64,000 bases of DNA from Methanogenium sp. S4BF. Lineage in GTDB: Archaea; Halobacteriota; Methanomicrobia; Methanomicrobiales; Methanomicrobiaceae. The translations under genes and the position numbers were made by a program. The notes under the pieces were generated by a model. The model did not search any database. It saw only the letters and a program-made list of their open reading frames with translations, and was not told the origin of the DNA. The stretch lies in assembly GCF_029633965.1 (NCBI RefSeq), contig NZ_CP091277.1:1919940-1983939 (forward strand), written 5' to 3'. This document shows, in pieces, positions 1 to 64,000 of the stretch (position 1 is the stretch's first letter; the number at the start of each line of letters is the position of its first letter).

Positions 1-635
1 CCCTTTTCATACCATGAAGCGACCGACGGGAGCAGGGCAGAGGAGCGGTACTCGCCAAAACGGTATACCTCGTCGGAGAAGAGCCATATGCCCTTCTCCT
101 CTGCAATCCCGATGAGCTCGTCCAGTTCTGCGGCCGAGAAATGGAAGCCGGTCGGGTTGTGCGGGGTATTAATCACAATGCACCGGGTATCCGCCCGGAT
201 GAGGGACCACAGCTCCGCCATATCCGGCCGCCACCCGTCCTCTTCATGCATCTGCCAGTACGAGACATCGGCGCCGATGTGCCGGGCGATCTCATGGAGG
301 GACTGGTATGCCGGGGAGAGGACAATTACGTGATCGCCGGGGCTGAGCAGGGCGTGCATGGTGAGAAAGATTGCCTCCTCGGCGCCGGCAAAGACGACGC
401 ACCGGTCCGGCCCGATGTCACCGGAGAGCGCTGATATCTCATCACGCAGTGCCGGGTCTCCCTGCGGCTCGGTATAGGTAAACCGCATCCCGCAGAAGGC
501 ATCAAGCGAGCCCTCCTCCATCGCAAAGATCTCGCCTGCAGACCAGGTCTCACAGTCGGCGGCCGAGAGCATATGGGGGGCTGAAAATTCATACTTTCCA
601 AAGTAGCGTTCAAGGGCAAACGGGGGAATTTGCAT
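1..635 (-). CDS. PLP-dependent aminotransferase, class I/II (N-terminal part)
   Basis: Fold-type I PLP aminotransferase that runs off the left edge, so only the first about 211 residues are visible. Reading the minus strand from the ATG at 635 gives MQIPPFALERYFGKYEFSAP. Further on are AGAEEAIFLTMHALLSPGDH (cofactor phosphate-binding region), INTPHNPTGFHF (the substrate/PLP NPTG motif) and LFSDEVYRFGEYRS (Asp of SDEVY that contacts the pyridine nitrogen). The Schiff-base lysine would lie beyond the edge. Family assignment is firm. The substrate cannot be told; related methanogen proteins are annotated simply as aminotransferases. Upstream of it lies about 250 bp without a clear gene before the next start at 883. 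Confidence 0.85.
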   Translation of the reverse strand, partial: MQIPPFALERYFGKYEFSAPHMLSAADCETWSAGEIFAMEEGSLDAFCGMRFTYTEPQGDPALRDEISALSGDIGPDRCVVFAGAEEAIFLTMHALLSPGDHVIVLSPAYQSLHEIARHIGADVSYWQMHEEDGWRPDMAELWSLIRADTRCIVINTPHNPTGFHFSAAELDELIGIAEEKGIWLFSDEVYRFGEYRSSALLPSVASWYEK

Positions 636-882
636 GGGTTATTCATGCGTACTGATGGGATAAATAGGCATGGGGGGGTGAATACAAGGACCAGGCAATG
701 GAAGCCGATTCATTCCATTTGCAAGGAGTATGTACGGTACCATCATACCATCAATCCATCCTTCCTGCAGAAATCTACAGAGACATCCTTCTCTCAATAC
801 ACATCGGGAATATCAAAACCCATCCACACACCACCCTTATTCCCGATCACCGCCATTATCCTCACACCGTGAGGAGACCGGC

Positions 883-1719
883 ATGAACACCGATAAACCC
901 CCGACAGCAGAGAACACGCCACCCCCTTCAGATGCAGGGAAAAAGACCATTCCCATCAGCAGGACCACTCATTTCTGCATCGTCATCATCTGCCTCACAT
1001 TCCTCATCTCGGGCCTCATTCTTACCATCGCCATACAGCAGGAAACGCAGGCCTCCCATGAACGAAACCTCGAATCCCTGAACGCCTACTTCACCGCCTT
1101 CTACGACGAAACCATCCGGCCCGCAGGAGAAGCAGAGATGACTTCATTCATCTCCGGCCTCGCAGAGTTACCGGCAGAAAACGACACCGCACGCATCGAA
1201 CAGATCGCCGCCTTCGCTGCGTCAAACGTCACCAACGAATTCTGGGAGGAGGCCTATGGTCTGCCGTCAACCCGCTGGCGGCATCTTGACCCGTATACCG
1301 GCGCCTATGTCTTCAACACCGAAGGAAAACTCCGCGCCCTGCCGCCCTCGCCATACGCAAAAGATCCCTACTGGTTCCTCTGGTACCGCATGGGGGCCTG
1401 CAGCGAGCTGGCCGCGCTCACCGCCTTCGTCGCTGATAAAGCCGGATACGAGGCCCGTGTGGTAAAGGCCGACCTCACACCGGGCCTGAACGCAGCCAGC
1501 CACTCATGGGCAGAGGTCCGGGTCAACGGCGTCTGGTGGGTGGTGGACGCCGACCTGTATGCCCAGTACCAACGGTTCGGCCGGGACTCCCTTGCAGACG
1601 ACTGGTACACCCTGCCTGCCGTTTATCGGCCGTATTCTCCTGAGCAGGTGACTGCCGTATACCTCACCGCAACCGGAGAGTCCGTCACCGACCGCTACCC
1701 GGCCATTGCGAGCGGCTGA
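883..1719 (+). CDS. Membrane-anchored transglutaminase-like protein
   Basis: A 278-residue protein. The start chosen is the ATG at 883, preceded by GTGAGGAG; the same frame is open upstream to 730 but that stretch is not protein-like. Residues about 31-51 form one membrane helix, with the rest predicted outside. The C-terminal half carries the transglutaminase-like Cys-His-Asp triad: C173 in GACSELAALT, H207 in ASHSWAEVRV and D222/D224 in WWVVDADLY. Such domains act as cysteine proteases, amidases or crosslinkers. The reaction here is unknown. It is an isolated plus-strand gene among minus-strand neighbours. Confidence 0.7.
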   Translation: MNTDKPPTAENTPPPSDAGKKTIPISRTTHFCIVIICLTFLISGLILTIAIQQETQASHERNLESLNAYFTAFYDETIRPAGEAEMTSFISGLAELPAENDTARIEQIAAFAASNVTNEFWEEAYGLPSTRWRHLDPYTGAYVFNTEGKLRALPPSPYAKDPYWFLWYRMGACSELAALTAFVADKAGYEARVVKADLTPGLNAASHSWAEVRVNGVWWVVDADLYAQYQRFGRDSLADDWYTLPAVYRPYSPEQVTAVYLTATGESVTDRYPAIASG

Positions 1720-1982
1720 CGCAAATACCAGCCCGGATACGATATATTCATATGGACCTCACCATACCCCTGCAAACATCCAATATATTCCGGAATAACC
1801 ATCTATACTCCGATATAGCCGGACGACAGGGAATAGAATCCACCATGACCCGTTCCAACCCCAATACTATTTGGTTCACAAATGAGAGAGCGATCATCAA
1901 TGAGGAAAAACCGGAAAACTCCGGCGAAATGGTCACACCAAACAAAAAAAACCAAAATCGGAAATAAGCAGAGAAAACCCGC

Positions 1983-2558
1983 TTATTCACCGATCTTCTT
2001 TAACAGCCACGCCATATTCTTCCCGAGGTCTGCCATCGTCTGGCGACCTTCGAGATCCTTGTCCACTTCACCCGGTGTGAGCCCGATGCCCAGATTCCAG
2101 TAGGATGAACCAACCGTCACCATCCCCGATATACCGAAGAGATGGTTAATGGAGTCGTACACATGAATGGCGCCCGCCCGGCGGACCGCAACCACCGCCG
2201 CACCCGCTTTCCGGCTGAGGAGGTTCCCGTTTGCAGAGGAAACGAAGCCTGCCCGGTCAATGAGGGCCTTCGTTTCCGGTGTCAGGTCGGCAAAATAGGT
2301 CGGGCTGCCGATGATTATACCGTCTGCGGCAAACATCTTCTCCATCCACTCGTTCATCGAATCACCGGTAAGAACGCATCTGCGGTCCTTATTCTCCGCA
2401 CACTTCATGCAGGCTGTGCAGCCGTGCACACTCTTCCCTCCCACCTGCACAATCTCCGTCTCAATCCCCTCCTCTTCGAGGGTCTCACAGACCATCCGCA
2501 GCAGACGGACGGTATTGCCGTCCCGTCGCGGACTTCCGTTAAACGCTACAACCTTCAT
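1983..2558 (-). CDS. Flavodoxin-fold NADPH-dependent FMN reductase / iron-sulfur flavoprotein family
   Basis: A 191-residue protein starting [16 protein letters not shown], the FMN-phosphate loop of the NADPH-dependent FMN reductase / iron-sulfur flavoprotein (Isf) family. [22 protein letters not shown] is the second flavin-contact region (quoted up to here; residues about 80-101). A cysteine cluster C-T-A-C-M-K-C near residue 47 resembles the compact 4Fe-4S motif of Isf, followed by a further Cys (RRCVL). Methanogen Isf proteins move electrons from ferredoxin, often in oxidative-stress defence. It stands alone, with an 83-bp gap to the PAS gene downstream on the same strand. Confidence 0.8.
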
Positions 2559-2641
2559 CGAAATCTCCTCCTGAATACTTCAAAAAAGAGGTATTTATGC
2601 GTGGTGGTGATGCGGATGGTATCCTGCACCCGCCCGACCCC

Positions 2642-4111
2642 TCAGGCATATGCATAGTGTTTGCGCAGAAAATCCCGGATCTTCTCCGACTCCAGCCAGC
2701 GCTGGTCCAGTTTGTTCACCAGTTTATCAATTACATAAGCCTGGGACAGGATCTTCTCACTCTCTTCTGCCGGGGAAAGAAGCGAGAGCCCGATGATCAC
2801 CTGCAGGGGATTTCGTATCTCATCATTCAGGATGGCCAGCTGCTCAAAATTGCGCTCAATCTGGATGAGAGACTGTTTTTTCTGTTCATTCAGGTTCACA
2901 ATCTCCGTATTATCGGTATACAAAGCAGCAACCTGCCCCTTTTTAGGAGAATAAGCCTGAATACAGAAATGACGGTTAAAAATGGGATTATAATCATCAA
3001 AGACCATCGATTCCCCTGTCTTCGCAACCGCTGCATAGCGGCTGATGATCGTCTCCCTCTCCGGAAAGAGGCTGCGGCAGGTATTTCCGATGAGCTCAGT
3101 TTCACAGCGGCCGCTCAGCTGTTCAAACGCCGGGTTCACCTCCAGAAATACGAGGTCATCTCCATCAGTATCTGTCCCGGAGTAGTGCTCGAGGACGACA
3201 AACCCGTTCTGCATCGTCGAGAAGAGTTCACGATAGCGTTTCTCGGCATGCTTGCGCTTTGATATGTCAAGGCATGACTCCACCACACCAATTAGCTCCC
3301 CGGTATCGGCAAAGACCGGATAGGCAGATATCTTCACAAACTTGCCGTTTAAGAGCCGCCTCTCCTCCGTGATCGGGGTCCTCGTCTCCATCACCCGCTG
3401 CACCGTGCATCCCTCACAGGGTGCCTCCCGTCCATAAAAGAGTTCGTAACAGAGACGTCCCGGCAGTTCATCGGGGGAGTGGCCGGATGATTCCGCCGGA
3501 TCGTCATTCGCCCAGACAATGCGGAAATCCTGGTCATAAAGCACCAGATTTTCGTGAATCGCATTGAGAATCATTGTCTTCTCAGTCTCAGCCTGTTTCA
3601 GCTGCCGGGCATACTCATGGCGGTGCGCTGTATCACGGGCAAAGACCAAATACTTCAGGTCACCTTCTCCCGGAAACTCCCGCCGGTGAACGGAGACCGG
3701 ATATATGCTCCCATCACGACGAACATGGACTGCCTCAAAGACCTCTTCACCCTCCACATCCACCAGACTGAGATTCAGCGGCACCAAAAATTCTCCCTCC
3801 GGCATATCTCTCTGGAAAGAGGCGATATTCATCCCAATAAGGTCTTTTCGTGCCCAACCAAGATTTCGGGTGGCCGTATGGTTTGCAAACCGAACCGTAC
3901 CGACAGCATTCAGCCAGTAGACCTCATCAACCGCACTCTCCAGAGTGAACCAGAGCAACGGGTTGATCTCCTCATCAGTGAATGGGAGAGGTATATCCGA
4001 ACCTGAAGATCTAGGCAGGCAGTCTGGTGATAAACTATTCACGATTTTCTGTGCTCCTACGGCATCCCCTATATCCGCGCCGCGTGTACAGATACTCTTT
4101 TCGTGAACCAT
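2642..4111 (-). CDS. PAS-domain sensor protein with degenerate kinase-like C-terminus
   Basis: A cytosolic protein of 489 residues with no membrane segment. It has three PAS domains, roughly residues 50-165, 175-290 and 295-410. The second contains a cysteine pattern, LCYELF followed by APCEGC. The last about 75 residues start IERNFEQLAILNDEIRNPLQ and end LDQRWLESEKIRDFLRKHY. This resembles the dimerisation helix of a histidine kinase, but the H-box histidine is Asp and no ATPase domain follows. The same module ends two other proteins in this window. It is probably a signal protein working through dimerisation or protein contact, not autophosphorylation. The exact start is uncertain in the first 40 residues. 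Confidence 0.8.
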   Translation of the reverse strand: MVHEKSICTRGADIGDAVGAQKIVNSLSPDCLPRSSGSDIPLPFTDEEINPLLWFTLESAVDEVYWLNAVGTVRFANHTATRNLGWARKDLIGMNIASFQRDMPEGEFLVPLNLSLVDVEGEEVFEAVHVRRDGSIYPVSVHRREFPGEGDLKYLVFARDTAHRHEYARQLKQAETEKTMILNAIHENLVLYDQDFRIVWANDDPAESSGHSPDELPGRLCYELFYGREAPCEGCTVQRVMETRTPITEERRLLNGKFVKISAYPVFADTGELIGVVESCLDISKRKHAEKRYRELFSTMQNGFVVLEHYSGTDTDGDDLVFLEVNPAFEQLSGRCETELIGNTCRSLFPERETIISRYAAVAKTGESMVFDDYNPIFNRHFCIQAYSPKKGQVAALYTDNTEIVNLNEQKKQSLIQIERNFEQLAILNDEIRNPLQVIIGLSLLSPAEESEKILSQAYVIDKLVNKLDQRWLESEKIRDFLRKHYAYA

Positions 4112-4339
4112 ATAATATTATACATTACAATAAATACACCTGCATATATTCTATAGAGAATCAATTCAATCTGTATTGGCGGGTGCTCCGGACGATAGAC
4201 CGCCGTTATAGCAATACCAGACCAGGCCTCATCATCATGACAGATCCGGCATCAATGCAAATGAGAGGAAAATAGCAGTGATAAAACCGGCAGAGAACAG
4301 ACAAAAAACAGAGTATCGAAAAGATGGATGATATCCGGG

Positions 4340-4999
4340 TTACCACCCGAATATCGCAGCGATGACCATATCCATCACGCCGCCGTAGTCCGCTGCAAAG
4401 AGGACCATCCCGAGCGAGAGGAGGATTGCCACGGCAAAGATCACCGGGTTCCATGCCAGTACCTTCTTCCCGTCCAGCACACTGATCGGGAGCAGGTTAA
4501 AGAAGGCAATCATGCCATTCACCGAAAGACCCATCGTACCGAGCAGAATGACCGGCAGGGTCTGAAGGGCAAATCCCGCGACGAGAATCACGAAGAATAC
4601 CACACCAAGGCAGAGGTTGACCACCGGACCGGCAACAGAGATGATGCCATTCTCCCGTTTCGTCATCTCACGCCCCGGCTGCCCATAGATGACCGTTGCC
4701 CCCGGAGCGGCAAAGACCACACCCACGAGGGCGGCGAGTGCCACACCCATGAGAAGCATCCCGTTGTCCTTCCTGAATGCCGCATAATAGCCAAACTTCA
4801 TCGCAGTAAATTTATGCGCCATCTCATGCAGAATAAAGGCGGCACCAACGGTGATGACTGATATGACAAAGATGAGTACCAGGTCCGCCCAGGTATTCCA
4901 TCCCCCGCGGATGAAGACCAGAGTAAAGGCAAGGGCAAGGGCGAGGCACGCAATAACAAGATCCTTGCGCTCCTCGCGGTCAATTTTATCGGTGATCAT
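4340..4999 (-). CDS. Site-2-protease-like membrane metallopeptidase (M50 family)
   Basis: A 219-residue multi-span membrane protein. The zinc motif HEMAH (H58, E59, H62) lies in a hydrophobic helix, and FNLLPISVLDGKKVL supplies the third ligand D176 in the family LDG motif. These are the diagnostic features of archaeal/bacterial site-2 proteases that cut membrane helices. The protein is short, without PDZ or CBS domains, like other archaeal members. It is divergent from the chorismate mutase gene, with 109 bp between. The substrate is unknown. Confidence 0.88.
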   Translation of the reverse strand: MITDKIDREERKDLVIACLALALAFTLVFIRGGWNTWADLVLIFVISVITVGAAFILHEMAHKFTAMKFGYYAAFRKDNGMLLMGVALAALVGVVFAAPGATVIYGQPGREMTKRENGIISVAGPVVNLCLGVVFFVILVAGFALQTLPVILLGTMGLSVNGMIAFFNLLPISVLDGKKVLAWNPVIFAVAILLSLGMVLFAADYGGVMDMVIAAIFGW

Positions 5000-5108
5000 G
5001 AATAGGTATATTTCTTCTCTTCTCTGTATTCAATACGTCGTTGTCGGCTGCATGCCGCCGGTGAAAAGAGATCCTTTTTTACCGTTCCAAATCAGAAGAA
5101 AAGATGAT

Positions 5109-5393
5109 ATGACACTCGTTACCGTCCGTGAGGAGATCTGCCGCATCGACTATGCGTTAATCGATCTCATCGCAGAACGTCAGCGCCTCGCGGCAGCGGT
5201 CGCCGAAGAGAAACACCACAGCGGTGCCCCGGTCACCGATCCGGAGCAGCGCACCCTGGTGCTGGATCGGGCCTTTGACTACGCCGTCACCCACGGTATT
5301 GACCCGGTGGAGGTACGAAAAATCTTTGAGATCCTGATTGCGATGAACGAAGAGCGGCAGCGGGAATATTCCGGGGAAGGAAACCTTCCCTGA
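5109..5393 (+). CDS. Chorismate mutase, AroQ class
   Basis: A 94-residue all-helical enzyme that converts chorismate to prephenate for Phe/Tyr synthesis. The ATG at 5109 was chosen because it gives the usual monofunctional length; the open frame upstream from 4851 is not protein-like. It aligns with the E. coli P-protein mutase domain. R7 (VREEI), R24 (AERQRL), K35 (EEKHH), D44 and R48 match active-site positions R11, R28, K39, D48 and R51. Standalone small AroQ proteins are common in methanogens. Confidence 0.88.
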   Translation: MTLVTVREEICRIDYALIDLIAERQRLAAAVAEEKHHSGAPVTDPEQRTLVLDRAFDYAVTHGIDPVEVRKIFEILIAMNEERQREYSGEGNLP

Positions 5394-5425
5394 GTGCATC
5401 ACTTTATTTCCGATTTATATGAGCT

Positions 5426-7978
5426 TCATTCGCTCTTCATCTTAAAATGATAGTGTTTCCGCAGGAAATCCCGTATCTTTTCTGATTCAAGGCAGCGCTG
5501 GTCCAGACGACGGACGATGCCGTCAATCTCCTCTACCTGTGCGGCCATGGTATCATAATACGCTGCATCCCCGTTTTCTGCCATCCCCAGGATGACCTGC
5601 AACGGATTTCTGATGTGGTCATTAAGAATTGAAAGATCCTCCATATTCCGCTCGATCTGCGATATGGCCTCCAACTTCTCTTCTTCCAGACGACGCGAAC
5701 GGATACCATAGGCGATATCATTGGCAAGCGCCTGCAGGGTAGTCAGTTCCTGTTCTGTCACCGTCGCAGATGGCCGGATATATATCGGGAGCACCCCCTC
5801 CACTTTGTCACCTGCGATCATCGGGAGCACAAAGACATCGATCTCTTCTGCCGTGCCTGCCTCCTCGTCTCCCACCGTCCACGGGGAATAGCTCACCTGC
5901 TTTGATGATATTGCCTCACCAGGGGCGGATGATGTGCTGATAAAGGCTGCATCTGTCTTCCGGAATGCTGATGATGACACGCCCGAGGTGATGAGCTGCC
6001 CGTCTGTGCACAGGGCAATGGAGACGACATAATACTGGTCCAGGCGGCTGAACTCTGCGCAGGCAGCCGCAAGCAGAGTGGCCGTGTCGTCCTCATAGAT
6101 GATCAGCTGAATGATCCCATTTGAAACGGCTATAAGCCGTTCAGACTGATTTTTTCCGGTTTCATCGGTGATGGATACCGCCAGCTGGTAACTGTCCGGA
6201 ATAAACGAGAGCGTGATCGAGGTATCATGCACCATCCCTCCCGCATCCACCAGACCAACCGACGGGAGTCTGCGGGGAGGGACCGTTCCTGCAAACATCT
6301 GAAGAGCATTCTCCCGGAATCCAATACTATCGTCCGCGACAACCAAATCCGCAAAGGAAAGTTCCCCGCTGAGCAATGTGCCGAGGGGATACCCCACCAG
6401 TTCGGCCCCGGTACGGTTGGTATTTACGATGGTGCCGTCTGCGTTTAACAGGAACATACCGGTCCCGGTGTTCTCAAAGACCGTCCGGTACATCGTCTCT
6501 GAACGGTTCAGCGCCTGTTCCACGCCCCTTTGTTCGGTGAGGTCTGCCACCAGCACCCGGAGCCCGGTAACAATGCCTTTCTCCGTCAGCCGCCGGCAGT
6601 AGACCATTACAGGGAAGCGGCTGCCGTCCTGCCGGACCGCGGTAAACTCATTGCTCAGAATGGTATCCTTGACCAGACATACCTGAAACATCTCCCGCAG
6701 TTCCGGCTGCTCACTGGAGGAGAAGAGGGAGAAGACTGTCAGCCCTTCCATCCAGTCCGCCTCCTTATAGCCAAAGAAAGCCTCTGCGGTACTGTTCCTG
6801 AAGAGTATCCCTCCTTCAAACTCGACTTCAAAGGCCGGAACCGGCAGGAAATTCGCAAAGTCATGGAACCGCCGTTCGCTCTCTTCCAGCGTTCTCTGCG
6901 CAGTCACCCATGCGGTGATGTCACGCATCGCCAGCACAAAATGCGTTTCGTCATGCAGTTCGTATGATGACACCGCCACCTCCACCGGAAACCGGGCACC
7001 ATTCTTTCCCCGTGCCCTGACCTCAATGTGGCCATCAGTGATGCCGAGTTGCCCGGCCTCCATGGCAGTGGAGAGATAGGAGAGGGAGTCCGGGAAGAGG
7101 TCTTTGATGCGGTGCGATCGCATCTCTGCAAGGGAATATCCGAATATCGTGCACCCATATCGGTTCACATCACGGATCTGCCCCGGCATCCCGTTTGGAT
7201 CACAGGTGCCGATGATCAGGCACTCCCGCGCATTGGAAAATATTGCCTTCAGGGCCTCCACATGTTCAGTGAGTGACGCTTCCACCTCCCTGAGCGCCGT
7301 AATATCGCGCCCGATGGTGATCGACCCGGAGATCACGCCCTCATCTGTGTAATGGACATGTACATTCCATTGCACCACATGGTCATGCCCGTCACCGCCG
7401 GAAAACACCGACTCAATCATCCCGGCAGGACGTTCCGGGCTGAGCGATGAGAGAAATTCATCCATTCCTGCTGCACCATTCCGGAAGAATGCAGGGATAT
7501 ATGACGTTCCGGTGATGGATGCAGGGGTAATACCCACAAGGGTGCAGTAGGCATCATTCACATAGGCAACCCTGCCATCCCCCGTCATCCAGATCAGCGG
7601 ATCACTTACACTGCCGACCAGACGTGAAAAGCGCTGCTCCTCGTTGTGAAGCTGTCCCGAGAGAAACGAGACGAGAGCGCTGATCAACACAAAAAGGACA
7701 ACTCTACCGCCTGCCGTGAGAAGAGTCAGCTGGGTGCTGCCGAACCCTGCCACAAGAAGGAGATAACAGATGCCGACAGCGACCGCAAAGAGAGGGAACT
7801 TCCGGCGAAACCAGTAGGCTTCCAGGACGATGGGAATATAGAAGAGATGGGCTAAAAGAATCGTAACCCCGGCATAGAGACCGGTGGTAACAACGACAAA
7901 GGAGAGAACCGTCAGACTGGCAATAACTAATAATTTCATTGCCCTTTGAGAATCACGGCCATTCCCCGCCATATTCAT
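5426..7978 (-). CDS. Membrane PAS/GAF multisensor protein with degenerate kinase-like C-terminus
   Basis: An 850-residue protein. The N-terminus has four or more membrane helices (about residues 14-110, no obvious external loop domain). About four PAS domains follow (near 120-235, 240-365, 370-490, 495-610). A GAF-like domain (about 620-770) comes before a C-terminal module that starts IERNMEDLSILNDHIRNPLQ and ends LDQRCLESEKIRDFLRKHY. The H-box histidine is replaced and there is no HATPase domain, so it should not autophosphorylate by the normal route. It is closely related at its end to the proteins at 2642-4111 and 60714-62888. It lies 54 bp downstream of argB on the same strand, but the function looks unrelated. 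Confidence 0.82.
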   Translation of the reverse strand: MNMAGNGRDSQRAMKLLVIASLTVLSFVVVTTGLYAGVTILLAHLFYIPIVLEAYWFRRKFPLFAVAVGICYLLLVAGFGSTQLTLLTAGGRVVLFVLISALVSFLSGQLHNEEQRFSRLVGSVSDPLIWMTGDGRVAYVNDAYCTLVGITPASITGTSYIPAFFRNGAAGMDEFLSSLSPERPAGMIESVFSGGDGHDHVVQWNVHVHYTDEGVISGSITIGRDITALREVEASLTEHVEALKAIFSNARECLIIGTCDPNGMPGQIRDVNRYGCTIFGYSLAEMRSHRIKDLFPDSLSYLSTAMEAGQLGITDGHIEVRARGKNGARFPVEVAVSSYELHDETHFVLAMRDITAWVTAQRTLEESERRFHDFANFLPVPAFEVEFEGGILFRNSTAEAFFGYKEADWMEGLTVFSLFSSSEQPELREMFQVCLVKDTILSNEFTAVRQDGSRFPVMVYCRRLTEKGIVTGLRVLVADLTEQRGVEQALNRSETMYRTVFENTGTGMFLLNADGTIVNTNRTGAELVGYPLGTLLSGELSFADLVVADDSIGFRENALQMFAGTVPPRRLPSVGLVDAGGMVHDTSITLSFIPDSYQLAVSITDETGKNQSERLIAVSNGIIQLIIYEDDTATLLAAACAEFSRLDQYYVVSIALCTDGQLITSGVSSSAFRKTDAAFISTSSAPGEAISSKQVSYSPWTVGDEEAGTAEEIDVFVLPMIAGDKVEGVLPIYIRPSATVTEQELTTLQALANDIAYGIRSRRLEEEKLEAISQIERNMEDLSILNDHIRNPLQVILGMAENGDAAYYDTMAAQVEEIDGIVRRLDQRCLESEKIRDFLRKHYHFKMKSE

Positions 7979-8032
7979 AGGACATTTTCGTGCATACTGA
8001 AATAAATAGATGCCGAAGCGGTCAGTTCCGCT

Positions 8033-8905
8033 TCAGGAGTGGTGAATCATCGTTCCAACGCCGTTATCGGTGAAGAGTTCCAGGAGGAGATTATGCTCAC
8101 GGTTGCCATTAATTATATGTGCCGAAAGCACACCGTGATTCACGGCATAGAGGCATGAATCCAGTTTTGGGATCATCCCGCCCACGATGGTCCCGTCAGC
8201 AATAAGCCCTTCAGCCTCGGGTATTGTAAGTCGCTGAAATGTACGCGTCCGGTTTGCGTTCATCACGCCGTCAATGTCTGAAAGGTTGATGAGTTTATAG
8301 GCCTTCAGGGCCACAGCGATTTCCCCTGCCGCAGTGTCGGCATTAACATTCAGGGAATGCCCCTGCCGGTCGATTGCAACCGGAGAGACCACCGGAATGT
8401 AGCGGTTTGCCATCAGGTCCTCCAGAATCCGCGGATTGACCTCCTCGATTTCACCGACCAGCCCAAGGTCAACCTCCTGCGAAGTTTCATCCACCACCAC
8501 AGTCTTTGTCCCTGCCTTGCGGGCGATGAGCAGGTTGCCGTCATTGCCGGAGAGACCCACGCCGAGGGCACCGAACTTCGAGATGTCAGAGACGATATTG
8601 TCGTTAATCTTACCCACAAGGACCATCTGGGCGATCTCCATCGTCTCCGGGTCAGTGATGCGCAGACCACCCACAAATTTCGGTTTCTTGCCCATCGCCT
8701 CCATCTTCTCGGTGATCTCCGGGCCGCCACCGTGGACGAGGACGACGTTTATTCCCACATACCGGAGCAAAACGACATCCTGAATAACCGTATCGAGAAT
8801 CCGGTGATCAACCATCGCATGGCCGCCGAGTTTGATGACAATCGTCTTTCCATGGAACCTCTGGATGTAGGGCATCGCCTCCATCAGCACATCTTCACGT
8901 TTCAT
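8033..8905 (-). CDS. argB: Acetylglutamate kinase
   Basis: A 290-residue amino-acid kinase that phosphorylates N-acetylglutamate, the second step of arginine synthesis. Seen are [11 protein letters not shown] (phosphate-binding glycine loop), [10 protein letters not shown] (substrate loop), GLSGNDGNL, and NLSDIDGVM with [13 protein letters not shown] near the C-terminus (nucleotide and acetylglutamate contacts). Full length for the family. Its ATG overlaps the argJ stop by 4 bases, so translation is probably coupled. It is the last gene of the argC-CBS-argJ-argB operon. Confidence 0.96.
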
Positions 8906-10074
8906 GTCGTATACTTCCCGTTTATCTCCACATACCGTTCTGTCAGGTCACAGCCCCAGGCAGTAGCCGATGCGGTTCCGGCGGTGAGGGATACTTCAAG
9001 AATAACCTCTGCCCCACCCATCAGGGCAGCTGCTTCCGCGAGCGCCTCCGGGTACATCACGTTATCCGCACAGATTTTGCCTTTGTCCGCAAGGAGCACC
9101 CGTCGGGTGCCGTCAGTCACCGCGATGGTCGCGGTTACCGGGTCTAATTCCACCCCGGCACGCCCTGCGGCGGCGATTATACGACCCCAGTTCGGGTCTT
9201 TGCCGTAGACCGCAGTCTTCACCAGGGATGAACCCACAACCGTCCGGGCGATCGCGGCAGCGTCCTCTTCTGTCCGGGCCCCGCTGACCCTGACCTCAAT
9301 TAGTTTGGTCGCGCCTTCGCCGTCTGCTGCGATCTGGCGTGCAAGAGAGATGCATACCTCCTCCAGTGCCTCCTGAAAGACAGCCATATCCGGCGTCTCA
9401 CGGCGGCCGGTTGCCGTGCAGAAGACACAGTCATTGGTTGAGGTGTCGCCGTCCACGACCACCCGGTTAAAACTCCGGTCAGTCGCCGTCTGGAGGGCCT
9501 CCTGCAGGATCGGTGCCGGAATCGTCGCATCGGTATAGATGAAGGCCAGCATCGTCCCCATATTCGGGGCGATCATGCCGCTTCCCTTGGTGATGCCCGC
9601 CACCACAAAGCCGTCACGCACTGCCGCCGCATGCTTTTCGGTGATGTCGGTCGTCATGATGGCCCGTGCGGCATCCTTCTCAGCCGACTCATCACTGCGG
9701 AGCATAGGGCCTGCCTCTGCTATCTGACGGGTCACGATATCCATCTTCATATACCGGCCGATGACACCCGTTGAGGCGACCCCGATGCGTTCCGGAACGG
9801 TCCCGAGCACGGCCGCCGCATCCTCAGCCATTCGGCAGGCATCGGCGTAGCCCTGTTCACCGGTGAATACATTGGCATTTCCCGCATTGACGACGATGCC
9901 ATCCAGAACACCAGCATTCATACGTTCACGCATCAGGCGGACAGGCTCTGCAAAGACCAGATTTTTGGTGAAGACCGCCGCGGCAGTGCCGGATGCAGCA
10001 ATGAGTGCAACGCCGTACTTGCCCTCACGCACACCAGCCGCCCGCACTCCTTCAACAAGACAGATGCTCTGCAT
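8902..10074 (-). CDS. argJ: Glutamate N-acetyltransferase / ornithine acetyltransferase
   Basis: A 390-residue bifunctional or monofunctional acetyltransferase of the cyclic arginine pathway. The precursor cuts itself before the catalytic Thr; here the site is [16 protein letters not shown] with T174 as nucleophile (most relatives have Ala-Thr, this one Gly-Thr). [12 protein letters not shown] and [12 protein letters not shown] are family signatures. The start codon overlaps the stop of the upstream CBS gene by one base (TAATG), a sign of translational coupling. The presence of argJ together with argB and argC shows the acetyl-recycling route to ornithine. Confidence 0.95.
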
Positions 10075-10559
10075 TACTCCTCCACCGCACCGTAGCGCGA
10101 TCCGAGACCACGCACCAGGTCTGCCCGGGTCACAATACCCACCAGTTCATCACCTTCAACGACCAGCAGGCGCGCAATGCCCTCTTTCATCATGATACTG
10201 GCTGCCTCCTCGATATCAACATCCGGAGCGGTGCAGATCAGGTCATCCGACATCACTTCAGATATCGGCAGACTGCCGACGTCTGAGAGCGCCTCTTTCG
10301 TCTTCTCCCAGTTCATCAGTTCACGAATCGGGATCTCGATGATCTCAAAGGGTGAGGGGAGCCAGAGGTCATCGCTGATTTCCGGCATCGTGAGAAGGGA
10401 GAGAATATCAGTCTCTGTCACAATGCCGACCGGCTTTCCGTTTTCTGTGACCGGAATACCTCCGATACGGTTCTTCTTCATCAGGAGGGAGACCTGGCTT
10501 ACCGGGGTATCTATGGTGACCGATATCGGCCGTGGGGTCATTACATCTTGTACTTTCAT
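10074..10559 (-). CDS. Tandem CBS-domain protein inside the arginine operon
   Basis: A 161-residue protein made only of two CBS domains: MKVQDVMTPRPISVTIDTPV begins the first, ISEVMSDDLICTAPDVDIEE the second, each ending in a GIVT(E/R)xD strand. CBS pairs bind adenosyl ligands (AMP, ATP, SAM) and sense energy or methyl status. It sits between argC and argJ, with 20 bp after argC and a one-base overlap into argJ. The context suggests a sensor linked to arginine synthesis, but no enzyme domain is attached and the target is unknown. Confidence 0.9.
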   Translation of the reverse strand: MKVQDVMTPRPISVTIDTPVSQVSLLMKKNRIGGIPVTENGKPVGIVTETDILSLLTMPEISDDLWLPSPFEIIEIPIRELMNWEKTKEALSDVGSLPISEVMSDDLICTAPDVDIEEAASIMMKEGIARLLVVEGDELVGIVTRADLVRGLGSRYGAVEE

Positions 10560-10579
10560 TGTTTGTTCACCATTATATC

Positions 10580-11572
10580 TCAGGGCTGGAGCGGGACGAC
10601 CATCAGGCCATCAGGTTCAGCGCACCCGCACATCAGGTTCATATTCTGGATTGCCTGCCCGGAGGCGCCTTTCACCAGGTTGTCAATTGCAGAGACTGCG
10701 ACCACCCGCATACCGCCTTCCTCAACCTCAACTGCCACATCGCAGAAGTTGCTGCCACGGACACCGGAAAGGGATGGTGACTGGAGGCGCACAAAGTACT
10801 CGCGCCCATAGTACTCCTGATAGAGGGCATCTGCCTCCTCCTGTGTTATTGGCTCGTCGAGCAGGATGTGGGCGGTCGTAAGGATGCCCCGGTTCACCGG
10901 CAGGAGATGCGGAGTGAAGTGCACAGAGGCAGATGAGCCCAGAAATGCCATCTCCTGGCGCATCTCTGCTACATGGCGGTGGGCGGTCAGCTTATACGCA
11001 GTGAGATTGTCGCCGACACTGGTATACATATTGGTGACCGAAGGGGAGACACCTGCGCCGGAGACACCGCTCTTGGAGTCATAGATGATGGTGTGGGCCC
11101 GTTTCGCAAGGGGCGCTGCCGCAAGAGTCGCACCGGTAGGGAAACAGCCCGGATTTGCCACAAAGAGAGCTCCGGGGATATCGTTTCGGTGCAGTTCGGG
11201 CAGACCGTAGGGCACGGCATGATAATCCGTATGCTCGACACCGTATACCTTCTCATAGATCTCCTTCGGCAGGCGGTAGTCTGCCGAGAGGTCGATGGTC
11301 CTGATTCCCTGTTCCATCAGGGAGCCGGCATACTGCATTGCGGCAGTATGCGGCACGGCGAGGAAGGCAACATCCGCATCGATATCACCCACATCAGGGT
11401 TCGTATACTCCAGGTCGGTAAATCCCCTCAGGTACGGGTGGGTCGCAGCGACCGCTGTTCCCGCAAGCTTCCGGGAGGTTGCACAGACCACGTCTCCTTC
11501 GGAATGACCGGCAAGGAGGCGGATGAGCTCTCCGCCGGTAAAACCGGAGGCTCCGATGATCGCAATTTCCAT
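10580..11572 (-). CDS. argC: N-acetyl-gamma-glutamyl-phosphate reductase
   Basis: A 330-residue NADPH-dependent reductase for the third step of arginine synthesis. The N-terminal Rossmann motif is [16 protein letters not shown], and the catalytic cysteine is in [15 protein letters not shown]. The motif HRHVAEM with PVNRGIL in the C-terminal half matches family active-site segments. It is the first gene of the arginine operon. A 26-bp gap separates it from the ADP-ribosylglycohydrolase gene upstream on the same strand, so the operon may start further up. Confidence 0.96.
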
Positions 11573-11598
11573 AAAAAATGTATCGTTCTATACAGGAA

Positions 11599-12501
11599 TT
11601 AATTCTTTCCTGAAACTACGTCAAAGAGCAGTTCTGCAGTTTCCTCAATATAGGTCTGATCCTCCAGCTGCATCACCAGATCGCTCGTGAATGCAGCGGT
11701 CCCCATTGCTGCACCAAGCCATGAACCACAGATAAATCCAATGGTGTCAGTGTTGCCGCCGACATGGGTGGCAACCGGCAAAAACGCCTCATCGTGCCCC
11801 AGACGGGCAATCAGGAAGAGCGCTAAGGGATATGTATGATACACTGCGACATCATTCCCCACAGAGATCAGTGCAGTCTCCAGCGAGAGTCCCTCTTTCT
11901 CCAGGGCACGGGCATTTCTGATGGACCCGGCGAGCTGGGCGTCATACTCACCTGCAATCTCTTCTGCCACGCGGAAGGGATCCGGGTGCCGGTGCATAAC
12001 CGCACGCAGAAAGAGGGCATAGGAGATGGTGGCGCCATAGGCAGCAGGGTGGGTGTGCGTTACCTCGCAGGCGGCCTTCAGACGCTCGCGCATCTCATCA
12101 CCGTTTTTGCAGGCCAGGGCAAACGGGACCGCAAGGGCCATGCACCCGCTTGTGGTAGAACTGCGGCCGGAGTCCGCCATCCCGGCAGTGATGCGTGCAC
12201 ACGCGGTTGAAACCGTGCCGTCCGGGAACCGCAGCCGTCTCCTCGCATGCATGGCGGCCAGTCGTTTTCCGTATTCATCCGGAGTGAATATCCCTTCCCC
12301 TAACAGTTCGGCCGCACACAGCATCATCTGGGTATCATCGGTAAACTGGCCCGGCCGGAGGCCCTCGTTTGGGTGGCGGCGCAGCGGTTTTCCATAGCCC
12401 TCCCCCAGACGCGAGAGAGAGGGGGGCAGCGTCTCCTGAGGCATCCCCAGTGCATCACCGATGGCAGCACCCAGCATGCATCCCCTGTACCTGCTGAGCA
12501 T
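11599..12501 (-). CDS. ADP-ribosylglycohydrolase family protein (DraG/ARH-like)
   Basis: A 300-residue all-helical dinuclear-metal hydrolase. Metal-binding segments are visible: GAAIGDALGMP at the N-terminus, FTDDTQMMLCA, and GGNTDTIGFICGSWLGA near the C-terminus. Family members remove ADP-ribose from proteins, or act on ADP-ribosyl derivatives or crystallin-like substrates. DraG itself reactivates nitrogenase reductase, but no nif genes are seen here, so the substrate is open. It lies directly upstream of argC on the same strand. Confidence 0.88.
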   Translation of the reverse strand: MLSRYRGCMLGAAIGDALGMPQETLPPSLSRLGEGYGKPLRRHPNEGLRPGQFTDDTQMMLCAAELLGEGIFTPDEYGKRLAAMHARRRLRFPDGTVSTACARITAGMADSGRSSTTSGCMALAVPFALACKNGDEMRERLKAACEVTHTHPAAYGATISYALFLRAVMHRHPDPFRVAEEIAGEYDAQLAGSIRNARALEKEGLSLETALISVGNDVAVYHTYPLALFLIARLGHDEAFLPVATHVGGNTDTIGFICGSWLGAAMGTAAFTSDLVMQLEDQTYIEETAELLFDVVSGKN

Positions 12502-12579
12502 ATAATGTAGTATAGCGGTGCCGAAGGGAAAAAAGCTCTGCAGAAAACAGGCCCCCGAAGTGAGATGAAGAAAGGCCCT

Positions 12580-14013
12580 TCAGGGCCCGACCCGCTGATT
12601 AATGACCACGAGACGCTCTTCTGTCATCTCCCGGATGGCGGACCGCGGCCCTTCCCGGCCAAAGCCGGAGCGTTTCGTGCCGCCATACGGCATATGATCC
12701 ATCCGGAATGTCGGGATATCATTGACGATGAGCCCCCCCACCGGGATGCCACGGGCCGCCTGATGGATGCGGGTAAGATCATTCGTGAAGATGCCGGCCT
12801 GCAGACCGTACGGCGTCTCCGCCGCCAGTGCAATGGCTTCTGCCCATGTCTGGTAGGGGGTGAGCGTTATGCCGGGTGCAAAGAGTTCGGTCGCATTCAC
12901 GCCCATCGCCGGGTCAGTATTTTCCAGCACCGTCGGATGCAGGACTGCACCTTCACGGATGCCGCCGGTGCAGCAGACCGCTCCGGCGTCCACCGCCTCC
13001 TGAATCTTCTTTTCCGCTGCCATCGCTGCAAACTCGCTGATCATCGGCCCCACATCGGTCTCCGGAGCTGACGGATCCCCGGTGACGAGGCTTGCCGCAC
13101 GCTCGCATATTAAAAGGCGCATCTCCTCATAGACCGCGTGGTGGACAAGGACACGCTGGACCGAGATGCAGGTCTGCCCGCTATACGAGAAGGCACCCTG
13201 CACAATCCGTGCGGCCGCGTAGGCGAGGTCGGCGTCCTCATGCACGATCACCGCCGCATTTCCGCCCAGTTCAAGCCCGACACGGGGTGTCCGTGCCGCC
13301 GCCTGCAGGTGCCAGCCCACCTCCGGGCTGCCGGTAAAGGAGACCATCGAAATCCGCAGGTCGCGGACCATCGCCTCTGCGGTCTCCGACAGGCAGGGCA
13401 CAACCGAGATGGCCTCAGGGGGTACACCTGCTGCCAGTGCCGCCTCACCGAGGAAGAGGGAAGACAGCGGTGTCTTTGAGGCCGGCTTCAGGATACAGGC
13501 ATTGCCCGCGGCAAGGGCGGGGCCGAGTTTGTGGCAGGCAAGGTTGAGCGGGAAGTTGAAGGGAGTGATTCCGAGGACGATGCCCACCGGCACCCGGTAA
13601 AGGTATCCGGTCCGGCCCTCCCCGCCTTCCGTCCAGTCCAGGGGCAAAATCTCACCGCAGATGCGGCGCGACTCCTCTGCTGATACACGAAGGGTGTCAG
13701 CCGAGCGGATCACCTCACCTTCAGCCGATCTGCGGGGTTTGCCTGCTTCAGAGATGATGAGCTCTGCCGCCTCATCCGCATGCTCCTCCAGATAGTCTGC
13801 CATGGCGATGAGGCACTCTGAACGTCGGTATGCGGGAAGATCTCGCATCTGTTCAAAACCCGATTCAGCTGCATGAATAGCATCATTGCAGTCTTCTCTC
13901 CCCGCAAGACAGACCGACGCCACCGTACGGCCAAGATACGGGTCAGTAACGTCCAGAACGGCAGGGCTGGTGCGCCACTCGCCGCCCACAAGAAATGGTT
14001 CCGGATCCTGCAT
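12580..14013 (-). CDS. NAD(P)-dependent aldehyde dehydrogenase
   Basis: A 477-residue aldehyde dehydrogenase. I chose the ATG at 14013 (MQDPEPFLVGGEW); the frame stays open to 14190 but that part would cover the promoter. Catalytic residues are C282 (SGQTCISVQR), E248 (LELGGNAA) and N153 (PFNFPLNL). It resembles methanogen lactaldehyde/glyceraldehyde dehydrogenases of the type that supply lactate for F420 (MJ1411-like), but the substrate cannot be proven. A TATA-like element 22 bases upstream of the ATG suggests an almost leaderless transcript. It is divergent from an HTH regulator gene. Confidence 0.9.
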   Translation of the reverse strand: MQDPEPFLVGGEWRTSPAVLDVTDPYLGRTVASVCLAGREDCNDAIHAAESGFEQMRDLPAYRRSECLIAMADYLEEHADEAAELIISEAGKPRRSAEGEVIRSADTLRVSAEESRRICGEILPLDWTEGGEGRTGYLYRVPVGIVLGITPFNFPLNLACHKLGPALAAGNACILKPASKTPLSSLFLGEAALAAGVPPEAISVVPCLSETAEAMVRDLRISMVSFTGSPEVGWHLQAAARTPRVGLELGGNAAVIVHEDADLAYAAARIVQGAFSYSGQTCISVQRVLVHHAVYEEMRLLICERAASLVTGDPSAPETDVGPMISEFAAMAAEKKIQEAVDAGAVCCTGGIREGAVLHPTVLENTDPAMGVNATELFAPGITLTPYQTWAEAIALAAETPYGLQAGIFTNDLTRIHQAARGIPVGGLIVNDIPTFRMDHMPYGGTKRSGFGREGPRSAIREMTEERLVVINQRVGP

Positions 14014-14034
14014 GGAAGATACTATGGCATGCCC

Positions 14035-14042
14035 ATATATAA
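14035..14042 (-). promoter_or_regulatory. TATA-like box of the aldehyde dehydrogenase gene
   Basis: The minus strand reads TTATATAT here, 22 bases before the ATG at 14013. Archaeal transcription normally starts about 25 bases after the box, which would fall on or next to the start codon. This supports both the chosen start and a leaderless mRNA. Confidence 0.5.
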
Positions 14043-14055
14043 GTCGTAAGTCTAC

Positions 14056-14097
14056 CCGGAGTACCCCGATCCCCGTGATACAGACCGGATACTCCGG
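14056..14097. promoter_or_regulatory. Inverted repeat between divergent regulator and dehydrogenase genes
   Basis: CCGGAGTA (14056-14063) and TACTCCGG (14090-14097) are perfect 8-base inverted arms with 26 bases between. The second arm overlaps a smaller palindrome ACCGG-ATACT-CCGGT (14084-14098). It lies just upstream of the TATA-like box of the aldehyde dehydrogenase, so it is a candidate operator, possibly for the HTH protein encoded on the other side. This is an inference from position. Confidence 0.35.
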
Positions 14098-14235
14098 TGA
14101 GATGATGAGCAGTGGGGTTCCATTCTCAAGGCTACAGATGCATGAAAGAGCAACGCCTATGGCTGACGGCAATAAAAGCCGCCCCACCATCAGACTTGGA
14201 TATCCTTAAGAGGATGCTGTTCAAATGAACAATTG

Positions 14236-14724
14236 ATGTTTTCGGCCCGGGTATTTGAGACAGATTTCAGGACGGCACTGGAAGAAGAGCTTGAGCGCCG
14301 GGGGATGAGTATAAAGGAGCTGGCAGGGATGGTTGGTATCTCCGCTGCCACCCTCTATAAGATCACCTCCGGGGATCGCGACCCCCGCTTCTCCCTTGTA
14401 AAGGCAATCGCAGACGCCCTTGACCCAAAAGAGAAGGACTTTGTCGCCGTTATCGCTGCAAAGTTTCTCCTGGATGAACTCCAGTCGGTGAAGTATACGA
14501 TAGGCGATACGACCTACCGCATCCACGGCTATAGCGCAAATACCATGGAAGAAGTGATCATCGCTGCCGTGCGGGCTGAAAAAGACGGCGCCATCGGGAT
14601 CATCTGTGCACCGATTCTCACCACACTGGTGGAGCGTATCGTTGACGTACCGGTGGCCATCATCAGGCCCAGCCCGGATGCCTACCGGGCGGCCTTTGAA
14701 TCGCTGGTCCGCCGCAGGGAATAA
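14236..14724 (+). CDS. HTH (XRE-type) transcriptional regulator with a C-terminal sensor-like domain
   Basis: A 162-residue protein; the ATG at 14236 is preferred to the TTG one codon earlier. Residues about 10-65 form an XRE/Cro helix-turn-helix (MSIKELAGMVGISAATLYKI). The C-terminal about 90 residues have alternating strands and helices (VIIAAVRAEKDGAIGIICAP; VPVAIIRPSPDAYRAAF) that resemble the PrpR-N type sensory fold seen in bacterial regulators. Methanogens have a conserved family of this kind with unknown ligand. It is divergent from the aldehyde dehydrogenase, which it may control. Confidence 0.75.
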   Translation: MFSARVFETDFRTALEEELERRGMSIKELAGMVGISAATLYKITSGDRDPRFSLVKAIADALDPKEKDFVAVIAAKFLLDELQSVKYTIGDTTYRIHGYSANTMEEVIIAAVRAEKDGAIGIICAPILTTLVERIVDVPVAIIRPSPDAYRAAFESLVRRRE

Positions 14725-14849
14725 CGATAACACGAACCCCATTTCTTTTTGCTATTTTTCTCCTGCAGAGCGCATGCCATTCAGAGAAACGGCCACATTA
14801 AACGGTCCGTAACCGAAAAAAGAGAGGTAAATATTTGTGGAATGGCCGC

Positions 14850-15947
14850 TTAACACCGGAGACCTCTGCCGGCACAACCGAGCGAAAGAATGAGCGCCAC
14901 TCCTGCCGGAAGAAGCGGGAAAGGAGAGCTCGTCGGAACCGGGCCCTCTCCTTCATGCGGCTGAGTCTGTCCAGTCGTAATATCGGGTTGTGCTTCTCCC
15001 GGTGACTGTTCCGGCAGGGGTGTTTCTTCTGCCACGGCTGTAACCTTAGGAACAAATCCGCTGATACGGGTGCCGTCTGTCATCGCCACCATCCTTCCAT
15101 TGCTATCCATCGCAGCTGCAACCGAGCCGTCCAGACCGGTAATCTGACCGGCTGGCGTGCCGTCCCGCTCCATGAACCGGATACCCTGCCGATCGGCAAG
15201 GGCGGCAGTCGCACCGTCCGCCGTCACCGCGACCCCTCCTGCATGCGGGGCAGACCCGGACCAGAGGAGGGCTCCCGCCCGTGAGAGCAGGGCGAACGCA
15301 CCGTCAGCAGAGACGGCAGCGATCGTCCGGGCACCATCTGCAAGGGCAACAGCGGTCACCGGCTGGCGGGAGAGCCCATAGCTCCAGCGCTCCTCTCCCG
15401 CATCGGAGAAAAGCACCACATTTCCGGTCACCGTGCCGCCGGCGATGTAGGTCCCGTCCGGGCTGATGGCAACCGAGACCAGATCATCACCTGTTTCAGT
15501 GCTCCGGATGAGATCTCCTGACGGCGTGTAGAGGCGCAGGGTCTCGTCATCAGCCACGGCGACAATCAGGCTACCATCCGCCGTTATAGTGACATCATTC
15601 AGATAGTTTCTGGACCGGACGGTTGCACAAACGGTGCCGTTTTTGTCCAGCACGCACAGACCGTCACCGCCTGCCGCAAGAATGCTCGCATTTTCGGAGA
15701 GACAGACAGAGCGGTAGCCGCCCTCGGGACTGCGCCAGCACTCTGTGCCGTCTGCGGTCAGGAGGATGATGCCGCCATTCCCCGTAAGGGCGCTGTATGC
15801 GCCGTCTCCGGAAACCGCTATATCGACGATGCGAAAGCCCGGCTGATCCGAACCGGCGGGCACCCACTCCCCTGCCATGACCGGGGATGCGATAAGGAGA
15901 AAGGCAAACAGAATGCCTGCAGTGACAGACACATGCAATCTGCTCAC
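14850..15947 (-). CDS. Exported beta-propeller protein, last gene of the B12 locus
   Basis: A 365-residue protein with a signal peptide (SVTAGILFAFLLIASPVMAG), a WD40/PQQ-like propeller of about seven short blades, a low-complexity Pro/Thr/Gln spacer and a C-terminal hydrophobic segment. Repeated units look like VAISPDGTYIAGGTVTGNVV and AVSADGAFALLSRAGALLW. Its start overlaps the stop of the BtuF-fusion gene by 4 bases, so it belongs to that operon. Bacteroides BtuG, a B12-capturing surface protein, is also a beta-propeller; similarity of fold is inferred only, and ligand binding here is unproven. Confidence 0.72.
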   Translation of the reverse strand: MSRLHVSVTAGILFAFLLIASPVMAGEWVPAGSDQPGFRIVDIAVSGDGAYSALTGNGGIILLTADGTECWRSPEGGYRSVCLSENASILAAGGDGLCVLDKNGTVCATVRSRNYLNDVTITADGSLIVAVADDETLRLYTPSGDLIRSTETGDDLVSVAISPDGTYIAGGTVTGNVVLFSDAGEERWSYGLSRQPVTAVALADGARTIAAVSADGAFALLSRAGALLWSGSAPHAGGVAVTADGATAALADRQGIRFMERDGTPAGQITGLDGSVAAAMDSNGRMVAMTDGTRISGFVPKVTAVAEETPLPEQSPGEAQPDITTGQTQPHEGEGPVPTSSPFPLLPAGVALILSLGCAGRGLRC

Positions 15948-17938
15948 TTCCCCTGCCTCCCAAGACAGTACCCGAGCACGGTCACAGCGGCCAGTGCACC
16001 GATGAATGACGCAGGGCTCTGTGTCGGCACCGGCTGAGCACCGTTATCCTCCGGGAAGCACTCCGGATGGATATCGCGTGCCACCACCTCAAGGGCGTCT
16101 ACAATACGCGGGCTGCCGCGGTCAATGATGTCTGAGTCCACCAGATAGACCCGGTCATTCTGAACGGCGCTGAGGCCCTGGAAACGGGGTTCTTCGGTGA
16201 CATACCGATAGAGGATATCATAATTGCCCCCCCCCATGCCTGCACCGGAGTTCGCGATAATAACATCCGGGTCTGTAACGATGAACTCCTCCATGCTCAC
16301 GATTTCCCAGCCCTGTACGGACGAGAAGGCATTGGTGGCTCCGGCAATTGCAAACATCTCATCCTGAAACGAACCGCTGCCGCTGACCCATATCGGGTCA
16401 TTCCAGACCATATGTACGACAGACGGGGTGGTGTCAGCACACGCAACCGCTGTCTTCACGGCATCAATTCGTGCCTGCATATCGGCCACCACGGCAGCCG
16501 CTTCGTCATCTGCCCAGGTCGCCTCACCAACGAGGAGAATATTGTCCGTCACATCTTCGATGGAGGCTGGGTTGAGGGCAAGGACCGTGATGCCAAGGTT
16601 TTCCAGGTGGGTGATGACCTCTTCGGTGTTGCCGAACGCTGCGATGACGAGGTCTGGTTTTGCCTGGAGCACCTTCTCGATATTCACCGAACTGTATCCG
16701 CCGACCTTGTCGACGCCAAGCGCCGCTTCGGGGTAGTTGCAGTAGTCGGTAACGCCGACCACCCGGTCGCCGAGGCCCAGTGCATAGAGTATCTCGGTAT
16801 TGGCCGGTGCCAGTGAGACAATGCGCCGGGGCGGGGCCGGAAGGGAGAGTTCGCGGCCGAAATCATCGGTGATCGTCCGGCTGTCAGCTGATGAATCGAA
16901 TACGGGGGTGTCTTTGGCTGAAACAGACGGTGCTTCGGTGGGGACCGGAGTCGCTGCAGCTTCAGGCGGCGCAACCGGCACCGCACCCTTCACCGGAATG
17001 ACGGGAAACGGCCTGCCGGTCAGTGCCGGAATGGCCGTTGCAGTCATCTTACAGGGGAGATCGGTGAGGACAGACGTCCACCGGAAATACCCCTCATCTG
17101 CCTGGAATGAGAGGAGGTGGGAAACGGGCGTATTGCCGGTCGCCGTCGTCCAGGTCAGGGGATCCTCGCCTGCCGCGACAAGGGCCTGAATGACCCATGC
17201 ATCGGAGGCGGAGTTGGTCGCACTCGATCCGCCGTAGTTGAACCCGCCGTCGGCCTGCTGTCTGGATTTCAGGTAAGCAACCGCGTCACGGATGGCGGGG
17301 GCATCCTGTGGTATCCCGCCGGCGATGAGCGCCTCAATGGCTGACGCAGTGTCATCACAGTCGCTCTCTCCCCCGACGGTCCAGCCAAAGCCGCCGTCTT
17401 CATTCTGCTGGCTCTTCAGCCACAAAACACCGCCAGAGACATCCTTACCAGCCGCAGAAAGGGCAATGATGGCCCAGTTTGTCGTGTAGATGTGCTCGCC
17501 GTAGCGGCCGTCAGCCTGCTGTTTTGCCTGCAGGAGGGCGATGAAGTCATGTCCTTCGAAATTGCGGGGATCTTCGCCTGCCGCGACCAGAGTGCAGACG
17601 AGTTTGGCCGTCTCTGATGTGCCGTCAATAGCGACGGTTTCATCCGCCACCGTACGGAGATAGTCGCCAGCTGAAACGCCGCCACGGGACCACTGGTCCG
17701 GGTCGCCTCCGGCCGAGACAATCGCAAGAATCGCCCAGGTGGAGAGCGCCGGGGATGACTCCTCCCCCTCTTCTGCAAACCCGCCGTCGGCCTGCTGGCA
17801 GGAAGCAAGATATCCAAGCGCATCTTCGACCTCAGCGTTCCCTACCGTAAGCGGATAGGCAGCAGCCGTAACCGCAATGCATGGAACGATGAGAAGAGTT
17901 AAAAAAAAAAGAAGGAATTTTGTATTCATTTTGTTCAA
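15944..17938 (-). CDS. Exported alpha/alpha-barrel (prenyltransferase/squalene-cyclase-like) + BtuF-like cobamide-binding fusion
   Basis: A 664-residue protein with a signal peptide (about residues 1-27). Residues about 30-320 hold several QQ-x-DGGF-type repeats (CQQADGGFAEEGEESS; SQQNEDGGFGWTVGGES; RQQADGGFNYGGSSATNS), the hallmark of the squalene-cyclase/prenyltransferase alpha/alpha-barrel clan. After a Pro/Ala linker, residues about 365-640 are a BtuF-like metal-chelate receptor (PRRIVSLAPANTEILYALGL; VVGVTDYCNYPEAAL; VQNDRVYLVDSDII). A C-terminal hydrophobic segment probably anchors it. It is 15 bp downstream of a DUF4430 protein and in one operon with btuC/btuD. I read it as the cobamide receptor, with the barrel as an extra ligand-capture or scaffold domain. 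Confidence 0.82.
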   Translation of the reverse strand: MNKMNTKFLLFFLTLLIVPCIAVTAAAYPLTVGNAEVEDALGYLASCQQADGGFAEEGEESSPALSTWAILAIVSAGGDPDQWSRGGVSAGDYLRTVADETVAIDGTSETAKLVCTLVAAGEDPRNFEGHDFIALLQAKQQADGRYGEHIYTTNWAIIALSAAGKDVSGGVLWLKSQQNEDGGFGWTVGGESDCDDTASAIEALIAGGIPQDAPAIRDAVAYLKSRQQADGGFNYGGSSATNSASDAWVIQALVAAGEDPLTWTTATGNTPVSHLLSFQADEGYFRWTSVLTDLPCKMTATAIPALTGRPFPVIPVKGAVPVAPPEAAATPVPTEAPSVSAKDTPVFDSSADSRTITDDFGRELSLPAPPRRIVSLAPANTEILYALGLGDRVVGVTDYCNYPEAALGVDKVGGYSSVNIEKVLQAKPDLVIAAFGNTEEVITHLENLGITVLALNPASIEDVTDNILLVGEATWADDEAAAVVADMQARIDAVKTAVACADTTPSVVHMVWNDPIWVSGSGSFQDEMFAIAGATNAFSSVQGWEIVSMEEFIVTDPDVIIANSGAGMGGGNYDILYRYVTEEPRFQGLSAVQNDRVYLVDSDIIDRGSPRIVDALEVVARDIHPECFPEDNGAQPVPTQSPASFIGALAAVTVLGYCLGRQGK

Positions 17939-17953
17939 CCAGTCCTGTATAGA

Positions 17954-19603
17954 TTATCTTTTTGTGTTCCGGTATATGCCGGTTATCCCGAGGATGCCGG
18001 CCACTGCCGCACTAAGGATCGTCAGGCATGTGCCGGACTGCGTGGCTGCAGGGGATGCAGTATCCTCAGCCGACACCGGCGTGGCTCCGGCGCCTGTGCC
18101 GGAGGATGCCGGTCCGTCGGTGACCGAGATCAGGAAGAACGACGAGAGGCCTGCGGCAGGACCTGCCTCAAGCATCGTCTCCCCGTCAGCAGTGGCACCT
18201 GCAGACCGTAGGGTGAGCACCTCTGCGGTGCCGTCATCGGTGATATGGATGAGACGGAGGGCAGACAGACCCCCCATCTCCGTGATATATGCGGAGTCTG
18301 CAGTGATGCGGACCGTCACATCCCCTACGTCCACCCCATTTTCAAGCCCCCGTTTGTCGATGTCCATCTGCCAGCCGGCGCCACCGGCTGCCATGCCCTC
18401 AGGCCTGAGTGCGGCATTGGCAGCACTCAGAAACGCTGACGGTACGGCAGAGATACCGGAGAGGGGGGTGACTGTCACATCAAGATCCGCGTCCATCGGG
18501 ACGGTCAGAAGCCTAATCAGGAGCGAAACCTCAGGACCAGCCCCGTTTGCACACGTCACGGTGACCGGTGTGGTCTCGACCATGACATCGGTGATCTCAC
18601 CTGCGACAACACCGCTCTTTTCGGTGAAGTCCGCAAAGCGAATCTTCAGTACGACATCGTCACGGGTGATGAGCATCATATTCCCGGAAAAACCAATGAC
18701 GTCGCCAGCTGCGGTGGCCATCGGGACATTGACCGTCAGATACATCCGGCCCTCGCTCAGGCGGAGGTCAGAACCCGGCGGAAGGGAGAGCGGATACGAT
18801 GCGGCGTCTGCCCCGGTAGTAAGGCCGGTACCGGTTTCCAATATCCCGGCAGACGGGGTGCTGCTGGTACCAGGGGCGGGACTGCTGATCTGTACCCGGT
18901 AAAAGAATGCCTTTGGTGACTCCTGGGGGGTCTGGCTCATCGATTCACTATAATACCACACCACTTCATCATTGGCTTTGACGGTGCATTTGTCTGCAGT
19001 GGTGGCGGGCGATGCCCCGTTCACCTGATACATCCACCCGGCGGCGCCTGCAGAGGGTTTCCCGTCCACTTCAGTGACAAAGAGGCCGTTGTCCCATTCG
19101 TCGCTTACCTTAAAGCTGACACCGGCTGCCTGCAGGGTGCCCAGCGCACACTGCCACGAAACAGCCGAAACATCACCTGAATTGTCAGCAGTGACATTAA
19201 AGGTGCCTGCGGGCAGAGTGACCGTCTTCCAGGCAATGACCGGAGTGTCACTACCGCTGCCGCCCCCACCGCTGCCCGGCTGCGGAGTCGGTGTCGGGGC
19301 AGGTGTCGGATTGGTGATGATGATACTCTGCGGAGCCGTCATCGCGCCCGTTACCGGGTCGGTTGCCGAGACGGTGACGATCCCGTCTCCCGGTGGAATG
19401 AACTTCACGATTGTACCGTGGCCAAAGACCGGTGTGCCCTCCCCATACTGGAAGACGACCGTCCCTTCCATGTCAAGGGTGACCGTCATCGGTTCGCCTG
19501 CCCCTGCCTGGGTGACACTCAGCACGCTGATCGCAGCAGCCGGTGTCGTCGCACAGACGATGAGGGCAAGGAGGACCACACAGATGCCTACTGTACGGTG
19601 CAT
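17954..19603 (-). CDS. Exported DUF4430 (transcobalamin C-terminal-like) protein with membrane anchor
   Basis: A 549-residue protein with a signal peptide (about 1-24) and a C-terminal membrane helix (CLTILSAAVAGILGITGIY) before a basic tail. Residues about 30-95 look like an Ig-like beta domain, then a Pro-rich linker. Residues about 125-220 match DUF4430: GTLQAAGVSFKVSDEWDNGL, AAGWMYQVNGASPATTADKC and DEVVWYYSESM. InterPro places this domain with the C-terminal beta domain of transcobalamin/intrinsic factor. The rest is beta-rich and unrecognised. It overlaps the upstream gene by 16 bp and is in the B12 operon. Confidence 0.75.
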   Translation of the reverse strand: MHRTVGICVVLLALIVCATTPAAAISVLSVTQAGAGEPMTVTLDMEGTVVFQYGEGTPVFGHGTIVKFIPPGDGIVTVSATDPVTGAMTAPQSIIITNPTPAPTPTPQPGSGGGGSGSDTPVIAWKTVTLPAGTFNVTADNSGDVSAVSWQCALGTLQAAGVSFKVSDEWDNGLFVTEVDGKPSAGAAGWMYQVNGASPATTADKCTVKANDEVVWYYSESMSQTPQESPKAFFYRVQISSPAPGTSSTPSAGILETGTGLTTGADAASYPLSLPPGSDLRLSEGRMYLTVNVPMATAAGDVIGFSGNMMLITRDDVVLKIRFADFTEKSGVVAGEITDVMVETTPVTVTCANGAGPEVSLLIRLLTVPMDADLDVTVTPLSGISAVPSAFLSAANAALRPEGMAAGGAGWQMDIDKRGLENGVDVGDVTVRITADSAYITEMGGLSALRLIHITDDGTAEVLTLRSAGATADGETMLEAGPAAGLSSFFLISVTDGPASSGTGAGATPVSAEDTASPAATQSGTCLTILSAAVAGILGITGIYRNTKR

Positions 19604-21483
19604 ATGATTCCCTCGGAGGTGACCGGTTTGGTATACGGGAAGGTGTCGAAGGTGTAAACCGCTGCAAAGAGCTCATACTCACCAGCTGCGGCATTCAGGG
19701 GCACCTGCACATATACCGGAATTCCGGTCTTCTCTGTCCCTGCCTCCAGTTCCACCGTGGCAAGGCCGCAGAGACTGTTTCCTTCGGCATCAACACCGGA
19801 GACGACAATCACGTACCATCCCGCTTCAGCCTTCGTCACATTGAGCCGTGCGAGGAAGCTACAGCCCGGTGCAGCCCCGGTGTCTGCAATGGTAAAGGCG
19901 CCGATGTCATCTTCCGGCACACTGACATGAATGGTCACACAGTCGGGAAGACCGGTCGTTTCAGCCGGAAGGATGTCACCCCATCCCGAGTACCAGAAGG
20001 TAAAGGTGTCGCCATCGCGGGCCGGCTGGTCAATGCCGACCATGGAGGCTTCTCCATTGTCAAACTGCTGCCAGTACCGCCCGGTCACTCCATCATATCC
20101 CATATCACCAAGGAGGTTCAGGGAAGAGCCCCAGGCGCCGGTGGAGGTGTCAACCGTAAACCCGCAGGCGGCGGCAGCGGCGTGGAGGGCACCTGCTGCA
20201 GTGGTTTCGTTTACAAGTGTGCCGTCAGTGAGTGCCACCTCCGTGCCTTCGTGCAGGACAACGGTGGCCTCGGCAGCCGCACCCGGCCCGAAGGCAAATA
20301 GAGTGTTCGTATACTCAGCGCCGATGAAGAGTGTACCGTCTGCGACAGCAGGCGATGAGCCCCAGAACGAGGCCCAGTTCCCGCCTTCCGGTGCAGGGAG
20401 GATGTATGACCAGAGCACAGTTCCGTCCGCAGCAGAGAAGGCATAGAGGGTGGACTGCTCCTCACTGGTGCCGGCATAGACATAATCACCGGCAATCACC
20501 GGGGATGAGGCGATTTCAGCAGTCGTAGCGGACTGCCATACCGGGGGTGCCGTGATATCGGTGGCATCCAGACAGATGAGACCTTCGTCACCTGTTCCCA
20601 CATAAAGCAGACCGGCGGTTTCGTCAAGCGCCGGGGTGCCGATGGTGCCTGCAATCGTGCGGGTCGCACAAATGCTGCCGTCTGCAAAAGAGAGTTCATA
20701 GAGCGTTGCCTCTGTTGTCGCAAAGAGCGAGGCGGTGCCGATGACAGGCGCCGACTTGATGGTGCCATCCAGGGTGATATTCCAGAGTTCTGACCCGGTT
20801 GCCGTATCATATGCAAAGAGGGTAGTGAGATTGGACGGGAAGTAGACCACACCGTCTGCTGCAGCAGGGGCGGTGTAGTAGGTGGCATCCGTCCACCCGG
20901 CGTCCCAGGCACCGAACGCAACCGACCAGACCTCACTGCCGTCTGCCGGGGAATAGACATGCAGGCCGCCGTCAGAGGGGGTCAGCACATACAGCAGGCC
21001 GTCATAAAAGAGCGGCGACGATGAGAGACCGAAAAATCCGGGGTTTTCATCCGCCTGGACAGACCAGACCAGACTGCCGTCTGCGGTATCAAGAGCACAG
21101 AGATACCCGTCTGTACCGCCGACGATGAGGAGGTCATCTGCGATCGTAAGGCCCGACTGGGAGCCGGCTGCATACGTCCAGACCTCAACACCGGTTGTCG
21201 TATTATAACAGAAGACCGCAGGCACTGCCTCCGGGTGGTTCCAGTCAGCAATGGTCGCGATATAGACGCGGTCACCTGCCACCACCGGGGACGCATCGAT
21301 CCAGCCGGGTGAGGCCGACCAGCGGATATTTTCCGAGAGCGGGCCCGCATCCGGGACATATCCCGTACGCCGGGCATCACCATGGAAGGTGAGATAGTCA
21401 GCAGCTGTACAGCCCTGCACCATGATGAGTACCATCATAATGAGGAGAGAGAGACGAAGAGCCGTTTTGGGAAACATAAACAA
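19588..21483 (-). CDS. Exported PQQ-like beta-propeller + DUF4430 protein
   Basis: A 631-residue protein with a signal peptide ending near VQGCTAAD, possibly a lipobox-type Cys. Residues about 30-400 are a PQQ-type propeller with repeated GLLYVGTGDEGLICLDA, YLCALDTADGSLVWSV and TLYAFSAADGTVLWSY blades. Residues about 405-500 match DUF4430 (AACGFTVDTSTGAWGSSLNL; RYWQQFDNGEASMVGID; DGDTFTFWYSGWG). The final about 120 residues are a beta domain. It follows btuD after 103 bp and overlaps the next DUF4430 gene. Propeller plus transcobalamin-like domain next to BtuCD suggests a surface cobamide-binding role. Confidence 0.78.
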   Translation of the reverse strand: MFMFPKTALRLSLLIMMVLIMVQGCTAADYLTFHGDARRTGYVPDAGPLSENIRWSASPGWIDASPVVAGDRVYIATIADWNHPEAVPAVFCYNTTTGVEVWTYAAGSQSGLTIADDLLIVGGTDGYLCALDTADGSLVWSVQADENPGFFGLSSSPLFYDGLLYVLTPSDGGLHVYSPADGSEVWSVAFGAWDAGWTDATYYTAPAAADGVVYFPSNLTTLFAYDTATGSELWNITLDGTIKSAPVIGTASLFATTEATLYELSFADGSICATRTIAGTIGTPALDETAGLLYVGTGDEGLICLDATDITAPPVWQSATTAEIASSPVIAGDYVYAGTSEEQSTLYAFSAADGTVLWSYILPAPEGGNWASFWGSSPAVADGTLFIGAEYTNTLFAFGPGAAAEATVVLHEGTEVALTDGTLVNETTAAGALHAAAAACGFTVDTSTGAWGSSLNLLGDMGYDGVTGRYWQQFDNGEASMVGIDQPARDGDTFTFWYSGWGDILPAETTGLPDCVTIHVSVPEDDIGAFTIADTGAAPGCSFLARLNVTKAEAGWYVIVVSGVDAEGNSLCGLATVELEAGTEKTGIPVYVQVPLNAAAGEYELFAAVYTFDTFPYTKPVTSEGIICTVQ

Positions 21484-21586
21484 ACCTATTGTTACTAACT
21501 CAATATAATTTGCTAAATTTATATTTAGCTATATCCGAATAAATGTGTATACCGGTGCTGAGTCTAAAAAGGGAGGGGAAAACCGG

Positions 21587-22840
21587 TTAGACACGGTCTC
21601 GGGCCAGAACAAGCCGCTCAATCTCCCGGTAAAGGCTACTGCGCGATGAGACGACCGGGCACCCCGCAGCCCGTATCGCTGCAAGGAAGGACCCGTCCCC
21701 TGCGGGTGTGCAGTCGGTGAACTCCTCACCGGGCGGCATAAAGAGGAGAAGCCGGGAGCGGCGGGTGCTGGTGAGCGCCTGGATATTCGGCAGATTGCCC
21801 TCCCCCACCGGCATGGCGGTGAGAATAACTGCATCCGCCTCGTCGAGATATACGCCGAGCGCCTCACAGACAGCAGGGGTGATGGGGGCAAAAGCAGGCA
21901 CCGTAATACAGGGAATTCCAAGCCGTGATGCAGCCGCAAAGTCTGAATCCATCGGTGAGAGCACGCCTGCCGTCAGGAGACATCCGGCCGCCGTGAGCGT
22001 ATACATCAGCCCCGCACCAGTGCCCCCGCCGGAGATGATATGGATACGGGCGCCACGAAGGGCGGGCGGGACCCCTTCGCTCAGGGGTGTGACCAGTGGC
22101 CTGCCGGTGACCGGATTGGTCTGGACCATCGCGGTGATACCGTATTCATCCCGCAGGCGCTCCATCGTGAGCACCTCGGCAGGCGTACCCATCGCACGGA
22201 TGCGCCCCCCCGCCATAAGCACAATCCGGTCGCAGAACTCGGCGGCAAGGTTCAGGTCATGGAAGACCCCGATCTTGGTGACACCTTCCCCCAAATCACG
22301 GACGATGGAGAGGATCTCCACCTGATGATTGATGTCGAGGTGGGCGGTCGCCTCATCGAGAAGAATCACCCTCGGCTGCTGGGCAAGCGCACGAGCAATG
22401 ATTACCCGTTGCCGTTCCCCGCCGGAGATGTCGGTGACCGGCCGGTCCGCGAGATGGGCGACATTGGTCACCTCCATTGCCTCCCGCACGATGCGGTAAT
22501 CGTCGGCATTTTCCTTTGCAAACCGCTCCTTATGGGGGAAACGGCCCATCATGACGATATCAGCGACCGTATACGAGAAGTTCATCGCCGTCTCCTGCGG
22601 GACGACACCCACCGTGCGGGCCAGTTCTTTCTGCCCGAAGTCGGTGATCGCCCGCCCCTCCAGCGTCACCACACCTCCGGAGACGTTCAGCACCCGGCTG
22701 ATGGCCTTTAAGAGTGTGGTCTTTCCCGATCCGTTGGGGCCGATAATGCCGATGAACGCGCCTTTTCCTGCAGCAAACGTAATCTCCCCGATGATATCTT
22801 TGCCGCCGTAGCCTGCACAGAGGTCTTCCACATCGATCAT
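21587..22840 (-). CDS. btuD: Cobamide ABC transporter ATP-binding protein with long C-terminal extension
   Basis: A 417-residue protein. The first about 255 residues are a FecE/BtuD-type ATPase with Walker A GPNGSGKTTLLK, signature DISGGERQRV, Walker B VILLDEATAHLD and switch His in VFHDLN. Such ATPases usually stop near 260 residues; here about 160 more follow (HIISGGGTGAGLMYTLTAAG; SRLGIPCITVPAFAPITPA; DEADAVILTAMPVGEGNLPN), an alpha/beta Rossmann-like domain. Its start overlaps the btuC stop by 4 bases. Iron-siderophore transport is the alternative, but the BtuF-like receptor and DUF4430 neighbours favour cobamides. Confidence 0.88.
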   Translation of the reverse strand: MIDVEDLCAGYGGKDIIGEITFAAGKGAFIGIIGPNGSGKTTLLKAISRVLNVSGGVVTLEGRAITDFGQKELARTVGVVPQETAMNFSYTVADIVMMGRFPHKERFAKENADDYRIVREAMEVTNVAHLADRPVTDISGGERQRVIIARALAQQPRVILLDEATAHLDINHQVEILSIVRDLGEGVTKIGVFHDLNLAAEFCDRIVLMAGGRIRAMGTPAEVLTMERLRDEYGITAMVQTNPVTGRPLVTPLSEGVPPALRGARIHIISGGGTGAGLMYTLTAAGCLLTAGVLSPMDSDFAAASRLGIPCITVPAFAPITPAVCEALGVYLDEADAVILTAMPVGEGNLPNIQALTSTRRSRLLLFMPPGEEFTDCTPAGDGSFLAAIRAAGCPVVSSRSSLYREIERLVLARDRV

Positions 22841-23862
22841 GCCCGCATCCTCCTGCGCAACAGCATGATGAAGAAGGGCGCACCGACAAAGGAGGTGATC
22901 ACCCCTACCGGCATCTCACCCAGAAACGACCGCGTGAGGGTGTCAGCCGCCAAAAGAAAGAGCCCGCCGGCAAGCATTGCCGCCGGAAAGAGAATGCGGT
23001 GATCCGGGCCGACCACCAGCCGCATGATGTGCGGGGTGATGAGCCCGATGAAGCCGATCGACCCGGCAATGGATACCGCAACCGCCGTAAGGGCCGATGA
23101 GACAAAGAGTAAGATTCGCTTGAACTGCTCGACATTGACCCCGAGGTGCAGGGCATCCTCTTCTCCCAGTGAGAGAATATTCAGGTCGCGGGCGAGAACA
23201 AACAAAAGAACCCCTCCGACAGGGATCAAAAGACCGAGCCGGACATCATCCCATGAGACGTTCCACAGGCCGCCCATCAGCCAGAAGACTATCTGGTGCA
23301 GGCTGTTTCCCGCCGAATACATGAGAAACGAGAGTATGGACGAGAAGAACATCGAAATCGCGACACCGGTCAGAAGCAGGGTCTCCACCGGGGCACGCCC
23401 GTTGCGGGTTGCAATGGCATAGACCAGGAAGGTTGACCCAAGTGCACCCAGGAAGGCGAAAAGCGGCAGAAGGAAGCCGCCCATAAAGACGATGGTGAAA
23501 GCGGCGCCAAACGCTCCACCTGCAGAGGTGCCGATGATATAGGGGTCTGCCATCGAATTCCTGAAGAGCCCCTGCATCGCCGTGCCGGCCGCAGCAAGAC
23601 CGGCACCGACGAGTATTGCGGCAATCACCCGCGGGAGACGGATGGAGTAGATGATGAGGTACGAGGTCTGGTCAGAGAAGAATCCTGCAGTGTCCCCGCC
23701 GGAGAAGAGGGCCATAAGCATACCCGGGATATCATCCGGGATGAACGCAGAAAACGGTACCGTCGTCGGCCCGAGGCTCAGTGCGAGGAAGAATGCACAG
23801 ACAAGCATGGCTCCGAGGAGGGTGATAATGCTGGCAGTCCGGGCACGCGAGATCTCAGGCAT
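22837..23862 (-). CDS. btuC: Cobamide ABC transporter permease
   Basis: A 341-residue FecCD/BtuC-family permease with about ten membrane helices. Typical segments are IRLPRVIAAILVGAGLAAAG, MQGLFRNSMADPYIIGTSAG, IAGSIGFIGLITPHIMRLVV and DTLTRSFLGEMPVGVITSFV. It is the first gene of the B12 locus and overlaps btuD (ATGA). It starts 47 bp after the sulfopyruvate decarboxylase gene on the same strand, so it could be read through from the coenzyme M genes or have its own promoter in that gap. Confidence 0.92.
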   Translation of the reverse strand: MPEISRARTASIITLLGAMLVCAFFLALSLGPTTVPFSAFIPDDIPGMLMALFSGGDTAGFFSDQTSYLIIYSIRLPRVIAAILVGAGLAAAGTAMQGLFRNSMADPYIIGTSAGGAFGAAFTIVFMGGFLLPLFAFLGALGSTFLVYAIATRNGRAPVETLLLTGVAISMFFSSILSFLMYSAGNSLHQIVFWLMGGLWNVSWDDVRLGLLIPVGGVLLFVLARDLNILSLGEEDALHLGVNVEQFKRILLFVSSALTAVAVSIAGSIGFIGLITPHIMRLVVGPDHRILFPAAMLAGGLFLLAADTLTRSFLGEMPVGVITSFVGAPFFIMLLRRRMRA

Positions 23863-23909
23863 ATGAATTCTCTAGTACCGTTGGAGCGGTTAACTAAAAT
23901 GTGTTTGCT

Positions 23910-25064
23910 TTAACCAAACAGAGTTTGTTTCATCGCAGGAGACCAGACCGCCCCCATGAACCGGTCCCTGATGTCCCTTGCACGGAAGGGGATCGACAGG
24001 GCTTTCGAATTGCCGGGGGCAATAACAGCATGGATAAAGCGGGGGCCGGAGCTGTGCGAACGGAAGGCCGCACGGATGCTCTCCTCATCCTGCACCTTGC
24101 AGGTGTTCGTGATGCCCGCTCCGCGGGCCAGCAGCTCAAGGTCAGCGACCGCATATGCATGGGTCGGCTGATCGCCGGTGCTGCCGAATGACCCGTTGTC
24201 AAGAGCGATGATCGTGAGATTTGCCGGCGCCTCCGCTGCCACCACCGGCAGAATGGCTGTCCCCAGAAGGCTCCCGTCCCCGTCAAAGACAACGACATCC
24301 CTGTCCTGCCCAAGGGCGAGCCCCAGACCGATGGGTGTCGCCTGCGTGTAACTGCCCATCATGTAGAAGTTCTCCGGCCGGTCCCGAACCGCATAGAGTT
24401 CATTTCCGGGAACGCCAAGATTCGTGACCACCAGTTCATCGGTGAGGAGGGATGCGACTGCAGCGATGGCATCCGCCCGCCGCCAGAACGGCTGGGTGAT
24501 CGTTCGTTCGTATGCAAGGCTGATATCACGGTTGCGGAGGGGAAAAATCTGAGCGGGCGGGACTCCGGCTGTACCCCCGATTCCTTCCCATACCTTCGGG
24601 GAGACAAGAATAATATGCGGCCGGTGGTGTTCAAAGGCATCGGCAATGGCTCCCTCGATACGATCGAGGTCCCCCGCCTCGTGCACCACCGTATAGACGA
24701 TATCCAGCGCATCCAGAAGATCGGGAAGATGGATATTGAACGGCATCTGCACCTCCGTCTTCTCCCGGTGGACACCACGCCATGAGGCAAGGACAGGGAG
24801 CGGGAGTTCATATGGCACCGGGAGCGTCATTATCGCATTGAGCATGGTGCCAAGTCCCGAGCTCTGGATATGCATCATCGGCCGGTTTCCTGCAAGGAAG
24901 AGACCGGCACAGAGGCCGACACCATCCTCCTCGCGCATAACCGTGATGTGCCGGAAGTTCTCCTGAATCAGACAGTACAGACCCTGTGTCCGGTCACAGG
25001 GCAGGCTGACCACCGTGTCCACACCGGCGGAGGCGACATACCGCAGGGCGCTCTCTTCATGCAT
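23910..25064 (-). CDS. comDE: Sulfopyruvate decarboxylase, fused alpha and beta subunits
   Basis: A 384-residue TPP enzyme that decarboxylates sulfopyruvate to sulfoacetaldehyde in coenzyme M synthesis. The N-terminal half is ComD-like, with the cofactor glutamate in VMREEDGVGLCAG and MHIQSSGLGTMLNAIMTL. The C-terminal half is ComE-like, with the TPP/Mg motif VVFDGDGSLLG ending at LDNGSFGSTG. In Methanocaldococcus the two are separate genes; here they are one polypeptide, as in other Methanomicrobiales. It lies 36 bp after the ComF-type gene. Confidence 0.92.
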   Translation of the reverse strand: MHEESALRYVASAGVDTVVSLPCDRTQGLYCLIQENFRHITVMREEDGVGLCAGLFLAGNRPMMHIQSSGLGTMLNAIMTLPVPYELPLPVLASWRGVHREKTEVQMPFNIHLPDLLDALDIVYTVVHEAGDLDRIEGAIADAFEHHRPHIILVSPKVWEGIGGTAGVPPAQIFPLRNRDISLAYERTITQPFWRRADAIAAVASLLTDELVVTNLGVPGNELYAVRDRPENFYMMGSYTQATPIGLGLALGQDRDVVVFDGDGSLLGTAILPVVAAEAPANLTIIALDNGSFGSTGDQPTHAYAVADLELLARGAGITNTCKVQDEESIRAAFRSHSSGPRFIHAVIAPGNSKALSIPFRARDIRDRFMGAVWSPAMKQTLFG

Positions 25065-25100
25065 CGCCGGTCACCTCCATACTGCACCGCGAAGAGATAT

Positions 25101-26333
25101 TCATAACAGGAACTCCCCCCTCAGGAGCTGATCTTTCAGCCGCCTGCAGAGTGCCTCTGCACGTGAGCGGTCTGACTGCCGGAGCACGATGGGCACAGCG
25201 ATGGTGCTGTCGTCCGTCTGGTGCAGGGCACCTGCCTGCATCGTATATACCCCGTTCGGGCAGGTATGCACACAGGTGCCGCATGAGACACAACGGGAGC
25301 GCATGATTCCGCCTCCCATCATTACCGCCTTCGTCGGGCAGGCCCCGGCGGCGGTGCAGGGCCCGCAGAAGAGGCAGTGAAGGGGATTCACCTGCACCGT
25401 GAGTTCGGTTCCCTGCCAGACATCACCATAGGTTGCGGCTGAGAACGGGGCACGGTCGGTGATGTCTGCTATCGGCAGGGCGATCTGCTCATCTGTTACC
25501 GAGAGGCGGGCGATGTCATCTGCCGTGAGGACCGGCAGGGCAATGGCGACCGAGGTGAGGCATTCCGGCCCGTGGGCAGTCACAAATCCTCCCATGTACT
25601 CACCGTCCATCGCACTGAGCCCGGCACAGGCGGCGATGTTCCGGCGTTCCGGTGTGCTCCGTGTGCCTTCCCCCATGACTATACCCGGAGCGCCGTTTAC
25701 CAGAAGCGGGGTGCCCGGCCGGATATGCATAAGGCCAGGGTCGTTTTCGACCGGGTTTATTTCCCCGCACCCCGAAACGGTCGCCGCCCTCATATGGCCT
25801 TCCAGCGGCAGGACCGAGAATATGGTGTCGAGAGGGGCGGCTCCGCGGTTGACAAATGCGGTGTAATTGCGAAAACAGCTCCGGGTGGTGAAGATACGGG
25901 CAGAAGTGAGGTCTTCGATGAAGACAGTGTTCTCAAAGGTCTTTCCTCCGGCCTCTGCTATCACATCGACCTCTTTCCCGTCAACCAGATCCCGGAAGAG
26001 GTGGCCACCGCCATAGCTCTCCGAGGCGGCGGCAGTGCCGGAGACGATGAGGTCCACGGTGCCCAGCCGTTCATTCGGACAGGGGCCAGGAAAGGCGGGA
26101 ACACCATTGAGGGTGACCCTGTCGGCCCGGAGGAACGCACCGGGGGGTGCAACAGGTACGGTCATCACGGCAGCGGTGCCGGACATGACCCCAAAGGTGC
26201 CGGTCGTGACGATATCCACCTCTGCTGCTGTCGGGATGTCACCCGCCCGCACCCGTTCTTTCATCTCCATCGCCGTCCAGACGGTGGCCTCCCCGCGGGC
26301 CAGCCGATCCCGGACTTCCTGCATCGTCTTCAT
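25101..26333 (-). CDS. comF: HcyBio-family (COG1900) protein with two 4Fe-4S motifs, probable ComF
   Basis: A 410-residue protein. Residues about 1-310 are the HcyBio (DUF39/COG1900) domain, with conserved GTFGVMSGTAAV, CFRNYTAFVN, VSGCGEINPVENDP and GIVMGEGTRSTPERRN. Residues about 325-385 hold two ferredoxin motifs, CLFCGPCTAAGACP and CVSCGTCVHTCP. One COG1900 member makes homocysteine from aspartate semialdehyde; another, MJ1681/ComF, converts sulfoacetaldehyde to coenzyme M. Adjacency to comDE makes ComF the better guess. The name is by family and neighbour, not by a residue that separates the two. Confidence 0.8.
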   Translation of the reverse strand: MKTMQEVRDRLARGEATVWTAMEMKERVRAGDIPTAAEVDIVTTGTFGVMSGTAAVMTVPVAPPGAFLRADRVTLNGVPAFPGPCPNERLGTVDLIVSGTAAASESYGGGHLFRDLVDGKEVDVIAEAGGKTFENTVFIEDLTSARIFTTRSCFRNYTAFVNRGAAPLDTIFSVLPLEGHMRAATVSGCGEINPVENDPGLMHIRPGTPLLVNGAPGIVMGEGTRSTPERRNIAACAGLSAMDGEYMGGFVTAHGPECLTSVAIALPVLTADDIARLSVTDEQIALPIADITDRAPFSAATYGDVWQGTELTVQVNPLHCLFCGPCTAAGACPTKAVMMGGGIMRSRCVSCGTCVHTCPNGVYTMQAGALHQTDDSTIAVPIVLRQSDRSRAEALCRRLKDQLLRGEFLL

Positions 26334-26678
26334 TGTGCGCTCTTCTTCGTAAGGACACTTATAGTATTCTCTTCTTCTGCACTCTTCTTAGCAGGAACAC
26401 TGATACGATTCACTTCTTCAGCGGCCTGCACATGCATCTGATGTCAGGTGAACGGATGCCTGTTCTTCAACCAGATCGGGAGGGTACACCTCTCATTTGT
26501 ATCACGGGCATACACCCCCCGCCGTTTCACACGGCCCGATGCGTACCATCAGATTTTTCAGATGCGCCCCCGGAAATGAATACGCAACCTTTTTTCCTGC
26601 CAAAATGTACATCTCTGTCAGGAAGAGTCATCATGATATACCAGAGAATGCCACATACGGTGCCAGGGAGGGGCCAGT
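26334..26678. other. Intergenic region between comF and the universal stress gene
   Basis: 345 bp between divergent genes. It should hold both promoters; an ATGATATAC stretch near 26634 is a weak TATA candidate for the plus-strand gene, and GGGAGGGG just before 26679 is its ribosome binding site. I see no RNA gene or protein-like frame. Confidence 0.4.
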
Positions 26679-27152
26679 ATGCTTTTTGACACTGTCTGCC
26701 TTGCCACCGACTTCTCTCCTGTGTCTGCACGGGCGGCGGACTATGTCCTCCGCCTCACAGATGCCGGGTGCAGGAAGGTCGTGCTCCTGCACGTCTCGGA
26801 TGCCCCAAAAGAACAGTTCGTCATCGCTGAACCGCCCGGTCTGGATGCAGATTCGGCCACGCTCTATGAAGATACGCTCCGTGACCGCCTTCACCGGGAA
26901 AGCCAGCAGCTGATGACGGAGACTGTCTGCCGCTTCCGCGAGGCTGGGCTTGAGGTGGAGCCGGTGATCCTCAGCGGCAACCCGGCAGATGAGATCGTCC
27001 GGATTGCAGAGAGCAGGGAGGCCTCCCTCATTGTCGTGGGTGCTCACGGGAGAACAGGCCTTTCACATGCATTCCTCGGCTCAGTATCCGCGGATGTGAT
27101 CCGGCGGGCCCGCCAGCCCGTGCTTGTGGTGCGGGGTTCGGAATCAAAGTGA
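26679..27152 (+). CDS. Universal stress protein (UspA family)
   Basis: A single Usp domain of 157 residues. It starts MLFDTVCLATDFSPVSARAA and ends with the ATP-binding signature G-A-H-G then nine residues then G-S (GAHGRTGLSHAFLGSVS), so it belongs to the nucleotide-binding MJ0577-like class. A good SD (GGGAGGGG) precedes the ATG. These proteins modulate stress survival or act on neighbouring partners. No partner gene is evident here. Confidence 0.9.
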   Translation: MLFDTVCLATDFSPVSARAADYVLRLTDAGCRKVVLLHVSDAPKEQFVIAEPPGLDADSATLYEDTLRDRLHRESQQLMTETVCRFREAGLEVEPVILSGNPADEIVRIAESREASLIVVGAHGRTGLSHAFLGSVSADVIRRARQPVLVVRGSESK

Positions 27153-27639
27153 GAATGAGGCTTTCCTTTCCGGCAGATCTTCACTGAAGTCCCATTTCAC
27201 CCGTTTTTCCAATAGGTGCCTCATTCCGCCGCACTTACGCGTTTCCTCCCGATAACCATCCTGCACCGGTGTTCACAATCCCGTATTCTCTTCTGACCCG
27301 AAATTAATACGGCTGGAGAATTGAGAGTTAAAAGCTAAATGGACGACTAAATTGGGCAAAAAAGGAAGAATAAGATTCACGGAAAAGTGACCTGACCGGC
27401 AGACATGATATTCGGATATACCAAGGTGCCTCCACCGGGCGGATATCGAAACTGTATCATTCTCTTTGATTCTGAAACGGGCGGGCGATGAGGGCGGCTC
27501 CACCCATCCGGAGACATGCCATACCGCAGTCACCATAAACCGCCCTATTCTTTTTTTATATAGAGAACCCTAATCTGTATGGAATCGAAAACCCGTGTGG
27601 TTGTGTGCCTGAAACCATAAAGGGGGATTTGGATAAACC
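27153..27639. other. Long upstream region of hppA
   Basis: 487 bp without a convincing gene. The downstream end carries the hppA promoter and ribosome binding site (GGGGGATTTGG before the ATG). The remainder shows no tRNA-like fold, repeat array or coding frame that I can support. Confidence 0.5.
27554..27563 (+). promoter_or_regulatory. TATA box of the membrane pyrophosphatase gene
   Basis: A T-tract running into TTTATATAG lies about 80 bases before the ATG at 27640. Transcription would begin near 27585-27590, giving a leader of about 50 bases. It is one of the strongest TATA matches in the window, consistent with a highly expressed gene. Confidence 0.6.
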
Positions 27640-29715
27640 ATGGATTCACTCGTCTATCTGGCACCGGTATGTGCCCTGATTGCTCTCCTCTTTGCAGGAC
27701 TCTCCTTTAAAAAGGTCCAGTCCGAAGGGGAAGGCAGTGAGCTCATCAAGAAGCTCACATCCGTGATACACAAAAGTGCGATGGTGTACTTAAACACCCA
27801 GTACAAGTATATCGCGGTCTTTGTGATAGTACTCGCGATCATCCTGACAATACTCATCAGCCCGTTAACCGCGGTCTGCTTTGTCATCGGAGCGGCTCTC
27901 TCCGCAACTGCCGGCTACATCGGCATGTTCACCGCAACCTCCGCAAACGGCCGGACAGCACATGCAGCCACCCGTGGCATTGCTGATGCATTCCGGGTAT
28001 CCTTTGCATCCGGTACGGTCATGGGAATGTCCGTCGTCGGTCTCGGCCTCTTTGGTCTCTCCGTCGCATTTATCGGAGTTTCCACCATGATGGAAGGCGC
28101 CGGCATCTATGAGATTGTCAATGTCGTTGCAGGATTCTCCCTTGGTGCAAGTTCGATTGCACTCTTCGCCCGTGTCGGCGGCGGTATCTTTACGAAGGCC
28201 GCAGACGTCGGTGCTGACCTCGTCGGTAAGGTCGAGGCAGGTATCCCTGAAGACGACCCCAGAAACCCCGCTGTCATTGCAGACAACGTCGGTGACAACG
28301 TCGGTGACATCGCCGGTATGGGTGCTGACCTCTACGAGTCATACGTCGGCTCAATCATCTCCACCATGCTCCTCGGCGCTGCAGCCATTCTTGCAATCAG
28401 CAAGGGCAGCGATATCAGCCTTATTCTGGGCATTGAGTCCACCGCAGCTCTCAGCGGCATGCCGGAGTACAACCTCGTCGTCCTCCCGATGATCATCGCC
28501 GCAGTCGGTATCATCTGCGCTATCATCGGTTCGTTCTTTGTGAGAACCAACAAGACCGAGTCCTCCGCAATTCACATGGCATTCAACATGGGCCTTGTCG
28601 CAGCACTCATCCTCGTGGTCGCAGCAACCTACTTCATCGCCACCATGCTCCTCGGAAGCTATGGATTCGGTGTCTTTGTTGCCTGTGTCTCAGGTCTTGT
28701 CGCAGGGTTCCTGATTGGTCAGGTCACCGAGTACTACACCTCCTACGAACGCAAACCCACCCAGACGATTGCAAACTCCTGTGAAACAGGCGCTGCAACC
28801 AACATCATCACCGGGTTTGCCAAGGGTATGGAGTCAACACTCGTCCCGACCCTTCTCATCGCACTTGCCATCTACCTCGCATACACCTTCGCAGGCCTCT
28901 ACGGCATTGCGATTGCAGCAGTCGGTATGCTTGCAACGCTCGGCATCTCCCTCGCAGTCGATGCATACGGACCTGTCGCAGACAATGCAGGCGGTATCGC
29001 AGAGATGAGCCACCAGCCTGAGTCTGTCCGTACTATCACCGATACCCTCGATGCAGTCGGAAACACCACCGCAGCCATCGGCAAGGGATTTGCAATCGGT
29101 TCAGCAGCACTTACTGCACTCGCACTCTTTGCTTCCTACGGCATCGCTGTGGACCTCGAGGCAATCGATGTCATGCAGCCTCCGGTCTTCATCGGTCTTC
29201 TCATCGGTGCAATGCTTCCGTTCCTCTTCTCATCCATGACAATGATGGCAGTCGGACGTGCGGCATATGCCATTGTGATTGAAGTCCGCCGTCAGTTCAA
29301 GGAGATGAAGGGCCTCATGGAAGGCACCACAGAACCTGACTACGCGGCATGTATCTCCATCTCCACCTCATCCGCTCTGCGTGAGATGATCCTCCCGGGT
29401 GTCATCGCCATTGCAGCACCAGTTCTCGTTGGTGTTATTCTCGGCAAGGATGCCCTCGGTGGTCTCCTCGTCGGTTCACTCGGCGCAGGATTCATGCTTG
29501 CAATCACCATGGCAAACGCCGGTGGTGCATGGGACAATGCAAAGAAGTACATTGAGATGGGACACCTCGGCGGCAAGGGTTCAGACACCCACAAGGCAGC
29601 TGTCACCGGTGACACCGTCGGTGACCCGTTCAAGGACACCTCCGGCCCTGCCATCAACATTCTTCTGAAGCTGATGAGCATCGTCGCAGTGGTCTTTGCA
29701 CCGCTCTTCCTTTAA
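27640..29715 (+). CDS. hppA: Membrane-bound ion-translocating inorganic pyrophosphatase
   Basis: A 691-residue membrane enzyme with about 16 helices that couples PPi hydrolysis to ion export. Substrate-binding motifs are [39 protein letters not shown] (quoted to 20) and [17 protein letters not shown]. The segment [14 protein letters not shown] has Ala and Gly at the positions where K+-independent enzymes carry Lys and Thr, so this is the K+-dependent subfamily, which includes Na+ pumps such as that of Methanosarcina mazei. Whether it moves H+ or Na+ cannot be read safely. Codon use is strongly biased (GTC, CTC, ATC), as expected for high expression. Confidence 0.97.
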
Positions 29716-29720
29716 TCTCA

Positions 29721-29731
29721 TTCTTTTTTTG
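29721..29731 (+). terminator. T-rich terminator after hppA
   Basis: A TTC followed by a run of seven T (29724-29730) begins six bases after the hppA stop codon. Archaeal intrinsic termination needs only such a T-run, without a strong hairpin. Confidence 0.45.
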
Positions 29732-30362
29732 CTCCTCCCTGCCTGTGATCGGCAGACGGGGTGGTGCGGATATGTCATGTCACTCGTTCCGGACATGGAA
29801 TCCGCGAAGCGTACCTCCTCATGAGTCCATTCCGGTGTCGATGCCTTTGTCATTGCACGCCGTGCTAAAAGGGAGAATTGACGTTGAGACAGACGGAAAA
29901 AAAGGGTACATCGAAGATGATCCTCTCGTTCCCGTACAGGGACATCTCATGACGGGCGGGCACGTGACGATGAAATCCCTCCAGACCGTACGCATGCTAG
30001 AACGGTTTTAGGATCTCCCCTTTTCCTGCCAAACCCTCCATCCCCGTACGGCTGATGCCGTGACCCTTCGCCCTCCTCCGGGGGGAGGAAAAGCATGAAA
30101 TAAGCGGTTGAATGGTTGCATCAGGATCAATCGGTACCCGAAATTCATTTGGATGCAATGGAAAATCGAATCAAAAAAACAAATCAATCCTCTAATTTAC
30201 GTCCCCCTCCTGTAAAGGCTCTGAAACAATCCTCAGGTTCCCATCTTATACCGTTCATGACTCTCACTCCCAAGCCAGCACCAGATCCGGACCAATAGGA
30301 ACGATCTAACATTATGAGGGCAACCGGGGAGAAAAGAAAAGATATGGTGACGGATTCCGCCG
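29732..30362. other. Convergent intergenic region
   Basis: About 630 bp between hppA and the convergent papain-family gene. A small frame at 29745-30011 exists, but it has no ribosome binding site, no family resemblance and odd composition. A short GC-rich hairpin (CCTCC/GGAGG, 30075-30088) is visible. I see no gene here. Confidence 0.4.
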
Positions 30363-33300
30363 TCAAACCAGTTCAAACCACTGGTCCCGCAGCCCGACAT
30401 TATACTGGGCAATGTACATCGCGTCGCCAATGTCAATCACACCGTTCCAGTGGACATCGGTCCGTTCGAATGCATCGGTTCCGCTGAGTGGTGCTGTTGT
30501 AAGCCCGACAACCTCTTTGAGCACCCGCAGGGTATCTGCCTGGTTCACTATCCCATCACCATTTGCATCGCCGAGGAAAAGGGAGGTGACCCGGATATAA
30601 TCGGCTTTTGTGGAGGTGGATTCGCCCCCGTTCACCGAGAGCATTACCGTATATACACCGTCTGCGGTATAGATGTGCTCCGGATTCTGCTCTGTTGAAC
30701 TGGTGCCGTCACCAAAAGTCCACAGCCATGTATCCGGTTCTCCGGTGGAGAGATCGGTGAAGGAAACATTCAACAGTGGTGCCCCTGTCCGCGGTGTCCC
30801 GGAGAAGTCCGCAACCGGAAGGCCCGGTACCGCATTCGAACTGCCATCAAGGATGGAAAGCAGGTTGTTCTGCCGGACAACCGTCCAGTCACAGGAGGTG
30901 TTCGTCTCAACCGAAAATGCTGCTGCATCGGCGGGAAGCATAGCGGAGGGGACTGTGGCTGTGTATGTTTCACCGAGTGATGCCGTATCATGGCTCATGC
31001 CTTCCCAGACATAGACCATCGGTTTGTGAACCGCCGCAGACCCGTTGAGATAAATCCGGGTATCAAAGGTGAAGTAGTACTCACTTCCGGCGACAAGCTC
31101 TTCCGTGTCAAGTTTCAGGTGATATGCTCCAGCAGACGGGAGCGGTTCAGCGAGCGGTGCATTGGTCTCCACCGACCCCGAAATGATTTCGGTTGTCACA
31201 TTCACATCCTTTGCAGCTGCAAATCCGACAAAGGCCGATTCAAAGTCGAGATCATTGAATACTACGGTAACATTTGTCCGCTGAGAACCGTTCGTCCGGA
31301 AGAAACTCACGTTGTTGATGCGGGTGATGCTGTGATTGTAGACCTTCTCCTCGGAATACGACGTTCCTGCCCGTGTGTCAAGCCCGCTGCCACCGGGTAT
31401 CACATATCCGAGGGGGAAATTCCACTCTGCATAGGTTGCATTCCATACTGCATATGATGGATAATCAACCCATGCAAGATTCTCTGCGGCTGCAGTATAC
31501 GTCAGGTTTCCAAGCGTGACGTTCAGACCGGTATTCGCTGCATGAAGGCGGTAGCTGAGATCGGAAGAGTAGGTGCCGGCCTCGAATGTATTGTTCTGCG
31601 TTAATGCAACAAAATTCCGGTTGAGATCAAACTCTGCCGTCGGTGCCGCGGCCAGGACCGTGATCAGATCTGTCTGTGTTGTTGTATTCGAACCGCCGGT
31701 GTTCGTAACGGTCAGATTCACCGTGTAGCTGCCGCTGGTGTTGTAGAGATGAGTCGGATTTTTGTCTGTTGATGTGGCACCATCACCAAAGGTCCAGCTC
31801 CATTCGGTGGGAGTGCCGGTGGAGGTGTCATTAAACTGAACAGTGAGTGGTGCCGTGCCGGATATTGGTTCTGCAGTGAAATTTGCAACCGGGGCGGGGA
31901 CAGTATGACGATCTGTTGCGTATGCCCTGATGCAGACATTCGGGCGGTTGAATTCGATTATACCATATGCATCATTCCAGATGCCCGCATAATTTAGGTA
32001 ATAGCTCTCCCCTGCTGCTGAAGTTGCGCCGGAGGAGTAACCGGCAATTTGTTTTTCAAGCGGGATGGTAAAATACTGCGAAGGGTTTGTTACCGTAAAG
32101 ACGACCGAGAATGCATCACCGGGAGATATTTCAACAGGTGTTTCAAGGTCAATGGTATGGTATCCTGCAAGCCCGCAAATTCCCGTTACCGTTGAAACCG
32201 GGCCCGCCGTGGTATTTATCGGACCGGAATCCGGATTCAGGTAAATGCCGGCGACAAACTCAGCTCCCGCCTCATAGGTGTAGACACCTACTGCCTCAAT
32301 TGTCTCTGTGTCCGACGCCGGGAAAACATTGGCAAACGAGCCTGTTGTTGATGCCTGAACATACGCGAATGTCGTTGCACCCAGTTCATCATGGTAATAG
32401 ACAGAGTCATAGGTGTCTGTAGATTCTGCCGTAAAAATGGTGAAGTCCTTATTGATCTGTGGATCATAATAGGAGACATAGAAGTATCCCGAATCATTGC
32501 CCCAGTCACTGCCCCAGCTGTTTTTGACCAGATATGCCCCATCCCCTGGCGGCATCACATTGAAATTATCTTTGGGAAACGAATCGTCCCATCCGGCGAC
32601 GAGAATCGCATGCCCCCCGTCCAGTTTCATCCCTTCGGAGGGATCGTAATAATATGCCGGCGAACTGCCGGCCATATTAAACCCAATGGTTTTGTTGACC
32701 AGAATGGTAGCTCCAACGGCGCCGTAGTCCTGTATCATTGACTTTACCAGTGAATTGTCCGTCGGAGACTGAACCGGAAGGAAATACACATTCTGGACAT
32801 GTTTTTGTATCAAAGGTGCATCCGGACCTGAGCATGAGAATGGGTCATACGGGTCGTCCTCCTCATTCACCGGACCCGAATACCATGACACATCCTCCGG
32901 TACAGCCCACCGTGTCAGGTACGCCGTTGCCATCTCATAATTGCCTCCGTTACAGCACCCCCAGTCAAACCCATGCATATTTTTCATGTTGTTTTCGGAG
33001 AAGTCATATGCAGTCCCCTCATCTCCCATGAAATATGATTCAAGCGAACCTAAGGTTGCGAACGCCCAGCATGAACCGCAGCTCCCCTGGTTTTTTACAC
33101 TGGTCATCCGATCGTAATCCCTGAGATCATAGCGGGAGGGGAGAGGATCGTCTGCCATAATCGGAGCCACGTCAGCGATGGTCAGATGCGAGATGTCCGT
33201 TGCTGTTCGGTATGCAATGCTCTCCGGTGCAGGGTGATAGCCGAGAGGATATGCCTCCACCGGGTCGCCGGCATTCCCATCGGATTCTGCCTCTGCCACC

Positions 33301-33497
33301 ATTTCCAGACCACACCCACGGGAGTCGCAGGAGTCGCACGCTTCATCACTGACTTGAAATTCATCACCAACCCAGCCGGTATTTTGTATATCGCCAGGGG
33401 TATCATTCCCCACATCATCTGCCCCGGCAGCTGCCGGGATCAAAAAGCACAGGAAAAAAAGAAGTGATACTGCCACTGTTCGGGTTTTTTTATCCAT
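30363..33497 (-). CDS. Secreted papain-family (C1A) cysteine protease with PKD domains and dockerin
   Basis: A 1044-residue protein. The ATG at 33497 (MDKKTRTVAVSLLFFLCFL) is preceded by AGGTGGTC and starts a signal peptide (about 1-25). The protease domain spans about residues 115-345: Q137, C143 (QGSCGSCWAFATLG), H296 (LDGGHAILVAGW) and N326 (LVKNSWGSDWG). It is followed by a lectin-like beta region, a PKD domain (about 540-625, WSWTFGDGATSTDKNP), an unrecognised beta domain, a second PKD domain (about 885-965, WLWTFGDGTSSTEQNP) and a C-terminal dockerin repeat pair (GDANGDGIVNQADTLRVLKE). It is probably exported and held on the cell surface. No cohesin partner is in the window. Confidence 0.92.
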   Translation of the reverse strand: MDKKTRTVAVSLLFFLCFLIPAAAGADDVGNDTPGDIQNTGWVGDEFQVSDEACDSCDSRGCGLEMVAEAESDGNAGDPVEAYPLGYHPAPESIAYRTATDISHLTIADVAPIMADDPLPSRYDLRDYDRMTSVKNQGSCGSCWAFATLGSLESYFMGDEGTAYDFSENNMKNMHGFDWGCCNGGNYEMATAYLTRWAVPEDVSWYSGPVNEEDDPYDPFSCSGPDAPLIQKHVQNVYFLPVQSPTDNSLVKSMIQDYGAVGATILVNKTIGFNMAGSSPAYYYDPSEGMKLDGGHAILVAGWDDSFPKDNFNVMPPGDGAYLVKNSWGSDWGNDSGYFYVSYYDPQINKDFTIFTAESTDTYDSVYYHDELGATTFAYVQASTTGSFANVFPASDTETIEAVGVYTYEAGAEFVAGIYLNPDSGPINTTAGPVSTVTGICGLAGYHTIDLETPVEISPGDAFSVVFTVTNPSQYFTIPLEKQIAGYSSGATSAAGESYYLNYAGIWNDAYGIIEFNRPNVCIRAYATDRHTVPAPVANFTAEPISGTAPLTVQFNDTSTGTPTEWSWTFGDGATSTDKNPTHLYNTSGSYTVNLTVTNTGGSNTTTQTDLITVLAAAPTAEFDLNRNFVALTQNNTFEAGTYSSDLSYRLHAANTGLNVTLGNLTYTAAAENLAWVDYPSYAVWNATYAEWNFPLGYVIPGGSGLDTRAGTSYSEEKVYNHSITRINNVSFFRTNGSQRTNVTVVFNDLDFESAFVGFAAAKDVNVTTEIISGSVETNAPLAEPLPSAGAYHLKLDTEELVAGSEYYFTFDTRIYLNGSAAVHKPMVYVWEGMSHDTASLGETYTATVPSAMLPADAAAFSVETNTSCDWTVVRQNNLLSILDGSSNAVPGLPVADFSGTPRTGAPLLNVSFTDLSTGEPDTWLWTFGDGTSSTEQNPEHIYTADGVYTVMLSVNGGESTSTKADYIRVTSLFLGDANGDGIVNQADTLRVLKEVVGLTTAPLSGTDAFERTDVHWNGVIDIGDAMYIAQYNVGLRDQWFELV

Positions 33498-34125
33498 TCC
33501 TGCGACCACCTAAAAGAGATTACTCTTTTTGTTCATTTTATGGTATTAAAGGCTATTTATTGATGAAATTGACTGTTCTGGTTCGATTTCTGCCTTATTT
33601 CTGATATTTTACCGTTATACTCATATTAGGACAGGTACAACCGCGATACCATTATGGAAATCTGTTTCGGGATAGCGGTTCCAGCGGCATTTTCCTGTCC
33701 TGTCAGTTACCGATAACCCCACCCCCAGACAAAATATACCATCCTCCATGGTTCAAAGGCAGTGATCATATCCGGCACTCATCATATCCGCCATTCACCA
33801 TATCAGTTCTGATTAAGCAATATATTTATTTGAACAAGGCAAAAAACCGTCATTTTAAAGGCTATTTACATAAATTAACCCAGTATCAGCGCTTAAGTCA
33901 TACACATTTTCCGTCATGCCGGTTTTTTCCCGGCCTCTCCGGTGAAATCAGACAGAGTACCAAATTGAGAACCCCGAGATGTTCGGGTATCGTTCGCGAT
34001 GATTTGGGGCCGTGAACTATTTTAGGTCGGATTCAGGTCCGTGCAAATATGTATCATTCTGTACCATTTCTGTGCTCCACGCTCCGGGGGGAACGCCGAC
34101 GGGGAACACAAACCCTCTGAACCTT
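33498..34125. other. AT-rich region upstream of the secreted protease gene
   Basis: 628 bp. A perfect 14-base direct repeat TTAAAGGCTATTTA is present at 33546-33559 and 33855-33868. Otherwise I see only AT-rich sequence, presumably the promoter of the minus-strand protease gene at the left end. No coding frame is convincing. Confidence 0.45.
33546..33868. repeat. Pair of 14-bp direct repeats upstream of the protease gene
   Basis: TTAAAGGCTATTTA occurs identically at 33546-33559 and at 33855-33868, 309 bases apart, in otherwise dissimilar AT-rich DNA. The first copy lies about 50 bases before the protease start, where a promoter would be. Function unknown; possibly a shared regulatory motif. 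Confidence 0.5.
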
Positions 34126-34857
34126 TCACAGGAAATCTTTCATCCCGCACCCGATCGGAGGAGAGAGCGAGACAAGGAGGAAGGCCCCTCCTCCCAGTAT
34201 GAGAGCCAGGCCACAGATGAAGATATCCTGAAAACCCGAATAGACCAGAAATCCGGGAAGAATCTGCATGACAAAGCAAAAGGATGGACAAAAGAAACCC
34301 GCCAGCGTGGAGAGGACAAGACCCCCTGCTATGAGGAGAATGAGCCCGACCACGCCTGCAACCCGGCGGAAGAGGGCGATGTTTCCCTTTCGCCATGCAT
34401 GTACCATACAGATGAGAAGAATGAGACCCAGGATAATGACAAGCAGTTCAGACGGCGAGGAGAATTCGAGGGAAAACATATCCTCAAAATAAAACGGCAT
34501 ATATTTCGGGCGGAACCAACCCAGAAACGGCCAGTACCAGCTGTTTGGAATGGCCCACATCGCATCTGCAAGCTGATGGGAGAGCATGCCTGCTGCGATA
34601 AAGAGAAGACCGGGATGCCGCCATTTTATCAGGATGATGAACCCCAGGAAGGCAACAATGCCACAGATGGTCAGGCTGTGGAAGAAGATGCGGCCGTTTC
34701 CAAGAGTTGCCAGAATGAGATGCCCGACCGGTTTATCAATGATGTCAGGGAGAAGACTACCAATGGAACAGTAGATGACCGCCCGACAATCCTTCGTGAG
34801 ATACAAAAGAAAGATGCCGAGCGTAATCCCGATTAAGAGGTGAACTGCCGGAAGCAT
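34126..34857 (-). CDS. Multispan membrane protein, YdjM/DUF457-like metal-dependent hydrolase family
   Basis: A 243-residue protein with about seven hydrophobic helices. The N-terminus MLPAVHLLIGITLG, then GSLLPDIIDKPVGHLI, RIFFHSLTICG and GMLSHQLADAM, places His and Asp residues as in the YdjM/DUF457 membrane-bound hydrolase family (H6, D57, D60, H80, H114, D118 approximately). The reaction of this family is not known. The opposite strand also has a long open frame, which I reject because it is the charged shadow of these hydrophobic helices. Confidence 0.7.
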   Translation of the reverse strand: MLPAVHLLIGITLGIFLLYLTKDCRAVIYCSIGSLLPDIIDKPVGHLILATLGNGRIFFHSLTICGIVAFLGFIILIKWRHPGLLFIAAGMLSHQLADAMWAIPNSWYWPFLGWFRPKYMPFYFEDMFSLEFSSPSELLVIILGLILLICMVHAWRKGNIALFRRVAGVVGLILLIAGGLVLSTLAGFFCPSFCFVMQILPGFLVYSGFQDIFICGLALILGGGAFLLVSLSPPIGCGMKDFL

Positions 34858-35265
34858 GCCCCGTTTTCCCTGTTTTTTGAGATCATATTTTTTGGAATTC
34901 CCCTGATTTTTCCGTCTACCTTTCTCTTCTTATTTACCGTTCTTATACTGTACTTATCTTTATTGTAGTGTTTCCTGCAGGCTCTTTCTCAAGCCGTCCG
35001 ACAGAAGGAACAGATGCTGCCCAAATGGGAGAGATGCAGATAGCGGATGCTTCAGAAATGAGACGCTTCTCTGAATGCGTGCAGGATCTGATTTCCGGAA
35101 CCGGCCGGTCCGTTAGCACTCCTCTAATATTACCGGAGAGGGACGAGACAGGAAAGTCCTTTTCACCGAAATGAATCCTCACTTCTGTCTCATCTGCACG
35201 GCAACTCCCGAGTGATCTAACTTAGGATATCACACCCGCTTTGTCGCGCACCGGTACGGACACGA
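34858..35265. other. Intergenic region between moaB and the membrane protein gene
   Basis: 408 bp on the upstream side of the membrane protein gene. Short frames on both strands (for example 34943-35182) have no start signal or family resemblance. No RNA gene or repeat seen. Confidence 0.4.
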
Positions 35266-35754
35266 TCACTTATTCGCGTGCGTAACGATATGCCGCATCT
35301 CAGGGAGAATGAGTTTTACCATCGCAAGCCGTACTGCAGCCGTTGAGCCGGGAATACAGAATACCGCTCGCCGGTCAATGATACCTGCTGCCGCACGCGA
35401 AAGGAGAACCCGGGTACCCACCTCCTCCAGACTGAGCATCCGGAAGATTTCGCCGAATCCGTCCAGCGTCTTCTCAAAAAGGGGAGAGACTGCCTCAATC
35501 GTGCAGTCATCGTGTGTGATTCCGGTACCGCCATTGATTATTACACAACTGGCTGCTGAGAGCGCCTCCTGAAGCGCGGCGCGAATGGCATCAATCTCAT
35601 CCGGTACGACCCGGTAGAATGTGACCGGAATATCTGCTGCCTCGCTGAGCTCTTTTATTACAGCTCCCGAGACATCCTCATCGGCTGTCCGGGATGTTGA
35701 AACGGTGATCACTGCAGTCTGAAGGGTGACATCACTGAGATGGGATGGATCCAT
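35266..35754 (-). CDS. moaB: Molybdopterin biosynthesis protein MoaB/MogA family
   Basis: A 162-residue protein of the molybdopterin adenylyltransferase fold. Diagnostic segments are VITVSTSRTADEDVSGAVIK, INGGTGITHDDCTIEAVSPL (substrate loop GGTG and DD) and FCIPGSTAAVRLAM. In archaea MoaB adenylates molybdopterin on the way to the Mo/W cofactor of formylmethanofuran and formate dehydrogenases. It is the last gene before the origin region and is transcribed away from it. Confidence 0.93.
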   Translation of the reverse strand: MDPSHLSDVTLQTAVITVSTSRTADEDVSGAVIKELSEAADIPVTFYRVVPDEIDAIRAALQEALSAASCVIINGGTGITHDDCTIEAVSPLFEKTLDGFGEIFRMLSLEEVGTRVLLSRAAAGIIDRRAVFCIPGSTAAVRLAMVKLILPEMRHIVTHANK

Positions 35755-36147
35755 ATTAATGATGGTTGTATTGCAACCTCTTCAGAATACCGGTTCTGGT
35801 GATCATCCTGCGGGACTATGTTTCTTCCACCGGGATCAAAAATCTGAAAACCGTCAGAAAGTGAAGAAGGAAAGGGAGATTGAGGAAGGAAAGAACGGAA
35901 CAGAAAAAAATTCCCGCTTTGTTTCGCGGTGGTCAGAACCGGACAGTCATTTCCTGAGGCGAAATTATTGAGGACCAGGGATGGAAACAGACAGAGGATT
36001 TGCAGGGAGGACAAAAGAGTGAGAAAAGAACAGTTTTGAGGCGTCTGAAGTGAGGCAGAAAGGGAATTTTGAAGAAGAAAGGAGAAAGGAGAAAATGAAA
36101 AAATTTCGAAACGAAAAAAGATGCCGGGTCTGACACAGGACAGCTTT

Positions 36148-36183
36148 GGGAAGCGAATGGGGAAGCGAATGAGGAAGCGAAAA
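36148..36183 (+). repeat. Three tandem 12-bp units
   Basis: GGGAAGCGAATG occurs twice in perfect tandem (36148-36171), followed by a degenerate third unit AGGAAGCGAAAA. It lies in the purine-rich left flank of the origin. It may be simple slippage or a small iteron-like array. Confidence 0.6.
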
Positions 36184-37077
36184 GAAGAGTAATTTCCGGA
36201 TGCAAAAAAAATTTTTGAGCCTTCTGAGAACAGACCGACAGAACGTAATTTCGGAGCGAGAGGAAAAAACAGCAATGTACGGAATTTTTAGAGAAAGAGA
36301 TTTCATTCAGAATGCGATTTCCAGCCCGGGAAGGACATCAGGCAAGAGTCTCGAAAAAGGCAAATGAGTTCTCTGAGGGCAGGGGGCACGGGTGGATTTT
36401 CCGAGAAAAGAGAAACAAGAGAGGAATGGTACGAAAAAAATGTGGACGGATTAAAGGAATGATGGGTGAGTGAATTGATGGAACGTGTTTTGAGAGCAGG
36501 ATGCGTGGGGATATCCCTATCCAAAAATCCTGCCCAAAATAGGGAGCACGACAGATTTGTCAACACCAAAAAATGCGAAAAATATGATATGATAATACAT
36601 TTCTGAAAGCCTGGCCGGGGACAAATAGCTAAGGGGTTGAGAGAGGGAAGATGAAAATTGGGGTTTCCGGGAAAAAATTACATTAAGAGCTGATATATTT
36701 AGATTCATTTCTAGATTCATTTGGAAAAAAGAAAGAATATCAGGCAGGAATTGTGATTAAACAGATTGACGGCACAACAGTGCGAAGCAGAAGGAAAAGA
36801 GGAGGAAGGGGGGAGGAAGAATGAGAGAAGGACTTTCTTCATTTTTGAATGAATGCTCTTTTTAGTTGCTGGCTGGGGAAGGACCTTTGTTTCCTATGGA
36901 TGGATGTGGATTGTATCAAAAGTGGATAAAGAATTTTTTGAATAAAGAATAATTCATCAAAGAAATTGAGAGATATTGCATATTTTTGGGATATTGAGAG
37001 AGAAGAGAAGAGAGAAACTGAAAATGAAAAAAAAAATTGATCCATATTCTTTTTATATTACCAGAGAATGGGAGAGA

Positions 37078-37098
37078 CCCCTCAATTTCCACTGGAAA
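37078..37098 (-). other. Origin recognition box A
   Basis: Read on the minus strand it is TTTCCAGTGGAAA then TTGAGGGG, matching the archaeal ORB core (dyad plus G-string). It points left, inverted relative to boxes B and C. Confidence 0.82.
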
Positions 37099-37120
37099 TG
37101 AAATTTTTCCGGGTGAACTT

Positions 37121-37179
37121 CTGTCAAAACGTCAGACGAATCTAAGAGCATTTTTTTACAAATTCCGTCTTTTTGACAG
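37121..37179. repeat. Bulged inverted repeat in the origin core
   Basis: CTGTCAAAA (37121-37129) pairs perfectly with TTTTGACAG (37171-37179), and AGACG (37134-37138) with CGTCT (37166-37170). This gives a 14-bp stem with a 4-base bulge and an AT-rich loop, located between origin boxes A and B. Confidence 0.7.
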
Positions 37180-37302
37180 TTTTGTACTTTCCAGAACAAA
37201 TGTGTTACACAACTACCATTTTCACACATTGATGTACATTATTGAAGTACTTTATATATTATGAAAAAGAGATCATTCAATGGCTTTTCTTATTGTTTTT
37301 TA

Positions 37303-37320
37303 AAAAGCAAGTTTGCTTTT
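37303..37320. repeat. Quasi-palindrome beside origin box B
   Basis: AAAAGCAA-GT-TTGCTTTT: perfect 8-base arms around a 2-base centre, 24 bases before origin box B. Confidence 0.65.
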
Positions 37321-37343
37321 CTCCCGGACAATTTTTTTAGTTG

Positions 37344-37368
37344 CACTGGAAATAAAGGGGTGTGGGGG
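37344..37368 (+). other. Origin recognition box B
   Basis: CACTGGAAATAAAGGGG followed by TGTGGGGG. The right half of the dyad and the G-string match the ORB core; the left half is weaker (GC instead of CC). Confidence 0.75.
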
Positions 37369-37478
37369 AAAATTTTTTTCTCATGAACTGAAAAAAAATG
37401 GAAAGGCAGAGTTTTCTTTTCTCTCTGATAGATTCAGGCGATAAAAAGGAATTTTAAAAAGGGGAATAATTTTTCCAC

Positions 37479-37501
37479 TTTCCAGTGGAAATAAAGGGGT
37501 G
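37479..37501 (+). other. Origin recognition box C
   Basis: TTTCCAGTGGAAA followed by TAAAGGGGTG, the best match in the window to the archaeal ORB/mini-ORB consensus. Same orientation as box B. Confidence 0.88.
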
Positions 37502-38660
37502 TTAACGATTTTTTTATCCGCAATTTAAAAAATTTTGAATTTTTTAGCACTGTTTTGAGCTTAAAAAGTGGAAAAACAAATTTTTTTGCCATTCTTTTAT
37601 TTTTTTTAAAAAAATAAGGCATTTCATGCAAAAATATTCTTTCAGGCTCTAAAGATAATGCGGCAGGTCGCATTTATTCTCCTTCACCCTCCTCTCCTGC
37701 TGCCTCCTCTTTTTCAATCACCGAGCCGCTCATCACGTCCCCCTCTGTTTTGCTTTCCCTCAATCACGTCTAAACCTCACTTTTCTCTCCTTTTTTCTCT
37801 CCTCTTTTCTTCTTCACAGGCACTTCCTGTTCCATTTCGTTTCCTTCCTTTCTCACCTATCTTCAATTCCTGGATTTTCTCTTTCTCACGAAGACATTGA
37901 ATCTCAGCCCCTTCGTTATCTTCAGGCTCTTCACAGGAAAAAGAGTGAAAGAGTTGACATTTTTTGCTGCACCTTTTTGGTCTATCTGTGATTTCTCCTC
38001 TCAAAACTCAACTCTCCTCTTTTTTTCGGGAATTAAATAGCGCACAGACGTCCAGCAAACTGATTTAACCCTCCCGGAAATTCCACATCAGAGCTCTGAT
38101 ATATGTCTTCTTTTTTCTCTCCCTCACTTCATGCAGCACCTTATATCCTGACCGGGTTTTCTCTGTGTGAAATCAATTTGCATTCCCTTTCTGTTTCAAT
38201 TGAAATCCCTCCCTTATCTTTTGGATCACACTCTTCCCGATTGAGTGTCGGAATTTTTTTGGGAAAAAAGACAAATTATGCTAAAAGACCAAATTATCCT
38301 GTCTCACATGTGCCCTGTTCTTAAACTTTTTTTTCACAGATTTTTTCTGTTGAGAATTGATTCTTGTTGAATACTGGTGTGAATATGCCGACCCCTCTCT
38401 GAAAAATGACAGATCAGGAGTCTGTTATCGGTCTTTGCGTTTTCACATCCGAAATTCTGCGTGGAAAGACTTCATTGTCAAATAATGGAGAGAATACTCC
38501 TGCTTTTGAAGTAGCAAACCTAATAACCGTGTCCGTTTTCGGTGCCTTCTCTTTCGTTTTGTACCCTCCACTGGCGAATCAATTCAGATACTTTTAGTAT
38601 AGCTCCCATCTACATACATACATCCAATGGAAATACCACACATGGAGGTGACGGATTCAA

Positions 38661-40007
38661 ATGGGGGAATACAATGACACATCCAGTGATATATACGGAG
38701 ATCGTTCAGGGGAACGGGATCCAACCGAAGAGGAACAAAGTTCTTCAATAGGCCTATTTCAGAAATATCTAAAAGATCGATCGATTTTCAAAAACCGGGA
38801 AGTGCTCAGGCATTCATACCGCCCACAGATACTCCCGCACCGGAAAGAGCAGATGGATACCATTGCATCCATCCTTGCGCCATCCATCAGAAATGAGACG
38901 CCATCAAATATCCTGATTTATGGAAAGACCGGAACCGGAAAGACGGCATCGGTTCGCTATGTCGGCGCAGAACTGGAGAAGGCCTGCGGCTCGGTAGGGG
39001 TAGAGTGCAATGTCGTCCATCTGAACTGTGAAATAATCGATACCCAGTATCGGGTCTTTGCACAGATAGCAACACTTCTCGAAGATGATGAGGGGCGCTC
39101 GTCTGACCGGCCGCGCTCAACCATCCCGATGACCGGGTGGCCGACTGACCAGGTATATGTGGAACTTAAAAATCTCATTGAGGCAATTGGAGGTGTCCAT
39201 ATCGTCGTACTTGACGAGATTGATAAACTGGTCAAAAAATCCGGTGACGAAACCCTCTACAACCTCTCGCGTATCAATTCCGAACTGAAAAACGCGAAGG
39301 TCTGTATTGTGGGTATCTCCAATGATCTGCTCTTTACGAGCTACCTGGATCACCGGGTACTCTCCTCCCTTTCAGAAGAGGAAATCGTCTTTCCACCTTA
39401 TAATGCCCCTCAACTTGTCGATATTCTTCAGCAGCGTGCCGATTATGCATTCAATGAAGGAGTTCTCGATGAGAATGTAATCCCTCTCTGTGCAGCCCTC
39501 GCCGCGCAGGAACATGGGGACGCCCGGCGTGCACTGGATCTCCTGCGGGTCTCCGGTGAACTCACCGAGCGCAAAAATGCGGAGATCGTCACGGAAAAGC
39601 ATGTCCGTGAGGCGCGCAACAAGATTGAAGCCGACAGTCTCATCGAATGTGTCAAGACACTGCCCACCCAGTCGAAGGCTGTGCTCTATGCAATGCTGCT
39701 CTTTCCGGAAATGAACAAACAGGTCTTCACCTCCGGAGAAGTGGTGCAGGTCTACCGTGATGTCGCCCAGGCGCTGGACCTTGATGTCCTCACTCACCGG
39801 CGCATCACTGATCTCATCTCGGAACTTGATATGCTCGGTGTCATTAAGGCACGCCTTGTTTCGCGCGGGCGCTACGGGCGGACGAAAGAGATGTGGTTTG
39901 GTGCCGGAACAAAGAAGATTCTTGAGACACTTCAGCAGGAAGGCCGTTTTTCAGACGAACGCCTGAATCAGATTGATATATCTCGCTATAAAACATTATT
40001 CCGGTGA
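38661..40007 (+). CDS. cdc6: Origin recognition protein Orc1/Cdc6
   Basis: A 448-residue AAA+ initiator that binds ORBs and loads MCM. GGAGGTGA ends nine bases before the ATG at 38661, giving a clear start. Walker A is IYGKTGTGKTASV, Walker B VVLDEIDKLV, sensor 1 GISNDLLF, sensor 2 region GDARRALDLL. A C-terminal winged helix (about residues 340-430) contacts DNA. It lies immediately right of the origin and overlaps the next gene. A weak TATA-like stretch (TTTTAGTATAG) is near 38593-38603. Confidence 0.96.
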   Translation: MGEYNDTSSDIYGDRSGERDPTEEEQSSSIGLFQKYLKDRSIFKNREVLRHSYRPQILPHRKEQMDTIASILAPSIRNETPSNILIYGKTGTGKTASVRYVGAELEKACGSVGVECNVVHLNCEIIDTQYRVFAQIATLLEDDEGRSSDRPRSTIPMTGWPTDQVYVELKNLIEAIGGVHIVVLDEIDKLVKKSGDETLYNLSRINSELKNAKVCIVGISNDLLFTSYLDHRVLSSLSEEEIVFPPYNAPQLVDILQQRADYAFNEGVLDENVIPLCAALAAQEHGDARRALDLLRVSGELTERKNAEIVTEKHVREARNKIEADSLIECVKTLPTQSKAVLYAMLLFPEMNKQVFTSGEVVQVYRDVAQALDLDVLTHRRITDLISELDMLGVIKARLVSRGRYGRTKEMWFGAGTKKILETLQQEGRFSDERLNQIDISRYKTLFR

Positions 40008-40507
40008 AAAAAATCATGGACGCCAAAGACTGGCTGCTCCTTCGCATTCTCGAAGAGGACAGCACACAGGAGGTGAGTGAGGTGGCTGACCTCACGGGCC
40101 TGAGTGAAGCTGAGGTACAGGACCGTGTCCGTGCCATGGAAGATGAGAAGATCATCCGTGGCTACTGCGCGAGCATTGACTGGGAGAAGGCAGGCGAAGG
40201 AGTGGCAGCGGCGACCGTGAATCTGAAAGTGACCCCTGAGCGTGACGTCGGCTATGACCGTATCGCTGAGCGCATTGCCCGGTTCCCTCAGGTCTGCTCC
40301 CTGCGCCTTATCAGTGGTGAATACGATTTCGAACTCAGGGTGACCGGCAGAAATATTCAGGATATCACACGTTTTGTCTCAGAACAGGTTGCTCCAATGG
40401 AACAGATACGTGAGACCGCTACCATTCTTGTCATGAAGACCTACAAGGAGAACGGAAGAATACTGTATGACAGGAAAGAGGGAGAACGTCTTCCATTCTC
40501 ATTTTAG
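40004..40507 (+). CDS. Lrp/AsnC-family transcriptional regulator
   Basis: A 167-residue protein from the GTG at 40004, which overlaps the cdc6 stop (GTGA); an ATG at 40016 would give 163 residues. Residues about 10-60 are the winged HTH (VADLTGLSEAEVQDRVRAME) and about 75-160 the RAM effector domain (AERIARFPQVCSLRLISGEY; FELRVTGRNIQDITRFV). Lrp proteins of this type pair with a co-transcribed aminotransferase in many archaea, as here. The ligand is probably an amino acid. Confidence 0.9.
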   Translation: MKKIMDAKDWLLLRILEEDSTQEVSEVADLTGLSEAEVQDRVRAMEDEKIIRGYCASIDWEKAGEGVAAATVNLKVTPERDVGYDRIAERIARFPQVCSLRLISGEYDFELRVTGRNIQDITRFVSEQVAPMEQIRETATILVMKTYKENGRILYDRKEGERLPFSF

Positions 40508-40516
40508 GGTGCAATT

Positions 40517-41674
40517 ATGAGAGATTTTATTTCAGCACGAACCCATAGGATCCCTCCTTCAGGTATCCGTCGGTTCTTTGATATCGTACAGGAGATGGAC
40601 GATGTCATCTCGCTCGGGGTTGGCGAACCCGACTTTGCAACCCCGTGGGTTGCCTGTGAAGCAGGCATCGCCTCCGTTGAACAGGGACAGACATCATACA
40701 CCTCAAACCGTGGTCTGCCTGAGTTGCGCACCGAGGCATCACGCTACCTTGCAAAGCGGTTTGGAATTCATTATCACCCGGAGAATGAGATGCTCATCAC
40801 TACCGGTGCATCGGAAGCGCTTGATATCGCTATCCGGGCGGTCACTGATCCGGGCGATGAGATTCTTATCGCAGACCCCTCGTATGTCTCATACTCCCCC
40901 GGCGTAACCCTCTCTGACGGTGTACCGGTGCCGGTGCCCTGCCGGATGAAGGATGAATTCCGGTTAACCCCGGATGCCCTGATGGAAAAAATAACGCCGA
41001 AGTCAAAGGCGGTCATCTGCAACTTCCCGAACAATCCGTCCGGGGGAGTGATGTCGCGGGAGGACTACCAGGGTATTGCAGATGTCATCTGTGATCACGA
41101 CCTGCTCCTGATATCGGACGAAATTTACACCGAGATGACCTATGATGGGGAGATGACGAGTGCGGTGCAGGCAGAAGGTTTGCAGGAACGTACAATTCTG
41201 ATCAACGGATTCTCGAAGGCATATGCAATGACCGGCTGGCGGGTCGCCTATCTCTGCGCTCCGAAAGAACTCTGTGACGCAGCGCTTAAAATTCATCAGT
41301 ATGTGATGCTCTCCGCACCGACCATGAGCCAGTACGCAGCGATCGGAGCCCTGAAGAATGCTGATCAGGACCGGGAGGAGATGGTGACTGAGTATCAGAT
41401 GCGCCGCAACCTCTTTGTGCGGGGGCTAAATCGCATCGGGCTCAATTGTCACCTGCCCCGCGGGGCGTTCTATGCATTCCCTTCCATTCAGGGATTTGGT
41501 CTCTCTGACGTTGAATTTGCAGAACGACTCTTAAAAGAGCAGCATGTAGCAGTGGTCCCCGGCAGCGTCTTTGGGGCGTCCGGTGAGGGCCACCTGCGCT
41601 GTGCCTATGCGGTCTCCCGGGAAGAGCTGCGTGAAGCCATCAGGCGGATTGAGGCATTTACCACGTCCCTGTAA
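40517..41674 (+). CDS. Class I/II aminotransferase (aspartate/aromatic type)
   Basis: A 385-residue PLP enzyme. Motifs are GVGEPDFATPW, NFPNNPSGGVMS (NPSG), ISDEIYTEMTYDGE, the Schiff-base lysine in NGFSKAYAMTGWRVAY, and the C-terminal Arg in GEGHLRCAYAVSREEL that binds the substrate carboxylate. It follows the Lrp gene after 9 bp and is probably controlled by it. Methanogen homologues act on aspartate, alanine or aromatic amino acids; the exact substrate is not resolved. Confidence 0.92.
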   Translation: MRDFISARTHRIPPSGIRRFFDIVQEMDDVISLGVGEPDFATPWVACEAGIASVEQGQTSYTSNRGLPELRTEASRYLAKRFGIHYHPENEMLITTGASEALDIAIRAVTDPGDEILIADPSYVSYSPGVTLSDGVPVPVPCRMKDEFRLTPDALMEKITPKSKAVICNFPNNPSGGVMSREDYQGIADVICDHDLLLISDEIYTEMTYDGEMTSAVQAEGLQERTILINGFSKAYAMTGWRVAYLCAPKELCDAALKIHQYVMLSAPTMSQYAAIGALKNADQDREEMVTEYQMRRNLFVRGLNRIGLNCHLPRGAFYAFPSIQGFGLSDVEFAERLLKEQHVAVVPGSVFGASGEGHLRCAYAVSREELREAIRRIEAFTTSL

Positions 41675-41764
41675 CACGGCATGCACCCATAAATATCTCT
41701 TTTTATCTCCACGGGAAACTCCCGTTCGATGCTGTCAGAAATCAGAGATACGACCGGTATTTAA

Positions 41765-41784
41765 CCCCTTCATTTCCACTGGAA
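41765..41784 (-). other. Origin recognition box D
   Basis: Minus strand reads TTCCAGTGGAAATGAAGGGG, a full match to the ORB core, lying on the far side of the cdc6-lrp-aminotransferase cassette from the main cluster. Confidence 0.85.
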
Positions 41785-41957
41785 CGGGAGAGTGCCGGGC
41801 GTCTGTACAGGACGGAGATACAGTCCCTGATCTTCTTTTTAGTGTCAGACAATTCGGTATGGTTTGGGGTATCCGGACCGTGGACAGGACGGTGGCGGCA
41901 GCGCTGTATATCTGACATACCCTGCTCAGGTAGATAAAGAATTACGATCCGTCTCTA

Positions 41958-41980
41958 CCCCTTCATTTCCACTGGAAACC
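41958..41980 (-). other. Origin recognition box E
   Basis: Minus strand reads GGTTTCCAGTGGAAA then TGAAGGGG. Same orientation as box D, 193 bp further right. Confidence 0.85.
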
Positions 41981-42066
41981 CACTGTGATTCACCGGCACC
42001 GACTGCTATTCAGACCCGATTGTAAGGTTTATGTCCTCACTGTTCCAATGACTATCTGATTGAAGA

Positions 42067-43068
42067 ATGAGCTGCACAATCATTGTCGGTGGGTTTTTTG
42101 GAGATGAGGGGAAGGGTAAAATCGTTGCCCATGTTGCCCATAAGGACAAACCGTCCATCATCTCCCGGGGAGGAGTCGGTCCGAATGCCGGCCATACAGT
42201 GAAGGTCGGGGAAAAGGAATACGGCGTACGGATGATCCCATCCGGGTTTGTTTATCCGGATGCACGTCTCTTTATCGGCACAGGTGTGATGGTCGACCCG
42301 CGGGTCCTGAAACAGGAAATAGAGTACGTCGGAGTGGAGGGCCGTATCTTTGTCGACGGGCGCTGTTCTATTATTGAGGAGAAGCATATTGAGCGGGACC
42401 GTGGTGATGAACACCTATCCAAGACCATTGGTTCCACCGGAACCGGGTGCGGGCCTGCGAATGTCGACCGGGTGCAGCGGGTTGCAACACTGGCAAAGGA
42501 CGTACCTGAACTCGTGCCGTATGTCATCGATGCTGCCCAGGAGGTTAATGATGCCCTGGACAGAGGCGAGACCGTCCTTCTGGAAGGGACGCAGGGGTTC
42601 GGCATCTCACTATATTGGGGGACCTATCCTTTTGTTACCTCCAAGGATACCTCGGCATCCCAGATTGCAGCTGACAATGGTGTCGGCCCGACGAGAATCG
42701 ACGATGTGATCGTTGTATTCAAGGCCTACCCGACACGGGTCGGTGAAGGGCCCTTCGGAACCGAAATGACACGGGAAGAGTCCCACGCCCTTGGCATCGA
42801 GGAGTTTGGCACGGTCACCCATCGCGAGCGCCGTATCGGGTGCTGGGATGGGAAGATGGCGCGCTATTCCGCGATGATCAACGGTTGCACCATCGCTGCC
42901 ATCACGGGCATCGACAATGTCGATGAGGCATGCTTCGGGGCCACTGAGTACAGCCAGCTGACTGAGAAGGCACTTGCCTTCATCCGGCAGGCAGAAGAGG
43001 ACATCGGGGTGCCTGTCAAGCTCATCTCAACAGGACCTGAGATGTCCCAGATCATCGATATACGGTGA
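42067..43068 (+). CDS. purA: Adenylosuccinate synthetase
   Basis: A 333-residue enzyme that joins IMP and aspartate with GTP in AMP synthesis. The N-terminus has GGFFGDEGKGKIVAHVA, the GTP/IMP loop with catalytic Asp, and GVGPNAGHTV. FGTVTHRERRIGCWDG is the aspartate/GTP region, here with archaeal spacing. It is about 100 residues shorter than bacterial PurA, which is normal in archaea. Upstream is the intergenic region with two origin boxes. Confidence 0.96.
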   Translation: MSCTIIVGGFFGDEGKGKIVAHVAHKDKPSIISRGGVGPNAGHTVKVGEKEYGVRMIPSGFVYPDARLFIGTGVMVDPRVLKQEIEYVGVEGRIFVDGRCSIIEEKHIERDRGDEHLSKTIGSTGTGCGPANVDRVQRVATLAKDVPELVPYVIDAAQEVNDALDRGETVLLEGTQGFGISLYWGTYPFVTSKDTSASQIAADNGVGPTRIDDVIVVFKAYPTRVGEGPFGTEMTREESHALGIEEFGTVTHRERRIGCWDGKMARYSAMINGCTIAAITGIDNVDEACFGATEYSQLTEKALAFIRQAEEDIGVPVKLISTGPEMSQIIDIR

Positions 43069-43072
43069 TCGT

Positions 43073-43276
43073 ATGAAGACAGAAACAATTGAGATCCTCT
43101 GCTGTCCGGTCTGCAGGGGGGATCTCGAACTGACCGCGTTCGAGACGGTGGAGACGGAAGGGCGCTCCACCGATGTCATCAGAGGCATCCTGCGGTGCGG
43201 TGCATGCGGTATTAATTATCCGATTGCAGAGGGTATCCCGAATCTTCTCCCCCAGGAGAAGAAAGCGGACCAATAA
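43073..43276 (+). CDS. Trm112-like small zinc-binding protein
   Basis: A 67-residue protein from the ATG at 43073, four bases after the purA stop. Two CxxC pairs (ILCCPVCRGDL and RCGACGINYP) bind zinc, and YPIAEGIPNLLP is the family C-terminus. Archaeal Trm112 activates several class I methyltransferases that act on tRNA, rRNA or release factor. No methyltransferase gene is adjacent. Confidence 0.85.
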   Translation: MKTETIEILCCPVCRGDLELTAFETVETEGRSTDVIRGILRCGACGINYPIAEGIPNLLPQEKKADQ

Positions 43277-43302
43277 TATTCATACCGGGGGAGAGAGGTA
43301 TT

Positions 43303-43845
43303 GTGACAGGCATCTGTGAAATTCATCTGAACAGGCGGCAGATAAACGCGGTCGATATACCGCAGAAGACAATTGTTGAGCCCGGGACTGACCTCGTCGT
43401 CCGGTTTGTCAATCATGGCTCACCGATCCACCTGACGCTGAAGGCTATCAATGCCTCATCGTTCACAGACTTTTTTCATGCGAATATCTATGTCCCGGAT
43501 ACCGAGGATTTTATCATTCCCATCCGTGAGTATGCACCCTCCGGTGACTTCTCCCTGGAAGTGATCGTCGGCTACGGGACAAAACGTGCGGAGACCCCAA
43601 TTGAAGTCCTGCGGCCGGAGGTTGAAGAGCGCTTCACTGAAAGCCCGGACCTTCCCGACCCTGACGATGGGAGGCGTGGTGCAAATCCTCTCTCAGCGGG
43701 CGGCATCCTTCCGGTGGCCCTCACAATCGGTCTCTCCCTGCTGCTCTATAGTCTCTGGTTCATGGAGGGGGAGACTGTGTATAATTACATTGCATATGTC
43801 CTCCTCTTCCTCGGTGTCATCGCGGCATGGTTTTCGAACCGCTGA
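43303..43845 (+). CDS. Conserved archaeal membrane protein with N-terminal beta domain
   Basis: A 180-residue protein from the GTG at 43303, preceded by GAGAGAGGTA. Residues about 1-105 form an Ig-like beta domain (PGTDLVVRFVNHGSPIHLTL) without a signal peptide; two hydrophobic helices occupy about 130-177 ([36 protein letters not shown]). It resembles an uncharacterised archaeal family of similar layout. It overlaps cbiB by 19 bases, so it is co-translated with a cobamide-synthesis gene. Confidence 0.7.
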   Translation: MTGICEIHLNRRQINAVDIPQKTIVEPGTDLVVRFVNHGSPIHLTLKAINASSFTDFFHANIYVPDTEDFIIPIREYAPSGDFSLEVIVGYGTKRAETPIEVLRPEVEERFTESPDLPDPDDGRRGANPLSAGGILPVALTIGLSLLLYSLWFMEGETVYNYIAYVLLFLGVIAAWFSNR

Positions 43846-44747
43846 TCCTCTGGGCAGCCCTTGCGGCTGACCGTGCCGCAGGGGACCCGCCGAACCGGTG
43901 GCACCCGACCGCCTGGCTGGGCCGGTTTGTCGGATGGTGGGGGGTGGCCGGAAGATTTTCTCCGGCACGTGAACGGCTGTATGGTGCCGTTTGCTGCCTG
44001 TGCACCATTCTTCTCTTTGCTTTGCCGTTCTATCTGGTGTCGCGTTTTTTTCCGCCCCTCTGCTATCTCATGGCAGGTGCGGTTCTTCTCTCACTGACTG
44101 TGGGCTGGCGTTCCCTTGAGGAGCATGTCACGGCGGTGGAACGGGGGCTTGCTGCCGGTGGCGGCCGGGACGAGGTGCAGATGCTTGTGTCACGCAGCAC
44201 CGCAGCCCTGACAGACGAAGAGGTACGCTCTGCCGCCTACGAGTCGATGGCAGAGAACCTGACGGATGCGATTGTCGGGCCGCTCTTCTGGTTCACCCTG
44301 GCGGGTCTCACGGGGGCGGCCGCCTTTCGCGCTGCAAACACGATGGATGCGATGCTCGGCTACTGCGATCACCGACGGTATATTGGATGGTTTCCGGCCC
44401 GGCTTGACGATGTACTCTGTTACCTTCCCGCACGGTTCGCCGGCCTCTGCCTTCTGCTCTGGTTCCTTCCCTTTGGGCGTGCCGCTGCTGCCTGGCGGTG
44501 TATGCGCCGCGATGCACACCTCAGGCCAGGCTATAACGGCGGCATCACGATGGCGCTTGTGGCCGGGGGGACCGCGACTGCCTTTGTGAAACCGGGTGTC
44601 TACACCATCGGGGACGGAGAACAGAGCCTCCGGGAGGGCGGGCCTGCCATTGTCTCAGCAGTCCGCGGTGCGACGGTCATCGCTGCTCTCATCTGCACCG
44701 CTGCGCTCATCGCGGCCGGGACCCTCCTCCCGCTCATTTCTCCCTGA
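43827..44747 (+). CDS. cbiB: Adenosylcobinamide-phosphate synthase
   Basis: A 306-residue multispan membrane protein that attaches aminopropanol phosphate to adenosylcobyric acid in cobamide synthesis. Family segments are [69 protein letters not shown] and the C-terminal [19 protein letters not shown] (contains the usual SPNAG-like site, here PGYNGG). The start overlaps the previous gene. The organism can thus finish cobamides, and the transporter at 14.8-23.9 kb would salvage them. Confidence 0.92.
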
Positions 44748-44824
44748 ACCGGTGCCTGGCATGGCCAGATCAGGGTGTCTTTGACCATGTATTTATTGCA
44801 GTTACAGGACAAGACGTACAGACA

Positions 44825-45721
44825 ATGAAACTTGAAGAGCTCAGGTTCGGGACTGAACTCGTGAAGCGCGGCTTTGCAGCGATGCAGAAAGGCGGCGTCA
44901 TCATGGATGTTGTGAATGCAGAACAGGCGGTCATTGCCGAAGAGGCGGGCGCCGTTGCAGTGATGGCACTCGAGCGTGTCCCGGCTGATATCCGCAAGGC
45001 AGGCGGCGTAGCCCGGATGGCAGACCCGGCGAAGGTTGCAGAAATTATTGATGCGGTCTCCATCCCTGTGATGGGGAAGGCACGCATAGGCCACTTTGTC
45101 GAGGCGCAGGTGCTTGAGGCACTGGGCGTTGACATGATCGACGAGTCTGAGGTTTTAACACCGGCGGACGAGGACTACCATATCGTAAAGACCGCATTTA
45201 CGGTACCGTTCGTCTGCGGTGCGCGTAATCTCGGTGAAGCATGCCGCCGGATCAATGAGGGTGCGGCGATGATCAGGACCAAAGGCGAGGCCGGTACCGG
45301 CAATGTGGTGGAGGCAGTCCGGCACATGCGGGCCATTACCTCTGAGATCCACGAACTGCAGGGCATGGATGACATCGAGATTGCCGCCCGTGCACGGGCC
45401 ATAGAAGCGCCGTTTGATATCATGAAGGACTGCGCAGAGCGTGGCCGCCTGCCCGTCGTCAACTTCTCCGCCGGCGGCATTGCAACACCCTGTGATGCGG
45501 CGATGATGATGCAGCTCGGCTGTGACGGTGTCTTTGTGGGCTCCGGCATCTTCAAGTCAGAGACACCTGCTGAGATGGCACGGGCCATCGTTGAGGCAGT
45601 AAACCACTATGACGATGCCACCGTCATCGCTGAAGTCTCCCGCGGCCTTGGTGACCCGATGCGTGGCCTTGATATCCACACTCTGCCGGAAAACGAGGTG
45701 CTCCGGTTCCGTGGGAATTAA
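44825..45721 (+). CDS. pdxS: Pyridoxal 5'-phosphate synthase subunit PdxS
   Basis: A 298-residue TIM-barrel synthase that makes PLP from ribose 5-phosphate, glyceraldehyde 3-phosphate and ammonia. Seen are [40 protein letters not shown], the catalytic lysine in [11 protein letters not shown], and [26 protein letters not shown]-like DNA 25-40 bases before the ATG is a likely TATA box. It overlaps pdxT, its glutaminase partner, by 11 bases. Confidence 0.97.
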
Positions 45722-46304
45722 GATTGGTGTCTGCGCCCTGCAGGGCGATGTTTCCGAGCATATAGCGGCATTTACAGCTGCCCTGTCTGCTTCAGGCCGG
45801 GAAGGGGAGGTCTTCTCCTTCCGCCGGGCAGCGGACATTTCACGCTGTGATGCGATTGTGCTCCCCGGAGGGGAGTCAACCACCATCTCCCGTCTGCTCC
45901 GGAAAAATGACATGTACGGCCCGCTCCGTGCATTCAAAGGGGGTATCTTTGCAACCTGTGCCGGTATGGTGCTCATCGGCCGTGAGGTTGATGATCCCCG
46001 GGTCGAACCGCTTGGGATTATGGACATAACGGTCGGGAGGAATGCATTCGGCCGCCAGCGGGATTCATGTGAGATGACGGTCACCATAACCGGTGACAGG
46101 GAGCCCTTCTGCGGCTACTTTATCCGGGCGCCTGTCATTCTCTCGGTTGGTCCGGAGGCTCAGCCACTCTGTTACGCTGACCACATTGTGGGCGCTGTTC
46201 AGGGGCCGCATATGGCACTCTCGTTTCACCCCGAACTGGGTGGGGATCTGCGTCTCCACCTGCTCTTTCTGGAACGTCTCGGTGCATATACATCTGCACC
46301 GTAG
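45711..46304 (+). CDS. pdxT: Pyridoxal 5'-phosphate synthase glutaminase subunit PdxT
   Basis: A 197-residue class I glutaminase that feeds ammonia to PdxS. I chose the GTG at 45711 ([17 protein letters not shown]), which overlaps the pdxS end; the frame extends further up only inside pdxS. Catalytic residues are Cys in [10 protein letters not shown] and His/Glu in [21 protein letters not shown] is the PdxT signature. Confidence 0.95.
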
Positions 46305-46317
46305 GCAGACCGGGTAG

Positions 46318-46343
46318 CCGGTCTCATACCGGATCTTTTTTTC
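46318..46343 (+). terminator. Terminator after pdxT
   Basis: ACCGGATC runs into seven T (46336-46342). CCGGT at 46318-46322 can pair with ACCGG (46328-46332) just before it. Likely transcription end of pdxS-pdxT. Confidence 0.45.
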
Positions 46344-46390
46344 GTATGCGTAACTGCCCGGCTGGTTAGAAGGGTGCGGCAGTCAGGTGC

Positions 46391-48511
46391 CTACGTGTGG
46401 GCTGTCCGGGGAATATGGAATGTAAATGAACCACCCGGGCCGCCGGTCTCGATCTCTATCGTCCCCCGCATCTGGCGGGTGAGGACATTGATCAGTTTGA
46501 TCCCCAGGGAGTCGAGGATTGTGATATCAAAGTCGGCGGGCAGGCCACAGCCGTCATCCCGGACTGAGAGGACATATTCATCATCCTTCATGGTCAGCCC
46601 GATAACGATCTTCCCCTCAGTTCTCCCTTTAAATCCATGTTTCAGAGAGTTTGATATGAGTTCGTTCACGATGAGGCCGCAGGGCAGGGCGGTGTCGAGA
46701 TCCATCGAATGGACCGTGATGTTGAAATCCACCGTGATGGCGGTCTCCAGGGAGTATGAGGATATCACTTCGGATGTCAAATTTCTGAGGTATCCGGCGG
46801 GATCAATGGATGCGAGGTTTTCAGACTGGTAGAGGGATTCATGCACCAGTGCCATGGACTTGATCCGGTTCTGGCTTTCGCGAAGGCGCTCCAGACTCTC
46901 CGGATCGGTGATCTTGTCCGCCTGCAGGGAGATGAGAGATGAGATGACCTGCATATTGTTCTTGACGCGGTGGTGCACTTCCTTTAAGAGCACCTCTTTC
47001 TCCTGCAGGGACCGGCGCAGTTCATCTTCAGCCTGTTTGCGTGAGGTGATGTCCAGTATGGAGGCGACATACCGGTCGGTACCGGGAATGGGTGAGGTCC
47101 AGCAGATAACATCCCTGTACGTCCCGTCCCGGACCCGGAACTCCACTTCATATTCCCGGGGCTGCATCGCGGGCATCCGGCCGGCCTCAGTCTCCGGTGG
47201 CCAGTGAATGTCAGGGGTTTTTGCTTCTTCCTCTTCTCCCGGCTCTCCGGTCCGGACACGGATAAACTCCTGCCAGCCCATCTGCTCTTCCACCTCTGCT
47301 TTGCTATACCCACTGAGGCGTTCAAATCGCGTATTGATGAGGGCCAGAGTGCCTTCCCGGGTCAGAATAGCGGTCGCCGCACCACCTACCTCAAAGAGGG
47401 TCCGGTAGTTTGCCTCGGAGAGGCGAATCTCCTCCTGCATTCTCCGCGCTTCGGTGACATCATCTGCTGAGTAGAGCACAGAGGTGACAAGGGTGCCTTC
47501 GTCCCGGAGAGCGGTAAAATGGCCGGCAATAATTCGTTCACCATGGGGTGTGATGACCGGATATTCAAAGGAATCATTCAGAACCGGCTTTCCGGTAAGG
47601 ATGCTGTTGAACCGGCGGCGTTCTTCCTCCCGGATCGTTTCCGGAAGGAATGTGGAGAACCAGTCATACCCGATGATCATGCGTTCAGACGTTCCCAGCA
47701 CCTCATCCGCCCGCCGGTTTGCAAGTGCAATGGTGTGATTCGCCTGTACTACAAAGAGCATCACTCCTGCGGTGTTAAGATAGGTCTGGGAACGCAGGCG
47801 TTCCTGTTCGCGCTCCTTCTCGGCTATTTTGCGTGCGGTTATATCGGTTACCGTGAGTACCACGGATTTGCCATAACCGCTTCCGACTGAGAGCAGCACG
47901 ATGATCTCGTCACCATTTTTCCGGAGAAATCGTGTCTCCACATCTGATGCGGACCGGACATCAGCGATGGCAGAGAAGAATGCCTTCATCTCATTGGTGT
48001 CCTTCCAGATGCGGGCAAGCTGTGCTCCCTGCAGTTCACCCGGGCGGTAGGCAAGCATCCGTTCCAGACGGCTGTTCACTTCACTGATGATGAGGCCGGG
48101 GTGTTCAAGGAGGAGAATGCCTGCCTGTGAGGTGGTAAAAATTGCTTCATAGCGTGCTTTCTCTTTATTCACCTCTCCTGAGAGAAGGGATATCGCAACG
48201 CCTGCTCCTACCAGCACAATGGAGTTGACAAAGATGAGATACGGTTCTGCAAGCACAGCGATGAACGGGTAGTGCAGGAGCATATTGAGAATTCCGACAA
48301 TAAGGGAGAAGGAGATGCCCCGTTCAGGAAAACGGTATGCGACAAAGATGATGGGAATCAGAAAGAGATATGGTGTCAGGTTGGTGATTCCGATCGATAT
48401 GCCATAGAGAATAATGGCAACGGAGATGATACTGAATGTGAGGATGACAGCAACCCAGAAATTCAGGTGCCATCCGACATCAGCAGCGGTGGTTCTCCGT
48501 GTACCCTCCAT
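46391..48511 (-). CDS. Membrane PAS sensor histidine kinase (HisKA_2 type)
   Basis: A 706-residue protein. About four N-terminal helices (residues 15-115) without a large outside loop are followed by PAS domains near 125-235, 240-365 and 370-490. The dimerisation domain is HisKA_2 type: H in LKEVHHRVKNNMQVISSLIS. The HATPase_c domain has the N-box LIVNELISNSLKHGF and G-box VRDDGCGLPADF. It should be an active kinase. It is divergent from the HTH-kinase gene at 48707; the shared 195-bp gap holds both promoters. Confidence 0.9.
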   Translation of the reverse strand: MEGTRRTTAADVGWHLNFWVAVILTFSIISVAIILYGISIGITNLTPYLFLIPIIFVAYRFPERGISFSLIVGILNMLLHYPFIAVLAEPYLIFVNSIVLVGAGVAISLLSGEVNKEKARYEAIFTTSQAGILLLEHPGLIISEVNSRLERMLAYRPGELQGAQLARIWKDTNEMKAFFSAIADVRSASDVETRFLRKNGDEIIVLLSVGSGYGKSVVLTVTDITARKIAEKEREQERLRSQTYLNTAGVMLFVVQANHTIALANRRADEVLGTSERMIIGYDWFSTFLPETIREEERRRFNSILTGKPVLNDSFEYPVITPHGERIIAGHFTALRDEGTLVTSVLYSADDVTEARRMQEEIRLSEANYRTLFEVGGAATAILTREGTLALINTRFERLSGYSKAEVEEQMGWQEFIRVRTGEPGEEEEAKTPDIHWPPETEAGRMPAMQPREYEVEFRVRDGTYRDVICWTSPIPGTDRYVASILDITSRKQAEDELRRSLQEKEVLLKEVHHRVKNNMQVISSLISLQADKITDPESLERLRESQNRIKSMALVHESLYQSENLASIDPAGYLRNLTSEVISSYSLETAITVDFNITVHSMDLDTALPCGLIVNELISNSLKHGFKGRTEGKIVIGLTMKDDEYVLSVRDDGCGLPADFDITILDSLGIKLINVLTRQMRGTIEIETGGPGGSFTFHIPRTAHT

Positions 48512-48660
48512 ATATATCCATAGGTTTTCTCATATTAAATGCACGTGATATTCTCAGATACCTGAAGACAGGATAATAGAGCGGGAATGGTCTGTATTCT
48601 ATTCTGCACCCGGCAACAAATGCAATATATATTCTGTATTGCATATCAAAAGAGAACAGC

Positions 48661-48671
48661 ATTATATATCA
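48661..48671 (+). promoter_or_regulatory. TATA box of the HTH-kinase gene
   Basis: ATTATATATC lies about 40 bases before the GTG at 48707. Transcription would start near 48690. The nearby GGAG at 48695-48698 serves as ribosome binding site. Confidence 0.5.
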
Positions 48672-48706
48672 GGAACAAATATACTAACGCGTACGGAGCG
48701 ATAGGT

Positions 48707-49936
48707 GTGGCACTGGAAATTGACGAAAGTAAACGGGAGCTATCACGGGTAAAAGAGCTTCTGAAAAATGAACCACGGGGGCTTTCCATCACAGATATCT
48801 CCCGGATTCTCAATATGAACCGGAATTCGGTTTCAAAATATCTTAATATGCTTCTCGTCTCCGGGCATGTTGATATGCGGTCCGTGGGGGTTGCAAAGGT
48901 TTATTTCCTCTCCCAGCGGGTTCCCATCTCCGCCATGCTCGACTTCTCTTCCGACTGTATTATCGTTCTGGATGCAGATCTGAAGATAGTTCAGCTTAAT
49001 GACAATTATGTTGATTTCTCCGGGTACCCACGGGAAGAGCTCATTGGTACATCGATTCTTGACCGTGAACTCCCGGTTCTGACCGATGCCATCGACCCGC
49101 ATATCTTTGAGGAGGTGCTCCGCGGTCAGGATCTCTCCCGTGAACTCTGGTGGGAGGCTGACGGTGAGGACTTCTCATTTTTGATCAAGATGATCCCCAC
49201 GGTCTTTGACGACGGACAGCCGGGTGCCACGGTGATTCTTGAAAATATCACCGACCTGAAACGGACAGAGCAGGAGTTGAAATCTGCCCTTGCAGAGAAA
49301 GAACAGCTCTTAACTGAGATTCATCAGCGTATCAGAAACAACCTGCAGGTGATCTCAAGCCTCATCAATCTCCAGACCTCAGAGGTGAAAGACCCGGATG
49401 CACAGCGGATTGTTCAGCAGACACAGAGCAGAATCGAGGCCCTTGCACTGGTACACGACAATCTTCATGACTCCCCTGACCACATGCATATCGCGGTGGA
49501 GGAGTATGTGAATGAACTGGTGGATTCACTCTTTGTCACTTATCGGGTGCCGACTGACCAGATTCGCTACAGTGTCAACGCCCCGGGAGTCCTGATAGGC
49601 CTCGATACCGCCGTCTCTTTTGGCCTTATCATCTCTGAACTGGTCACCAATGCAATCAAACATGCCTTCCCGGACGGACGTGAGGGATTTATTGCAATCA
49701 CGATTGTAAAGGATGACGGAAACCGCGTTGTTGTCTCAGTCAAGGATAATGGTATCGGCATCGGTGAGAGATACCGTTCGGGTGACGAGCGCTCCATTGG
49801 CCTGATGCTGGTCTCGACGCTGGTTGACCGGCAGCTGAACGGTACGATGGAGATATCAAATAAAAAAGGCACCAGTTATATGATTCAGTTTATTGAACGG
49901 GATGAGAAACCGGGCGCATTGACAAAGGAGTACTGA
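48707..49936 (+). CDS. HTH-PAS histidine kinase (DNA-binding kinase)
   Basis: A 409-residue soluble protein. I chose the GTG at 48707 (preceded by GGAG); the open frame upstream to 48587 covers the promoter. Residues about 8-65 form a winged HTH (LSITDISRILNMNRNSVSKY). A PAS domain (about 70-185) follows, then a HisKA_2 domain with H in LLTEIHQRIRNNLQVISSLI, and HATPase_c (LIISELVTNAIKHAF; VVSVKDNGIGIGE). A DNA-binding domain fused to a complete kinase is unusual, since DNA binding is normally left to the response regulator. The receiver gene one base downstream is its probable partner. Confidence 0.9.
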   Translation: MALEIDESKRELSRVKELLKNEPRGLSITDISRILNMNRNSVSKYLNMLLVSGHVDMRSVGVAKVYFLSQRVPISAMLDFSSDCIIVLDADLKIVQLNDNYVDFSGYPREELIGTSILDRELPVLTDAIDPHIFEEVLRGQDLSRELWWEADGEDFSFLIKMIPTVFDDGQPGATVILENITDLKRTEQELKSALAEKEQLLTEIHQRIRNNLQVISSLINLQTSEVKDPDAQRIVQQTQSRIEALALVHDNLHDSPDHMHIAVEEYVNELVDSLFVTYRVPTDQIRYSVNAPGVLIGLDTAVSFGLIISELVTNAIKHAFPDGREGFIAITIVKDDGNRVVVSVKDNGIGIGERYRSGDERSIGLMLVSTLVDRQLNGTMEISNKKGTSYMIQFIERDEKPGALTKEY

Positions 49937-49937
49937 C

Positions 49938-50321
49938 ATGGAAAAGCACCTGCGGGTACTGGTTGTCGAAGACGATGCAATCATCGGGATGGATATTGAG
50001 CACCGGGTAAAGAAGCTTGGGTATGAGGTGTGCGGTGTTGCAGATACCGCAGCAGAGGCACTGGATATCGCCTCCCGCAAACACCCAGACATCGCACTTA
50101 TGGATATCCGCCTCAGGGGAGAGGTGGACGGGATTGAGGCAGCACGCATGCTCAGGGACACCCTTTCGGTGCCGGTGATATTCATCACTGCCTATTCTGA
50201 TATGAAAATGCGGTCCCGTGCGCTGGATATGGAGCCCTTGGGCTATATCGTGAAACCGCTACGTGAAGTGGAACTGAAAAAGACGCTGGAAGCGGCTGAA
50301 GAGAAGATCCGTTCCGGTTAG
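49938..50321 (+). CDS. Single-domain response regulator (receiver only)
   Basis: A 127-residue CheY-like receiver. Acidic pocket EDD near residue 11, phospho-acceptor Asp in IALMDIRLRGEVDG, Thr in FITAYSD and Lys in YIVKPLREVEL. There is no output domain. It begins one base after the HTH-kinase stop codon, so the two form an operon. Because the kinase itself has the HTH, this receiver may act as phosphate acceptor or as an allosteric partner. Confidence 0.92.
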   Translation: MEKHLRVLVVEDDAIIGMDIEHRVKKLGYEVCGVADTAAEALDIASRKHPDIALMDIRLRGEVDGIEAARMLRDTLSVPVIFITAYSDMKMRSRALDMEPLGYIVKPLREVELKKTLEAAEEKIRSG

Positions 50322-50628
50322 GGTCGTTGTCTCTACCCTTTTTTTTGTTAATCTTTCTGTTATCTCTTTCAGATTGAATTACCTGTTCTTTCATTCGCCT
50401 CAAGATAAAAAGCAATAGGACAGGGGTATGACCTGAATGCCGATGAACCGGATACGAATCGCCATCTGTTGTATTGGTGCATCTCACCACGGGAAGGGGC
50501 GGCCGCCTGCCGCCTGCATGATGAGAGGCACGGTAGCGGTCAGGCAGCCTCTTCTCCCCGAGGCTGATTGTGGATTTGTGTTTGGGGGATAAAGGGGGTT
50601 TCCGGGCGTGGGGCGAAAGTGGATGTGC
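50322..50628. other. Convergent intergenic region
   Basis: 307 bp between two converging genes. Apart from the T-run terminator at the left I see nothing; no RNA gene or coding frame. Confidence 0.4.
50335..50347 (+). terminator. T-run after the receiver gene
   Basis: CC followed by eight T (50339-50346), 18 bases after the stop codon. Probable end of the HTH-kinase/receiver operon. Confidence 0.45.
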
Positions 50629-51714
50629 TCAGTGTTTATGCCGGTGATGGAGATCCGGGCGGTGGGGGTGCTCATGCTCGAGCGGCTTGTGCCAGTGTGG
50701 GTGGGAATGATATCCATCCTTATCAACCTGAGGCGCCTCCGGGCCGTGGATATGGTCGTCATGGTGCAGGTCATCATGGGCATGGCGGTGCGAATGACGC
50801 AATGGATCATGGGTGTGGCGGTGTGCGTGCTTCTCTGAAACCAAAAGCCAGGTTCCTGCCGCCATAAAGACGAAAGCGATGATAAACCCTGGTTCCGGGA
50901 GTTCGCGGAATATCAGCAGGGAGACAATGACCCCGAATACCGGGTTTGTGGAGAAGAGTGCACCGGCGCGGGCCGCCCCCAGCACGCGGAGTGAGCGGAG
51001 GAAACAGATCGTCATAATCCCGCCGAATCCGAGAATGCCGACCGCCATGCCGCCGAAAATGAAGGGCAAATCCGGGTAGGGCTGACCAAGGATGAAGACT
51101 ACCGCCGTGAGGATGAGACCTCCGGAGAGGCCCTTGATGGCGACCAGCTGTATCGGGTCCCTGCCTGAGACATGGCGGGAGATGTTCGTGTCAGTGCCCC
51201 AGAGAAAACAGGTGAGGATGACGCCCAGTGCGGCAAGGGAAAACCCGAACGGGCTTGACGGATCCCAGGTGAGGACCACACAGGAGAGGGTGATACAGGC
51301 GAGGGCACCCCATATCCGGCGGCCAACCGGCTCATGGAAGACGAGGGCGGCAACGAGGGTCGTGGCAACGGCCTCAAATCCCAGCAGGACTGCCGCTGTC
51401 GCAGCGGGAGTGTACTGGAGGGAGACCATTAAAACCAGGGTGGCAAGGACCGAACCGGAGAGTACCGACCCTGCAATCCACGGCAGGTCACGCCGTTCGA
51501 CGGGTGCCTCGCGGGTATGGTTTGTAGTGAAGAACCTGCGGCGTACAAGCCACAAAGCGGCAAAAAAGAGGCCGCTTCCCATATACAGCAGCGACGCGAG
51601 GGTGACCGGAGAGACACTGGTGAGGAGCAGTTTGGTGAGCGGCGCGGCTGATCCGAAGAAGAACGCTGCCGCAAGAATATAGAGCACACCGCGGGTGCCG
51701 TCACTCAGTGTCAT
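50629..51714 (-). CDS. EamA/DMT-family permease with histidine-rich C-terminal tail
   Basis: A 361-residue protein from the ATG at 51714 (MTLSDGTRGVLYILAAAFFF); the longer frame to 51993 is not membrane-protein-like. Two EamA repeats give ten helices (about residues 8-290). After the last helix (FMAAGTWLLVSEKH) come about 67 residues with 23 histidines in HxH and HH pairs (KHAHRHTH; DDLHHDDHIH; YHSHPHWHK; DLHHRHKH). His-rich tails in transporters usually bind Zn, Ni or Co. The family is broad (drug/metabolite exporters), so the substrate is a guess; a metal or metal complex is likely. Confidence 0.85.
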   Translation of the reverse strand: MTLSDGTRGVLYILAAAFFFGSAAPLTKLLLTSVSPVTLASLLYMGSGLFFAALWLVRRRFFTTNHTREAPVERRDLPWIAGSVLSGSVLATLVLMVSLQYTPAATAAVLLGFEAVATTLVAALVFHEPVGRRIWGALACITLSCVVLTWDPSSPFGFSLAALGVILTCFLWGTDTNISRHVSGRDPIQLVAIKGLSGGLILTAVVFILGQPYPDLPFIFGGMAVGILGFGGIMTICFLRSLRVLGAARAGALFSTNPVFGVIVSLLIFRELPEPGFIIAFVFMAAGTWLLVSEKHAHRHTHDPLRHSHRHAHDDLHHDDHIHGPEAPQVDKDGYHSHPHWHKPLEHEHPHRPDLHHRHKH

Positions 51715-51961
51715 AACAGTGAACTGTTGGCTCTCCCGCACGAAAAATACCGGTGTGAAGGTGCGGTAATGCGGAGGGTTTCGATGAGCGGTACAGCTGT
51801 TTCCGGGATGCTTCCGCCGCTGTAATGCTCGTATGGCTGATTGCTGTTCCGGTACACTGTGTCCCGGCAACCATTGCATAAAATGACACACGTTTCTGCA
51901 CACTTGCAACGGTATCGGCAGGGAGATAGACTTATGCTGATTACGGAAGATAATCCCTGTC

Positions 51962-54900
51962 ATGGAACTCCCGCAGGCATCGGATGCTCCCATCTCGGTT
52001 CTCTACGTTGATGATGAATATGCCCTGCTGGAGATCGGGAAGATATTTCTGGAGCGGGCCGAGGGCATCCGTGTTACGACCGTCGACAATACGGAGGATG
52101 CAATTCGGCTGCTTGTTGACGGTGCTTTTGATGCCATCGTCTCTGACTACCAGATGCCGGGCATGGACGGGATTGCTTTTCTCAAGTATATCCGCAGTAC
52201 ATACGGGTCTCTCCCCTTTCTTCTCTTCACCGGGAAGGGGCGTGAGGAGGTTGTCATCGAGGCGCTCAACAATGGCGCCGACTATTATGTGGAGAAGGCA
52301 GGGGCGCCCGAACCCCAGTTTGCGGATCTGGTGCACAAGATACGCCGTGCCGTTTCACGCTGCCGCATCGAACAGATCCTTTGCAGCACCTATGCGGAAC
52401 TCCAATCCTCCTACGAACAGCTGGCGGCCTTTGAAGCTGAACTGAAACTCCGCGAAGAGAGTATTGCTGCGATGCAGCAGGCCCTCAGAGAGTCTGAGCA
52501 GATTTATCAGGGAATTTTTGACCACACCGGGTCTGCAACGGCGATTTTTGAGGAGGATATGACCATTTCTCTTGCAAATACTGCATTTGCAGAGCTCACG
52601 GGATTTTCAAGGGAGGAGATTGAAGGCCGGATGAAATGGTCCCGGTTTGTGCACCCGGATGAACTGGCCCGCCTGACGGAGTACCATTGGTCACGGAGGC
52701 GTGACCCGGGGAGTGCACCAAAGCACTATGATATCCGGTTTGTGGACCGGTTTGGGAAAGAGCATATAATTTACATGACGACAGGCCTCATTCCGGGAAC
52801 CAGCCGGTCTGTCGCCTCCCATACTGACATAACCGAGCTCAAAGAGACGCGGGACCGTCTCACCCTCCTCGGGAATATTCTGGATGATTCCCGTAATGAG
52901 ATCTATATCTTTGATGCAGGCACGCTCCGGTTTGTGCAGGTGAACCGGGGCGGTCGGGAGAACATCGGGTATTCGATGGAGGAGCTCTCAACCCTCACGC
53001 CGGTTGATCTGAAACCGGAATGCACGGACGAGTCCTTTTGGGCGCTCCTTTCACCCCTGCTTGATGGAACGGAGGATCTGGTCAGTTTTACCACCAAACA
53101 CCGCCGCAAGGACGGTTCTGAATATCCGGTTGAGGTGCATCTCCACCTCTCCCGGGTGGTCACCCCTCCGGTCTTTGTCGCCGTGATAATCGACATCACC
53201 AGCCGGAGGGAGGTGGAGGAGGAGAACCGTATCCTGCGCCACATGGTGGACCATGCCTCGTCTTCCATCACGGTTCATGACTATGACGGACGGTTCATCT
53301 ATGCAAACGAGTGCACAATCGCGATGCACGGCTACAGCCGGGATGAGTTTATGGCCCTCCGTCTGGAGGACCTTGATGTGCCTGCCTCTGCTGCCCTGAT
53401 TGAAAAGCGCTTTCAGGAAGTGAGAGAAGAGGGTGAGTCGATATTTGAGGCAGAACGCTACCGCAAAGACGGGAGCATCCTTCCTGTTCTCGTCCACCTT
53501 TCCGTGGCGCAGTGGGGAGAACAGACAGTCCTCCTCAGCATCGCAGAAGATATTACTGAGTGGAAAGAGATCGAACATGCCCTGCGGGAGAGCAGAAAAC
53601 AGCTTTCATTTGCCCTTGAAGCTGCAAATGACGGGTTGTGGGACTGGAATATTCCCAAAGGGCAGGCCTTCTTCAGCCCGCAGTATCTGCGAATGCTTGG
53701 CTATGAACCTGACGAATTTGCCACCACGTACGATGCATGGTGGGAGTATGTACACCCGGATGACCGTGCTGATGCTCAGTCAGCCATTCTTGAGAGTATA
53801 GCGACAAAGGACGACTTTTCCCGGGAAATCCGTATGCGAAAAAAGGACGGTTCGTACCTCTGGATCCTCGCCCGCGGGAGGGTGATGGAAACAGATAGTG
53901 AGGGGCAACCGCTCCGGATGGTGGGTACGCATACGGATATCAGCCGACAAAAGCAGGTCGAGGAGGCCCTGCAGGAGAGTAGAAAACAGTTTTCATTTGC
54001 CCTTGATGCTGCAAATGAAGGACTTTGGGACTGGAATATGGTCAGTGATGCTGCAGAGGTCAGTTCACAGTACCTGCGGTTGCTTGGCTATGGACCCGGT
54101 GAATTTGCGGGCAACCGCTCTGCCTGGTCTGAGTATGTGCACCCGAATGACCGTGATGGTGTGGAATCTGCTATTCAGGAGGCAATTGCCAGGGATGGAT
54201 TGTACTCCCATGAATTCCGCATGCGCAAAAAGGATGGCACGTACGCCTGGTTTCTTGCCCGTGGCCGGGTGATGGAGAGGGATGATACGGGCCGGCCGCT
54301 CCGGATGGTAGGCACGCATATTGATATCAGCGGGCGCAGGCAGATTGAAGAGGCGCTGCGCCTTGCAAACCGAAAACTGCAGCTTTTGTCAGGTATCACC
54401 CGCCATGACATCCTCAACCAGGCGATGGCTCTGAACGGATATATCTGCCTCACAGAAGAGATGAATCCTGACCCGGCAATCCGGAAGTATCTGCAGAAGA
54501 TGCACAAAGCAGCATTCCTGATTGAGCAGACCATTGCATTCACCCGCGAGTATGAGCAGCTTGGAAAGAATGAACCCAAATGGCTCTCCGTTCAGAATGC
54601 GGTTGTCAATATTGCGATGACGGCTGACCTTCCGGTCACCGTTTGCTGTGAGGGGGTTGAGGTCTTCGCAGATCCCTTGATCACAACAGTCTTCTCCAAT
54701 ATGATGGACAACATTATCCGGCATGCCGGGGGTGCCACTGAGGTCATTGTCTCCTGTGTCCCTGAAGAGTCCGGTGGGTTTACGATTGTGTGGGAGGATG
54801 ATGGGGTGGGTATCCCGGATGCATTGAAAGAGAGGATATTTGACCGGGGACACGGGAGCAATACCGGTCTGGGGCTCTTTCTTGTCCGTGAGATCCTTGC

Positions 54901-55003
54901 CATCACCGGTATCGCGATCCGTGAATGCGGGATCGAAGGTAAGGGTGCCCGCTTTGAACTGCTGGTGCCTCCTGGCGGATGGCGAACAGAGGAAGGCGCC
55001 TGA
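51962..55003 (+). CDS. Receiver-PAS(5)-histidine kinase hybrid, HDxxN type
   Basis: A 1013-residue soluble protein. An N-terminal receiver (about 10-130; phospho-Asp in AIVSDYQMPGMDG, Lys replaced by a YYVEKAG context) is followed by five PAS domains (about 165-290, 295-420, 425-545, 550-675, 680-805) and a kinase core. PAS 4 and 5 are near copies (ESRKQLSFALEAANDGLWDW and ESRKQFSFALDAANEGLWDW). The phospho-acceptor is in LLSGITRHDILNQAMALNGY, the archaeal HDxxN form, with HATPase_c motifs MMDNIIRHAG, WEDDGVGIPD and GSNTGLGLFLV. A receiver placed before the kinase suggests it takes its own input phosphate. Confidence 0.9.
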   Translation: MELPQASDAPISVLYVDDEYALLEIGKIFLERAEGIRVTTVDNTEDAIRLLVDGAFDAIVSDYQMPGMDGIAFLKYIRSTYGSLPFLLFTGKGREEVVIEALNNGADYYVEKAGAPEPQFADLVHKIRRAVSRCRIEQILCSTYAELQSSYEQLAAFEAELKLREESIAAMQQALRESEQIYQGIFDHTGSATAIFEEDMTISLANTAFAELTGFSREEIEGRMKWSRFVHPDELARLTEYHWSRRRDPGSAPKHYDIRFVDRFGKEHIIYMTTGLIPGTSRSVASHTDITELKETRDRLTLLGNILDDSRNEIYIFDAGTLRFVQVNRGGRENIGYSMEELSTLTPVDLKPECTDESFWALLSPLLDGTEDLVSFTTKHRRKDGSEYPVEVHLHLSRVVTPPVFVAVIIDITSRREVEEENRILRHMVDHASSSITVHDYDGRFIYANECTIAMHGYSRDEFMALRLEDLDVPASAALIEKRFQEVREEGESIFEAERYRKDGSILPVLVHLSVAQWGEQTVLLSIAEDITEWKEIEHALRESRKQLSFALEAANDGLWDWNIPKGQAFFSPQYLRMLGYEPDEFATTYDAWWEYVHPDDRADAQSAILESIATKDDFSREIRMRKKDGSYLWILARGRVMETDSEGQPLRMVGTHTDISRQKQVEEALQESRKQFSFALDAANEGLWDWNMVSDAAEVSSQYLRLLGYGPGEFAGNRSAWSEYVHPNDRDGVESAIQEAIARDGLYSHEFRMRKKDGTYAWFLARGRVMERDDTGRPLRMVGTHIDISGRRQIEEALRLANRKLQLLSGITRHDILNQAMALNGYICLTEEMNPDPAIRKYLQKMHKAAFLIEQTIAFTREYEQLGKNEPKWLSVQNAVVNIAMTADLPVTVCCEGVEVFADPLITTVFSNMMDNIIRHAGGATEVIVSCVPEESGGFTIVWEDDGVGIPDALKERIFDRGHGSNTGLGLFLVREILAITGIAIRECGIEGKGARFELLVPPGGWRTEEGA

Positions 55004-55210
55004 CCGGCCGCGGTGTTCATGGAGGTGATTTTTGTTCGTCTCCCAATGTACATGTAAGGGCACAGCAGACCGAAAAAGGGCATCATACAGTCCCGGCCCC
55101 CTCAAGCAGAGGGATAGTGCGAAAGAAACTCCAAAAAACAGAGCGGAAGCGGTAATCTGACAGATTCTTTTTTGTTACCGGAAGATACAGAACGTTAGCG
55201 CCCGGTTTTA

Positions 55211-55858
55211 TCAGTCAGCACATGCTCCGGGAAACCGGACGGTCCAGGTCACTCCGTCCTCCTCCCGCCGTTCAGCCGTGCCCCTGAGTCGGTAACGGAC
55301 GATGTGTTCTGCAACTGACATACTGAGAGCCTCATTTTCGTCATCTTCATCAGAGAGGATATACTCAGGAAAACCGTTGTCCGCAACGACAAGGGTGTAC
55401 CAGCCATCGTCCCCGGGACCCGAAAAGGAGACATCCATTCTGCCCTCTGCAACGCCTTCAAATGAGCAGAGAACAGAACTCCGGATGATTTCTGCCAGGA
55501 CGAAGGCGCATGGTACCGCACAGGCGGCGGGCAGCATCGTCCTCCCGCAGTCCACCGATGACGCAATCCATGTCTGTGTACAATGAGTGAGGCGGACAGA
55601 CTTGACAATCTTCTCAAAGAGGAGCTGAGCACCCACAGCGGCAGGGGTGCCTGCCGCATACATGGTGCCGTGGACAATGGCCATCACCTTGGTGAGCGTC
55701 TGCAGCTCGCGCAGGGTGCACAGGGCGTCCTCGTCTGCCACCAGTGCCATCTTGATATCAAAAAGACTGGTGATGATCTGCAGGTCGTCTGCGACCCCCC
55801 GGTGGATCATCACCGCATCCGGGCCCCGATCTCCTCCTGCCCCAATCTGCCCATTCAT
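55211..55858 (-). CDS. Small kinase-like protein with degenerate HisKA_2/HATPase domains
   Basis: A 215-residue soluble protein with no sensor. Near residue 19, HRGVADDLQIITSLFDIK fits the HisKA_2 pattern (H-H-R-V-K-N-N-L-Q-V-I-S-S-L), and LTKVMAIVHGTMY follows as in true members. The ATPase half is worn: the N-box is LAEIIRSSVLCSF, without the Mg-binding Asn of NELxxNAxKH, and the G1 box is VVADNGFPEY with a single Gly. It is probably a pseudokinase or a scaffold for other kinases. The start could also be the in-frame ATG at MIHRG about 17 codons later, which has GGAGGAG upstream. Confidence 0.65.
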   Translation of the reverse strand: MNGQIGAGGDRGPDAVMIHRGVADDLQIITSLFDIKMALVADEDALCTLRELQTLTKVMAIVHGTMYAAGTPAAVGAQLLFEKIVKSVRLTHCTQTWIASSVDCGRTMLPAACAVPCAFVLAEIIRSSVLCSFEGVAEGRMDVSFSGPGDDGWYTLVVADNGFPEYILSDEDDENEALSMSVAEHIVRYRLRGTAERREEDGVTWTVRFPGACAD

Positions 55859-55905
55859 ACGGGGAATTTTGTTTGCAGGGTAAAAAATGTGTGTATGGTC
55901 TCTCG

Positions 55906-57834
55906 CTATTCATCGTCCGGGCGCAGTCGCCAGACAGCAGGAGGGATATCCATCTCAAAGCGGGCGCCTGTGCCCTCGGTCCCGCATTCACGGATCGTGA
56001 TGCCCGTTATGGCGAGGATCTCTGCCACCAGAAAGAGGCCGTATCCGGTATTTGACCCATACCCCTGCTGGAATATCTTCTCTTTCTTTGCGGCGGCAAT
56101 TCCATCGCCATTATCGGTAACCGTGATCTTCCCTCTCTGTCCCGGTGTGCCGGTAAATGAGACTGCAATCTCTGAGAGTGTCTCACCACCGTGCCGGATG
56201 GCGTTTTCAAAGAGATTGTAAAAGACCTTTTCGAGCATCGGGTCGGCACAGATCTCTGCACCGTCAGTACTCACGCAAAACTGCAGATACGGGGCATGGA
56301 TGGACGCAAGGGCATTCTCCACCACATCTGCTATGGACTGGAACCGCGGCTCTTCGAGACCCATCGATTCGTAATCGCGGGCAAAGGTGAGCTGGCGCTC
56401 AATCTTTTTCAGCGTCTGCTCCATCCTCCCGGTATAGTCGGCTATTTCAGGGCAGCGGTCCGTAAATCCTTCCAGAAGGTCACAGTACATCCCGAGAACA
56501 GCAAGCTGGTTGAGGACGTCATGGCGGGTGATGGTGGACAGGAGGGAGAGCTTCCGGTTGGCATCCCGGATCCGTCTTTCCATCCGTGTTTTTTCCTTCA
56601 GTTCAGTGTCAAGGGCCAGCTTTTGTGCCTGTATCTCGGTCAGATCGTCCGCCTGCCGTTTCACGAGAATACGGATGGAATCTTCCAGCCGCCTGAGTTC
56701 ATACCCGTGCGTCCGGCGGATTTCATGCGCAAGATTGCCCCGTGCAATCTCATCCACGTCATCTGCAATCATTTCCACCGGGCGACCCACCGTGTAGGCG
56801 ACGATATATGCCACCCCTGCGGCAAAGATCAATCCTCCGATAAGGATGAGCATATAGCGTGAGAGGGTCTCTGCAAGCAAGGCACTGAGTTCTTCTGTTG
56901 AATAGATCAGCACTGCTGCATAGACAGTGTCTGACGGTACGAGTGAGCCGTATCCCGGGTCGATGAGAAAGACGTGGACCAGCCGCTCCTGGTCCGGAAA
57001 GGTCATCTCGATGCCGTCCCCGGTCCGGAGCACCCGTGCTGCTGTGCCGGTGATATCATCCCGGGAGAGATAAGGATGGCTCGCATACCACCTTTCCATC
57101 TCATCCGGAGTCTTCTCGACAAACACCCCGTTTCCATCAACTATAAGAATTGATTCAATGGCATTGTCGGCTGCTTCAAGCTGGTCTGTGACATCACCAA
57201 ACGAAAAGTAGAGCGTGCCCGGAGCGGCCAGACGTTCGTTATAGAGGCCAATCCCAAGAATATACCGGTGATCGGGTGTCGGCAGGTAGGCATACTTGCG
57301 GACAAGGGTGGGGTCAAGCACACTCTGCTCCCACGGGTCACCGACATATCCGGTTCCTTCCCGGATGGCAGTGAGACGTTCTGCGAAGGCAGGATACACT
57401 GAGAAGTCGGCATCCATCTGGGTGGCATCGGTCGTATGGATGATCATCTGCTCTTCGTTAATGATATAGAGGTTCACATCATCGGTGAAATCCCCCTGTA
57501 TGGTGGCCTGAAGACGTGCAAGGTCCATTTGTGCGGGTTCTCCACCTGCTGCCAGATAGGCTGCCTCCATCCGGTTCAGTGCATCATTCATTGCCGGGTC
57601 ATAGATGGAGCTGAGCACCATCGTGCCACGGGAGACGAGCGAAACAGCGGTTGTTATAGCCGTCTCGGTCTGCTCGATATTCTCGGAATATGCAGTAATG
57701 ATTCGTTCTTTTTCGGTGACGAATCCGTTATAGGAACAGGCGCAGACAAGGAGGGTGAAGATGAAGAAAAAGACCAGCATGATCTTTGTACCGATGGTGA
57801 GGTTAAGGCCAATGTATGCTGGTTTTTTGTTCAT
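55906..57834 (-). CDS. Cache-HAMP membrane histidine kinase, HDxxN type
   Basis: A 642-residue protein. Membrane helices at about 12-35 and 335-358 enclose an outside Cache-type sensor domain (DVNLYIINEEQMIIHT; VRKYAYLPTPDHRYILG). A HAMP region (GRPVEMIADDVDEIARGNLA) and coiled coil follow. The kinase core has the phospho-acceptor in STITRHDVLNQLAVLG, N-box LFENAIRHGGE, G1 TVTDNGDGIA and GSNTGYGLFLV. It is expected to be an active kinase responding to an external ligand. Its sensor domain is related to that of the protein at 60714-62888. Confidence 0.9.
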   Translation of the reverse strand: MNKKPAYIGLNLTIGTKIMLVFFFIFTLLVCACSYNGFVTEKERIITAYSENIEQTETAITTAVSLVSRGTMVLSSIYDPAMNDALNRMEAAYLAAGGEPAQMDLARLQATIQGDFTDDVNLYIINEEQMIIHTTDATQMDADFSVYPAFAERLTAIREGTGYVGDPWEQSVLDPTLVRKYAYLPTPDHRYILGIGLYNERLAAPGTLYFSFGDVTDQLEAADNAIESILIVDGNGVFVEKTPDEMERWYASHPYLSRDDITGTAARVLRTGDGIEMTFPDQERLVHVFLIDPGYGSLVPSDTVYAAVLIYSTEELSALLAETLSRYMLILIGGLIFAAGVAYIVAYTVGRPVEMIADDVDEIARGNLAHEIRRTHGYELRRLEDSIRILVKRQADDLTEIQAQKLALDTELKEKTRMERRIRDANRKLSLLSTITRHDVLNQLAVLGMYCDLLEGFTDRCPEIADYTGRMEQTLKKIERQLTFARDYESMGLEEPRFQSIADVVENALASIHAPYLQFCVSTDGAEICADPMLEKVFYNLFENAIRHGGETLSEIAVSFTGTPGQRGKITVTDNGDGIAAAKKEKIFQQGYGSNTGYGLFLVAEILAITGITIRECGTEGTGARFEMDIPPAVWRLRPDDE

Positions 57835-57960
57835 TCGCGCCTCTTGGTTATACTATTAAAAAGTTTATCTCATTTATGAAAAGATTAATCTGCTGAATTG
57901 TTATAGCTCATTTATCGTATAAATACTGTCATTAATACGTTTCTCACAAAAATTGGGTGT

Positions 57961-58638
57961 TTATGGATAGATACCGCGCTGAATGGTGTCCAATGGTATC
58001 TTTCGGTGGTGCACTGCGGTTGCAACCAGTGCCCCGTCATAGCCTTCCTCAGAAACAACTGCACAGTCACTCTCAGATGCCATCCCGCCGCCATAAAAAA
58101 GGATCCCTTCATAGGCCGAGCGCATCTCAGCGAGATATGGTGGCAGCCCCCGTTCTGTTCCCACAGAGCCGAGATTAATTACAATGCAGACATCATAGTC
58201 CCAGCCGTTTGCGGTTTTCAGGAATGATGCAGGCGTTTCACCAGTCGGATAAATCCGGTCAGCTTTCAGGTCAACGGTGAGGGCCCCGCCGTGGTAGGCG
58301 GCAAGGTCCTGCCCGCCGGTCTCGGTTGAGATGACGGGGAAGATGCCTGCCCGCCGGTCTTCCTCACTCACGATAAATTCACGGCGGCCGCGGTTGACGT
58401 AGCTCTTCTCCAGGAGGCGGCAGCAGGCCCGGACGTCCTCTTCATTGTCCCGGCCGGTCCCTTCAATGCCGTCCAGATCAGCGACGTAGCCATACACCGG
58501 TTTCATCGCCGCCGTGTATGCAGCGGGTGCGGCATCCGAAACCAGTCCCCAGTCAAGAGGGCGGTAGCCCGCCCGGTTGCCGGACTGCCCCTGGACGACA
58601 TATCCGTCCATAATGTCTATTGCAAGCAGAATGTCCAT
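57961..58638 (-). CDS. HisA-related TIM-barrel protein (COG1411 type)
   Basis: A 225-residue protein from the ATG at 58638 (MDILLAIDIMDGYVVQGQSG). It resembles HisA/HisF (proFAR isomerase) barrels: an N-terminal Asp in AIDIMDG, YVADLDGIEGTG, and C-terminal phosphate-binding GILFYGGGMASESD and GYDGALVATAVHH. It lacks clear full HisA signatures and belongs with the archaeal uncharacterised proFAR-isomerase-related proteins. It lies 59 bp downstream of the broken symporter gene on the same strand. Function unknown. Confidence 0.72.
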   Translation of the reverse strand: MDILLAIDIMDGYVVQGQSGNRAGYRPLDWGLVSDAAPAAYTAAMKPVYGYVADLDGIEGTGRDNEEDVRACCRLLEKSYVNRGRREFIVSEEDRRAGIFPVISTETGGQDLAAYHGGALTVDLKADRIYPTGETPASFLKTANGWDYDVCIVINLGSVGTERGLPPYLAEMRSAYEGILFYGGGMASESDCAVVSEEGYDGALVATAVHHRKIPLDTIQRGIYP

Positions 58639-58697
58639 AGGATTCCTGATAAAAAAAGGGTGCCTGAAAGGCAAAAAACTGCGCCTGTCCGGATGGA

Positions 58698-60192
58698 TCA
58701 GGGAGTTTCTCCTTCAGGCCGTTTCGCCTGCAGGACACGGGCGATGATGAAGGATGCCGCGGTGCCGGCGATGACAACGAGGGTAAACCCAATGCCGAGG
58801 GCCAGTGGATCATAGCCGCCATAGGGCTCTGTGATCTCGGATATCACATTGAGCACGAGAAGCACACCAAGCACGAGCGGGACGATGAATTTGATACAGA
58901 GATCATACCATGTACCGATCTTCCACGCCGAGAGGCTGTTGAGGTGATCCCTGAGCTTCTCAGCCCCGAATATCCATCCGATGACCACGGTCTCCAGAAT
59001 GCCGGTGATGAGGAGCATGAAGGTGTTGATGTAGTGGTCAATGATATCGAGCCAGTAGAGGCCTCTTCCGGTGGTGAAGAGGATCCCGATCAGGAAAAGA
59101 ATGCCGCACAAGGCCGCGATTGTCACTGATCTGTTGAGATGCGGCTTTTCATCAAAGATGGTCGTTGAAACCGCTTCAGTGAGTGAGAACGCCGAATCAA
59201 CGCCGAGGGTTATCAGCATGACGAAGAAGAGTTTGCCAAGTACCTGCGGGAAGACCGGGAACTGTGCAATGGCAGCCGGATAAACGACAAATGCCAGCCT
59301 GATACCACTTGATACAACCTCTGAGACAGCAACACCGGACTGGTGGGCAAGGAATCCAAGGGTGGTGAATAGCGCAATCCCGGCAAAAATCGAGGTGAAG
59401 CAGTTTGCAAGTGAGATGGTGATAGCCGATTTGGTGATATCCACCTTTTCCGGGAGATAGAGGCATACGCAATCATAATGGCCATCGCAAGCGAGAGCGT
59501 GTAGAAGATCTGCCCGAAGGCAGCTATCCGGACATCAGGGTCCAGCAGTCTTGCAAAGTCAGGGGTAAGATAGTAGGCAAGGCCATCCATCGCGTCGGGG
59601 AGGGTTAAGCCGTTTACGACAAAGAGAATGATGAGCACCCACGGGACGGTGACGGTCACCAGCACCATCTTCTCGACAGAGTGTACGCCCCTGAAGATGG
59701 AGAAATATATCCAGATCCATACCAAAGCCAGTCCCGCGATGATGATCCAGTTGACTGCTCCAAGGGAGAATGGTCCGTCTGAGATGGCTAGGAAGTCATT
59801 GAAGAAGAATGACTCCGGACCCGCTGCATACGCAAGGTCCAGAGAGAAAAAGGCATAATCGACCTCCCACCCGATGATCACCGCATAGTACGCGACAATG
59901 ATGAATGCGACCACGACTGCCATCCAGCCGTTCCACTCTTTTTTCTTCCAACAAGGTCGCGGAAGGCCTGTGCGGCGCCTGCCTTTGTTTTATTTCCGAT
60001 TCCCGGCTCACGGAGCAGCAGAGGAATGCCTGCTCCGAAGAGAGCAATAAAGTAGGGGATTAAGAAGGCCCCTCCGTCGTTGTCATAGGCGACATACGGG
60101 AAACGCCAGATGTTGCCGAATCCGATTGCAGATCCAATTGCTGCAAGAATAAAGAGCCGCTGAGAGCTTCAGTGCATTGTCCGTTCTGCCAT
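58698..60192 (-). pseudogene. Sodium:neurotransmitter symporter (NSS) family gene, interrupted three times
   Basis: The three frames together read as one NSS transporter with about eleven helices. It starts at the ATG at 60192, but codon 8 is TGA (60169-60171) where relatives have Trp (MAERTMH[16 protein letters not shown]). The typical [20 protein letters not shown] follows. One base is missing in a run of six T at 59939-59944 (frame resumes at [12 protein letters not shown]), and another at about 59460-59461 (MIAYAS continues as YLPEKVDITKSAI). The C-terminal half (59444-58698) is intact. Either a decaying gene or sequencing errors; the homopolymer site is error-prone, the TGA less so. Confidence 0.85.
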
Positions 60193-60713
60193 ATTACACC
60201 CATCCTGTGATAATTTACGAATAGATACTGAAGCGTTGACGGTCTGTAACGTTAAGTGCTATTAAAGCGGTATGCGGTGTCGTCAGTATCCGGGTGCCTG
60301 CCCCGCATATGCCCCATATCTGTTGGGGGTATTGCTATTCAGAACTGAATGGCAGATTCCCTTTCCCGTTAAAAGGCTGGTTTCAGTCTGATTTTCATCT
60401 TTCATTAGATCAGTAGTACTGGTTGGGGGGGCATGTTCCGTACATGTGGCCCGTCTACTCGACTGTCAATGCAGCCTTTGCGGGTGATTGCGTCCGGAGA
60501 TTCCATGATTCGTGCCGCACCCCCTTCTCTCCACCGATACTGCCGGGTGGTCACAGACACAAATCGGGGTTATGTATACCGGATCAAATTAATCACTGGT
60601 GTTAATTGCTCCCAAAAAGTATCGGTTTATCTCAAATGATCCCCAAAATGGAATTAAAACCAGAAGGGTTATTTACTCTATTTTGATATCTACCAATACG
60701 GGGCGGGGATAGT
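60193..60713. other. Divergent intergenic region
   Basis: About 520 bp between the broken symporter and the sensor gene. An AT-rich stretch TTATTTACTCTATTTTGATATC (about 60670-60691) may be the sensor promoter. I found no tRNA-like structure or protein-like frame; the short frames near 60423-60639 have no family resemblance. Confidence 0.4.
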
Positions 60714-62888
60714 CTGACAAGTCATCATTCATTTTCCCGGATTCTTTCACTGACCATTGTCGCAGCACTCGCCGTCGCTATTGTTATCGCATGCTTTTTC
60801 TCGTATACCGCTGCCATTGAGAATATTGACCATACGTTTTATGAAAGCCAGCAGGCGGCGGAAAAACAGATTACTGTCTCTTCAAATCTCATTGATCGTG
60901 GAAACCGGATCTATGAGGCCACCTTCAACAGCCAGCTGGAAAATGGCCTTAAGCAGTTTCAGACAGCATATGTGGCGTCCGGGGGGGACCCGGCAGCAAT
61001 CGACCTCATACTCCTGAAGGAGGAGATCGGTCAGTATACCGCAGCAGAGGTGGATCTCTATATCATCAATGAGAGCGGCGTGATTGAATATGCCACCTAT
61101 GAACCGGACATTGGGATTGATTTCAGTGCCTATCCACAATTTTTTGGGGAGATTACGCAAATACGGGAAGGGGATGCATTTGTCCCGGACAGAAGCGGCA
61201 GCGGTGTGGACCATACCGAAGCTCTGCGGAAGTTTGCGTACCTCCCCACTCCTGACCACCAGTACCTCCTCGAGATGAGCCTGAACATGGAGACTCTGCC
61301 GGATGAGCAGCGTATATTCACATATGATGAATTAATCCCTGCTCTTACCGATGCTCATCCGATAGTGACCAATATACGCTTCTATAGTTCAACATATGGC
61401 CCTTTTAACGTCAACACGGGCATAGGGGAGGCAGGTGCGGATGATGCGACAATCGTCATCCTGCAGCAGGTGAAGGATACCGGTGAGCCGGTGGGTGTTT
61501 CTGACCCAAAGAACAAGACGGAAACCCGTTATTTTATTGTCGACATTGAGGACAGTTCATCACCCATACACTCACTTGTGGATTTTTATGCAGAGGTGAC
61601 CTACACGACCGGGGCACGCGAGGCGGCGGCATTTCAGGCACTTGTGACGTACGGCACTATTATGCTGCTCGGGCTTGGCATTGCCGCCATCTTAGGGATT
61701 ATTGTCTCCCGTCACGTTGCCCGTCCCGTCACGGATATCGTTGATGATATCGATATCATCGCATCCGGTGATCTGGATCATGCAATTCGGCCTGCCCGAA
61801 TTCCCGAATTCTCGCGAATTGCCGACAGCACCACGGTGCTTGTCACAGAACTGAAAGAGAAGATCAACGAAGTTAACCGGAAAAACCGGGAACTTGCGGC
61901 ATCTGAGGGGGAGAAGACGCTGATATTAAATGCGGTCACAGAAGGCGTCTTCTTCCTTGACACTGACTATCACATCATCTGGGCGAATGCGGCTGCCAGA
62001 CGGATCACAACCGGAACAGAGATGGGGCCGACGGGATGTCCCTGTTATCGTGTAGTGCACGATGAGCCGGGTGTCTGCGAGGGCTGTCCGATACCGGAGG
62101 CACTGGAGAGGCAGCACCCGGTGCAGGGTACGGTTGCCACAGCCGACGGGACGGTCACGGAAGTGATCGCAAGCCCGGTACTGGATGAGAGCGGTGTGCC
62201 TACCGGTATTGTGGTGACTGCTCTTGACGTTACCGCCCGTGAGGCGGCAGCTGCGGCCCTGCGGACCAGTGAACGGCAGTACCGGGATCTCTTCACCGGC
62301 ATGAATACCGGGTTTGCCCTGATCAGGAGGGAAGAAAGTGATGATATCCGCTTCCTTACGGTAAACCCGGCTTTTGCGAAGATAACGGAGATAAAACCGG
62401 AAAATGCGATCAACACCCCTGTTGAAGACGTCCTGCCCGGCAGGGGAATAACTGCACGGGAGATCCTCCGGCGGGTCCGTGAGGGCCGGGCCGGTGAACC
62501 CATTGAGTTCCGTTCAGAGATACTGGGAAAGGATCTGCGTATCACTGCCTTTTCCACCGCGGAGGGGGATGAAGCAGGCGTCCTTCTGGAGGATGTAACA
62601 GGCATTGTCGAACTCAGGCGGCAGCAGCGTGAGACACTGGAGCAGATCGAGCGGAACCTGGAGCACCTTGCCATTCTCAATGATGAGATCAGAAACCCCC
62701 TGATGGTGATCCTCGGGTATACCGAACTTGATGAGGGTGTCTATGCGGACCGGATCTATGAGCAGATTGCCACGATCAACGAACTGGTCCGCCGCCTGGA
62801 CCAGCGCTGGCTGGAATCAGAGAAGGTCCGTGAGTTCCTGCGCAAACACCATGGCTGGGATCCGGATGAACCCGATGAGCGGTCCTGA
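60714..62888 (+). CDS. Cache-HAMP-PAS sensor protein with degenerate kinase-like C-terminus
   Basis: About 724 residues. The frame is open from 60687 (after TGA at 60684) and encodes a membrane helix (SLTIVAALAVAIVIACFF) and sensor domain well before the first in-frame GTG at 60972, yet contains no ATG, GTG or TTG before that. CTG at 60714, just after GGGGAT, is my tentative start. A Cache domain (DLYIINESGVIEYATYE; LRKFAYLPTPDHQYLLEM) precedes a second helix (YGTIMLLGLGIAAILGIIV), HAMP, and two PAS domains, the first with CPCYRVVH and CEGCPI cysteines. The end is the shared module from IERNLEHLAILNDEIRNPLM to LDQRWLESEKVREFLRKHH, without ATPase domain. Confidence 0.75.
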   Translation: MTSHHSFSRILSLTIVAALAVAIVIACFFSYTAAIENIDHTFYESQQAAEKQITVSSNLIDRGNRIYEATFNSQLENGLKQFQTAYVASGGDPAAIDLILLKEEIGQYTAAEVDLYIINESGVIEYATYEPDIGIDFSAYPQFFGEITQIREGDAFVPDRSGSGVDHTEALRKFAYLPTPDHQYLLEMSLNMETLPDEQRIFTYDELIPALTDAHPIVTNIRFYSSTYGPFNVNTGIGEAGADDATIVILQQVKDTGEPVGVSDPKNKTETRYFIVDIEDSSSPIHSLVDFYAEVTYTTGAREAAAFQALVTYGTIMLLGLGIAAILGIIVSRHVARPVTDIVDDIDIIASGDLDHAIRPARIPEFSRIADSTTVLVTELKEKINEVNRKNRELAASEGEKTLILNAVTEGVFFLDTDYHIIWANAAARRITTGTEMGPTGCPCYRVVHDEPGVCEGCPIPEALERQHPVQGTVATADGTVTEVIASPVLDESGVPTGIVVTALDVTAREAAAAALRTSERQYRDLFTGMNTGFALIRREESDDIRFLTVNPAFAKITEIKPENAINTPVEDVLPGRGITAREILRRVREGRAGEPIEFRSEILGKDLRITAFSTAEGDEAGVLLEDVTGIVELRRQQRETLEQIERNLEHLAILNDEIRNPLMVILGYTELDEGVYADRIYEQIATINELVRRLDQRWLESEKVREFLRKHHGWDPDEPDERS

Positions 62889-63045
62889 CGGCACCTGGCC
62901 CGTGTGCCTCTCTGCGTATTCTCCGGGAGACGTTCCGGAGACAGTGGATGGGATTACCGGGAAAAAGGATCTGATCTCTTCTCCATGAAAAGGGGAGCAC
63001 ATCTTCAATGAACAGAGCATGAAAGATACGTTTCACGTTCGTATT

Positions 63046-63453
63046 TTAAAAGAAGGCATCAGAGTAGGTAGCGACAACTGCGGTCTCGGGGAGTGTCCCG
63101 CTGGTAAGCAGGGTATAGGTCTCTTCCTCCACGGTGAGGGTGGTGGTATTGGTACGTGTTGCCACTTCTCCTTTGGAAAGACGCCCGATTGGAAAGACAA
63201 GGTCTGCCTGCTGCCACTCAGGCGCACCGGGAGGCGTTGTCAGGTAGACCGCCACGACTATATTGTCTGCAGCGGCGGTTCCGGTGTTCTCGACGGTCAG
63301 GGTGACAGTGTAAGTGAGTGTGAGGTTTGCGGGATCGGTTTCTGCCACAGCCGCCACTGTCCCGTAGCTGAGGGCAGGGGTGCCGGGTTCGCCGAAGAGG
63401 GCAAACAGCAGCAGACAGCTGCCGGCGATGATAAGGGGGATGTACCACTTCAT
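63046..63453 (-). CDS. Small exported or membrane-anchored beta-sandwich protein
   Basis: A 135-residue protein with an N-terminal helix (WYIPLIIAGSCLLLFALFG) that may be a signal anchor. A single beta domain follows (LTLTYTVTLTVENTGTAAAD; NIVVAVYLTTPPGAPEW; TRTNTTTLTVEEETYTLL), like CARDB/Ig-type domains. It has no catalytic motif. Such small proteins are common on methanogen surfaces. Function unknown. Confidence 0.65.
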   Translation of the reverse strand: MKWYIPLIIAGSCLLLFALFGEPGTPALSYGTVAAVAETDPANLTLTYTVTLTVENTGTAAADNIVVAVYLTTPPGAPEWQQADLVFPIGRLSKGEVATRTNTTTLTVEEETYTLLTSGTLPETAVVATYSDAFF

Positions 63454-63594
63454 CTTTCGGATAGATTAGGGAGTGGCAGCATTTGCCTGTTGCGGCGGAG
63501 ACAGTGGACTAACCCATGATTATTTATCTGCCGGGGTGTAAAAAGACTGAGAATACAGGTGCGATAGTGCCTGTACACGAAAGGAGCAACCCCG

Positions 63595-64000
63595 ATGCCT
63601 ACCAGAGTAAAATTAGAAACGACCAAGGGCGACATTATCATCGAACTCTACGATGACATGCCAATCACTGCAGGAAACTTCAAAAAACTCGTTGAGGATG
63701 GATTTTATGACGGAATCGTCTTCCACCGGGTGATCCGGAATTTCATGATCCAGGGCGGCTGTCCGAAGGGCACCGGCACCGGCGGACCAGGCTATACCAT
63801 CAAAGACGAGTTTGTCAAGGGCCACTCAAACATCCGTGGCACCATATCAATGGCGAACACCGGCCAGCCAAACAGCGGCGGTTCACAGTTCTTTATTAAC
63901 CTGGTGAACAACAAATTCCTGGACTTTGATGACCGCCAGACCCCGTCCAAGCATCCGGTCTTTGGCGAAGTGGTTGAGGGGATGGATGTTGTCGATGCCA
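63595..64000 (+). CDS. Cyclophilin-type peptidyl-prolyl isomerase (cut by right edge)
   Basis: The first about 135 residues of a cyclophilin that speeds cis-trans isomerisation of X-Pro bonds during folding. AAGGAG at 63580-63585 precedes the ATG. Active-site motifs are visible: [19 protein letters not shown] (catalytic Arg, Phe, Gln), [17 protein letters not shown] and [16 protein letters not shown]. No signal peptide, so it is cytosolic. The C-terminal few tens of residues lie outside the window. Confidence 0.95.

Follow-up and report, generated by a model that had tools for sequence, protein, structure and literature searches.

A probable corrinoid capture and import system joining BtuCDF to transcobalamin-type surface domains in Methanogenium sp. 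S4BF

Methanogenium sp. S4BF carries a row of six genes that probably encodes a system for capturing and importing cobamides or cobinamides, in which a split clamp of the intrinsic factor/transcobalamin type would feed a BtuCDF transporter. In this study, we analyzed a stretch of 64,000 nucleotides from this archaeon (the window), in which the six genes occupy positions 14850-23862 on the minus strand. The row is far beyond chance, and it recurs in many genera with its order and gene fusions rearranged.

The first two genes encode a btuC-like permease of the FecCD family (341 aa; 22837-23862; Pfam FecCD, 3e-89) and a btuD-like ATPase (417 aa; 21587-22840; ABC_tran, 2e-30), and they overlap by 4 nt. 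After a gap of 103 nt comes P4 (631 aa; 19588-21483), an exported beta-propeller of the BamB/PQQ type (PQQ_2, 2e-38) with a transcobalamin-type beta-grasp domain at about residues 405-500 and a beta-rich tail. P4 overlaps by 16 nt with P3 (549 aa; 17954-19603), an exported, C-terminally anchored DUF4430 (SLBB/transcobalamin-like) protein (PF14478, 6e-12). P2 (664 aa; 15944-17938) lies 15 nt further on and consists of a signal peptide, an alpha/alpha toroid (about residues 30-310; SQHop_cyclase_C, 1.5e-12), a BtuF-type domain (about residues 365-625; Peripla_BP_2, 8e-40), and a hydrophobic C-terminal tail. It overlaps by 4 nt with P1 (365 aa; 14850-15947), an exported WD40-type beta-propeller with a hydrophobic C-terminal tail and Pfam WD40/EML propeller matches. 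N-terminal hydrophobic signals were found in all of P1, P2, P3, and P4, and hydrophobic C-terminal tails in P1, P2, and P3 and not in P4. A preliminary description of this DNA had reported six same-strand genes with short overlaps or gaps, and this arrangement proved to be real over the exact span. Its domain list agreed with Pfam except for the DUF4430-type domain of P4, which Pfam missed and which a profile of the family recovered.

The host genome is a single contig of 2.51 Mb. A gene for sulfopyruvate decarboxylase (ComDE; coenzyme M synthesis) lies at 23910-25064 on the minus strand (TIGR03846, 1.6e-67, over cut-off). It is a neighbor outside the core and ends 47 nt upstream of btuC. Together with methanogenesis marker 16 it fills 23910-26333 directly upstream of btuC, an order kept in Methanogenium, L045, and L090. 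The ComDE neighbor itself was kept in Methanogenium as well as in two further loci of Methanomicrobiaceae (L045, L049-L051, L090, L120), and a link between coenzyme M synthesis and corrinoid supply is possible. On the other side, a gene resembling helix-turn-helix regulators (14233-14724, plus strand) is convergent with P1 and is a candidate regulator; L045 and L049-L051 also have it next to the cluster. Strong relatives of P1 were found mainly in Methanomicrobiales, where P1 is kept beside P2. In the draft genome of Methanogenium cariaci (L091), the same operon is split into many frames, probably by sequencing errors.

We then considered the identity of the importer. A FecCD permease, an ABC ATPase, and a Peripla_BP_2 binding protein share one operon, and their Pfam matches are well above cut-off. 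The best NCBIfam match of BtuC was the vitamin B12 permease BtuC (PRK09535, 1e-105) and that of BtuD was the corrinoid ABC transporter ATPase (PRK09536, 6.5e-109). For the BtuF domain of P2, the B12 model ranked second, behind an archaeal PGF-CTERM binding-protein model. All three scores were under the NCBIfam equivalog cut-offs (354 against 461 for BtuC, 365 against 537 for BtuD, and 117 against 234 for BtuF). The best PDB match of the BtuF domain was a vitamin B12-binding protein (5ysc, 1.2e-35). Full FecCD permease genes number three in this genome of 2.5 Mb, and the binding proteins of the other two FecCD operons (L147:4598-7743 and L148:5527-8618) best matched iron/siderophore types. The BtuF of the window was about 44-52% identical to BtuF of Archaeoglobaceae and ANME-1, versus about 28% to its own paralogues. 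The permease, ATPase, and binding protein belong to the same families as those of the BtuCDF B12 importer of E. coli and Halobacterium. In contrast to that importer, the system here has an anchored BtuF joined to a toroid, additional surface receptor proteins, and a BtuD with an extra C-terminal domain. This domain of about 160 aa (21587-22075) had no Pfam match, was kept in BtuD of Methanomicrobiales and Archaeoglobaceae, and perhaps has a regulatory role.

Neighborhood surveys were performed from two starting points. In a DUF4430-seeded survey within the order, for which part of the sample was picked by best DUF4430 score, the toroid-BtuF fusion, beta-grasp, and propeller occurred together in 19 of 20 neighborhoods. 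Nearly all of these stretches also had btuC and btuD, at times divergently transcribed. A toroid-seeded search found the toroid in 79 of 393 genomes of the phylum. Among the 47 archaeal toroid loci whose flanks exceed 5.5 kb on both sides, with partners counted within 10 kb and domains called by profiles built from this family, all 47 had a beta-grasp domain, all 47 had a PQQ-type propeller, 43 had BtuF, and most had BtuC. From three permeases per 2.5 Mb, we calculated that the chance of a FecCD permease in a 20 kb stretch is about 2-3%. The recurring co-occurrence with btuCD that the preliminary description anticipated was borne out by these counts.

The fusions differ among lineages. The toroid-BtuF fusion was found in Methanomicrobiales (Methanogenium, Methanoculleus, Methanofollis, Methanocalculus, and Methanocorpusculum), in which the few loci appearing unfused are cut contigs or a frame-broken draft. 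In Archaeoglobaceae, the toroid is fused to the beta-grasp domain and BtuF is separate. ANME-1 (Methanophagales) has all genes unfused, as does a related Methanosarcinales bin. A tree of 90 toroids placed those of Methanomicrobiales in one supported group and those of Archaeoglobaceae and ANME-1 in another. That toroid, beta-grasp, and BtuF act together is indicated most strongly by the alternative fusions of the toroid, to the beta-grasp domain or to BtuF.

Several further loci were observed in these surveys. In the f22 family of the phylum (L077, L078, L079, and L080), toroid, beta-grasp, and very long propellers cluster without BtuF or BtuC, and the archaeal clusters L076-L079 lack both. 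One open frame of 3182 residues carries a toroid and a PQQ propeller (L081:4471-14016). A contig labelled Bacteroidaceae from a yak gut bin (L140) has a cluster near-identical to that of Methanocorpusculum and most likely represents archaeal DNA placed in the wrong bin. Seven loci of Methanoculleus and relatives (L042, L048, L094, L095, L102, L113, and L126) have an EcfT-like gene nearby, together with double or extra ABC ATPases, and in these both transporter types may be served. At L066, double ATPases considered as an ECF transporter were set aside as part of an oligopeptide-type transporter. An adjacent tetrapyrrole methylase, probably the diphthamide enzyme beside a threonyl-tRNA synthetase, was likewise left out of the evidence. 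An all-against-all search for more shared neighbor genes gave mostly out-of-frame noise.

The beta-grasp domains gave the sequence link to animal B12 carriers. A profile of the P4 domain (A3) matched transcobalamin-2 (1.9e-6) and intrinsic factor (7.5e-5) in the PDB, and transcobalamin-1 was also matched. The same profile aligned with the P3 domain at a probability of 98.6% (E 8e-16), and P3, exported with signal and tail, matched DUF4430 in Pfam with 46.3 bits against a cut-off of 23.8. Neither the P3 beta-grasp profile alone nor the single P3 sequence had a significant match in the PDB, so the tie of P3 to the carriers runs via P4 only. In the structure model of P4, the beta-grasp region follows a beta-beta-helix-beta order, at low model confidence in that region. 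The relationship to transcobalamin and intrinsic factor put forward for these domains in the preliminary description is upheld by the P4 profile and the DUF4430 membership of P3. The animal carriers intrinsic factor, transcobalamin, and haptocorrin have a homologous beta-grasp domain that is matched by sequence profile. P4 and P3 form one giant protein in many genomes, and relatives have up to four beta-grasp domains beside one propeller. The P4 propeller may organize several such domains.

The toroid of P2 was modelled with a pLDDT of 90, and its best structural matches were squalene-hopene cyclases. Transcobalamin (4zrp) was the 47th structural match (E 1.8e-5, TM 0.56). A sequence profile of the toroid best matched squalene-hopene cyclase and drimenyl diphosphate synthase, and transcobalamin was not matched in that search. 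The DxDDT motif, as in class II cyclases, is nearly invariant in the family; the L041 member has DxDN. The suggestion that the toroid is transcobalamin-like thus stood for the fold and for the toroid/beta-domain fusion of Archaeoglobaceae, but not for sequence or closest structure, in both of which cyclases are nearer. We dropped a specifically transcobalamin-like toroid for this reason, and we regard the likeness to cyclases as shared ancestry of the fold. Animal B12 carriers also combine a toroid with a beta-grasp domain, the toroid likeness being one of fold. Unlike in these carriers, the parts are here distributed among two or three anchored proteins, one of which joins the toroid to an ABC binding protein; the toroid is nearer to cyclases in sequence, and there is no known equivalent of receptor-mediated endocytosis. 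Toroid and beta-domain lie on separate chains in the window (P2 versus P3 and P4) and on one chain in Archaeoglobaceae.

The propellers were compared with BtuG of Bacteroides, to which the preliminary description had likened them. Pfam placed P4 in the PQQ_2/BamB class and P1 in the WD40 class, and the Bacteroides B12-receptor family was absent from the Pfam matches of both up to E 0.1. In Foldseek, the best match of P4 was BamB (3.8e-21); its best 50 matches were mostly BamB, joined by YxaL and quinoprotein dehydrogenases, and did not include BtuG. P4 is therefore BamB/PQQ-type by family and by fold, and a BtuG relationship was rejected on these grounds. No gene for a TonB-dependent BtuB was found among the eight proteins scanned at 14850-26333. 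The BtuG/BtuH/BtuB system of Bacteroides likewise uses a beta-propeller and a surface protein thought to take B12 before import. However, BtuG is an outer-membrane lipoprotein that caps the TonB-dependent transporter BtuB, a transporter type not found among these eight proteins, and the BamB/PQQ-type propeller is unrelated to it beyond the general fold.

Judged from sequence, the ligand is probably a corrinoid because of the B12-type match of BtuF, the linkage to cbiZ, the riboswitches of bacterial relatives, and the transcobalamin match of the P4 beta-grasp domain. Corrinoid uptake, as proposed in the preliminary description, is supported. CbiZ is an adenosylcobinamide amidohydrolase, a corrinoid salvage enzyme. 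In Archaeoglobaceae, seven distinct loci (L067, L068, L071, L110, L116, L117, and L118) carry its gene, placed between btuD and P4. In Actinomycetota and Bacillota, a toroid and DUF4430, mostly with a PQQ propeller, lie beside CbiQ, a double ATPase, and an ECF S component. Four of these bacterial loci (L131, L136, L139, and L141) extend beyond the start of the first gene, and each has a cobalamin riboswitch immediately upstream (E 1e-20 to 7e-28); the other searched loci end near the operon start. No riboswitch was found in the window locus, also at a relaxed threshold. The receptor parts of the four ECF operons are the same as here, whereas their transporter consists of CbiQ, double ATPase, and S component instead of BtuCDF and their toroid is without the BtuF fusion. 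The host genome has its own cbiZ, located away from the operon, and the corrin-synthesis gene cbiD, the single gene checked for corrin synthesis. The presence of cbiD means that the organism may not need to scavenge, and with cbiZ elsewhere in the genome, uptake would be salvage and not a strict need.

Transcobalamin holds B12 sandwiched between its toroid and its beta-grasp domain (PMC1796856). In the mechanism that we propose for this organism, BtuC and BtuD would form the ATP-driven importer, and the BtuF domain of P2 would serve it as binding protein. A clamp would lie outside the membrane, with the P2 toroid, tethered to BtuF, as one half and the beta-grasp domains of P3 and P4 as the other. 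Carried by separate anchored proteins, the two halves would sandwich the corrinoid between them. The ligand would then be handed to BtuF, which shares a chain with the toroid and would dock on BtuCD. As for the propellers, the BamB-like one of P4 and the WD40-like one of P1 could serve as scaffold or anchoring parts. In Methanogenium, we infer the ligand, sandwich geometry, stoichiometry, complex formation, hand-over, and propeller role. We give an even chance to the fuller proposal of a tethered complex, with the toroid joined to the importer's own binding protein and the beta-grasp domains on partners, as a portable B12 receptor module that shares ancestry with the animal carriers and is swapped between BtuCD in archaea and ECF in bacteria.

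A simpler reading of the locus is a corrinoid BtuCDF importer with BtuF as sole binder, the toroid, beta-grasp, and propeller parts serving in surface anchoring, envelope passage, or assembly. The BtuCDF identity is independent of the other parts, P4 has a propeller of the BamB assembly-factor type, and the toroid is not close to transcobalamin in sequence. We consider this reading unlikely, because the beta-grasp sequence is of transcobalamin type, toroid and beta-grasp are fused in Archaeoglobaceae, and the same receptor parts stand beside an unrelated ECF transporter under cobalamin riboswitches. Still less likely is a catalytic or prenyl-binding toroid with a lipid-related role, akin to class II terpene cyclases, and we give it very little credence. 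Squalene-hopene cyclase and drimenyl diphosphate synthase are indeed its best matches in sequence and fold, and DxDDT is nearly invariant, but the toroid is an exported single barrel that is fused to BtuF or DUF4430 and has B12-type receptor parts next to it in nearly all cases, and one member (L041) carries DxDN.

Another tetrapyrrole or metal complex, such as haem, F430, or a siderophore, might also be imported, given that the FecCD class carries haem, siderophores, and corrinoids and that the genome has cbiD. We consider this improbable, since cbiZ lies inside the Archaeoglobaceae operons, cobalamin riboswitches precede the bacterial relatives, and the best match of BtuF is B12-binding. Most Archaeoglobaceae are not methanogens, an argument against F430. 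In favor of another ligand, Burroughs et al. 2007 suspected a different one in archaea, as archaea can make B12 (PMC1796856). Capture and import of cobamides or cobinamides by a clamp feeding BtuCDF remains our preferred reading. Counting against it are the BtuC, BtuD, and BtuF scores under the equivalog cut-offs, the cyclase-like toroid with its DxDDT motif, the host's cbiD, the location of its cbiZ outside the operon, the absence of a riboswitch from the window locus, and the few archaeal clusters (L076-L079) without BtuF and BtuC.

Burroughs et al. 2007 defined the SLBB superfamily and reported its fusions with toroids and propellers as well as CbiO/CbiQ operons; they proposed B12 scavenging for bacterial toroid+SLBB and propeller+SLBB surface proteins and noted euryarchaeal members, for which another metabolite was thought a possible ligand (PMC1796856). 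Those SLBB/DUF4430 systems likewise have exported beta-grasp domains with toroids, propellers, and transporter operons. They are linked to CbiO/CbiQ (PMC1796856), whereas the system described here is linked to BtuCDF, has the toroid-BtuF fusion, and has cbiZ in relatives. In the open-access literature, with subscription papers outside the scope of the search, we found no description of the BtuCDF link, the toroid-BtuF fusion, the cbiZ linkage, or the riboswitch evidence. B12 scavenging by SLBB surface proteins was thus already predicted in 2007, and the BtuCDF-coupled archaeal form is new relative to the papers covered.

These results give a testable answer to the question raised in 2007 about the role and B12 ligand of archaeal transcobalamin-like surface proteins. 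The fusion series, from separate genes to toroid+beta-domain and toroid+BtuF, suggests how a clamp of the intrinsic-factor type can be coupled to transporters of two unrelated kinds, and it has implications for how the animal B12 carriers arose. The two-part B12 grip known from the animal gut seems to recur in archaea, where it would feed a transporter driven by ATP. Cobamide capture also seems to be an investment that hydrogenotrophic methanogens, Archaeoglobi, and ANME-1 make although they are possibly able to synthesize corrinoids.
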